This document shows positions 1-35,351 of a stretch of 35,351 nt of DNA, piece after piece. Position 1 is the first letter of the stretch. Every line of letters begins with the position of its first letter. The notes under the pieces were generated by a model that ran no database searches, had not been told where the DNA came from, and worked only from the letters and a program-made list of their open reading frames with translations. Origin of the DNA: a virus; IMG/VR virus record IMGVR_UViG_3300034167_000034, positions 1 to 35,351 of that record; one strand, 5' to 3'. Position numbers and translations under genes: made by a program.

Positions 1-1154
1 TAACTACTGCAATTAAAAAGTTATTGCGTTTAAAGCAACGTATTAAAGTTATTAGAGGTGGAACATCAGCTGGTAAAACATTTGGTATTCTACCTTTGTT
101 AATTGATAAAGCAATAAAAGAACCAATGCTTGAAATAAGTGTTGTATCTGAATCTATTCCACATTTAAGAAGAGGAGCATTAAAAGACTTTTTAAAAATT
201 ATAATGGCACTTGGTAGATATAAAGATGAACAGTTTAACAAATCAACTTTAAAATATACATTTGCAAATGGAAGTTATATTGAATTCTTTAGTGTTGACC
301 AACCTGACAAATTAAGAGGTGCAAGAAGGCATATTTTATACGTTAATGAGTGTAATAATATTGACTTTGATTCTTATTATCAAATGGCTATTAGAACATC
401 AGGCGATATATGGTTAGATTATAACCCTGCATCTTCTTTTTGGGTAGATAAAGAAATATTAACACAAGATAATATAGACTTTATTACATTAACATATTTA
501 GATAATGAAGCGTTATCAGATACTATTATAAAAGAAATAGAATCAGCAAAGGTAAAAGCATTAACATCTACATATTGGGCTAATTGGTGGCAAGTATATG
601 GACTTGGACAAACAGGTAGTTTAGAAGGTGTATGTATTACAGATTGGAATGAAATAGATTTACCTACAGATGCAAGAGTATTGTGTTATGGAATGGACTT
701 TGGTTATTCAAATGACCCTACAAGTTTAGTTGCTATGTATAAATACAATGATGCTTATATATTTGATGAGGTAATATACAAGAAAGGATTATTGAATAGT
801 GAAATATCAAATCTATTAAAGGCAAATGAAGTAAATGATATTGTTTATGCTGATAGTGCAGAACCAAAATCAATAGCTGAATTGAATAGTTATGGACATA
901 ATGTGTTACCAGTATCAAAAGGAAAAGATAGTATCGTATATGGCATTAATTTAATCAATCAAAACAAGATATATGTAACATCAAGAAGTAAGAATCTAAT
1001 TAACGAATTAAGAAACTACATTTGGTTAACAGATAAAACAGGAGTAAAAATGAATAAACCAATAGATGCTTATAATCACGCAATAGATGCTATGAGATAT
1101 GCAGCCACATCACATTTAGAAAACCCAAACAAAGGAACTTACTTTATATACTAA
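1..1154 (+). CDS. terL: Terminase large subunit A (5' end cut by window edge)
   Basis: Motor ATPase and nuclease that packages concatemeric phage DNA into proheads. The frame is open to base 1, so the true start lies just upstream; numbering here counts the TTG at position 24 as residue 1. Walker A is GGTSAGKT (12-19) and the Walker B-like strand is ILYVNE (104-109). The C-terminal RNase H-fold nuclease shows acidic residues in DFGYSND (225-231), ADSAEP (D277) and IDAYNHAIDAMRY (D355). The protein ends in NKGTYFIY. A second large terminase at 31983-33191 has a different ATPase half but a related nuclease half and nearly the same last residues. The stop overlaps the start of the next small gene (TAATG). 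The family call is firm; which small terminase it works with is not visible. Confidence 0.93.
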   Translation, partial: TTAIKKLLRLKQRIKVIRGGTSAGKTFGILPLLIDKAIKEPMLEISVVSESIPHLRRGALKDFLKIIMALGRYKDEQFNKSTLKYTFANGSYIEFFSVDQPDKLRGARRHILYVNECNNIDFDSYYQMAIRTSGDIWLDYNPASSFWVDKEILTQDNIDFITLTYLDNEALSDTIIKEIESAKVKALTSTYWANWWQVYGLGQTGSLEGVCITDWNEIDLPTDARVLCYGMDFGYSNDPTSLVAMYKYNDAYIFDEVIYKKGLLNSEISNLLKANEVNDIVYADSAEPKSIAELNSYGHNVLPVSKGKDSIVYGINLINQNKIYVTSRSKNLINELRNYIWLTDKTGVKMNKPIDAYNHAIDAMRYAATSHLENPNKGTYFIY

Positions 1155-1303
1155 TGACATACGGAGAAATAATTGCAGTAATACAATGTTATATACATCA
1201 CGTTAAAGATATACAAGTGGTTATTAATTTGCCACGTAATATAGGTGAGATTAGAAAGATGCAAGAAATGTATAAGGTTGCAAGTGCTTACCTTTTGCAG
1301 TAG
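1154..1303 (+). CDS. Conserved 49-aa phage protein after terL
   Basis: Unknown function. The start overlaps the terminase stop (TAATG), which suggests translational coupling. A copy follows the second terminase at 33191-33340 with the same length and mostly conservative changes; the central segment NLPRNIGEI and MQEMYKVASAY are identical, so it is under selection. The sequence is predicted helical, without a signal peptide or membrane segment. The position suggests a packaging-related or head-completion role, but that is inference from location only. Confidence 0.75.
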   Translation: MTYGEIIAVIQCYIHHVKDIQVVINLPRNIGEIRKMQEMYKVASAYLLQ

Positions 1304-1388
1304 GATAACTATTAAAATTAGGGTTTATCTTTACATCAAAAGTAATGTTAAATAAATGTTAAAGTAAAATATAAATAACAAAAAGTAT

Positions 1389-1396
1389 TATATTTG
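1389..1396 (+). promoter_or_regulatory. Promoter -7 element of the post-terminase unit
   Basis: TATATTTG matches the Bacteroidetes -7 consensus TAnnTTTG exactly and lies 30 bases before the next start codon. No good -33 TTG is seen at the usual distance. The element and about 55 surrounding bases are conserved in copy 2 (33378-33385). It would drive the small genes and the structured RNA down to the terminator at 2011. Confidence 0.6.
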
Positions 1397-1426
1397 TAAA
1401 ATATATTTAATCTTAAAACAAACAAT

Positions 1427-1645
1427 ATGAAAACAGCAATCCAAGAATTATTTAGTCAATTACAAATAGAGCATCCAGCTTTATTTAACACAAACACTTT
1501 AGAAGGCAGACAATTTGTAAATGATTATTACAAGTTCTTTGAATTAGAAAAGCAACAGATTAAAACTGCTTTTTTTTATGGAGGTAGTGGCAATTTAAAT
1601 GATGATGAATACTATACAGAAACATTTAAAATAGAAACATTATGA
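1427..1645 (+). CDS. 72-aa EKQQI-type small phage protein, present only in copy 1
   Basis: Unknown function. The protein contains LEKQQIKTAF followed by a Gly-rich turn and an acidic tail. It resembles in layout the 53-aa protein at 31289-31450 (EMEKQQIQSAFEKG); small proteins of this kind are common in Bacteroidetes phages. It is preceded by an A-rich leader (AAACAAACA) and overlaps the next gene by ATGA. In the second unit this gene is absent: the same leader runs straight into the 57-aa gene, so it is a clean insertion or deletion of about 216 bp. Confidence 0.7.
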   Translation: MKTAIQELFSQLQIEHPALFNTNTLEGRQFVNDYYKFFELEKQQIKTAFFYGGSGNLNDDEYYTETFKIETL

Positions 1646-1815
1646 AACAATACGAAGTTAAAGGTTGGTACAGATATGCTGACAACGAAAAAGATTATGA
1701 GTATGCTAATATAATAGCAGAAAATGAACAGATGGTTATTACACTATTCAAAGATATGTTTAAACAGGACTTCTTTGCAATAGATATAAAGGAAATTACT
1801 AATGCTAACTGTTAA
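1642..1815 (+). CDS. Conserved 57-aa protein preceding the structured RNA
   Basis: Unknown function. Begins MKQYEVKGWYRYADNEKDYE and ends ITNANC. The homologue at 33416-33589 has the same length; about ten base differences in 174 give several silent and several conservative changes, so it is a real gene. Predicted mixed alpha/beta, small, soluble, aromatic-rich. Its stop lies directly against the 5' end of the conserved RNA, so mRNA and RNA share one promoter and one terminator. It may act with the RNA or simply host it; nothing in the sequence decides. Confidence 0.75.
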   Translation: MKQYEVKGWYRYADNEKDYEYANIIAENEQMVITLFKDMFKQDFFAIDIKEITNANC

Positions 1816-2011
1816 TTAATGATGGTGCTAAAAGGATGAAAAAGGTTTAACAGTAATCTGGAGTACAAGCAAATCATTAGTCAGTAAACCTGCTCTTATG
1901 TAAGCATCGGAGCTGATAATCCGAAATGGCTATAAGAAAAACACAAGGTTAGTAATTTAATTAAAGTACCAGTAGAGCTTCCCGTAAGAACAGCCTTCTG
2001 GTCTTTTTTTT
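1816..2011 (+). ncRNA. Conserved structured RNA downstream of terL, copy 1
   Basis: No credible ORF. The copy at 33590-33785 is identical except for one base (1912, G here, A there), far more conserved than the adjacent genes. Visible pairings: P2 pairs 1843-1851 (AGGTTTAAC) with 1884-1891 (GTAAACCT), one bulged A. Seven bases TAATGAT (1817-1823) pair with ATCATTA (1873-1879) inside the P2 loop, forming a potential pseudoknot. P3 pairs TCTTAT (1894-1899) with ATAAGA (1932-1937), extended by AGC/GCT (1903-1905/1929-1931) and CGG/CCG (1908-1910/1921-1923). The single variable base is in the apical loop of P3. The 3' end is an intrinsic terminator. I do not recognise the family; a regulatory RNA or a packaging-associated RNA are possibilities, both inferred. 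Confidence 0.75.
1968..2011 (+). terminator. Intrinsic terminator of the structured RNA
   Basis: ACCAG (1968-1972) pairs with CTGGT (1998-2002). Inside is a small CTT/AAG hairpin with a CCCGT loop, and eight T follow (2004-2011). The whole element is identical in copy 2 (33742-33785). Confidence 0.8.
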
Positions 2012-2059
2012 GTTTAATACAATTTACACTTTATTTTATTATTATAAAAAACAAATCAA

Positions 2060-2740
2060 ATGAAGTTAGAAATAACAATACCAACTAAATTAAGTGAAAT
2101 AAAACTTTCAGAGTATCAGGCTTTTTTAAAGATAGCTAAAGACAATGAAGATTCAGAATTTCTACATCAAAAGATGGTACAGATATTTTGCGGAATAGAT
2201 TTAAAAGAAGTTGCTTCAATTAAATATAAAGATGTAAATGATATAACTACATCTATTGGAAATATGTTTAACCAGAATCATTCTTTTATACCTACATTTA
2301 AAATGGGTGGAACTGAATTTGGTTTTATTCCTAATTTAGAAGATATGACATTTGGAGAATATACTGATTTAGATACGTATATAACTGATTGGGATGAGAT
2401 ACATAAAGCAATGGCAGTATTGTATAGACCAATTAAAAAGAAGGGCTTAAATGGCACGTATGAGATTGAAGATTATAATGGAACAATAACCTATGCTGAA
2501 GTAATGAAGTTTGCACCATTAGATGTTTGTTTAGGTGCAACGGTTTTTTTTTATCGTTTAGGCAACGAATTATTGAAAGCTACGATAGCTTATTTGGAGA
2601 AGGACACGGAGGTACAGAATATTCTGCAACAGCAAACTTCGGACAAAAGTGGGGATGGTATAGTTCAATCTATGCTCTTGCTCAAGGAGACCTTAACAGA
2701 TTTGACGCAGTTACAAGATTACCAATTAATCAATGTTTAA
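2060..2740 (+). CDS. Tail assembly chaperone, short (zero-frame) form
   Basis: 226-aa protein lying among tail genes, upstream of the tape measure. In long-tailed phages this slot holds the gpG/gpGT-type chaperone that binds the tape measure during tail assembly. Nine T (2544-2552) lie at codons 162-165, and a second open frame continues after the run, which is the hallmark of this gene class. The first 164 residues are almost identical to copy 2 (33893-34573). After the slip the zero-frame tail is less constrained: the stretch near residues 195-210 differs non-conservatively between copies. The start follows an A-rich leader without a Shine-Dalgarno site. The chaperone call rests on position, frameshift architecture and conservation rather than a recognised domain. 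Confidence 0.8.
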   Translation: MKLEITIPTKLSEIKLSEYQAFLKIAKDNEDSEFLHQKMVQIFCGIDLKEVASIKYKDVNDITTSIGNMFNQNHSFIPTFKMGGTEFGFIPNLEDMTFGEYTDLDTYITDWDEIHKAMAVLYRPIKKKGLNGTYEIEDYNGTITYAEVMKFAPLDVCLGATVFFYRLGNELLKATIAYLEKDTEVQNILQQQTSDKSGDGIVQSMLLLKETLTDLTQLQDYQLINV

Positions 2741-2808
2741 CATACCTAACATTTGAAAAAGAAAAGAATAAAATAGAAGCTGATTTAATTAAAAGACAGA
2801 ATAGATGA
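2060..2808 (+). CDS. Tail assembly chaperone, long form by -1 frameshift (gpGT-like)
   Basis: Ribosomes slipping back one base in the T run would join codons 1-164 of the 2060 frame to 85 codons read from 2551, giving about 249 aa. The new C-terminus is rich in aromatic and charged residues (WGWYSSIYALAQGD, then LPINQCLTYLTFEKEKN) and ends four bases into the next gene. Comparing the two copies, changes in this frame are conservative (KW to RY, I to L, L to I, A to S), while the overlapping zero frame changes freely. This shows that the -1 frame is translated. A shorter ORF beginning at 2527 is this downstream half, not an independent gene. Confidence 0.78.
2545..2551 (+). other. -1 ribosomal frameshift slippery site
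   Basis: T TTT TTT in the zero frame, inside a run of nine T (2544-2552). Copy 2 has the same run (34377-34385). A perfect short hairpin, AAGCTA-CGA-TAGCTT, lies about 25 bases downstream and is also conserved; this is farther than usual for a stimulator. The T run could also promote RNA polymerase slippage. Confidence 0.72.
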
Positions 2809-3260
2809 CATCACATTATTACGAAATAACACAAGCAATTAAGAACCAATTAAAGGAAGATTTATTTGTAAATACAGTTACTATTGGAGATATATTTAAA
2901 GTTGATTTAAACAAGCTTACAATCTTTCCTTTGAGCCATATTATAATTAATTCAGCAACATATTTAGGTTCAACTTGGAATTACAATGTGTCTATATTAT
3001 GTATGGATATTGTAGATGAAAGTAAATCATTAACAACTGATATATTTTTAGGTAATGACAATGAGCAAGATGTTTTAAATACACAATTAATGGTAGTTAA
3101 TAGATTCTTGGAAGTATTAAGAATGGGTAAATTTGGAGATGATTATGAATTAGCAGGCACACCATCTTGTGAATTCTTTACAGAAAGATTTGAAAATAAA
3201 TTAGCAGGAGTTACAGTTACTTTTGATATGGTAATACAAAACCAAATGAGCAAATGTTAG
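2805..3260 (+). CDS. Putative tail terminator / tail completion protein
   Basis: 151-aa protein directly after the chaperone frames, overlapping the long-form stop by four bases (ATGA). Layout resembles small tail-terminator proteins of Bacteroidetes siphophages: an N-terminal helix (YYEITQAIKNQL), a beta-rich core containing YNVSILCMDIVDESKS, a DNEQDVLNTQ helix, and a C-terminal strand pair around ENKLAGVTVTFDMVIQNQM. Such proteins form a ring capping the tail tube. The copy at 34638-35093 differs at only one residue (L to M in ENKLAG), showing strong constraint. The assignment is by remembered family resemblance and neighbourhood and could be wrong in detail; a structural protein of the tail or connector is safe. 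Confidence 0.65.
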   Translation: MTSHYYEITQAIKNQLKEDLFVNTVTIGDIFKVDLNKLTIFPLSHIIINSATYLGSTWNYNVSILCMDIVDESKSLTTDIFLGNDNEQDVLNTQLMVVNRFLEVLRMGKFGDDYELAGTPSCEFFTERFENKLAGVTVTFDMVIQNQMSKC

Positions 3261-3760
3261 AAGTTCAAAAGACTTTAATTAAATTCAGGGATTATGTTAT
3301 CCAACAATCAAGAAGTAATTTAACCAAAAGTGGAAAGAATAGTTCTAAAGAACTTTATAATTCTATTAAAGGTGAAATTGTAACTGACAAAGGATTTAAC
3401 ATAGTTGGCTTTTCTATGGTTGATTATGGTATTTATCAGGATAAAGGAGTTTCTGGTAAGATTAAAAAATACAATACACCATATAGTTATAAAAATAAAA
3501 TGCCTCCTGCAAAAGCATTTGATAAATGGATGGTAAGAAAAGGTATTGCACCAAGAAACGCTAAAGGAGAATTTCAATCAAGAAAAGGTTTGCAATATGC
3601 AATAACAAGAAGTATATTTTTAAATGGAATTAAACCTTCTTTATTTTTCACTAAACCATTTGAAGCAGGATATAAAAAATATATAGATGTAGATTTAATA
3701 AAAGCATTTGGACAAGATGTTGAAACAATGGTAGATTATAATTTAAAAGATATAAAATAA
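3254..3760 (+). CDS. HK97 gp10-like neck/tail completion protein
   Basis: 168-aa protein overlapping the preceding gene by seven bases. It has an N-terminal helix, a central DYGIYQDKGVSGK segment, then YSYKNKMPPAKAFDKWMVRKGI, and the phrase GIKPSLFFTKPFEAGY near the end. This layout (position-of-body motif, Pro-rich loop, KPFFxxPF) matches the gp10-like head-tail joining or minor tail proteins of siphophages. The partial copy at the window end (35087 onward) is nearly identical over its first 88 residues. It probably acts at the head-tail junction or in tail maturation. Confidence 0.65.
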   Translation: MLEVQKTLIKFRDYVIQQSRSNLTKSGKNSSKELYNSIKGEIVTDKGFNIVGFSMVDYGIYQDKGVSGKIKKYNTPYSYKNKMPPAKAFDKWMVRKGIAPRNAKGEFQSRKGLQYAITRSIFLNGIKPSLFFTKPFEAGYKKYIDVDLIKAFGQDVETMVDYNLKDIK

Positions 3761-3782
3761 AACTAATTTAAAAATAAAAAAA

Positions 3783-4727
3783 ATGGCAATTACAACAATT
3801 AACGTAGGAACAAGTGCAAACGATAATACTGGAGACACTTTAAGAAACGCATTTATTACAACAAACACTAACTTTTCTACTTTAACAAATGTAGATAACA
3901 CAAGCGATGCAAATAAACCAGTATCAACTGCAACTCAAACTGCATTAAATTTAAAAGCACCTTTAGCAAGTCCAACTATTACGGGTACATTAACAACGGT
4001 AAATGATGCGGTTATTAATGGGGTTAAAGTTGGAAAAGGATTAGGCAATATTGTAACCAATACGGTTGTCGGAAATACTACTTTGAACTCAAACACAACT
4101 GGAAGTTATAATTCTGCTTTAGGAAATGATTCTTTAAAATTAAACACAAGTGGAAGTTATAATTCTGCTTTTGGCTCAAGTTCTTTAGCCTCTAATACAT
4201 CCGGAACAGATAATGTTGCAATAGGTATCAATACTTTTATAAATAATTTAACAGGTAGCTTTAATACAGCTGTTGGTGCGGTTGCAGGAACAAGTATTAC
4301 TACTGAATCTAATGTAACTTGTTTAGGATATGGAGCACAAGCAAATACTTCAAATCAAATTGTTATGGGAAATACATCTGTCAATGCTTTAAAATGTAAT
4401 GTACAAACTATCACATCATTATCAGACGAAAGAGATAAAACTGATATCGTAGAAATAACAGAAGGATTAGAATTTATAAATAAATTAAAGCCAGTTACAT
4501 TTACTTGGAATCAAAGAGATGAAGGTAGAGTTGGAATTAAATCAGCTGGATTTATTGCACAAGATTTATTAGAATTACAAAACGATTCATTAATAGGTGA
4601 AAATTTAGATTTAGTTTCTGATTTAGACCCAGACCAATTAGAAGCAAGATATGGAAATCTTTTACCAGTTATGATTAAAGCTATTCAAGAATTAACTGCA
4701 AGAATTAACGTATTAGAAGGTAACTAA
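3783..4727 (+). CDS. Tail fibre with YadA-like head repeats and S74 chaperone domain
   Basis: 314-aa receptor-binding or side-fibre protein. The N-terminus (TINVGTSANDNTGDTLRNAF) is a typical fibre attachment start. Residues about 105-200 hold repeats of the type GSYNSALGNDSL, GSYNSAFGSSSL, GTDNVAIG and GSFNTAVG, like the head of trimeric adhesins. Residues about 212-314 form a peptidase S74 intramolecular chaperone with the dyad Ser214 and Lys219 in SDERDKTDI; known members trimerise the fibre and then cleave themselves off. The end LLPVMIKAIQELTARINVLEG is the usual S74 coiled coil. It sits between the neck protein and baseplate-type genes, separate from the other fibre gene at 17271-19634. 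Confidence 0.88.
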   Translation: MAITTINVGTSANDNTGDTLRNAFITTNTNFSTLTNVDNTSDANKPVSTATQTALNLKAPLASPTITGTLTTVNDAVINGVKVGKGLGNIVTNTVVGNTTLNSNTTGSYNSALGNDSLKLNTSGSYNSAFGSSSLASNTSGTDNVAIGINTFINNLTGSFNTAVGAVAGTSITTESNVTCLGYGAQANTSNQIVMGNTSVNALKCNVQTITSLSDERDKTDIVEITEGLEFINKLKPVTFTWNQRDEGRVGIKSAGFIAQDLLELQNDSLIGENLDLVSDLDPDQLEARYGNLLPVMIKAIQELTARINVLEGN

Positions 4728-5917
4728 TGGCAAATATAATATTCGCAAGAAGTCCGTATATAATTGAGATAAAAGTAGCAACTCAAACTGCAACACGTTT
4801 GACATTGGATATAAGTTCAAGTGGTGGTACTTTGCTAAAAAGTTATTCATTTTCTAAAAACATTGCATCTTCTGTGAATTATGGAACGTATTATAATATA
4901 TCTAATTTTGTATTAGAATATTTAAATAATATAAATCCAGACTATGCCAATGTAAATGAAAGTGGAAATATTTATTGTTCAGTTGTAGTTAGAAAATATA
5001 GAACGATTGCAGAAGTTGAAGCTGAAGTAGGTTCAGCAACTACTTATCTTGCAGTTGATGGCTATACGGAATATATGGATGGAATGAACTCTGATTTAAA
5101 CGTTGATTTATTACCAATGACATCAGATTTAAAAGTTTATTCAGATGATACAATTTATAGTTATACACCTGTAACACAAGTAATTCATTACAATCCAACT
5201 ATTGACCAATTTTATACAGTTGATAATACACTTATAAAAGTAGATTCAAGTATAAGTATTAATGCTTTAAATTCAAGTGATACTTTATCTTATTTTGGTT
5301 CGTATATTGATGTGCTATTACAGAAAAGTGGTTCAAATACTTATTCAGTAAAATACACCGATGGAAGTGCTACAAACTCAATTGACATCACACCGGCAAA
5401 TACTAATCCAATAGTTAAAAAAGTATTTTTACAATCACCATATTGGAACTCAACATTTCCTTATAGAGTAGGATTGTATAGAGGTAGTACTTTACTTTGG
5501 GAAAGAACAATTGATGCAGACGAAGAATGTAAATATACACCTTTGTTATGTTCGTTTATTTCAAAGAAGGGTGGCTGGGAAAATGTTTACTTTATGAAGG
5601 CAAAAGAGGACAGTACATCAATGAAAAATACAGTTTATAATTTGACACAAGATTATAATTATAATGCTTTAATAGGTCAAAAGAAAACTTTTAACACTAA
5701 TGGCGATGACACTATAAAATGTAATACAGGATGGGTGGATGAATCAATGAATATTATTTTAAAAGACTTATTATTCAGTCAGACAATATTATTAGATAGC
5801 AAACCCGTATTAATAAAAAACAAATCAATTACTTATAAAAACACATTGAAAGACAGATTGATAAATTATGAAATGGAGTTTGAATATTCTTTTGCATCAA
5901 TAAATAATGTAGTATGA
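4727..5917 (+). CDS. Conserved minor tail/baseplate protein
   Basis: 396-aa beta-rich protein whose start overlaps the fibre stop (TAATG). The C-terminal half holds ECKYTPLLCSFISKKGGWEN, CNTGWVDE and a closing segment with NYEMEFEYSF, a pattern I associate with a conserved tail gene of Bacteroidetes siphophages that precedes the large hub-like protein. No enzyme motif is seen. It likely builds part of the tail tip or fibre-holding region. Function is inferred from gene order (fibre, this gene, hub-like protein, tape measure) and not from a named domain. Confidence 0.65.
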   Translation: MANIIFARSPYIIEIKVATQTATRLTLDISSSGGTLLKSYSFSKNIASSVNYGTYYNISNFVLEYLNNINPDYANVNESGNIYCSVVVRKYRTIAEVEAEVGSATTYLAVDGYTEYMDGMNSDLNVDLLPMTSDLKVYSDDTIYSYTPVTQVIHYNPTIDQFYTVDNTLIKVDSSISINALNSSDTLSYFGSYIDVLLQKSGSNTYSVKYTDGSATNSIDITPANTNPIVKKVFLQSPYWNSTFPYRVGLYRGSTLLWERTIDADEECKYTPLLCSFISKKGGWENVYFMKAKEDSTSMKNTVYNLTQDYNYNALIGQKKTFNTNGDDTIKCNTGWVDESMNIILKDLLFSQTILLDSKPVLIKNKSITYKNTLKDRLINYEMEFEYSFASINNVV

Positions 5918-7962
5918 TAACAGTAGCTATATACATAAAAGATGTTGATACTTTAGACTATAATAGAATTGATTTGTTTGATGATGAAAAAATTTCGGTA
6001 ACAAGTTCTATACAAAACATCAACGATATTAGTAAAACGTTTACTGATTTTAGCCAAACATTTACAGTTCCTGCATCAAAGCAAAATAATAAAATATTCA
6101 GACATTGGTACGACAACTCAAATGATGAGCCATTCAGTACATTAGTTAAGTCTGATGCTTATATTGAAATAGACACTATTACATTTCGTAAGGGGAAAAT
6201 ACAATTAGAAAGTGCAAATGTAGAAGATGGACAAGCTAAAGATTATTCAATTACTTTTATTGGAACATTAGGTAATTTAAAAGATAAGTTTGCTGGTAAA
6301 ATGTTAAAAGATTTAACTGATACTACTTATGATTTTGAATATACACCAACCTTTGTAAAAAACAAAGTAGTTACAACTACAACAAGTTCAGATATAATGT
6401 TTCCTTTAATTACTTCTGATGATGTTTGGAAATATGGAAGCGGATATGATATTTCAGCAACTGGAACACCAATAAGATACAATGACTTATTCCCAGCTAT
6501 AAAATTATCAGCAGTTTTTAATATGATTCAAAATGATAGTAATATTTTAAACTTAAACTTTAATGGTTCTTTTTTATCTGATGCAAGATTTACAAACGCT
6601 TATTTATGGTTAAAAAATGAAGATACATTTGAGGCAAAAGAAACATTAACAAAAGTTAATCTTACATCACAAAGTGGAGACGGTACTATTCTTACTGGAT
6701 ATACAGTGGATTTAACAAATGATAAAATTACAAATACAACTGCTGTTTCGGGATATGTTTCTGGTGGTGTTCAATATTATTTTCTAAAAAAATTTTTGAT
6801 TTTTAATTTAACACCATCTGTTTCTGGAGTAACATATTCAATTAAAATAAATAGAAATGGAATATTATATTATGATAGTGGATTATTAAATTCAACTTCT
6901 GGAGTTGTATATACTAAAGAAATTGAAAATACATCTAACAGAAATGCTACAAATGATTATTTCGAAATTTATGTAGGAACATCTGGTGTGTTTAGTTTTA
7001 CTACTGAAATAAGAGCAACTGGGCAGTATTTTGCCGCATTTAATCCCAACCAATTTAGAAACGCTTATTTTAATTCAGCATCACAAACTACACCATCATA
7101 TACATTACAAATTAATCAATATTTTCCAGAAATTAAAGTCGAAGATTTCTTTTCTGGATTACTAAAAATGTTTAATCTTACTTGTTTTTCAGAAGATGGA
7201 ATAAATTATACACTTGAACAACTTGAAAATTATTATTTAGATGGTTCAGATATAGACATTACTAAATATGTTATTCAAGATAAAAAGAATTTAAACCGAG
7301 TAAAGACTTACAAAAAAATAAACTTTGATTACGAAAAAAGTGAATCAGTTATAAATGTAGGTTTTAATTCAAATGCGGGTATTGAATATGGTTCTTTGCA
7401 TTATTCAAATATACCGCCAGCAGAGGGAGAAGAGTATTCTATAAAATTACCATTTGAAGATTTAAACTTTTCAAATTTATCTGGATTATTACAAGTTGGT
7501 TATTCTTTAAAAACAGACTTACAAAAATACATTCCAAAGCCAATTATTTTATATGATTATAATTCAACTGCATTGACAACTGTACCTCAATTTTATTTCA
7601 ACACAAGTTCAAGCGGAGGAACATCAACTCCGCATACAGTTTATAAAGCATTCGGTCAAGAAACTTTAATAAGTGACGAAACATATAGTTTAAATTTTAA
7701 TGAACAACAAAGTACATTAACAAATGAAATAGTTCAAAATGGTTTATATGATGAATATTACTCTGCATACTTTAATAACATATACAACTTTAAGGCAAGA
7801 TTAGTTAAAGTTAGTGCTATACTACCAACAAGTATATTGACTACGCTTAAATTGAATGACAATGTTATTATAAGAGACACAAAGTATTTGATTAATACGT
7901 TTACAACAGATTTAACAACAGGATTAGTACAATTTGAACTATTAACAGACCAAAGATTATGA
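5914..7962 (+). CDS. Large minor tail protein, hub-like
   Basis: 682-aa protein overlapping its upstream neighbour by four bases (ATGA). The N-terminal 150 residues (IDLFDDEKISVTSSIQNIND, then FTDFSQTFTVPAS and FRKGKIQLES) look like the conserved start of large Bacteroidetes tail proteins. The C-terminal part has FFSGLLKMFNLTCFSEDG, like hub proteins that contact the tape measure, and ends in a strand-rich segment (KLNDNVIIRDTKYLINTF, then FELLTDQRL). It contains no lysozyme or peptidase motif. Probable role: baseplate hub or tail-tip protein. Confidence is high for a tail structural protein and moderate for the hub. Confidence 0.68.
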   Translation: MITVAIYIKDVDTLDYNRIDLFDDEKISVTSSIQNINDISKTFTDFSQTFTVPASKQNNKIFRHWYDNSNDEPFSTLVKSDAYIEIDTITFRKGKIQLESANVEDGQAKDYSITFIGTLGNLKDKFAGKMLKDLTDTTYDFEYTPTFVKNKVVTTTTSSDIMFPLITSDDVWKYGSGYDISATGTPIRYNDLFPAIKLSAVFNMIQNDSNILNLNFNGSFLSDARFTNAYLWLKNEDTFEAKETLTKVNLTSQSGDGTILTGYTVDLTNDKITNTTAVSGYVSGGVQYYFLKKFLIFNLTPSVSGVTYSIKINRNGILYYDSGLLNSTSGVVYTKEIENTSNRNATNDYFEIYVGTSGVFSFTTEIRATGQYFAAFNPNQFRNAYFNSASQTTPSYTLQINQYFPEIKVEDFFSGLLKMFNLTCFSEDGINYTLEQLENYYLDGSDIDITKYVIQDKKNLNRVKTYKKINFDYEKSESVINVGFNSNAGIEYGSLHYSNIPPAEGEEYSIKLPFEDLNFSNLSGLLQVGYSLKTDLQKYIPKPIILYDYNSTALTTVPQFYFNTSSSGGTSTPHTVYKAFGQETLISDETYSLNFNEQQSTLTNEIVQNGLYDEYYSAYFNNIYNFKARLVKVSAILPTSILTTLKLNDNVIIRDTKYLINTFTTDLTTGLVQFELLTDQRL

Positions 7963-8117
7963 TAAAGCATATTTTAGATTTATTAGCATTAGATGAATTT
8001 TACGGACAAAGTGAATTAATTGAAATAGCTAAAGGAAAGTATCAAAGACCAACAACATTAAAACAAGGATTTAACCAAATCAAAAGAGAAATAAAATGGC
8101 TGAAAAGAAAACAATAG
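7959..8117 (+). CDS. 52-aa protein overlapping the tape measure start
   Basis: Begins MIKHILDLLALDEFYGQSEL and ends in a very basic tail (IKWLKRKQ). It overlaps the preceding stop by ATGA and runs 22 bases into the tape measure gene in another frame. The tight coupling on both sides and regular codon use suggest a real gene. It may serve to couple translation of the tape measure, or be a small tail accessory. Function unknown. Confidence 0.55.
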   Translation: MIKHILDLLALDEFYGQSELIEIAKGKYQRPTTLKQGFNQIKREIKWLKRKQ

Positions 8118-10018
8118 AATTAGAAATAAAATCAAATTTAGGCGATGCTGAAAAATCTCTTGGTAGTTTAAAATCACAATTAAGACAAGCACAAGCTGAA
8201 GTAGCTTCGTTATCTGACAAGTTTGGAGCAACATCAAAAGAAGCAGTTGCTGCTGCAAAGAACGCTGCTATATTAGCTGATAAAATAGGAGATGCTAAAT
8301 CCTTGACTGATGCCTTTAATCCTGATGCTAAATTTAGAGCGTTAAGTGGAGCATTAACAGGAGTTGCTGGTGGATTTTCAGTTGTTACAGGTGCTTTAGG
8401 TGCAGTTGGTGCTGAAAGTAAAGATGTAGAACAGGCTATTTTAAAAGTTCAGTCTGCTATGGCTATTGCAAGTGGTGCTCAAGCAATAGGAGAAAGTGTT
8501 GACCAATTTAGACAATTAGGTGCAGTTGTTAGGCAATATACAATAGTTCAAAAAATAGTTACTGCTGGTCAATGGTTATGGAATGCTGCTATGACTGCAA
8601 ATCCAATTGGGTTACTTGTTGCAGGAGTTGCCGCTTTAATTGCTGGTGGTGTTGCCTTAACAAATTATTTTATGTCAAATGCAGAAGCAGCAAAAATAAA
8701 CACTGCTTCTATAAATGCAAATAAAACTGCGTTAAACAATCAATCTAAAACTGCTGATAGTGCTTCTAAATCATTACAAACAAATTCTGATTATCAATTA
8801 GCAATGGCTAAAGCATCTGGTGCTTCTACTGATGCAATTAGAAAATTAGAATTAAAATTAATAGATGAAAAAATAGCTTTTGCAAATTCAAGTAGAGAAA
8901 TAGCTAAAAATACATATCATAAAAATTTAAATGCTTTAGCAAGTTTAAAAGCATCAGATGCTGATGAGGAACAAATAAAATCACAAGAAGAAATAACAAG
9001 AAAATCATTAGAAGAATTTGGTAAACAAACCAAAAATTTAAATGATGCAAATGCTGAAAAGGGAAATATAATTAGAAAGCAAAATGTTGAAATAAGACAA
9101 GAACAAACTAATCATAATAATGAAATAAGAAATAAAAATAATGCTGCAGCTGATAAAGCAAAAGAAGATGCAATTGCAAAAGCAAAAGAATTAGAAGAAG
9201 AACGCCAAGCTTTAATTAGCAGTCAAGGTGAAAAAGCACGTGAAGAATATGAAGCATCTGAAAAATTAATTAAAGATGCGAGAAAAGCAAATGAAGATGC
9301 TTTAAAAACTGAAAATCAAATTAAAGTTGAAAAAGAAAATGCCGATTTTGAAGCCAAAAAATTAGATTTATTAAATAAAGGTTTATCTATTGAAGAAATA
9401 GAAAAAGAACACAAAAGAAAATTAGCTCAATTAGACACTGAATATTATGCTTCTGAAGCAGATAAAGGAATAAAATCAACTGCTGATGCAAAAGCTAATG
9501 CTGATGCTCAAAAAGTAATTGCTGAAAAATTAGCTGATGCAAAAATTCAAAACTTACAAAGGGGTTCTGCAATGTTAGGTCAAATAGCTGATTTAGTTGG
9601 TAAAAATACAACTGCAGGAAAAGCAGCGGCAGTAGCAGGAGCTACAATAGATACTTATGCAGCAGCACAGTCTGCTTTTAAAAATGCACAATTAAATCCA
9701 ATATCAATTATAGGTCCAGCATATCCTTATATTTCTGCAGGTTTAGCAATAGCAGGTGGATTGAAAAATGTACAATCTATATTAGCAGTAAAAACTCCAA
9801 GTGGTGGAGGTGGTGGTTCTGCTCCAAGTGGCGGAGGAATGGGTTCAGCTCCTGCTGCTCCATCATTCAACGTAGTAGGTGCAAGTTCTACAAATCAATT
9901 AGCACAAACAATAGGTAATCAACAACAACAACCTATAAAGGCTTTTGTAGTAGCTAATGATGTTACAACACAACAAAGTTTAGATAGAAACATAGTTTCA
10001 AGTGCTTCAATAGGATAA
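8096..10018 (+). CDS. Tape measure protein
   Basis: 640-aa protein that sets tail length. The N-terminus is a long Ala/Lys-rich coiled coil (SLGSLKSQLRQAQAEVASLS). A hydrophobic segment with NPIGLLVAGVAALIAGGVA at about 169-192 is followed by a highly charged coiled coil from about 240 to 480. Near 510-570 is a second Ala/Gly-rich hydrophobic region (GKAAAVAGATIDTYAAAQSA, then YISAGLAIAGGLKNVQSI). The C-terminus is Gly/Ser/Gln-rich and flexible. This is the usual layout of Bacteroidetes siphophage tape measures. At about 0.15 nm per residue it implies a tail near 95 nm (inference). It follows the hub-like protein instead of directly following the chaperone, so the usual chaperone-tape measure adjacency is broken by six genes. 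Confidence 0.88.
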   Translation: MAEKKTIELEIKSNLGDAEKSLGSLKSQLRQAQAEVASLSDKFGATSKEAVAAAKNAAILADKIGDAKSLTDAFNPDAKFRALSGALTGVAGGFSVVTGALGAVGAESKDVEQAILKVQSAMAIASGAQAIGESVDQFRQLGAVVRQYTIVQKIVTAGQWLWNAAMTANPIGLLVAGVAALIAGGVALTNYFMSNAEAAKINTASINANKTALNNQSKTADSASKSLQTNSDYQLAMAKASGASTDAIRKLELKLIDEKIAFANSSREIAKNTYHKNLNALASLKASDADEEQIKSQEEITRKSLEEFGKQTKNLNDANAEKGNIIRKQNVEIRQEQTNHNNEIRNKNNAAADKAKEDAIAKAKELEEERQALISSQGEKAREEYEASEKLIKDARKANEDALKTENQIKVEKENADFEAKKLDLLNKGLSIEEIEKEHKRKLAQLDTEYYASEADKGIKSTADAKANADAQKVIAEKLADAKIQNLQRGSAMLGQIADLVGKNTTAGKAAAVAGATIDTYAAAQSAFKNAQLNPISIIGPAYPYISAGLAIAGGLKNVQSILAVKTPSGGGGGSAPSGGGMGSAPAAPSFNVVGASSTNQLAQTIGNQQQQPIKAFVVANDVTTQQSLDRNIVSSASIG

Positions 10019-10058
10019 ACAAAAGTTATTTAATTTTATTTTTAATTAAAATAAATTT

Positions 10059-10613
10059 ATGGCTTTAGTATATAGACATATAAAACCTTGCGGTGAAGTT
10101 TTTTATATAGGAATAGGTGTTTCTAAAAAAAGAGCATATTCTAAATTCGGAAGAAATAAACATTGGAGTAACATAGTTAATAAATATGGATATGAAGTTC
10201 AAATTTTAACTAATAATATTGATTATGAATTTGCTAAAGAAGTAGAAAGAAATTTAATTTCTTATTACGGAAGGAAAGATTTAAAATTTGGTAATTTAGT
10301 TAATATGACTGATGGTGGAGAAGGCTTTGCTAATATGAATGAAGATGAAAAATTAAAAAGGAAAATTAGATTAACTGATTATAATAAAAATACTAAAGAT
10401 TATTCTTTTACACAAAATGAAGATTACAAATCAAATATGCGTAATTCTTGTTTAGGTAAAAACAATAAAAAAATAATAGATATAGAAACTGAAATGATAT
10501 TTGAATCATTGCGAAAAGCATCTGAATTTAATAAAATAAGTTATTCTATGTTAAGTCAAATGTTGAATAATAAAAAAATTAATAAAACCAATTTACAATG
10601 GGTAAAAAATTAG
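10059..10613 (+). CDS. Free-standing GIY-YIG homing endonuclease
   Basis: 184-aa nuclease. The N-terminal GIY-YIG domain reads VYRHIKPCGEVFYIGIG, with a conserved Arg (KKRAYSKFGRN) and the acidic helix AKEVERNLISYYGR that supplies the metal-binding Glu, followed by LVNMTDGGEG. The C-terminal 45 residues (KKIIDIETEMIFESLRKAS onward) resemble a NUMOD1-type DNA-binding helix-turn-helix. Flanking genes are complete, so it is not inside an interrupted gene. It sits between the tape measure and the prohead protease, and its last 16 bases overlap the protease start. A selfish element that probably cuts near this site in phages lacking it. Confidence 0.85.
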   Translation: MALVYRHIKPCGEVFYIGIGVSKKRAYSKFGRNKHWSNIVNKYGYEVQILTNNIDYEFAKEVERNLISYYGRKDLKFGNLVNMTDGGEGFANMNEDEKLKRKIRLTDYNKNTKDYSFTQNEDYKSNMRNSCLGKNNKKIIDIETEMIFESLRKASEFNKISYSMLSQMLNNKKINKTNLQWVKN

Positions 10614-11200
10614 AAACAATAGAATTGTTTATTGACGAAAGTCAAGATAAAGATGGTATAGATGCTTTAAGTTTAGTAAAGTTTCCTGCAATAGAAGAAA
10701 ACTGGGTTGCTTTAAATAACCATCGAATTGAATTTAAATCAGTTGATGATGAGAAAAGAATTATTATAGGATTAGCTTTAGTTCCAGATAAATTGATTTA
10801 CAGAAAAAATGGTGATTATGAATATAATATTAAATTTTCAAAAGAAACTGTAAACAAAGCAGCAAGATTATATTTAAAAAAACTAAATAATAACAATGCT
10901 ACTTTAGAACACAAAACAGAAGTTGAAGGTGTTTCAGTTGTAGAATCTTGGACAGTTGACAATCCTAAAATCGATAAAACTGCATTGTATGATTTAAATG
11001 CAGTAGAAGGTGCTTGGGCAGTTATTATGAGTATTGACAATGATAAAGTTTGGGAAGAAATTAAAAACGGAACTTATTTAGGAATAAGTGTAGAAGGATA
11101 TTTTTCTGACAAATTAGAAATGAGTTTAGAACTTGCTAAAGAACAAGAATTAATAGATAAAATAAAATCAATAATAACTAATGCTGAATTTAATAAATAA
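10598..11200 (+). CDS. Prohead maturation protease (XkdF-like)
   Basis: 200-aa protein matching the phage prohead serine protease layout in size, order of elements and place before scaffold and capsid genes. IIIGLALVPDKLIYRK forms the entry strand. The candidate catalytic His is in TLEHKTEVEG and the candidate Ser in the following strand SVVESWTVDNP. GTYLGISVEGYFSD is the typical closing motif. It would cleave scaffold and capsid precursors during head maturation. The start lies inside the endonuclease ORF, so the homing gene was inserted right at its 5' end without damaging it. The C-terminal helix (ELAKEQELIDKIKSII) may be a scaffold-like tail. Confidence 0.82.
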   Translation: MGKKLETIELFIDESQDKDGIDALSLVKFPAIEENWVALNNHRIEFKSVDDEKRIIIGLALVPDKLIYRKNGDYEYNIKFSKETVNKAARLYLKKLNNNNATLEHKTEVEGVSVVESWTVDNPKIDKTALYDLNAVEGAWAVIMSIDNDKVWEEIKNGTYLGISVEGYFSDKLEMSLELAKEQELIDKIKSIITNAEFNK

Positions 11201-11204
11201 AATT

Positions 11205-11390
11205 ATGGGAAATAAAACAAGTTCACCAAAAGGTGGTAACAGAGGTTGCTTATGTAAAGATGGTAAATACTCTCAAAAGTGTTGTAATGGAGAATTACAA
11301 GAACAAGGAATAGGTTCTACTTTTAATCAACAAATAAGTACAGTTACAAACACAAATACTGCAAGAGTTATAACAAGTGTAAGTTCGTAA
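11205..11390 (+). CDS. 61-aa Cys-rich protein between protease and scaffold
   Basis: The start is taken at the ATG encoding MGNKTSSPKGGNRG; an ATG 24 bases upstream in the same frame would overlap the protease end. CLCKDGKYSQKCC gives four cysteines in a SEC-C-like spacing that could bind zinc. The rest is polar with SSTNT-type stretches. Similar small Cys proteins occur beside capsid genes in Bacteroidetes phages. Function unknown. Confidence 0.65.
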   Translation: MGNKTSSPKGGNRGCLCKDGKYSQKCCNGELQEQGIGSTFNQQISTVTNTNTARVITSVSS

Positions 11391-11391
11391 T

Positions 11392-11410
11392 TTATAACAA
11401 AAAGTTATAA
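11392..11410 (+). other. AT hairpin before the scaffold gene
   Basis: TTATAAC-AAAAA-GTTATAA is a perfect 7-bp stem with a 5-base loop. No T run follows, so it is not a typical terminator. It could be an mRNA processing or stability element between the Cys-rich gene and the putative scaffold gene. Confidence 0.4.
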
Positions 11411-11438
11411 TAATAATTAATAATAAAAAAAATGTAAT

Positions 11439-11984
11439 ATGAATGTACTAAACGAAATTAAAACTCTTTTGGGTATGGAAGTAAAACTTGCTCAAATGAA
11501 ACTTAAAGATGGAGTTACTATTATAGAAGCAGATGCTTTTGAAATGGATAACAATGTTTTTATTGTAAATGGTGAGGATAAAATTCCTGTACCTGTTGGA
11601 GAATACGAACTTGAAGACGGAATGATTTTAGTTGTAGCAGTTGAAGGTGTTATTGCTGAAATTAAAGAAGCCATTGTAGAAGAAGAAGCTCCAGAAGCCG
11701 AAGTAGAAGTTGAGGTTGAAGCACAAGCTGAAACAGTAGCAACTCCTAAAAGAATTGTAGAATCAGTTTCTAAAGAAATGTTCTTTTCTGAAATTGAAAA
11801 ACTACGTACTGAAATTGCTGAATTAAAATTAGCAAAAGAAGTAAAAGAAGAATTAAGTTCTGATGTTGTTGTTGAACCATTAACACATTCGCCAGAAGTT
11901 AAATCTGAATTAAGACTAAATAAAATATCAACTAATCGCCAAATGACAACACAAGATATAGTTATGGCAAAACTTTTTAATTAA
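11439..11984 (+). CDS. Putative scaffold / capsid assembly protein
   Basis: 181-aa protein. Residues about 15-80 form a repeating beta domain (LKDGVTIIEADAF, then VFIVNGEDKIPVPVGEYELEDG and ILVVAVEGVIAEI). A long acidic linker of E, A and V follows (about 80-105), then a coiled coil (FFSEIEKLRTEIAELKLAKE). The basic C-terminus ends with QDIVMAKLFN. An acidic, coiled-coil protein between protease and major capsid protein is typical of scaffolds. The beta domain has a look I associate with Bacteroidetes capsid-assembly or decoration proteins. Scaffold is the best guess. Confidence 0.62.
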   Translation: MNVLNEIKTLLGMEVKLAQMKLKDGVTIIEADAFEMDNNVFIVNGEDKIPVPVGEYELEDGMILVVAVEGVIAEIKEAIVEEEAPEAEVEVEVEAQAETVATPKRIVESVSKEMFFSEIEKLRTEIAELKLAKEVKEELSSDVVVEPLTHSPEVKSELRLNKISTNRQMTTQDIVMAKLFN

Positions 11985-11996
11985 AAAATAAAAAGA

Positions 11997-12569
11997 ATGC
12001 TTCATTTTACGTATCAGACAAAAAATATTATAAATGAAAAGACTTATGTAGGTATTCATTCTACAGAAAATCTTAATGATGGATATTTAGGTTCGGGTAC
12101 AGCTTTACAAAAAGCAATAAAAAAGTATGGTAAAAAAAATTTTACTATGATTCCTTTAGCTTTTTTTGATAGCAGAAATGAAGCTTTAGAAGAAGAACAT
12201 TTTATTGTGGATTTAAAATGGGTTAACGATAAAAATAATTACAATTTATCAGGAGGAGGAACTGCAAATAAAGTCACTTCTGAAAAAACTAAATTAAAAT
12301 TATCAAATGCATTAAAAGGTAGAGAAGTTTGGAATACAGGTATTAAAATGAAAGATAGTACTAAATTATCTTTATCTAAATCTAAAACTGAATACATAAT
12401 AGAAAAATATAATAAAAATGGAATTCTTTTAAATTCATTTGATAATCTTTATGAAGCTTATAGTTCTGTAAAAGGAGATGGAAAAAGTCTTTGGAGAGCA
12501 TTAAATGGTAAACGCAAAACTTATTTAGGTTTTGTATGGAAAAAAAATAATAATAATAATATAAATTAA
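11997..12569 (+). CDS. Free-standing Seg-like GIY-YIG homing endonuclease
   Basis: 190-aa nuclease of another GIY-YIG subgroup. FTYQTKNIINEKTYVGIHST holds the two signature strands, followed by GYLGSGTALQKAIKKYG, which is characteristic of T4 Seg-type enzymes, and the acidic helix EALEEEHFIV. The segment SEKTKLKLSNALKGREVWNTG (about 94-114) matches the NUMOD3 DNA-binding motif, and the C-terminal 45 residues look like a NUMOD1-type module. It lies between the intact putative scaffold and major capsid genes, a favourite site for free-standing homing genes. It is AT-rich like its neighbours. Confidence 0.85.
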   Translation: MLHFTYQTKNIINEKTYVGIHSTENLNDGYLGSGTALQKAIKKYGKKNFTMIPLAFFDSRNEALEEEHFIVDLKWVNDKNNYNLSGGGTANKVTSEKTKLKLSNALKGREVWNTGIKMKDSTKLSLSKSKTEYIIEKYNKNGILLNSFDNLYEAYSSVKGDGKSLWRALNGKRKTYLGFVWKKNNNNNIN

Positions 12570-12582
12570 AAACTAAAAACTG

Positions 12583-13524
12583 ATGGCAACAACTACGTCA
12601 ATAACTACTACTTATGCAGGAGAATTTGCAGGAAAATATATCTCTGCTGCATTATTATCAGGTTCAACTATCGCCAATGGTGGTATTGAAGTTAAACCAA
12701 ACATTGCTTTTAAAGAAGTAATCAAACGAATTGCTACAGATGCGATTGTAAAAAATGCAACTTGTGATTTTGATGCTACATCTACTGTAACTCTTACAGA
12801 AAGAATTATTACTCCAGAAGAATTTCAAGTAAATTTACAATTGTGTAAAAAAGACTTCCGTTCTGATTGGGAAGCTATTCAAATGGGATATTCTGCATTT
12901 GACACTTTGCCTCCATCATTTGCTGATTTCTTATTGTCTCACGTTGTAGCTAAAGTTGCTGAAAAAACAGAACAAAACATTTGGAAAGGTGTTACTGCTA
13001 ACGCTGGAGAATTTGACGGATTCATTACACTTACAACTGCTGATGCTACTGTTATTGACGTAGCTGGTGCTTCAGGTGGTGTAACTGCTACTAATGTAGT
13101 TGCTGAACTTGGAAAAATTGTTGATGCTATTCCTGCTGCATTGTATGGAAAAGAAGATTTGTATCTTTACGTTTCTCAATCAATTGCTCGTGATTATGTA
13201 CGTGCTTTAGGTGGATTTGGAGCTTCTGGATTAGGTGCTAATGGTACAAACGCACAAGGTACACAATGGTTCAACAATGGTTCACTTTCTTTTGATGGTG
13301 TTAAAATATTTGTTTGTAACGGTATGACAAATGATTATGCTATTGCTGCTCAAAAATCTAACTTATACTTTGGAACAGGTTTGTTATCTGACCAAAATGA
13401 ATGTCAAGTCATTGATTTACAAGACATTGACGGAAGTCAAAATGTAAGAGTAGTAATGAGATTTACTGCTGCAGTTCAATATGGTGTAGGTGCTGAAATT
13501 GTACTTTACACACCAACTGCATAA
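12583..13524 (+). CDS. Major capsid protein
   Basis: 313-aa shell subunit. It follows protease and putative scaffold, and a strong terminator ends its unit, as often seen for highly expressed capsid genes. Codon use includes more C-ending codons (for example AAC, GAC and TAC) than its neighbours, consistent with high expression. The sequence has ITPEEFQVNLQLCKKDFRSDW and a Gly/Ala-rich loop (GGFGASGLGANG), then a closing beta segment QNVRVVMRFTAAVQYG, a pattern of HK97-fold capsids in Bacteroidetes phages. No long N-terminal pro-sequence is obvious. Confidence is high from size and position, moderate for the fold. Confidence 0.85.
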   Translation: MATTTSITTTYAGEFAGKYISAALLSGSTIANGGIEVKPNIAFKEVIKRIATDAIVKNATCDFDATSTVTLTERIITPEEFQVNLQLCKKDFRSDWEAIQMGYSAFDTLPPSFADFLLSHVVAKVAEKTEQNIWKGVTANAGEFDGFITLTTADATVIDVAGASGGVTATNVVAELGKIVDAIPAALYGKEDLYLYVSQSIARDYVRALGGFGASGLGANGTNAQGTQWFNNGSLSFDGVKIFVCNGMTNDYAIAAQKSNLYFGTGLLSDQNECQVIDLQDIDGSQNVRVVMRFTAAVQYGVGAEIVLYTPTA

Positions 13525-13546
13525 TCTGAATTATAATACTAAATAT

Positions 13547-13577
13547 AGGGTAGGTAAAATTGCCTACCCTTTTTTTT
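13547..13577 (+). terminator. Strong terminator after the capsid gene
   Basis: GGGTAGG (13548-13554) pairs with CCTACCC (13563-13569), extended by A13547-T13570, and a run of eight T follows. It isolates the capsid transcript from the tail tube gene. Confidence 0.88.
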
Positions 13578-13597
13578 AACTTTAAAAATATAAAATT

Positions 13598-14140
13598 ATG
13601 CCTTGCGATATATCATTAGGAAGGGCTGTACAATGTAAAGACAGTCTTGGTGGATTAAGAGCAGTTTACTTCATTAATTGGGGTGATGCTACAACAGTAA
13701 CATATTCTGCAACTGCAGGACAAGAGGATGTAATCACTGCTTTAGGTGGTACACCAATTGGTTACAAATACGAATTAAAAGGAACTTCTACTTTTGAGCA
13801 AACTGTAACAAGTTCAAGAGACAATGGAACTACTTTTGTAGACCAAAAATTATCTTTGGATATTAAAAAATTAACTATTGCTGACCATAAACAACTTAAA
13901 TTATTAGCTTATGGACGTCCACAAGTTATAGTTGAAGATAACAATGGTAATTTCTTTATGGCAGGTTTGACTAAAGGAATGGATTTAGTTACTGCAACAG
14001 TATCTACAGGTGCTGCAATGGGTGATGCTTCATCTTATAAAATGGAATTTCAAGGGATGGAAAAAATACCTGCTAATTTCGTTACTGGACCATTAACTAC
14101 AGGAATATTGGCTTCTATTGTTGAAGGTACTGTAGCATAA
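13598..14140 (+). CDS. Major tail (tube) protein
   Basis: 180-aa beta-rich protein flanked by terminators on both sides, like the capsid gene, which fits a second highly expressed structural protein. It shows GTPIGYKYELKGTSTFEQTV and SYKMEFQGMEKIPANF, features I associate with tail tube proteins: a beta sandwich with a long central loop and a C-terminal strand ending in the hydrophobic FxGMEK phrase. It is short for a tube protein but within the usual range. A capsid decoration protein is the main alternative. Confidence 0.68.
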   Translation: MPCDISLGRAVQCKDSLGGLRAVYFINWGDATTVTYSATAGQEDVITALGGTPIGYKYELKGTSTFEQTVTSSRDNGTTFVDQKLSLDIKKLTIADHKQLKLLAYGRPQVIVEDNNGNFFMAGLTKGMDLVTATVSTGAAMGDASSYKMEFQGMEKIPANFVTGPLTTGILASIVEGTVA

Positions 14141-14161
14141 TATTTGTTTTGTTTGTTTTTT

Positions 14162-14194
14162 AAAAAGGTGTACTTTAATTAGTATGCCTTTTTT
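14162..14194 (+). terminator. Terminator after the tail tube gene
   Basis: GGTGTAC (14167-14173) pairs with GTATGCC (14182-14188), using two G-U pairs, with the loop TTTAATTA and six T after it. Flanking A62-A66 can pair with the T run, so it could also work on the other strand. The loop is identical to that of the terminator at 21891-21923. Confidence 0.8.
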
Positions 14195-14222
14195 GTTTTA
14201 AAACAATTCTACGTTAAATTTA
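14192..14222 (+). promoter_or_regulatory. Candidate promoter of the portal operon
   Basis: TTTG (14192-14195), 19 bases, then TAAATTTA (14215-14222). This matches the Bacteroidetes -33 TTTG and -7 TAnnTTTG spacing with one mismatch in the last base. It lies just after the terminator and 20 bases before the next gene. Confidence 0.5.
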
Positions 14223-14241
14223 TTATTAAATAAAATAGATT

Positions 14242-14571
14242 ATGATAATTTTAAAAGAACAAGAAACTGCACAAACTTTTAGCTTTATTCCAAGAGAATT
14301 AAAAGCTACTACTATTGTTTTAAGAAACGAAACAACAGGAACAGAAACAAATATAGCTGCTGATTTTTTCCTATCTGATTATTATTTAACAACGACAACT
14401 ATTTTTGATTTAAAAGAAAATACGTTTTATAATTTGACTATTAAAAACAATAATGATATAGTTTATAAAGACAAAGTTTTTTGTACTAATCAAAACACAG
14501 ATACATATACAGTCAATCAAAATGAATACGTAGCAAACGTTACAAACAACGAATTTAAAATATATGAGTAA
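14242..14571 (+). CDS. 109-aa protein upstream of the portal gene
   Basis: Beta-rich, with Thr/Asn-rich strands (FSFIPRELKATTIVLRNETT, then FYNLTIKNNNDIVYKDKVF). No signal peptide or membrane segment. It is the first gene after the candidate promoter and overlaps the portal start by eight bases. It may be a small structural protein of head or tail. The immunoglobulin-like strand pattern is only an impression, and I do not recognise the family. Confidence 0.6.
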   Translation: MIILKEQETAQTFSFIPRELKATTIVLRNETTGTETNIAADFFLSDYYLTTTTIFDLKENTFYNLTIKNNNDIVYKDKVFCTNQNTDTYTVNQNEYVANVTNNEFKIYE

Positions 14572-16351
14572 TATATCAATAGTAAATTTAAGTGCTTATA
14601 CAAGTCCTGTAATACAAGAAAATAAAAAGAATGATTTTATTGAATATGGAAGTGATAACAATTACTTTCAATATTTGATTGATAGGTATTTGTATTCTGC
14701 TACAAATGGTGCTATTATAACAGGTGTTGCTAATATGATTTATGGCAAAGGATTAGATGCTTTAGATTCTAATAAAAAGCCTAATGAATATGCACAAATG
14801 AAGTCTATTATAAAAGATGCTGATTTAAAGAAAATAGCTTTAGAACGTAAACTTTTAGGAATGGCTGCAATGCAAGTTGTAATGGAAAAGAAACAAGTAA
14901 AACAAGTTTTACACTTTCCAATGCAAACATTAAGAGCAGAAAAATGTAATGATAAAGGACAAATTGAAGCTTGGTATTATCATAATGATTGGAAAAATAA
15001 AAAACCAACTGAACAAATAAGAAAAATACCTGCATTTGGATTCGGTAATGGTAACGAAGTTGAAATATATGTTATTAAACCTTATGTAAGTGGATTTGAT
15101 TATTACAGTCCTATAGATTATTCTGGTGCTTTACCTTATGCTTTATTAGAAGAAAACATAGCAGATTATCAAATCAATGATTGCCAAAACGGTTTTAGTG
15201 GTACAAAAGTAATCAATTTCAATAATGGCATCCCTACAGAAGAAATGAGGGATAAATTGAAACGTGAAGTACTTGGAAAACTTACCGGTGCAAGAGGTGA
15301 AAAAGTAATTGTAGCTTTTAACGCTAATGCTGAATCAAAAACAACTGTAGAAGATTTACCTTTAAATGATGCTCCTGCACATTATGAATATTTAAGTAAA
15401 GAATGTTTTGAAAAATTAATTGTAGGACATAGAGTTACAAGTCCAATGTTATTAGGAATTAGAACAGGTGATGGTGGTTTAGGTAACAATGCAGACGAAA
15501 TAAAGACTGCTACGCTATTATTTGATAATATAGTAATAAAACCATATCAATTGGAAATAATTGAAGCCTTGGACGTTATTTTAGCTATTAACAATATATC
15601 ATTAAAGTTATATTTCAAAACAATACAACCTTTAGAATTTGTAGATACATCAGGAATGGATGCTGAAACAATGGAAGAAGAAACAGGTGTTAAAATGTGT
15701 TCACATAATTTATCAAATGATTCTATTGCAGATTTATTAATTGAAAAAGGAGAAACATTAGGTGAAGAATGGTTAATAATTGACGAAACAGAAGTTGATT
15801 ATGATACTGAAGATGAATTAGATTTAGAAATACAAAACATAAATTCTAAAAAAGAAAGTACATTATCTAAAATGTGGCAATTTGTAACAACAGGAGTTGC
15901 AAGACCAACTAATAAATCAGAACAAGATAAGGTTGTTGATGGTGTAAACTTCATTACAAGATACGTTTATAGTGGTAATTTATCAGGGCAAAGAGAATTT
16001 TGCAATAAAATGATAAATGCTGACAAAGTTTATAGAAAAGAAGATATTATTTCTATGGGTGGACAAGTTGTAAATGCAGGATTTGGAGTTAAAGGTGCTG
16101 ATACATATTCTATTTGGTTATATAAAGGTGGAGCAAGATGTGAGCATAAATGGTTACGTAGAACTTATGCTAATTTAGATGGTGTAAAAATAGACCCAAC
16201 AAGTCCTAAAGCAAAACCATTAAGCAATGCAATAGCTGAAAAATATGGATATAGAATACGTAATGAAAAAGAAGTGTCTATGAAGCCAAGTGATATGCCT
16301 ACAAAAGGATATACACAAGAGTATTGGAATAAAATGGGATATACAAACTAA
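14564..16351 (+). CDS. Portal protein with MuF-like C-terminal domain
   Basis: 595-aa protein. Residues about 1-400 look like a phage portal: an N-terminal DFIEYGSDNNYFQYLIDRY, a core with VTSPMLLGIRTGDGGLGNNADEIKTA (about 285-310), and the long helix IVIKPYQLEIIEALDVILA. This ring forms the DNA channel and docks the terminase. Residues about 460-540 add a module with GQREFCNKMINADKVYRKEDI, then YSIWLYKGGARCEHKW, whose Cys/His pattern resembles Mu gpF-type head morphogenesis proteins. In most phages portal and MuF are separate genes; the combination here is either a fusion or a degenerate MuF. The gene begins eight bases inside its upstream neighbour. Confidence 0.83.
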   Translation: MSNISIVNLSAYTSPVIQENKKNDFIEYGSDNNYFQYLIDRYLYSATNGAIITGVANMIYGKGLDALDSNKKPNEYAQMKSIIKDADLKKIALERKLLGMAAMQVVMEKKQVKQVLHFPMQTLRAEKCNDKGQIEAWYYHNDWKNKKPTEQIRKIPAFGFGNGNEVEIYVIKPYVSGFDYYSPIDYSGALPYALLEENIADYQINDCQNGFSGTKVINFNNGIPTEEMRDKLKREVLGKLTGARGEKVIVAFNANAESKTTVEDLPLNDAPAHYEYLSKECFEKLIVGHRVTSPMLLGIRTGDGGLGNNADEIKTATLLFDNIVIKPYQLEIIEALDVILAINNISLKLYFKTIQPLEFVDTSGMDAETMEEETGVKMCSHNLSNDSIADLLIEKGETLGEEWLIIDETEVDYDTEDELDLEIQNINSKKESTLSKMWQFVTTGVARPTNKSEQDKVVDGVNFITRYVYSGNLSGQREFCNKMINADKVYRKEDIISMGGQVVNAGFGVKGADTYSIWLYKGGARCEHKWLRRTYANLDGVKIDPTSPKAKPLSNAIAEKYGYRIRNEKEVSMKPSDMPTKGYTQEYWNKMGYTN

Positions 16352-16358
16352 TTAAGAT

Positions 16359-16859
16359 ATGGCACAAGGACTTTTTATAAGCACAAATGATATAGTTAAA
16401 TTCACTAATTTAAACGGTAATTTAGACCCTGATATTTACACACAATATATTTATCAAGCACAACAATTACATATTCAAAATTATTTAGGAACTAAACTAT
16501 ACGACAAAATTAATGATGGTATTGTTGCAGGTAATTTAGCCGCTCCATATACAACGCTTTTAAGCAAATATATAAAGCCTATGGTAATACATTGGGCAAT
16601 GGTAGAGTTTTTGCCTTACGCAGCTTATAAAGTATCAAATAAAGGAGTATTTAAACATAATTCTGAAAACAGTTCTACAGTTGAAAAATCTGAAATAGAC
16701 TTTTTAATTGAAAAAGAAAGAGATGTTGCTCAAAGTTATACAAATAGATTTATTGATTATATGAGTTTTAATCAAACTTTATTTCCTGAATATTATCTAA
16801 ATTCAAACGCTGATGTTTATCCAGATAAAGACGCAAATTTTACAGGATGGGTACTATAA
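16359..16859 (+). CDS. Head-tail adaptor protein (DUF6712-like)
   Basis: 166-aa helical protein just after the portal. It starts FISTNDIVKFTNLNGNLDPD and continues YIYQAQQLHIQNYLGTKLYDKI, the typical layout of small head-tail adaptor proteins (gp6-like connectors) of Bacteroidetes phages, with a C-terminal YTNRFIDYM helix. It would sit below the portal in the connector. Family resemblance plus position give good support. Confidence 0.72.
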   Translation: MAQGLFISTNDIVKFTNLNGNLDPDIYTQYIYQAQQLHIQNYLGTKLYDKINDGIVAGNLAAPYTTLLSKYIKPMVIHWAMVEFLPYAAYKVSNKGVFKHNSENSSTVEKSEIDFLIEKERDVAQSYTNRFIDYMSFNQTLFPEYYLNSNADVYPDKDANFTGWVL

Positions 16860-16936
16860 AAGAAACATACAAGCCAAAAGAAACTAACGTAAAAAAGTTA
16901 GAGGTATTTTTAAACAAACTAAATAAAGACAAATAA
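16847..16936 (+). CDS. 29-aa basic peptide between connector genes
   Basis: MGTIKETYKPKETNVKKLEV and a Lys/Asn-rich end. It overlaps the adaptor gene by 13 bases and the next gene by TAATG. Very small, but tightly coupled on both sides. It may only couple translation. Function unknown. Confidence 0.45.
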   Translation: MGTIKETYKPKETNVKKLEVFLNKLNKDK

Positions 16937-17271
16937 TGGCTTTAGATTTTACACATATAAAAGGAGATACATTTGAAGCGGTTAATTTCGCAATGATTCT
17001 AAATTCAGTAGTTTTAAACTTAACTGGATGTACATTACGTATGCAATTAAGAAAAGAATATGGTGGTGTAATATTTTTATCTTTAACTTCAGTTGCAAGT
17101 GCGGGTATAACAATTACAAATGCTGCAGGTGGTTTATTTAGAATTAATAGACAAATAATTAATATTGATGCTGCAAATTATATTTATGACATTGAATTAA
17201 TAAAAGCAGATGGTTCAGTAAAAACATATATAAGCGGAAACTTTTCAATAACTAATGATGTAACTCGATAA
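16936..17271 (+). CDS. BppU-N-like baseplate/fibre adaptor
   Basis: 111-aa beta-sandwich protein. [20 protein letters not shown], the strand [36 protein letters not shown] and the final [11 protein letters not shown] follow the BppU N-terminal domain pattern found at the base of tail fibres. It directly precedes the long fibre gene and shares its start/stop region (TAATG), so it probably anchors that fibre. Confidence 0.7.
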
Positions 17272-19634
17272 TGGCAAACGATATAATAGATATTAATGTT
17301 TACGAAACAACTGAAACAGTTGAAATAACTGTAAATCCAAATTTAACGACTGTAAATATAAATCAAATTACTTCATCAAGTGGTGGTGCTAATTTAACAA
17401 CTTCACAAACCTCAAGTAATTTTACTATAAATTCTGATACTGGAACAGATGCAAGTGTTCCTTTAGGAAATGGCACTTTAGCAGGTGCTACTTTAAATGA
17501 TTATACAAGTGCTGAAAAGACTAAATTAGGGGCAATAAGTGGAACAAATACAGGAGACCAAAATCTTCAACAAATTACTGATAAAGGTGCAAATACTACT
17601 AATACAATATATATAGGCGGAATTACTAATGATTATGGATTAGTCGTAGAAACAAATTCTACTAATTACCCATCAATATATGTGGATAATAGTGCTAATG
17701 GTACAAACGCCAACGCTATTTCAGCATTTTCATTAGAAGGAGTTACTGTAAACCTTTATAGTCAAAATGGAGTTGGGATAAGAGCAGAATCAGTTTCAGG
17801 AATACCTATTATAGTATATGGAAATGGAAACAATACATCAAGCATAGATGTTAATTTAGGAAATACAAATAAAGGTTTAGTTATAAACAGTGGAACTTCG
17901 TCAACAGGAAATCCTATTGAAGTAAACAAGAACGGAGTTAATAAATTAGTGGTAAACCAACAAGGAGAATTAACTGCTACAACATTAATAAAACAAGGAG
18001 GTACTTCATCTCAAATATTAGCAGCAGATGGTTCTGTAATAACTGCTGGTAATAATATTACAATTACAGGAGGTCAAATATCTTCTGTTGGTGGTGCTGG
18101 AGGTGGTGGTTCAAGTGTTAATTATTATTTAAATGGTGGAACAAGTCAGGGAACTTTTGGTGGTTCAACTTATTACGAGTTTAGTAAGACTGCAATAATA
18201 GGAACAGGAGCAGACTTTAATAGAAATACAAATGGATATATAGCCTCATTTATAACTGATGTTGCAGACCCATCATTATTACTTATTCCTGCTGGTAATT
18301 GGAATTTAGAATTTTTCTTTTCTTCAAGTTCTGCTGGTGGTTCACCTTCATTTTATGCTGAATTATATAAATACGATGGAACTACATTTACTTTAATTGC
18401 AAGTGGTTCTGCTGCTCCTGAAGGAATAACAAATGGTACGGCTATTGATGCTTATTTTACACCATTAGCAGTTCCTGAAACGGTATTAACAGTTAATGAT
18501 AGATTAGCCATTAGATTATATGTAACTACTTCAGGTAAAACAATTACACTACATACACAGAACGGTCATCTTTGTGAGGTAATAACAACATTTACCGCTG
18601 GATTAACTGCTTTAAATGGATTACAAGCACAAGTTCAAAATTTTGCAGTAGGAACATCAGGAACAGACTTCGCTATAAATTCAAGTGGAAGTACACATAC
18701 ATTTAATTTACCTGATGCAAGTGCAACTGCAAGAGGAGCAATCACAACAGGAAGTCAAACTATTGCTGGAGCAAAAATATTTACAGGAGCAATAAGTGCA
18801 AGTAATTTAAGCGGAACTAATACAGGTGACCAAGATTTAAGTGGATTAGTTGTTAAAAATACCGCAATAACAGGGGCAACAAAAACAAAGATTACTTACG
18901 ATTCAAAGGGACTAGTTACTGCAGGTGCAGACGCTACTACTGCTGACATAGCTGATTCAACTAATAAGAGATATGTTACTGATGCAAATTTAACTGTTAT
19001 TGGAAATACAAGCGGAACTAATACTGGCGACAACGCAACCAACACTCAATATAGTGGATTAGCTGCATCAAAACAAGATACTTTACAATCTACTGTAAAC
19101 ATTAAATCTATAAACGGAAATACTATTTTAGGAAGCGGTAATTTAACTATTACTGCTACTGCTGCTGCTCAATCTCCTTTTACAATGTTAGCTAATAACT
19201 CTGATGTAACTGCAATACCATTACAACAAATTTTTAAAAATATAGCAGAACAAACATATAGCTTGTCTCCTACATTTACTGGAACTGCACCGACAATTAT
19301 TTTATCAAGTACATATCAATGGAATCAAGTAGGTACTTTAGTAACCGGTAGAGTAAATTTAATTTATACTACTGCGGGAAGTATTACACAAGTTGTTATT
19401 CCATTACCTGTCGATATGCCAACTCCATTGAGTCCAACTGGATTATCTGGAGCATTAGATATTTTATATTATGGTGTGGGTATGTTTAATACATTAACAA
19501 CTTCGGTTTCAGCTGGTACTAGAAGTTGTTTTTTAAGAAGAAATGTAACAAATACTGGATATGAGTTTGTAATAACACATACGGCCGCAATATCATCGAG
19601 GGTAATATCATTAACCTTACAATACTTCACATAA
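17271..19634 (+). CDS. Long tail fibre / host-recognition protein
   Basis: 787-aa protein. The N-terminus ([20 protein letters not shown]) is an attachment domain common in Bacteroidetes fibres. Residues about 65-100 and 520-650 carry repeats [36 protein letters not shown] and [13 protein letters not shown], typical of triple-stranded fibre shafts. Between them lies a Gly/Ser-rich linker (about 270-285) and a jelly-roll-like domain (about 285-450) with [20 protein letters not shown]. The last 120 residues ([20 protein letters not shown]) form the likely receptor-binding tip. No S74 domain here. Confidence 0.82.
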
Positions 19635-19807
19635 TGAAACACATAAGACAAATTAATTCAGTAGGTACAAATAGCTACACAATAGTAAATTTAGATAATT
19701 ATGTAGGAGAGTTGGAAGACCATCCAATATTAATTGATTATTCAGATTTATTTGAAATTTCAGAAGATGAATTACCATCATACATACAATATGTAAATTA
19801 TGAATAA
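19634..19807 (+). CDS. 57-aa acidic protein after the tail fibre
   Basis: [20 protein letters not shown] then acidic residues (FEISEDELPSY). It overlaps the fibre stop (TAATG) and the holin start. The position suggests a fibre assembly helper or an adaptor to the lysis unit, but that is a guess. Confidence 0.6.
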   Translation: MKHIRQINSVGTNSYTIVNLDNYVGELEDHPILIDYSDLFEISEDELPSYIQYVNYE

Positions 19808-19976
19808 TATAGATAAAATATTAAATAAGATAATTTCACGCAAATTAATGGTGTTTGTTATAGCCTGTTGTGGATTATTCGCTGGAGATTTAACTTCACA
19901 AGATTGGGTTGTAATAGCTACTGCTTATGTAAGCATTCAAGGATTTACAGATATAGTTGCAAAATTAAAAAGTTAG
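19800..19976 (+). CDS. Putative holin
   Basis: 58-aa membrane protein with two hydrophobic segments, about residues 14-29 (RKLMVFVIACCGLFAG) and 36-53 (DWVVIATAYVSIQGFTD), and a charged N-terminus. It heads the lysis cassette (holin, coiled-coil membrane protein, amidase, spanin). A two-segment protein of this size before an amidase fits a holin that makes the inner-membrane lesion. Holin families are too diverse to name from sequence alone. Confidence 0.68.
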   Translation: MNNIDKILNKIISRKLMVFVIACCGLFAGDLTSQDWVVIATAYVSIQGFTDIVAKLKS

Positions 19977-19977
19977 A

Positions 19978-20271
19978 ATGGAATTTCAAGACAAAGAAAG
20001 ATTAGACCGAATGGAACAACACCTTCGCTTAATTAAAGAAGATTTACAACACATTTCAAGTGCTTTAGTTGGTTCAAAAGTAAATGGTAATAAAGGTGTT
20101 ATATCAGATATTGATAGCATAAGACACGATATAGAGGTTCTAAGGGAAAAGTTAGAGTTTATCGAACTTGATATGGCTAAAAAGTCTGTTTATATAGGTC
20201 AATTAAAATTTGTAGCAGGTTTATTAACTGCTGGATTAGTTGGAACAATTATAAAACTTTTATCAAAATGA
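19978..20271 (+). CDS. XhlA-like coiled-coil membrane protein
   Basis: 97-aa protein: a charged coiled coil (about 1-70, with DIDSIRHDIEVLREKLEFIE) then one C-terminal membrane segment (LKFVAGLLTAGLVGTIIKLL). This is the layout of XhlA or similar holin-associated proteins. It overlaps the amidase start by four bases and probably works with the holin or anchors a lysis complex at the inner membrane. Confidence 0.6.
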   Translation: MEFQDKERLDRMEQHLRLIKEDLQHISSALVGSKVNGNKGVISDIDSIRHDIEVLREKLEFIELDMAKKSVYIGQLKFVAGLLTAGLVGTIIKLLSK

Positions 20272-20672
20272 GAAATATTAACTTCATAGTAATTCATTGC
20301 ACTGCTACGCAACCAAATGTTAAAAAAGAATCTATTTTAAATTATTGGAAAAATACCTTAAAGTGGACATCTGTTGGGTATCATAGGTTAATAGATGCGA
20401 ATGGTATTATTCACGAATTAGCAAAATATGAACAACCTACAAACGGTGTAAAGGGATATAATTCAGAATCAATCCATTTTAGTTATATAGGTGGAATAGA
20501 TGCAGCAGGTAATCCAAAAGACACAAGAACTTTAAAACAAAAAGAAAGTTTATTATATTTAGTAAACGCTGCTAAAAAACAATTTCCTAATGCTATTGTT
20601 CAGGGACATAAAGATTTTAAAGGTGTTAAAAAGGCTTGTCCGAGTTTTGATGCTAAAAGCGAATACAAATGA
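20268..20672 (+). CDS. Endolysin, N-acetylmuramoyl-L-alanine amidase (Amidase_2, T7 lysozyme-like)
   Basis: 134-aa enzyme that cleaves the amide bond between muramic acid and the peptide of peptidoglycan. The zinc ligands His10 (VIHCTA), His114 (QGHKDF) and Cys124 (KKACPSFD) are present, with Tyr38 (GYHRLI) and Lys122 matching the catalytic Tyr and Lys of T7 lysozyme. Length is close to single-domain members. No signal peptide, so release depends on the holin. It sits between the XhlA-like gene and the spanin gene, overlapping both by four bases. Confidence 0.93.
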   Translation: MRNINFIVIHCTATQPNVKKESILNYWKNTLKWTSVGYHRLIDANGIIHELAKYEQPTNGVKGYNSESIHFSYIGGIDAAGNPKDTRTLKQKESLLYLVNAAKKQFPNAIVQGHKDFKGVKKACPSFDAKSEYK

Positions 20673-21145
20673 AAAAAAATAAAGGAGTTATTACATTTTG
20701 GTTATCAGTTACATTAGCTGTTATTGTAGTTACATTGTTATCATCTTGTGGCACAAGAAAGGTAGTAATAGATGAGGTTAAAAAGGATAGTTTGTCCCAA
20801 ATTTCCACTAAAATAGTGACGAAAGAAGATATTAAAATAGAAACTAAAAATGATATTGTAATTGATGAGTTTACTATTACTCCATTAGATACTTGTAAAG
20901 ATATTGTAGTAAATGGAATAACGTACAAAAACGTTGTTTTAAGCTACAAAAAGACAAAAGATAATACTATACAAGTCCAAGATATAAAAGTGGCTAAAAA
21001 CGAGTTAAAAACACAAGACACAAAAGTAACTCAAAACAGAAAAGTTAAAGATATAGAGAGAACTTCTAATCCAATAGGATATATTTTAATTATAATTATA
21101 ATTTATTTAATATGGCAAAACAGACGGTGGTTTCTACTCGTATAG
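20669..21145 (+). CDS. Unimolecular spanin (u-spanin) candidate
   Basis: 158-aa protein with an N-terminal lipoprotein signal peptide (hydrophobic stretch 7-23, lipobox LLSSC with Cys27) and a C-terminal membrane helix (about 135-149, PIGYILIIIIIYLIW) followed by the basic NRRW. The middle is charged and Thr/Lys-rich, predicted beta or extended. An outer-membrane lipid anchor and an inner-membrane helix in one chain is the defining layout of u-spanins such as T1 gp11, which fuse the two membranes in the last lysis step. The location after the amidase agrees. An Rz/Rz1 pair is not present. It overlaps the amidase stop by four bases. Confidence 0.82.
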   Translation: MKKNKGVITFWLSVTLAVIVVTLLSSCGTRKVVIDEVKKDSLSQISTKIVTKEDIKIETKNDIVIDEFTITPLDTCKDIVVNGITYKNVVLSYKKTKDNTIQVQDIKVAKNELKTQDTKVTQNRKVKDIERTSNPIGYILIIIIIYLIWQNRRWFLLV

Positions 21146-21246
21146 AAACTAATATTTCAAGACCAGGTGTACATTCAAAAACAAAATCTTCTAAATTAAA
21201 ATCTTCTAAAAATTATCAAAAGAAATACAAAGGTCAGGGTAGATAA
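21112..21246 (+). CDS. 44-aa basic protein at the end of the lysis unit
   Basis: MAKQTVVSTRIETNISRPGV, then SKTKSSKLKSSKNYQKKY and GQGR. It overlaps the spanin 3' end by 34 bases. This RPGVHSKTKSSK-type protein recalls small conserved proteins of Bacteroidetes phages. It is strongly basic and could bind nucleic acid. Function unknown. Confidence 0.65.
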   Translation: MAKQTVVSTRIETNISRPGVHSKTKSSKLKSSKNYQKKYKGQGR

Positions 21247-21380
21247 ATTTCTTTAAATATAAAGCAATTTGTTTTAATTAAAGTATTTCTATAATTATTT
21301 AAATGTTCTACACTTTTAAATTCTTTTATAAATTCTCTTAATCTATCTTTTTCGTTTTTTATTTTAAATTTTACTTTCAT
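21234..21380 (-). CDS. Possible 48-aa protein on the minus strand
   Basis: The only candidate minus-strand gene. It reads MKVKFKIKNEKDRLREFIKE, is basic and helical, and ends IFKEIYLP. A GGAG lies 13-16 bases before its start on the minus strand, and TACCTTCG (one mismatch to TAnnTTTG) lies further upstream. It fills the only sizeable gap between the late and early genes and points toward the lysis genes. It could be a small regulator. Coding potential is plausible but unproven. Confidence 0.35.
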   Translation of the reverse strand: MKVKFKIKNEKDRLREFIKEFKSVEHLNNYRNTLIKTNCFIFKEIYLP

Positions 21381-21468
21381 ATATATTAATTTCGACTCCA
21401 CGAAGGTATATAAAAAAAATTAACTTTGATTTAAAAACTTTTAAACAAGATTGTTAATAATGTATAAT

Positions 21469-21476
21469 TACATTTG
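21469..21476 (+). promoter_or_regulatory. Early promoter -7 element at the ninG start
   Basis: TACATTTG matches TAnnTTTG exactly. A TTG lies 15 bases upstream (21451-21453), a short spacer. The ATG begins only three bases after the element, so the start codon would be at or near the transcription start, implying a leaderless or very short-leader mRNA. Confidence 0.6.
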
Positions 21477-21479
21477 TAT

Positions 21480-21863
21480 ATGAAGAAACCAACAAGAAAA
21501 AGTTTAGTAATAAAATTAGATACAGTCTTTTCAAAATATATAAGACGTAAAGATGCTATTGATGAAATAGCTACTTGTGTTACTTGTAATAAGAAAGACC
21601 ATTATAAAAAACTTCAGTGTGGCCATTTTATGTCACGTAGACATTACTCAACACGTTGGGATGAAAATAATGTAGGTGTACAATGTTATGGTTGCAACAT
21701 TACTAATCAAGGTATGCAATATGCTTTCTCAAAGTATTTAACACAATTTGATAATAACTTACCTGATACTTTATTAATTAAATCAAAACAAATAGTTAAA
21801 TTTGCTGATATAGATTTGATTGAAATGATTGAATACTATAATTCTAAATTAGAATCTTTGTAG
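21480..21863 (+). CDS. ninG: NinG-like recombination protein (zinc-binding nuclease)
   Basis: 127 aa from the ATG at 21480; an in-frame TTG six bases upstream lies inside the promoter element. Two Cys pairs, Cys33-Cys36 (CVTC) and Cys69-Cys72 (CYGC), plus Cys47/His49 (QCGHFMSRRH) and VGVQCYGCNITNQG form the lambda NinG (Rap) signature, an HNH-related zinc fold. In lambda it is a structure-specific endonuclease that boosts recombination and resolves branches. It is the first rightward gene after the control gap and is followed by a terminator. In this phage it probably works with the ERF protein. Confidence 0.88.
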   Translation: MKKPTRKSLVIKLDTVFSKYIRRKDAIDEIATCVTCNKKDHYKKLQCGHFMSRRHYSTRWDENNVGVQCYGCNITNQGMQYAFSKYLTQFDNNLPDTLLIKSKQIVKFADIDLIEMIEYYNSKLESL

Positions 21864-21890
21864 TTCTCTGTTTATATATTGTTTGTTAGA

Positions 21891-21923
21891 AAAGGGATGC
21901 TTTAATTAGTGTCCCTTTTTTTT
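21891..21923 (+). terminator. Terminator after ninG
   Basis: GGGATGC (21894-21900) pairs with GTGTCCC (21909-21915), including two G-U pairs, loop TTTAATTA, then eight T. It makes ninG a one-gene unit. The loop and flanking C/G match those at 14162-14194. Confidence 0.85.
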
Positions 21924-21972
21924 ATTTTAAAACTTTAACTTTTCATTAACACTTTTATATCTAAAACAGTTA

Positions 21973-21980
21973 TATATTTG
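21973..21980 (+). promoter_or_regulatory. Promoter -7 element of the early operon
   Basis: TATATTTG, an exact match to TAnnTTTG, lies between the ninG terminator and the first gene of the early operon (ATG at 22012). No clear -33 TTTG at 19 bases. An A-rich leader AAAACAAACAAA precedes the start codon. Confidence 0.65.
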
Positions 21981-22011
21981 CCAAAGAAATAACAAACTAA
22001 AAACAAACAAA

Positions 22012-22098
22012 ATGAAACAGAATTTAAAAGACATCGGATTAGCATTTATTTTATGGGGATTATTTTTTACTTTAGTATTAACTTTAACAAATTTATAA
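22012..22098 (+). CDS. 28-aa single-pass membrane peptide
   Basis: MKQNLKDIG then a hydrophobic stretch (LAFILWGLFFTLVLTL). First ORF after an early promoter with an A-rich leader. Tiny membrane proteins at this place can affect host membranes or superinfection, but nothing specific is visible. Confidence 0.5.
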   Translation: MKQNLKDIGLAFILWGLFFTLVLTLTNL

Positions 22099-22099
22099 A

Positions 22100-22279
22100 A
22101 TGAAAGATTTATTAGATTACAACAGATTTAGATTAGAAGCAATGCAAGATAGAATTTGCAAATTAGAAAACCATCTTCAAACATTAGAAACATACTGTTT
22201 TGAATTAGCAGATGAAAATTGCCCAAGAGAATACAAGACAATAATTAAACAAGAACTTTATAACCTTAAAACAAATTAA
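22100..22279 (+). CDS. 59-aa coiled-coil early protein
   Basis: MKDLLDYNRFRLEAMQDRIC with KLENHLQTLETYCFEL, a helical and partly coiled-coil sequence with three Cys. It follows the membrane peptide by one base. Function unknown. Confidence 0.6.
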   Translation: MKDLLDYNRFRLEAMQDRICKLENHLQTLETYCFELADENCPREYKTIIKQELYNLKTN

Positions 22280-22280
22280 A

Positions 22281-22472
22281 ATGAAAAGATATTTATTATT
22301 TACATTTGGAAATTACTATCCTTGTGGAGGGTTTGAAGATTATATAGATAGTTTTAATACTATTGAAGAAGCATTTATTTATTGGAATAATATTCCAGAA
22401 ATAGACAGAGATTATAATTGTCAAATAGTAGATTATACAACATTAAAAATAGTTCAAGAATATAACCTTTAA
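22281..22472 (+). CDS. 63-aa acidic early protein
   Basis: Begins MKRYLLFTFGNYYPCGGFED and contains TIEEAFIYWNNIPEIDRDYN, an alpha/beta pattern typical of very small phage proteins. Spacing of one base from the gene before. Function unknown. Confidence 0.65.
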   Translation: MKRYLLFTFGNYYPCGGFEDYIDSFNTIEEAFIYWNNIPEIDRDYNCQIVDYTTLKIVQEYNL

Positions 22473-22485
22473 AAAACAAATTAAA

Positions 22486-23073
22486 ATGGAATTAACATTA
22501 AATCAAAAATTGTCTTTAATTCAAAAAGAATTTAAAGCATCAAAGTCAAAATTCAATTCATTTGGTAAATATAACTTTAGAAGTGCTGAAGATATATTAG
22601 AAGCATTAAAACCATTTAATGAAAAATACAAAGTGAATTTTACAATTACAGAATCAATAGTTCATACAGAATTTTTACAATTTCCAATGTTAGAGTCTAC
22701 GGCTTCAATAAACGATGATTTAGACACGATAACTGCATCAGCGATAGTTGGTGTTGATTTAGAACAAAAAGGAATGCAAATGCCACAAAAATTTGGTTCA
22801 GCAAGTTCTTATGCTAAAAAGTATGCTTTAGGTAATTTACTTTTAATTGACGATACACAAGACCCTGATGCATCAAATAAGCACGATAAAGCAGAAACTT
22901 TAACATCAAAAGAAATTAGTGCAGCATTAGATGATAAAAAATGGTTAAATAAAAATACACCAGAATTTAATAAAGCTATTGAATATTTAAAAAATGGTGG
23001 TAATATTGCAACTATTGAAGGAAAGTATAAAATGACTAAAGTTGTAAAAGACGAATTATTAAAAGTTAAATAA
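22486..23073 (+). CDS. ERF-family single-strand annealing protein
   Basis: 195-aa recombinase of the ERF type. The N-terminal 130 residues show LNQKLSLIQKEFKASKSK, the conserved KYNFRSAEDILEALKP, and KFGSASSYAKKYALGNLLLI, which is the ERF signature (Ser/Tyr/Lys helix then a hydrophobic strand and DD). It anneals complementary strands during recombination and genome circularisation or concatemer formation. The C-terminus (about 150-195) is a variable helical tail. The SSB-like gene follows, and an exonuclease of the PD-(D/E)XK type lies at 29414-30190, giving a full annealing pathway. Confidence 0.88.
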   Translation: MELTLNQKLSLIQKEFKASKSKFNSFGKYNFRSAEDILEALKPFNEKYKVNFTITESIVHTEFLQFPMLESTASINDDLDTITASAIVGVDLEQKGMQMPQKFGSASSYAKKYALGNLLLIDDTQDPDASNKHDKAETLTSKEISAALDDKKWLNKNTPEFNKAIEYLKNGGNIATIEGKYKMTKVVKDELLKVK

Positions 23074-23130
23074 ATAAAACTGAATAGCTGACAACAGTAA
23101 AAAAAGGTAAGCAAATTAAATAAATAAATT

Positions 23131-23427
23131 ATGAGTGCATTAATTAATGTTAGTTTAAGAGTTGACAAATTACCAAAAGAAAAATTTGTATCAGGAAAAG
23201 ATGGTGCAGTTTATTACAACTTTACAATTGGAGTAAATGACGAATCAAACCAATGGGGGCAAAATGTTTCTTTAACAGATAGTCAAACAAAAGAAGAAAG
23301 AGAAGCAAAGAAGCCTAAAACGTATTTAGGAAATGGAAATGTAATCTGGACAAATGGAACTATATCAGTTGCTGATAAAAAAGCAGAAGTAACTAAAGAA
23401 GAAATCGCTTCAGATTTACCTTTCTAA
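23131..23427 (+). CDS. SSB-like single-strand DNA-binding protein
   Basis: 98-aa OB-fold protein. Strands INVSLRVDKLPKEKF, AVYYNFTIGVNDESNQWGQN and NVIWTNGTISV fit a small SSB. The very end is DLPF, the acidic-hydrophobic tip by which SSBs contact partner proteins. It sits just after the ERF gene and before a terminator. Shorter than bacterial SSB, in line with phage forms. Confidence 0.8.
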   Translation: MSALINVSLRVDKLPKEKFVSGKDGAVYYNFTIGVNDESNQWGQNVSLTDSQTKEEREAKKPKTYLGNGNVIWTNGTISVADKKAEVTKEEIASDLPF

Positions 23428-23470
23428 TTAATTATTAATTTAGGGATTAGTCTACCTAAAATTATACTCA

Positions 23471-23498
23471 AAAGGGAATGTAAAAGTTCCCTTTTTTT
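23471..23498 (+). terminator. Terminator or attenuator before the PAPS-reductase-like gene
   Basis: AAAGGGAA (23471-23478) pairs with TTCCCTTT (23487-23494) around an 8-base loop, followed by seven T. The next start codon is only 15 bases downstream and there is no room for a promoter, so genes beyond must depend on read-through or antitermination. Confidence 0.82.
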
Positions 23499-23512
23499 AA
23501 ACAAACAAACAA

Positions 23513-24358
23513 ATGAAAACAGTAAATAGCATATCAGGTGGTAAAACATCATCTTATTTAGCAAAACATTATCCAGCAGATATAAATATATTTTCATTAG
23601 TACGTATTGATGATAAAGATAATTTATGGATGAAAGGTAAAGATGAAAAAACAAGGCAAATAGTTTCTGATAAGTTAGGAATTGAATTTATAGGTACTGC
23701 TGAAATGGATGAAATTATATATACTATTTTAGATTTAGAGCAATTTATAGGTCAAGAAATAACTTGGGTAACAGGTAAATCATTTGAAGAAGTAATTAAA
23801 CAAAATTATGGTTATTTACCTAATAAAATGACAAGGTATTGTACTGTAGAAATGAAATTAAAACCTATTTTTAATTGGTTACAAGAAAATACAGAGCTAC
23901 CTGTAGAAATGAGAATAGGATTTAGACCAAATGAAATTTCAAGAGCAGAAACAGTTTTAAAACGTGCTGATGAAAATGGAATAGAATTTTTTAATACAAT
24001 TATTGGTAAAAGAAAAACACAAAACAAATGGGGTTTAGTACCATATAGAAAAGTTACATTTCCATTAATTGCAAATAATATTCAAAAAGATGTAATTTAT
24101 AATTATTGGAATGATAAAAATGTTAGATTTGCATACAGAAATAATTGTGTAGGATGTGTTAATAGACAACCTTTAATGATTTCACATATGGCAAGTAAAG
24201 ACATAGATAAGGTTAAATGGTTTGACAAACAAGAACAAATAACAGGAAACAGATTTTTATCAGATGTTTCATTTAATCAAATATTAAAATTTGGAACCCA
24301 AGCAAGTTTTTTTGATGATGATTTTAATGAATGTGATTCTGGATTCTGTGGAATATAA
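23513..24358 (+). CDS. PAPS reductase / DndC-like ATP pyrophosphatase family protein
   Basis: 281-aa protein with the PP-loop SISGGKTS (6-13) at the N-terminus, which binds ATP or PAPS. NKMTRYCTVEMKLKPI (105-120) matches the R-x-CT-x(2-3)-LK-x-P motif of this superfamily. Five cysteines, Cys110, Cys212/Cys215 (CVGC), Cys274 and Cys279, could bind an Fe-S cluster or zinc. Family members reduce PAPS, transfer sulfur to DNA (DndC) or modify tRNA. A phage copy inside a recombination/replication operon may alter phage DNA or nucleotides, but no other modification gene is visible here, so the substrate is unknown. The start follows an ACAAACAAACAA leader. Confidence 0.82.
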   Translation: MKTVNSISGGKTSSYLAKHYPADINIFSLVRIDDKDNLWMKGKDEKTRQIVSDKLGIEFIGTAEMDEIIYTILDLEQFIGQEITWVTGKSFEEVIKQNYGYLPNKMTRYCTVEMKLKPIFNWLQENTELPVEMRIGFRPNEISRAETVLKRADENGIEFFNTIIGKRKTQNKWGLVPYRKVTFPLIANNIQKDVIYNYWNDKNVRFAYRNNCVGCVNRQPLMISHMASKDIDKVKWFDKQEQITGNRFLSDVSFNQILKFGTQASFFDDDFNECDSGFCGI

Positions 24359-24369
24359 CAAACAAACAA

Positions 24370-25218
24370 ATGCAATTAAACAAAGACGAAAAAAGATTAT
24401 TAATGGAAGTTTTTGAAGCAGAATGTTTCATTAATCCATTAGAAAAGATAACACATCCAAAACCAGCTATTTCATTTGGTGTTAAAAGCTACGAAACTAA
24501 AGATGGCAAAATAGAATATCCTACACCAATAGGAACTTATGGTAATTTTAGCTTTGTACAAGCTCCACCTAAAAGTAAAAAAACATTTTTTGTTTCATTA
24601 TTGTCAGCAATATATTTAGCAGACGATTTAGAGCAATTTGGAGGTGATTTAAAGGCAAATAGAGATAATAAGCACCTAATACATTTTGATACTGAACAAG
24701 GCAATTTTCACGCTGCAAACGTATTTAAAAGGCCTATTGATATGACTGGTATAAAAACAGATAAATACCATACTTTAGCATTAAGGCAATTAAGTTTTAA
24801 AGATAGAGTTGAATTTATAGAATATTATCTTTACGATAAACTTGAAGCAAAAGATATAGGATTAGTTATAATTGATGGTATTGCTGATTTATGTAGTGAT
24901 GTAAATAATATTGAAGAATCTAATGCAGTTGTCCAGAAGTTAATGAAATGGTCAAAAGAGTTAAATTGTCACATAGTAACAGTAATACATTCTAACTTTG
25001 GAACAGATAAACCAACTGGCCATTTAGGTTCATTTTTAGAAAAGAAAACAGAAACACAAATACAATTAGAATTAAACACAGTAAATAAAGGATTAGTAAC
25101 CGTAAGTTGTAAACGTTCCAGAAACGCACCATTTGAAAACTTTAGTTTTAAAGTAAATAATTTCGGATTGCCACAAGTTGAAGGAGCATTTTACGACCCA
25201 TTAAAAGATATATTTTAA
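24370..25218 (+). CDS. RecA-like AAA ATPase with atypical P-loop
   Basis: 282-aa ATPase of the RepA/AAA_25-like fold. In place of the usual GxxxxGK(T/S), the P-loop reads APPKSKKT (65-72): the Lys and Thr remain but both glycines are missing. Walker B is GLVIIDG (164-170) followed by ADL, and HIVTVIHSN (201-209) resembles the sensor strand of RecA-like proteins. Such phage proteins act as replicative helicases, loaders or recombination mediators. The neighbours (ERF, SSB, DnaA-like) favour a replication role. Start has an ACAAACAAA leader 12 bases after the PAPS-reductase-like stop. Confidence 0.78.
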   Translation: MQLNKDEKRLLMEVFEAECFINPLEKITHPKPAISFGVKSYETKDGKIEYPTPIGTYGNFSFVQAPPKSKKTFFVSLLSAIYLADDLEQFGGDLKANRDNKHLIHFDTEQGNFHAANVFKRPIDMTGIKTDKYHTLALRQLSFKDRVEFIEYYLYDKLEAKDIGLVIIDGIADLCSDVNNIEESNAVVQKLMKWSKELNCHIVTVIHSNFGTDKPTGHLGSFLEKKTETQIQLELNTVNKGLVTVSCKRSRNAPFENFSFKVNNFGLPQVEGAFYDPLKDIF

Positions 25219-25220
25219 TT

Positions 25221-25403
25221 ATGACACCAAAAGAACAAGCATCACATATTTTTTTACCTTATTATGTTGATTTAATTTTAGGAAAAGAAAAAGCTAAACA
25301 ATGTGCAATATTTACAGTAATTTATATATTAGCAAATATGGAAATATCAGAAACATATAAAGAATATTATCAAGAAGTTTTAGAAGAATTAAAAAAAATG
25401 TAA
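25221..25403 (+). CDS. 60-aa small early protein
   Basis: MTPKEQASHIFLPYYVDLIL then KAKQCAIFTVIYILANMEIS. I associate the MTPKE...KAKQCA layout with small proteins found beside replication genes in Bacteroidetes phages; they have no known role. Helical. Two bases after the ATPase gene. Confidence 0.68.
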   Translation: MTPKEQASHIFLPYYVDLILGKEKAKQCAIFTVIYILANMEISETYKEYYQEVLEELKKM

Positions 25404-25404
25404 T

Positions 25405-25701
25405 ATGAAAACAACAATAAAAAACCATTTAGAAGAATTACAAGTTTCAAACGAAAGAATGTTACTTTATCATTCAGACAATAAAATGTTAATAAGTTTC
25501 TTTAAAGATTTAAAAGAAAAGCTTGTATATTTACAAGAATTAACAGATATGGAAGCAAGATATAATTTAACACCCATAGCTGATTGCATTGAAGAACTAT
25601 TAGAAGTTGATTCTGAATTAACACATATTGATTTTTCAATTCAATTAAAGGAAGTAATTTCTGAAAAGAAAGTAGCAAAAGTAAACGCAAAATTATTTTA
25701 A
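25405..25701 (+). CDS. 98-aa helical protein of unknown function
   Basis: MKTTIKNHLEELQVSNERML, almost entirely alpha-helical with amphipathic segments and no Cys. One base after its neighbour. It could form a coiled-coil dimer. Not recognised. Confidence 0.65.
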   Translation: MKTTIKNHLEELQVSNERMLLYHSDNKMLISFFKDLKEKLVYLQELTDMEARYNLTPIADCIEELLEVDSELTHIDFSIQLKEVISEKKVAKVNAKLF

Positions 25702-25702
25702 T

Positions 25703-25921
25703 ATGGTATTAATCACTTTAGGTTTTATTTTATGTACTGCATTTATAATAGCACAATTTTACGATTGTGATATAATTATAAATCCAATTAAAGGTGTAAT
25801 GCTCGGGGCATTATATAACGATGATGAATTTGATGACGAAACAGAACACACTGTACAAGTTTTAATTTTAGTAATTTCATTTTCATTTATATGGACGACT
25901 TCAAGTGGTTGGAAAATGTAG
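25703..25921 (+). CDS. 72-aa protein with two membrane segments
   Basis: Hydrophobic segments at about 1-18 (MVLITLGFILCTAFIIAQ) and 50-66 (VQVLILVISFSFIWT), with an acidic loop DDEFDDETEH between. Its end overlaps the sigma factor start by 31 bases. An inner-membrane protein of unknown role. Confidence 0.6.
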   Translation: MVLITLGFILCTAFIIAQFYDCDIIINPIKGVMLGALYNDDEFDDETEHTVQVLILVISFSFIWTTSSGWKM

Positions 25922-26433
25922 CAAAACACCACAAAGAATGGATTGAAATAATTCATAAATTTGGTGAATATGATTACGCTGAAGATATAGTACAGGAAAG
26001 TTATATAGCATTGATAAAATATGCTGATGCTTCTAAACTTATTGACGCAAGTGGAAAAGTCAGAAAAGGATATATGTTCTTTACTTTAAAATCTTTGTTC
26101 TTTCAGTTCTACAACAAGAAAATGAAAATAACTAAAGTACCAATAGATGGTTGTTGGGAATTATTTGATGATTCAAACGTAGAAGAACACAAGGCATATA
26201 ATGATATTTGTATGCTTATAGACGATGAATTAGAAAACTGGGGATGGTATGATAAAAAATTATTTAAATTATATCGTGATAGTGATATGTCAATGCGAGA
26301 TATTGCCTCGGAAACTACAATTAGTTTAATTTCTATTTTTCATTCAATTAAGAATTATAAACAAATACTTAAACAAAAATTTCAAAAAGAATATGACGAT
26401 TACGTAAATAATGATTATAATATGATGTACTAA
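25891..26433 (+). CDS. Phage sigma-70-family factor
   Basis: 180-aa protein. Residues about 25-75 resemble sigma region 2 (YDYAEDIVQESYIALIKYAD, then YMFFTLKSLFFQFYNKK), which binds the -10 region and core polymerase. Residues about 122-160 resemble region 4 (KLFKLYRDSDMSMRDIASET, then ISIFHSIKNYKQIL), a helix-turn-helix. An acidic linker joins them. It would redirect host RNA polymerase to phage promoters, probably late ones. The gene overlaps the membrane protein before it by 31 bases, so translation may be coupled. Confidence 0.75.
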   Translation: MDDFKWLENVAKHHKEWIEIIHKFGEYDYAEDIVQESYIALIKYADASKLIDASGKVRKGYMFFTLKSLFFQFYNKKMKITKVPIDGCWELFDDSNVEEHKAYNDICMLIDDELENWGWYDKKLFKLYRDSDMSMRDIASETTISLISIFHSIKNYKQILKQKFQKEYDDYVNNDYNMMY

Positions 26434-26435
26434 TT

Positions 26436-26942
26436 ATGACTAAAGAACAAATTTATCAGAAAGAATATAAATTAAAAAATAAAGAAAAAATTGCTGAATT
26501 AAATAAAAGTTATAGTGAAAGAAACAAAGAAAAAATTGCAAATTATAAAAGACAACATTATTTAGAAAATAAAGAAAAGATTGAAAAATATCGTAATGAT
26601 TGGAGAAATAATAAAGTAAAAATTGATTCTTTATTTAAATTAACTAATAACACAAGAACTTTAATAAAACAATCTTTTAGAAGAAATGGATATTCTAAAA
26701 ATTCTAAAACATATCAAATTTTAGGATGTACATTTGAGGAATTTAAAGAACATTTACAAAATAAATTTACAGAAGGAATGAATTGGAATAATATAGGACA
26801 ATGGCATTTAGACCACATTTATCCTGTATCACTTGCGAAAGATGAAGAAGAACTTATAAAACTTAATCATTATAGTAATTTTCAACCTTTATGGGCAATA
26901 GATAATATTAAAAAATCAAATAAAATAACTAATAACAAATAA
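26436..26942 (+). CDS. Free-standing HNH endonuclease
   Basis: 168-aa nuclease. The N-terminal 60 residues hold three copies of a lysine-rich unit (NKEKIAELNK, NKEKIANYKR, NKEKIEKYRN), a likely DNA-binding arm. The HNH core at about 121-163 has WHLDHIYPVS (Asp126, His127), then NHYSNFQPLW and IDNIKKSNK. It is preceded by two bases after the sigma gene stop and followed by an unrelated gene, and looks like a selfish homing gene rather than part of the operon. Confidence 0.85.
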   Translation: MTKEQIYQKEYKLKNKEKIAELNKSYSERNKEKIANYKRQHYLENKEKIEKYRNDWRNNKVKIDSLFKLTNNTRTLIKQSFRRNGYSKNSKTYQILGCTFEEFKEHLQNKFTEGMNWNNIGQWHLDHIYPVSLAKDEEELIKLNHYSNFQPLWAIDNIKKSNKITNNK

Positions 26943-26944
26943 AA

Positions 26945-27325
26945 ATGGCAAAAAGAAAAGCACAAGGTTTAGGTGATACAATAGAAGCTATCACAGAAGC
27001 AACAGGAATTAAAAAAGTAGTTGAAATGTTTAGCGAAGCAACAGGTATAGATTGTGGCTGCGATGAAAGAAAAGTTAAACTAAATAATTTATTCCCTTAC
27101 AACAGAAATATAAACTGTTTAAATGAATCAGATTATAATAAATTAACAAAGTATTTATCTGCTGAACAAAGCACATTAAATGCAATAGAACAACAAGAAG
27201 TATCAGACATCTATTTTAACGTATTTAACTATCGTTTACAGATAAGTTCTTGTGCAAGTTGTTGGAAAGGTAAGCTTGATGAATTAAGACGGGTTTACAA
27301 CGAATACAAGTCTGATGAAATTTAA
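26945..27325 (+). CDS. 126-aa protein with Cys pairs
   Basis: MAKRKAQGLGDTIEAITEAT leading to ATGIDCGCDERKVKLNNLFP and a later CASCWKGKLDEL. The CGC and CASC pairs could hold a metal. Proteins of this shape recur in Bacteroidetes phages next to nuclease genes; I know no role. Its end overlaps the next gene by 11 bases. Confidence 0.7.
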   Translation: MAKRKAQGLGDTIEAITEATGIKKVVEMFSEATGIDCGCDERKVKLNNLFPYNRNINCLNESDYNKLTKYLSAEQSTLNAIEQQEVSDIYFNVFNYRLQISSCASCWKGKLDELRRVYNEYKSDEI

Positions 27326-27689
27326 CAATGATTTTAGATATGATTTAAAATTTGGACAAGTAGGTGAAGAATTATTAGGTTCTATTTTTACTGATAAAAT
27401 GATTGAAGTAAAAAGAGACAATTGGATAGCAAGAAGTGGTAACATAGCTATTGAATTTGAAAGTAGAGGAAAACCATCTGGGATAAATAAAAGTTTAGCT
27501 GAATATTGGGTATTTATTTTTAGTGGTAAATTTGAAGATGACATTCTTTTAATTATAAAAACTGAAAGATTAAAATCAGTATTTAAAAAATACTATGATA
27601 AAGGAAGCATTAAAAGTATGGGAGATAATAATACATCTAAAGCAGTATTAATTCCAGTAAAAGAAATAACAGACTATAAAAGCTATTAA
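27315..27689 (+). CDS. Putative PD-(D/E)XK-type nuclease
   Basis: 124-aa protein. The order KFGQVGEELL (Glu), MIEVKRD (E-x-K) and AIEFESRGKPSGINKSLAEYW (about 47-67) resembles small restriction-like nucleases seen in phages. Catalytic residues would be the Glu in GEEL, then Glu/Lys of IEVKRD. It may resolve DNA branches or cut host DNA. It begins inside the previous gene. The fold call is my reading of a motif pattern and is moderate. Confidence 0.55.
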   Translation: MKFNNDFRYDLKFGQVGEELLGSIFTDKMIEVKRDNWIARSGNIAIEFESRGKPSGINKSLAEYWVFIFSGKFEDDILLIIKTERLKSVFKKYYDKGSIKSMGDNNTSKAVLIPVKEITDYKSY

Positions 27690-27690
27690 A

Positions 27691-28047
27691 ATGGAAATAA
27701 ACATAATACAACAGGAATATTTAAAATCAGTAATATTAAGTCAGTTACTGTTAGAATCAAATGAAAGTTTAATTTTTACAACACAGTACAAGCAACAGAT
27801 TAAACACAAGATAAATAGTTTAAATAAAGACTTGGAAGAAACAGTAAGAAACGAATTTAAAATAATCTACAATACAGACCCTGAAACAACAACTAATATA
27901 TTAAGAAGTATAGAAGAAATAGTTTCTAAACTGCAAACAAGTACATTAGATGAATTAGTATTTATAAATGCAGTAATAGACAAATACAAAGAAAACGCTG
28001 AATGGTTTAAAGAGTACGGAGAAACAGAATTTTTAAAATTAGACTAA
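27691..28047 (+). CDS. 118-aa helical protein
   Basis: MEINIIQQEYLKSVILSQLL, nearly all helical, with a central KINSLNKDLEETVRNEFKII. Stop overlaps the next start (TAATG). Coding potential clear from length and operon position; function unknown. Confidence 0.65.
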   Translation: MEINIIQQEYLKSVILSQLLLESNESLIFTTQYKQQIKHKINSLNKDLEETVRNEFKIIYNTDPETTTNILRSIEEIVSKLQTSTLDELVFINAVIDKYKENAEWFKEYGETEFLKLD

Positions 28048-28214
28048 TGAAATTAACATACACATCTTACGGAAAAACATCAACAATAGAAACAGAAAAT
28101 GATGACATTGATATTGATGAATTAGGGCAAATGCTTTATAATTTATGTTTAACACAAACTTGGTCACCTGTAATATTAAAATCAATATTTAAAAAGGATG
28201 TTACAAATGGCTAA
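28047..28214 (+). CDS. 55-aa protein
   Basis: MKLTYTSYGKTSTIETENDD then DIDELGQMLYNLCLTQTWSP. The two-strand, then helix layout recalls small phage proteins built around an LGQ helix. It overlaps genes on both sides by a few bases. Function unknown. Confidence 0.6.
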   Translation: MKLTYTSYGKTSTIETENDDIDIDELGQMLYNLCLTQTWSPVILKSIFKKDVTNG

Positions 28215-28470
28215 AAAGCAATTAGAAAAGTATTCTCCAAAAGAAAATGAAATAGAAGCAATGAGATTATGCTGGAAGAATGATTTAGCTTATGTTATAC
28301 AACCAATACAAAACACAAAAATGTATCACGTAATTAAGTTTCAAATATCAGACAACTTAAAGATATATACTTTTGAAATAGATAAAACAAAAATAGAATT
28401 TACAGAATATGAAGCATCTAAAAAGGTTATGGAATTATACACACAACATTCTAAAAGATTTAGTAAATGA
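28207..28470 (+). CDS. 87-aa protein
   Basis: Start chosen at MAKKQLEKYSPKENEIEAMR, since AAGGA lies about 10 bases upstream; an earlier in-frame ATG is at 28198. Alpha/beta, with FQISDNLKIYTFEIDKTKIE. No known motif. It ends four bases into the next gene. Confidence 0.62.
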   Translation: MAKKQLEKYSPKENEIEAMRLCWKNDLAYVIQPIQNTKMYHVIKFQISDNLKIYTFEIDKTKIEFTEYEASKKVMELYTQHSKRFSK

Positions 28471-28655
28471 AAGATAGTATAGTAGAATCAGTTATAGAAC
28501 AATTTAAACAACGTTCTAACGTAGGAATTAATAAATATGGTACTACATTAGATAGAACAGATTTAACACGTTTAGAATGGCTAAATCACGCACAACAAGA
28601 AGCAATGGATATGATATTATATTTAGAAAAATTAAAGCAATATGACACGAAGTAA
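28467..28655 (+). CDS. MazG-like small phage protein
   Basis: 62-aa protein with QFKQRSNVGINKYGTTLDRT followed by LEWLNHAQQEAMDMILYLEK. This KYGTTLxRxDL...WLNHxQxExMDxxLYL pattern occurs in all-alpha nucleotide pyrophosphohydrolase-like (MazG-related) proteins of phages. The acidic residues in EWLNHAQQEAMD could bind a metal. It may act on the nucleotide pool. Too short to be sure of activity. Confidence 0.6.
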   Translation: MKDSIVESVIEQFKQRSNVGINKYGTTLDRTDLTRLEWLNHAQQEAMDMILYLEKLKQYDTK

Positions 28656-28779
28656 ACAATCAGCATTACAAAGAATCCAACGTATAATGAAATTCAATTA
28701 TAATAGAGGATTAAACTCTGAAAGGGTTAATGAAATATATAGAAAAATTATTAATTTAAAATTAAGCAATCAGAAATGA
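28642..28779 (+). CDS. 45-aa basic protein at the operon end
   Basis: MTRSKQSALQRIQRIMKFNY then a Lys/Asn-rich helix. It overlaps the previous gene by 14 bases, and its stop codon is inside the terminator hairpin. Function unknown. Confidence 0.5.
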   Translation: MTRSKQSALQRIQRIMKFNYNRGLNSERVNEIYRKIINLKLSNQK

Positions 28780-28790
28780 TTGTTTTTTTT
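28767..28790 (+). terminator. Terminator of the middle operon
   Basis: CAATCA (28767-28772), a GAAA tetraloop, TGATTG (28777-28782), then eight T. The stop codon TGA of the 45-aa gene forms part of the 3' stem. Confidence 0.87.
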
Positions 28791-28835
28791 TATGTTAATT
28801 TTTTGTTAAAATGTTTTTTATAAACAAATAATGTT

Positions 28836-28843
28836 TACATTTA
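28836..28843 (+). promoter_or_regulatory. Weak promoter candidate after the terminator
   Basis: TACATTTA is one mismatch from TAnnTTTG and lies 31 bases before the next start, after a strong terminator. No -33 TTTG at the right distance. A promoter is needed here for the downstream genes; this is the best candidate. Confidence 0.4.
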
Positions 28844-28873
28844 CAAAATAATAATAACAAACAAATATAAATT

Positions 28874-29005
28874 ATGACAATAGGACAACAAGTAAACTAC
28901 TTTGGTAAGATAGCTGAAGTATTAGAATTTAATAGAACACACGTTTTAATTAAATTTAAAAACGGTAGTAAACTATGCACAACAAAAACAGCATTTAACA
29001 GATAA
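28874..29005 (+). CDS. 43-aa SH3-like small protein
   Basis: MTIGQQVNYFGKIAEVLEFN then RTHVLIKFKNGSKLCTTKTA, four short strands as in a tiny SH3-like barrel. A-rich leader AACAAACAAATA precedes it. Function unknown. Confidence 0.6.
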   Translation: MTIGQQVNYFGKIAEVLEFNRTHVLIKFKNGSKLCTTKTAFNR

Positions 29006-29023
29006 CAATTAAAAACAAACAAA

Positions 29024-29230
29024 ATGGACAAACTACAAATTTTATTCAAATTAGAAACCTGTATAGAGGTTATGAAAACAACTGACAATGTTTATGTACG
29101 TAAACAATTAGAATTAATTGCTAATGCATTAGTAAAAGATTGGAATGAATCAGATGCTTATGCACAACAAATTAGAGAAATATTAAATTATGATGAAACA
29201 ATGAGTAATTTAGATAAAATAAGAATATGA
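29024..29230 (+). CDS. 68-aa helical protein
   Basis: MDKLQILFKLETCIEVMKTT, helical throughout. The leader is AAAACAAACAAA. It overlaps the following gene by four bases. Unknown. Confidence 0.62.
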   Translation: MDKLQILFKLETCIEVMKTTDNVYVRKQLELIANALVKDWNESDAYAQQIREILNYDETMSNLDKIRI

Positions 29231-29430
29231 ATGAAGCTGCATACTTTACAATACAATCTAAAGTACAGGTATTAGATAGGGAATTGTTCCAATACCTTGG
29301 TGAACTAATGTCAGGACAAAGTTTAACATCTGATGACCATTTAAAGATAATGATTGATAGTACAGAAAGAGAATTAGCAACATACGATTACATACTAAAA
29401 CTAATAATAAACAATGGAAACAAAAATTAA
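29227..29430 (+). CDS. 67-aa helical protein
   Basis: MNEAAYFTIQSKVQVLDREL, helical; ends inside the exonuclease start region (17-base overlap). Small partner proteins beside exonucleases sometimes regulate them, but nothing shows this here. Confidence 0.6.
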   Translation: MNEAAYFTIQSKVQVLDRELFQYLGELMSGQSLTSDDHLKIMIDSTERELATYDYILKLIINNGNKN

Positions 29431-30190
29431 AACATTCGACAACAAGATTTGGGATAAGCAAGAACTGATTGATAATATGTATGATGATTCATTCTATTAT
29501 GGTTATCTTGGTAAACAGGCTTTAAGTAGTTCAAGTCTTAAAATGGTACTATCAAGTCCTAAAACGTATAAGTACGTTACAAAGTACGGGCAAAGTGAAA
29601 CACAACCTTTACGTGATGGTAAACTATTCCATACAATGATTTTAGAGCCACATAAAATAGATGAATTAACTATTGTAGATGTAGCAACTAAAGCAGGAAA
29701 AGCATACAAAGAAGCAAAAGCAGAAGGTAAAGAAGTTTACACTACAAATGAGATTAAAGCTGCTGAAAGATTAGCTGATGCAATATTAAGAAACGATGAA
29801 GCAGTACACTATATGTCTAAAGCACAATTTGAGATTCCAGAAATAGCAATGATAAACGGAATACCATTTAGAGCAAAAGCAGATATATTAAAAGACAATA
29901 TGATAGTTGATTTAAAAACTACTACTGGTTTAAATGAATTTAGATATTCAGCTGATAAATACAGTTATGATTTACAAGCATATCTATACAGGGAAATGTT
30001 TAACGTAGATGAATTTGTTTTTGTATGTATAGATAAAGGAAGTTTAGACATTGGAATATTTGAATGTAGTGATGAATTTTATGAGAAAGGAAAACGTAAA
30101 CTTGAACAAGGTATAGATAATTATAAATACTTCTTTGGAGAAGATAGCGATGTAGATTTAAACCAATATGTATTAAGAGGAATACTTTAA
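29414..30190 (+). CDS. PD-(D/E)XK exonuclease (exonuclease VIII / RecE-like)
   Basis: 258-aa nuclease. A conserved N-terminal SSSSLKMVLSSPKTY and DGKLFHTMILEP (GxxxH with His73) lead to the catalytic core: Glu140, RAKADI (Asp157), IVDLKTT (Asp166-x-Lys168) and a later YDLQAYLYREMF (Q-x(3)-Y motif), matching the YqaJ/RecE-like class. It would resect double-strand ends to give the single strands used by the ERF annealase at 22486-23073. The two genes are 6.3 kb apart instead of adjacent, which is unusual for such a pair. Confidence 0.85.
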   Translation: METKIKTFDNKIWDKQELIDNMYDDSFYYGYLGKQALSSSSLKMVLSSPKTYKYVTKYGQSETQPLRDGKLFHTMILEPHKIDELTIVDVATKAGKAYKEAKAEGKEVYTTNEIKAAERLADAILRNDEAVHYMSKAQFEIPEIAMINGIPFRAKADILKDNMIVDLKTTTGLNEFRYSADKYSYDLQAYLYREMFNVDEFVFVCIDKGSLDIGIFECSDEFYEKGKRKLEQGIDNYKYFFGEDSDVDLNQYVLRGIL

Positions 30191-30201
30191 AATAAAACAA
30201 A

Positions 30202-30750
30202 ATGGAAATAACAGAAAGATTAAAAGAAATAATATTAAAAGAAACTGATATAGATGTTTCTAAAAATAGTAGAAAGCATAATATAATAGAAGCAAGAGCA
30301 TTATACTTCTATTTGGTAAAACATTTTAAACCTAAAATGACATTACAAGAAATAGCTGAATCAGTAAATAAGAATCACGCTACTGTAATACATTCTTTAA
30401 ATAATTATGAAATGTATGAAAAGTTTAATAGAGATTTAAGAAGTTTAAGAAACATAATAGTAAATCAAATGGATGAAGAAAATGTATTAAATACAGAAGA
30501 TAATGAAGAATTAAGATTAGAACTTAAAAAGAAAAACTTAAAAGTATCTGAATTAGAAATTGAATTAGAAGAAAGTAATTTAAGAATAAACAAACTTGAA
30601 AAAGCAGCATACGAATACAAAATAATAAACAACTTAAACAACCTTCTTAATCAAACAAAAGATACAGAACATCACAATGTAATGATACTACGTTTAGAAG
30701 CTATCTACGATATGAATATGAAAGTAATAGAACATAATAAAAACAATTAA
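30202..30750 (+). CDS. DnaA domain IV-like replication initiator with coiled coil
   Basis: 182-aa protein. Residues about 20-75 match the DnaA C-terminal DNA-binding domain: ARALYFYLVKHF, then MTLQEIAESVNKNHATVIHS with the HATVIHS signature (DnaA has DHSTVLHA). There is no ATPase domain. The remaining 100 residues are a coiled coil (LKKKNLKVSELEIELEESNL). It probably binds DnaA-box-like sites to begin phage replication or recruit host factors. It lies downstream of the exonuclease, just ahead of small genes leading to the terminase. Confidence 0.8.
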   Translation: MEITERLKEIILKETDIDVSKNSRKHNIIEARALYFYLVKHFKPKMTLQEIAESVNKNHATVIHSLNNYEMYEKFNRDLRSLRNIIVNQMDEENVLNTEDNEELRLELKKKNLKVSELEIELEESNLRINKLEKAAYEYKIINNLNNLLNQTKDTEHHNVMILRLEAIYDMNMKVIEHNKNN

Positions 30751-30751
30751 G

Positions 30752-31039
30752 ATGAAACAACAAATTTTTATAGATGACATACACGAGTATGATTATGAAT
30801 TATTAGAAAAAGGAAATATTAAATTTCATAATTTATATTATAGCAATGGAGGAGAATGGCAGGAGCATATAAAAGGAATGATAGCTATGAGTATTATAGA
30901 TGATGGAAATGGATTGCAAGGAAATGAAGAACAACCGTCAATTAGAATAGATTATTCTGAAGCAGAACGCTTATTCATATTACTAAAACTAATAACCCAA
31001 CCAGCAAAATACGAAATAGCAACTAAAAAATTATTGTGA
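30752..31039 (+). CDS. 95-aa protein of unknown function
   Basis: MKQQIFIDDIHEYDYELLEK and later IRIDYSEAERLFILLKLITQ. Alpha/beta, acidic. Its TGA overlaps the next ATG. No recognised motif. Confidence 0.62.
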   Translation: MKQQIFIDDIHEYDYELLEKGNIKFHNLYYSNGGEWQEHIKGMIAMSIIDDGNGLQGNEEQPSIRIDYSEAERLFILLKLITQPAKYEIATKKLL

Positions 31040-31203
31040 TGCCAGATATAACAATGTGTTCAGGAAACAACTGCGAACTATCATCTATATGTTATAGATA
31101 TAAAGCAGAACCAAGTAAGTTTAGACAATCATATTTTTGTAAACCACCTAATGAAGGATTAGAATGTGAATACTTCTGGGAATATAAAACTGATGAAGAA
31201 TGA
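31039..31203 (+). CDS. 54-aa Cys-rich protein
   Basis: Reads MPDITMCSGNNCELSSICYR, then SYFCKPPNEGLECEYFW. Five Cys in a C-x4-C-x5-C-x15-C-x7-C arrangement suggest a metal-binding or disulfide mini-domain. It couples to genes on both sides by short overlaps. I associate such small Cys proteins with Bacteroidetes phages; function unknown. Confidence 0.66.
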   Translation: MPDITMCSGNNCELSSICYRYKAEPSKFRQSYFCKPPNEGLECEYFWEYKTDEE

Positions 31204-31292
31204 AATATATATTAGTGTTGTTAGCATATGAGTTTATAAGGTCAAAGTTAATTTGGCTATGGTATTATTTAATTAAAAAAGGAACAGAATGA
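31200..31292 (+). CDS. 30-aa membrane peptide
   Basis: MKYILVLLAYEFIRSKLIWL and a short basic end. Overlaps both neighbours by four bases. A single helix could insert in the membrane. Unknown. Confidence 0.45.
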   Translation: MKYILVLLAYEFIRSKLIWLWYYLIKKGTE

Positions 31293-31450
31293 AACAATCA
31301 GCAGTACAATGGTTACAACAATCATTAAGTCTAACATTTGAACAAGAAATGAGTTTTGAAGGATTATTTCAACAAGCCAAAGAAATGGAAAAGCAACAGA
31401 TACAATCTGCATTTGAAAAAGGTCAAAAAAGCACATTAAAAATATCATAA
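31289..31450 (+). CDS. 53-aa EKQQI-type small protein
   Basis: MKQSAVQWLQQSLSLTFEQE then AKEMEKQQIQSAFEKGQKST. It shares the EKQQIxxAFxxG core with the 72-aa protein at 1427-1645. Function unknown; probably a conserved phage family. Confidence 0.65.
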   Translation: MKQSAVQWLQQSLSLTFEQEMSFEGLFQQAKEMEKQQIQSAFEKGQKSTLKIS

Positions 31451-31453
31451 AAT

Positions 31454-31660
31454 ATGAAACCAATACATAAATTAAATGGAGGAATAGGTGCAACATTATG
31501 CCATCTATGTAGTATAATAATAACTACAGGTAATACTCAAAATTTATATTGTGATAAATGTTTATCTGAAAGAGTTAAAACTGATTCTGAATTTAAACAG
31601 ATAAAAGAAAGAGCAAATAATTTAATGAGATTGAAAAATGGATTTAAAGATAAACAATAA
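31454..31660 (+). CDS. 68-aa zinc-ribbon-like protein
   Basis: MKPIHKLNGGIGATLCHLCS and later YCDKCLSERV: two CxxC pairs separated by about 15 residues, a classic zinc ribbon. The basic C-terminus could bind nucleic acid. It lies immediately before the terminase genes. I associate the MKPIHKLNGG start with Bacteroidetes phages. Function unknown. Confidence 0.68.
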   Translation: MKPIHKLNGGIGATLCHLCSIIITTGNTQNLYCDKCLSERVKTDSEFKQIKERANNLMRLKNGFKDKQ

Positions 31661-31705
31661 ACAAAAATGTTTATTTTTAATTCAATAATGATAACTTTTT
31701 TGAAT

Positions 31706-32002
31706 ATGGAAGATAAAAGAAAATACAATGGCGGAAATAAAAACGCTGGACGTAAACCAAAAGTAGAAGAAGAAAAAGTAAACAATATATTTTTAAAAGC
31801 ATTAGGTGAACTTTACAATAAAGATACAGAAGAAGAAACAAAGATAGCTTTTGTTAAATCTACACTAATGGAATCACAAAGAGGACAGTTGTTTATTGCT
31901 GAACATATATTTGGTAAGCCAAAAGAAATAATAGAAGCTACACATAATGTAAATGATTTTAACATAAAAGATATATTTAAAATTGGAAATAAATCTGAAT
32001 GA
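31706..32002 (+). CDS. terS: Terminase small subunit (putative)
   Basis: 98 aa from the ATG encoding MEDKRKYNGGNKNAGRKPKV; an upstream in-frame ATG at 31667 would add a hydrophobic, unlikely leader. The GGxKNAGRKPK start is a basic DNA-binding motif common in small terminases, and the C-terminal part has LFIAEHIFGKPKEIIEATHN, a pattern often seen in the same family. It recognises the packaging site and loads the large subunit. Its end overlaps the large terminase start by 20 bases. Confidence 0.75.
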   Translation: MEDKRKYNGGNKNAGRKPKVEEEKVNNIFLKALGELYNKDTEEETKIAFVKSTLMESQRGQLFIAEHIFGKPKEIIEATHNVNDFNIKDIFKIGNKSE

Positions 32003-33191
32003 AAAATATAATCTATTAGGAAGTGAAAGTAGATACTTTGTAATTACAGGTGGAAGGGGTTCAGGGAAATCATATTCTTTGAACTCATTTCTATTGTTGC
32101 TTACTTATGAAGTTGGACACGTTATATTATTTACAAGATATACTTTAACATCTGCAAATGTTTCTATTATTCCTGAATTTATAGATAAGATTGAAACAGC
32201 CAATTTAAGCCACGAATTTTATATTACGAAGGATGAAATAGTAAATCTTAAAACAGGGTCTAAAATCATCTTTAAAGGTATTAAAACAAGTAGTGGAACA
32301 CAAACTGCAAGTTTAAAATCTTTAGCAGGAGTTACAACTTGGGTATTAGATGAAGCAGAAGAATTAAATGACGAAGAAATATTTGAAAAGATTGATTTTA
32401 GTATAAGAACTAAAGGAGTTCAGAATAGAGTTTTACTTGTATTGAATCCTGCAACAAAAGAACATTTCATTTATAAGAAATTCTTTGAAGATAAAGGAAT
32501 AGAAGCGGGTAGTAATTTAATTAAAGGAGACACAACTTATATACATACAACATACCAAGATAATATACATAACCTTTCTGAATCATTTATTAATCAGATT
32601 GAAAATATAAAGAAACGTAGACCAGAAAAGTATAAACATCAAATATTAGGTGGATGGTTAGATAAAGCAGAAGGAGTTATATTTACTAACTGGACAATTG
32701 GAAAGTATGAACACGTAGGTAAATCTATTTTTGGACAAGATTATGGATTTGCTTCAGATGCTTCAACTTTAGTGGAATGTAATATAGATATAACAAATAA
32801 AAAGATTTATGTTAATGAAAGATTTTATCTTCACGGATTAACTACTTCACAAATATACAATCTAAATAAACAACACGCTGACGATTGTTTAATAGTTGCT
32901 GATTCAGCTGAACCAAGATTGATAAGTGAATTATCTACATTAGGTTTAAATATAGTTCCTGCAATTAAAGGGCCAGATTCTGTTACTTATGGAATTAGTG
33001 TATTGCAAGATTATGATTTAATAGTATCGCCTGAATCAATTAATCTAATAAAAGAATTAAACAACTATTGTTGGTTAGAAAAAAGGTCAAAAACTCCAAT
33101 AGATGCCCACAATCATATTATCGACCCATTGCGTTATTGTGTTACATATCAATTAGGAAATTTAAACAAAGGAAGTTACTTTATATACTAA
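31983..33191 (+). CDS. terL: Terminase large subunit B
   Basis: 402-aa packaging motor. Walker A GGRGSGKS (23-30), Walker B VLDEAEE (121-127), coupling segment VLNPATKE, and the nuclease acids in QDYGFASD (Asp253), ADSAEP (Asp307) and DAHNHIIDPLRY (Asp381). The best start is TTG at 31983 giving (M)EINLNEKYNLL, since the frame opens at 31968, no ATG is near, and family members begin with a similar N-K-Y phrase; it lies inside the terS gene. The ATPase half is unlike TerL-A at the window start, while the last residues are nearly the same. Confidence 0.92.
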   Translation: MEINLNEKYNLLGSESRYFVITGGRGSGKSYSLNSFLLLLTYEVGHVILFTRYTLTSANVSIIPEFIDKIETANLSHEFYITKDEIVNLKTGSKIIFKGIKTSSGTQTASLKSLAGVTTWVLDEAEELNDEEIFEKIDFSIRTKGVQNRVLLVLNPATKEHFIYKKFFEDKGIEAGSNLIKGDTTYIHTTYQDNIHNLSESFINQIENIKKRRPEKYKHQILGGWLDKAEGVIFTNWTIGKYEHVGKSIFGQDYGFASDASTLVECNIDITNKKIYVNERFYLHGLTTSQIYNLNKQHADDCLIVADSAEPRLISELSTLGLNIVPAIKGPDSVTYGISVLQDYDLIVSPESINLIKELNNYCWLEKRSKTPIDAHNHIIDPLRYCVTYQLGNLNKGSYFIY

Positions 33192-33340
33192 TGACATACG
33201 GAGAAATAATTTCAACAATACAATGTTATATTCATCACATAAAGAATATAGAAGTGGTTATTAATTTGCCACGTAATATAGGTGAGATTAAAAAGATGCA
33301 AGAGATGTATAAAGTTGCAAGTGCTTATTTGAATAGTTAA
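33191..33340 (+). CDS. Conserved 49-aa protein, copy 2
   Basis: Same length and layout as 1154-1303, TAATG overlap with terminase B. Differences are scattered and mostly conservative (for example IAVIQ to ISTIQ, VKDIQ to IKNIE), with an altered last four residues. Function unknown. Confidence 0.75.
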   Translation: MTYGEIISTIQCYIHHIKNIEVVINLPRNIGEIKKMQEMYKVASAYLNS

Positions 33341-33377
33341 ATAAATGTTAAAGTAAAATATAACTAACAAAAAGTAT

Positions 33378-33385
33378 TATATTTG
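33378..33385 (+). promoter_or_regulatory. Promoter -7 element, copy 2
   Basis: TATATTTG in the same context as 1389-1396; it drives the 57-aa gene and the structured RNA of this unit. Confidence 0.6.
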
Positions 33386-33415
33386 TAAAATATATTTAAT
33401 CTTAAAACAAACATT

Positions 33416-33589
33416 ATGAAACAATACGAAGTTAAAGGTTGGTACAGATACGCTGACAACGAGAAAGATTATGAGTATGCTGAAATAATAGCAGCAAACG
33501 AACAAATGGTTATTACACTATTCAGAGATATGTTTAAACAGAACTTCTTTGCAATAGATATAAAAGAAATTACTAATGCTAACTGTTAA
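33416..33589 (+). CDS. Conserved 57-aa protein, copy 2
   Basis: Homologue of 1642-1815 with the same length; changes include YANIIAENE to YAEIIAANE and KDMFKQD to RDMFKQN. Here it is the only protein gene of the promoter-RNA unit, following the A-rich leader directly. Confidence 0.75.
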   Translation: MKQYEVKGWYRYADNEKDYEYAEIIAANEQMVITLFRDMFKQNFFAIDIKEITNANC

Positions 33590-33785
33590 TTAATGATGGT
33601 GCTAAAAGGATGAAAAAGGTTTAACAGTAATCTGGAGTACAAGCAAATCATTAGTCAGTAAACCTGCTCTTATGTAAGCATCGGAACTGATAATCCGAAA
33701 TGGCTATAAGAAAAACACAAGGTTAGTAATTTAATTAAAGTACCAGTAGAGCTTCCCGTAAGAACAGCCTTCTGGTCTTTTTTTT
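33590..33785 (+). ncRNA. Conserved structured RNA, copy 2
   Basis: Identical to 1816-2011 except A at 33686, which lies in the loop of P3. The pseudoknot pairing (33591-33597 with 33647-33653), P2, P3 and the terminator (33742-33785, with eight T) are all kept. Confidence 0.75.
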
Positions 33786-33844
33786 GTTCACTTATTTTTA
33801 ATGTTCATTATTTGTGAACGTTAATTATTTGTGAACTTTTTTTT
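33786..33844 (+). terminator. Second terminator-like element, only in copy 2
   Basis: GTTCAC (33786-33791) can pair with GTGAAC (33831-33836), followed by eight T (33837-33844). Inside, GTTCA (33803-33807) can pair with TGAAC (33815-33819), and TTATTTGTGAAC occurs twice (33808-33819, 33825-33836), so alternative folds exist. It backs up the RNA terminator. Confidence 0.6.
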
Positions 33845-33892
33845 GTTTAATACAATTTACACATTATTTTATTATTATAAAAAACAAATCAA

Positions 33893-34573
33893 ATGAAATT
33901 AGAAATAACAATACCAACTAAATTAAGTGAAATAAAACTTTCACAATATCAGGCTTTTTTAAAGATAGCTAAAGACAATGAAGATTCCGAGTTCCTGCAT
34001 CAAAAGATGGTACAGATATTTTGTGGAATAGATTTAAAAGAAGTTGCTTCAATTAAATATAAAGATGTAAATGATATAACTACATCTATTGGAAATATGT
34101 TTAACCAGAATCATTCTTTTATATCTACATTTAAAATGGGCGGAACTGAATTTGGTTTCATTCCTAATTTAGAAGATATGACATTTGGAGAGTATACAGA
34201 TTTAGACACGTATATAACCGATTGGGATGAGATACATAAAGCTATGGCAGTATTATATCGACCAATTAAAAAGAAAGGCTTAAATGGAACGTATGAGATT
34301 GAAGATTATAATGGAACTATAACTTATGCAGAAGTAATGAAGTTTGCTCCTTTAGATGTTTGTTTAGGTGCTACGGTTTTTTTTTATCGTTTAGGCAACG
34401 AATTATTGAAAGCTACGATAGCTTATTTGGAGAAGGACAAGGAGGTACAGAATATTCTGCAACGGCATTATTCAACTCCAGATATGGATGGTACAGTAGC
34501 CTCTATGCTCTTGCTCAAGGAGACATTAACAGATTTGACTCAGTTACAAGATTACCAATTAATCAATGTTTAA
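33893..34573 (+). CDS. Tail assembly chaperone, short form, copy 2
   Basis: 226 aa, counterpart of 2060-2740. In the first 164 residues it differs at two sites (EYQAF to QYQAF, IPTF to ISTF). After the T run the zero-frame tail changes more, including ILQQQTSDKS to ILQRHYSTPD, which suits a frame under weak constraint. Confidence 0.8.
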   Translation: MKLEITIPTKLSEIKLSQYQAFLKIAKDNEDSEFLHQKMVQIFCGIDLKEVASIKYKDVNDITTSIGNMFNQNHSFISTFKMGGTEFGFIPNLEDMTFGEYTDLDTYITDWDEIHKAMAVLYRPIKKKGLNGTYEIEDYNGTITYAEVMKFAPLDVCLGATVFFYRLGNELLKATIAYLEKDKEVQNILQRHYSTPDMDGTVASMLLLKETLTDLTQLQDYQLINV

Positions 34574-34641
34574 CATATCTAACATTTGAAAAAGAAAAGA
34601 ATAAAATAGAAGCTGATTTAATTAAAAGACAAAATAGATGA
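33893..34641 (+). CDS. Tail assembly chaperone, -1 frameshift long form, copy 2
   Basis: Zero frame up to the T run then the -1 frame to 34641. The tail keeps GGTEYSATA, YGWYSSLYALAQGD and TRLPINQCLTYLTFEKEKN with conservative changes only, confirming that this frame is translated in both units. Confidence 0.77.
34378..34384 (+). other. -1 frameshift slippery site, copy 2
   Basis: T TTT TTT in the zero frame within nine T (34377-34385), same as copy 1; the downstream AAGCTA-CGA-TAGCTT hairpin is also kept. Confidence 0.72.
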
Positions 34642-35093
34642 CATCACATTATTACGAAATAACACAAGCAATTAAGAACCAATTAAAGGAAGATTTATTT
34701 GTAAATACAGTTACTATTGGAGACATATTTAAAGTTGATTTAAACAAGCTTACAATCTTTCCTTTAAGTCATATTATAATTAATTCAGCTACATATTTAG
34801 GTTCAACTTGGAATTACAATGTGTCTATATTATGTATGGATATTGTAGATGAAAGTAAATCATTAACAACTGATATATTTTTAGGTAATGACAATGAGCA
34901 AGATGTTTTAAATACGCAATTAATGGTAGTTAATAGATTCTTGGAAGTATTAAGAATGGGTAAATTTGGTGATGATTATGAATTAGCAGGTACACCATCT
35001 TGTGAATTTTTTACAGAAAGATTTGAAAATAAAATGGCAGGTGTAACTGTTACTTTTGATATGGTAATACAAAACCAAATGAGCAAATGTTAG
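34638..35093 (+). CDS. Putative tail terminator, copy 2
   Basis: 151 aa; one residue differs from 2805-3260 (LAGVTV to MAGVTV) while several silent base changes occur, which indicates purifying selection. Overlaps the chaperone long-form stop by four bases. Confidence 0.65.
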   Translation: MTSHYYEITQAIKNQLKEDLFVNTVTIGDIFKVDLNKLTIFPLSHIIINSATYLGSTWNYNVSILCMDIVDESKSLTTDIFLGNDNEQDVLNTQLMVVNRFLEVLRMGKFGDDYELAGTPSCEFFTERFENKMAGVTVTFDMVIQNQMSKC

Positions 35094-35351
35094 AAGTTCA
35101 AAAGACTTTAATTAAATTTAGGGATTATGTTATCCAACAATCAAGAAGTAATTTAACCAAAGGTGGAAAGAATAGTTCTAAAGAATTATATAATTCTATT
35201 AAAGGTGAAATTGTAAGTGAAAATGGATTTAACATAGTTGGCTTTTCTATGGTTGATTATGGTATTTATCAGGATAAAGGAGTTTCTGGTAAGATTAAAA
35301 AATACAATACACCATATAGTTATAAAAATAAAATGCCTCCTGCAAAAGCAT
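35087..35351 (+). CDS. gp10-like neck/tail protein, copy 2, cut by window end
   Basis: First 88 codons of the counterpart of 3254-3760. Differences are S to G (LTKSGK to LTKGGK) and TDKGFN to SENGFN. The reading frame is intact to the last base. Confidence 0.65.
   Translation, partial: MLEVQKTLIKFRDYVIQQSRSNLTKGGKNSSKELYNSIKGEIVSENGFNIVGFSMVDYGIYQDKGVSGKIKKYNTPYSYKNKMPPAKA

What the first reader, a model, noticed from the sequence alone, without database searches (positions are those of the whole stretch)
1816..2011. Unrecognised, almost invariant structured RNA downstream of two different terminases
The two copies (1816-2011 and 33590-33785) differ at one base in about 195, while the adjacent 57-aa gene differs at about ten in 174. 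The only change lies in a hairpin loop. Long-range pairing TAATGAT with ATCATTA inside another stem loop gives a potential pseudoknot, a branched P3 follows, and the RNA ends in an intrinsic terminator. Conservation above protein-coding level implies function at the RNA level. I cannot match it to a family I know.
Basis: partly seen in the sequence, partly recalled or inferred. Interest (0 to 1): 0.87.

Follow-up and report, generated by a model that had tools for sequence, protein, structure and literature searches.

The report
Undescribed pseudoknotted RNA family of phages
The near-invariant stretch is one copy of a previously undescribed, compact, pseudoknotted RNA that very different bacteriophages (infecting Vibrio, Klebsiella, E. 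coli, Rhizobium, Bacillus and others) carry as a single copy, usually slotted between their tRNA genes; this points to an unknown but widely used RNA function in phage infection.

Summary
In detail: window 1816-2011 and 33590-33785 differ at one base, while neighbouring genes differ by 3-15% and the two terminases are only 52% identical. The feature is a structured RNA, but its limits differ from those reported. A closing helix P0 starts inside the 57-aa gene (1793), the RNA ends near 1958, and the terminator is a separate module that relatives swap. It matches no Rfam 15 family. Relatives occur in over 120 IMG/VR contigs and in dozens of named phages (KVP40, RaK2, Hena1, mogra, PM135, Rhizobium, Ruegeria and Bacillus phages). 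They share one fold: P0, P1, P2 and a pseudoknot, with overwhelming covariation (score 0.50 against 0.17 shuffled; pseudoknot GGGUU/AACCC becomes GCAUU/AAUGC in KVP40). Most type-1 copies sit in a tRNA slot, 0-6 nt from flanking tRNAs and on their strand. A circularly permuted form exists, including inside phage tmRNA genes and as the spacer of a permuted tmRNA. It is essentially absent from bacterial genomes and single-copy in the six phage records checked. Most likely it is a stable trans-acting RNA released by tRNA processing, perhaps acting on translation or RNA processing. Its molecular target is unproven.

The parts
1792..1958 (+). RNA core, copy 1 (P0 to P0', with the extra arm)
   Evidence: Closing helix, A2 alignment and covariation; R1 covariance model hit 1809-1892, 39.2 bits, E 1.8e-7, although no window-type sequence was in the model
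33566..33732 (+). RNA core, copy 2
   Evidence: 1 mismatch in 167 to copy 1; R1 hit 33583-33666, 39.2 bits
1793..1802 (+). P0 5' strand AAATTACTAA, inside the 3' end of the 57-aa ORF
   Evidence: 10 perfect pairs with 1949-1958; in the family all 10 P0 pairs show changes on both sides
1949..1958 (+). P0 3' strand TTAGTAATTT
1809..1811 (+). P1a 5' strand CTG (pairs 1882-1884 CAG)
   Evidence: CUG/CAG, CUC/GAG, CAG/CUG and others across the family, 100% of cells paired
1816..1823 (+).
   Evidence: helix of P1b plus P1c: 97.9% of cells paired, 6 of 12 pairs with changes on both sides in A2
1824..1845 (+). Near-invariant core GGTGCTAAAAGGATGAAAAAGG (P1c/P2 5' strands, A-rich loop, start of the pseudoknot strand)
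   Evidence: exact 22-mer found in 15 IMG/VR loci including tRNA-array phages
1834..1837 (+). P2 5' strand GGAT (pairs 1856-1859)
   Evidence: P2 covaries in A1
1844..1849 (+). Pseudoknot 5' strand GGTTTA
   Evidence: pairs 1885-1890 TAAACC; relatives GGGUU/AACCC, GCAUU/AAUGC (KVP40), GGGCUU/AAGCCC, GGGCCU/AGGCCC
1885..1890 (+). Pseudoknot 3' strand TAAACC
   Evidence: as above
1894..1937 (+). Peripheral arm inserted in the conserved UGAAA loop; absent from most relatives
   Evidence: alignment A2; independent insertions at the same site in Vibrio phage phiKT1024 (L188) and Bacillus phage Eldridge (L194)
1938..1948 (+). AAAACACAAGG, counterpart of the family's GAAANACCCNAAG
   Evidence: alignment A2
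1968..2010 (+). Intrinsic terminator (hairpin ACCAGTAGAGC...CCTTCTGGT plus T-run), a separate module
   Evidence: read from sequence; replaced by another terminator in L004, L008, L012, L013, L014
1389..1396 (+). TATATTTG, Bacteroidota-like -7 element (TAnnTTTG); possible promoter of a short ORF(s)+RNA unit, conserved at 33378-33385
   Evidence: read from sequence; inference, not tested
1642..1815 (+). 57-aa ORF whose 3' end encodes the P0 5' strand; no PHROG match
24..1154 (+). Large terminase A (start of gene cut by contig end)
   Evidence: PHROG terminase, E 1.6e-35
31983..33191 (+). Large terminase B
   Evidence: PHROG terminase, E 1.7e-43

Best explanation
It is a phage-specific, trans-acting, stably folded noncoding RNA (about 90-130 nt; 167 nt in the window phages, which carry an extra arm). 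It belongs to a widespread family not in Rfam. Shown by comparison: one fold (P0; P1a/P1b; P2; a pseudoknot between the P2 loop and the strand 3' of P1; conserved GAAANACCC), one copy per phage record in the six records checked, the same strand as its host transcript, and a circularly permuted form. Inferred: in most phages the RNA is cut out of tRNA precursors by the tRNA-processing enzymes that trim its neighbours, and the long P0 helix protects the ends; in the window phages it is made by a short unit with its own terminator. Also inferred: the folded core, not its ends, binds a partner conserved in all bacteria, most likely part of the translation or RNA-processing machinery, to the benefit of the phage. 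The partner is not identified.
For: Covariation: 93.9% of cells paired, score 0.503 against 0.169 in shuffles (0/500) and at most 0.124 when slid; window subfamily 0.280 against 0.157; pseudoknot rewritten in KVP40 and other phages. tRNA slot: 39 of 57 type-1 copies lie within 15 nt of a tRNA, commonest gaps 0-3 nt upstream and 3-6 nt downstream; 79 of 80 copies with a tRNA or tmRNA in the locus are on its strand. Permuted form: P1b forms in 27/27 (16.6 against 9.2 with swapped partners, maximum 10.9); in L139 it is exactly the spacer between CCA and GGGG of a permuted tmRNA. Single copy in six phage records of 34-355 kb. No match in 5,426 E. coli genomes, 0 of 398 and 0 of 299 genomes of two other phyla, and 1 true match in 296 Bacteroidota. 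Hosts span Bacillus, Alphaproteobacteria and Gammaproteobacteria.
Against: No expression data, and no partner protein or target is known. Some copies lie far from tRNAs, between unrelated phage genes (polymerase, ribonucleotide reductase, tail genes), and a few lie inside standard phage tmRNAs (L063, L112, L136), where release as a discrete RNA is not expected. These places would equally suit a cis-acting element. The empty genome searches used strict filters and a model of type-1 RNAs, so rare chromosomal or permuted copies could be missed.
Confidence: 0.5

Rival explanations
1. A new class of small self-cleaving ribozyme that cuts phage polycistronic transcripts.
For: Small, pseudoknotted, with highly conserved unpaired nucleotides; circular permutations of natural RNAs are best known from hammerhead and twister ribozymes (PMC10085705); it lies between unrelated genes and tRNAs in phages.
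Against: No conserved nucleotide outside P0 that would mark a cleavage site at the edge; inside standard tmRNAs a cut would break the molecule after the tag ORF; no match to any Rfam ribozyme; P0 is kept as a long helix with both strands, as in a stable RNA.
Confidence: 0.17
2. An anti-defence RNA: a decoy or sponge that binds a host nuclease or signalling molecule used against phages.
For: Phage-only distribution, very broad host range, single copy, neighbours are tRNAs; a Mycobacterium study in the library calls tRNA arrays a putative antidefense system (PMC12803027 abstract).
Against: One near-invariant core across very different hosts is unlike the fast divergence expected of defence decoys; no defence gene was found linked to it.
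Confidence: 0.2
3. A cis-acting stability or processing element (exonuclease block or endonuclease landing site) that works in whatever transcript carries it.
For: Nearly always on the strand of the flanking genes; in the window it sits at the 3' end of a short transcript just before the terminator; found in tRNA, tmRNA and mRNA spacers.
Against: Single copy per genome, where a generic stability element should be repeated; conserved core sequence far beyond what a roadblock needs; precise tRNA-slot spacing.
Confidence: 0.13

Closest known systems
T4 stable RNAs C and D (species 1 and 2)
   Same: Phage-encoded small stable RNAs within the tRNA cluster, function unknown (annotation; PMC9697503).
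   Different: No convincing match of the family model in the T4 region: only 14 bits, E 0.05, on the opposite strand and outside rnaC/rnaD. T4 lacks the family there, whereas T4-like phages mogra and KVP40 have it.
GOLLD and ROOL RNAs
   Same: Phage and prophage RNAs of unknown function often near tRNA islands; GOLLD binds ribosomes in pull-downs (PMC12286853).
   Different: Many GOLLD members exceed 800 nt and both classes form nanocages; this RNA is about 90-130 nt and matches neither Rfam model.
tmRNA pseudoknot domains (RF00023)
   Same: Permuted copies of this RNA lie directly after the tag ORF in some phage tmRNAs.
   Different: Standalone copies have no tRNA-like domain or tag ORF; bacterial genomes of three phyla gave no match apart from one likely prophage.
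Hammerhead and twister ribozymes
   Same: Small conserved cores known in circular permutations (PMC10085705).
   Different: No sequence or structure match; cleavage never tested.

Membership tests
Any Rfam 15 family (4227 models) | Score at or above the family's gathering threshold | tested here: not met
   Window, loci L003, L009, L015 and L063, L112 and others give only tRNA and tmRNA hits; no meaningful hit at E up to 5 for the window RNA and none for the Hena1 RNA
T4 RNA C / RNA D | Homology to rnaC/rnaD sequence and structure | tested here: not met
   R1 on T4 69500-73500: no hit with default filters; 14 bits on the wrong strand, filters off
T4 RNA C / RNA D | Discrete stable RNA released from the tRNA cluster | not testable with these tools
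   Genomic spacing fits; needs RNA data
Self-cleaving ribozymes | Match to a known ribozyme fold | tested here: not met
Self-cleaving ribozymes | Self-cleavage activity | not testable with these tools
   needs an in-vitro assay
tmRNA | tRNA-like acceptor domain plus tag ORF | tested here: not met
   Window has no tRNA or tmRNA; only a minority of relatives are inside tmRNAs
The family defined here (model R1, alignment A1) | P0, P1a, P1b, P2, pseudoknot and core | tested here: met
   Window copies 39.2 bits, E 1.8e-7, with no window-type sequence in the model; all helices present
The family defined here (model R1, alignment A1) | Conserved GAAANACCC after the pseudoknot | tested here: inconclusive
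   Window group has the extra arm followed by AAAACACAAGG: recognisable but diverged

The most novel reading that the evidence does not exclude
A previously unknown class of phage RNA with a self-contained, circularly permutable active core (a new ribozyme, or an RNA that takes over a universally conserved host machine such as the ribosome or a tRNA-processing enzyme) used by phages of unrelated hosts.
Probability: 0.45. Interest if true: 0.93.

Novelty: categorically new. Interest (0 to 1): 0.83.

Why it matters
An RNA family this strongly conserved, carried by phages of Bacillus, Alphaproteobacteria, Gammaproteobacteria and probably Bacteroidota, and present unannotated in studied phages such as KVP40 and RaK2, implies a basic function in phage infection that no protein annotation would reveal. 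It is directly testable because carriers are cultivated. Circular permutation and insertion in tmRNA are rare in natural RNAs and inform how functional RNA modules move. The phage field has had stable tRNA-cluster RNAs of unknown function since T4 RNAs C and D; this family gives a covariation-defined one to work on.

Tried and rejected
T4 RNA C/D homology: rejected. Rfam families: none. Single-sequence folding: not informative. Loose patterns TGCTAAAAGG...AAGCAANTCA and GCTAAAAGGATGAA...GCAA mostly returned coding chance matches (L020-L033, L035-L045), and the genome-contig scan returned only chance matches (L046-L053). L187 from the Bacteroidota search is a chance match. A third circular permutation was looked for with one pattern and not found. 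'relatives' and L-handle centres are not available for a virus record. Ten literature searches found no description of this RNA; the library lacks most subscription journals. A shared 9-mer with 23S rRNA (GAAAGACCC, from memory) was considered and dismissed because its G varies in the family. A 57-aa protein partner is unlikely: the ORF was seen only in the window-type phages.

Full report
Observation. The two copies at 1816-2011 and 33590-33785 are real and differ at one base. Measured by segment, the RNA (1792-1958) is 99.4% identical between copies, the 57-aa ORF before it 93.3%, the 226-aa gene after it 93.0%, and the two large terminases (both confirmed) 51.8%. The contig begins and ends in two variants of the same locus, so the copies are probably alleles from two strains joined in assembly, not a duplication; this does not affect what follows, because independent phages carry the same RNA. 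In those, the RNA differs from the window at 1-5 of 167 bases and the 57-aa ORF at 7-12 of 150, and five of them have a wholly different terminator. The terminator is therefore a separate module.

Finding relatives. The RNA has no Rfam match. An exact 22-mer from its core (GGTGCTAAAAGGATGAAAAAGG) found 15 IMG/VR loci. Twelve were the same phage type. L003/L009 (170-kb phage) and L015 (116-kb phage) were different: there the motif lies inside tRNA arrays. These diverged copies kept helices through paired changes and shared a 3' element, GAAAGACCCGAAG. blastn with these copies then hit, through the 3' element, unannotated spots in named phages: Klebsiella RaK2, Erwinia Hena1, Pseudomonas Milchi. 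From there came Rhizobium, Proteus, Pectobacterium, T4-like Escherichia phage mogra and others (55 records; 51 records), Vibrio KVP40 and relatives (33 records), Ruegeria phage DSS3_MAL1 (host read from its name) and Bacillus phage Eldridge.

Structure. Fifty type-1 sequences (A1) support: P0, a closing helix of up to 10 or more pairs; a joint AGUGAAG or AGUACG; P1a (CUG/CAG, CUC/GAG, CAG/CUG); P1b; P2, whose loop is GAAAAAGGGUU; and a pseudoknot of that GGGUU with AACCC just 3' of P1a; then NGAAANACCCNAAG leading back to P0. Of all cells, 93.9% pair; the covariation score is 0.503 against 0.169 in shuffles (none of 500 as high) and at most 0.124 when partners are slid. The window's own subfamily of 12 sequences gives 0.280 against 0.157, with P1, P2 and pseudoknot 95-100% paired; P0 scores lower there because the window row is misregistered at that end. 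The pseudoknot, nearly invariant in A1 because the search pattern required it, is rewritten with compensation elsewhere: GCAUU/AAUGC in KVP40, GGGCUU/AAGCCC in Vibrio 2.275.O, GGGCCU/AGGCCC in DSS3_MAL1. A covariance model of A1, which contains no window-type sequence, finds both window copies at 39.2 bits, E 1.8e-7.

Window anatomy. The arm is inserted in the UGAAA loop, a site also used independently by Vibrio phage phiKT1024 and Bacillus phage Eldridge. Upstream, TATATTTG at 1389-1396 (and 33378-33385) resembles a Bacteroidota -7 element, so the 57-aa ORF plus RNA may form a short unit ending at the terminator; this is read from sequence and untested.

Circular permutation. A second set (type 2) has the same parts in the order P2-pseudoknot-GAAANACCC-(P0 closed or lost)-AGNNCGCUGUUAGG-P1b, with new ends between P1 and P2. 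In 27 of 27 such sequences P1b forms from unrelated bases: mean helix score 16.6, against 9.2 (maximum 10.9) with partners swapped among sequences. Some type-2 copies lie in phage tmRNA genes. In L112 and L136 (Rfam tmRNA; L112 and L063 also ARAGORN) the domain follows the tag ORF. In L139, which ARAGORN reads as a permuted tmRNA, it fills the spacer between ...TCCACCA and GGGGCTGA..., which processing would excise.

Context. Of 115 distinct copies, 64 lie within 300 nt of a tRNA or tmRNA gene; 79 of the 80 copies with such a gene in the locus are on its strand. The random rate of lying within 300 nt in the same loci is 23%, because those loci are tRNA-rich. Type-1 copies occupy tRNA-like slots: 39 of 57 are within 15 nt of a tRNA, the commonest gaps being 0-3 nt to the upstream tRNA and 3-6 nt to the downstream one. 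The remainder lie between unrelated genes such as polymerase, ribonucleotide reductase, primase or tail genes (gene names there are my reading of the translations), with no constant partner. Six phage records of 34-355 kb hold exactly one copy each. The window phage has no tRNA gene.

Distribution. No match in 5,426 E. coli genomes, in 398 and 299 genomes of the phyla of a Leucothrix and a Peptostreptococcaceae MAG, and one true type-2 match in 296 Bacteroidota genomes, probably a prophage. The genome searches used strict filters, so absence is provisional.

Mechanism. What is shown: a real fold under selection, phage restriction, single copy, same-strand placement with tRNAs or genes, and independence from where the chain ends are. 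What is inferred: in tRNA arrays and in the permuted tmRNA the flanking processing sites would release a discrete RNA closed by P0 (or by the outer stem of type 2), so the simplest reading is a stable trans-acting RNA. Its near-constant core across phages of Bacillus, Alphaproteobacteria and Gammaproteobacteria suggests a partner common to all bacteria; the company it keeps (tRNA, tmRNA) suggests translation or RNA processing. GOLLD, another tRNA-island phage RNA, binds ribosomes in pull-downs (PMC12286853), a precedent but not evidence. A ribozyme, an anti-defence decoy or a cis-acting element remain possible, as listed.

Novelty. No Rfam 15 family, no annotation in the GenBank records viewed, and no paper among ten searches of the open library describes it. 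The caveat is that subscription literature was not searchable.

Noticed in passing
window 1-3518 and 31983-35351: The contig starts and ends in two variants of one locus with different large terminases (51.8% identical) and about 93% identical downstream genes; it is probably an assembly of two strains of a circular or terminally redundant phage genome of about 32 kb, or a natural terminase exchange.
   Followed up: partly
window 2540-2552 and 34375-34387: A run of eight or nine T lies where the 226-aa ORF overlaps a 93-aa ORF in another frame, as expected for programmed frameshifting in tail assembly chaperones.
   Followed up: no
L139 200-500 (-): A phage-encoded, circularly permuted tmRNA gene (tag ending ...GYVALAA) whose intervening spacer is this RNA.
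   Followed up: partly
L112 1312-1753; L136 6229-6637; L063 5226-5681: Phage tmRNAs in which the permuted RNA domain follows the tag ORF, apparently in place of a standard pseudoknot.
   Followed up: partly
L082 12570-12680: Sequence before the RNA reads like a tmRNA tag (NNNDNTPPGFGALA*), but no tmRNA is called there by ARAGORN or Rfam.
   Followed up: no
L004, L008, L012, L013, L014: The terminator after the RNA is replaced by an unrelated terminator while the RNA stays 98-99% identical.
   Followed up: yes
window 33786-33850: Between copy 2 and the next gene is an insertion of about 59 nt with inverted-repeat-like GTTCACTTATTTTTAATG...GTTCATTATTTGTGAAC units, absent from copy 1.
   Followed up: no
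L009 3885-3960: ARAGORN reports a tRNA with a four-base anticodon (aaat) in this 170-kb phage's array.
   Followed up: no
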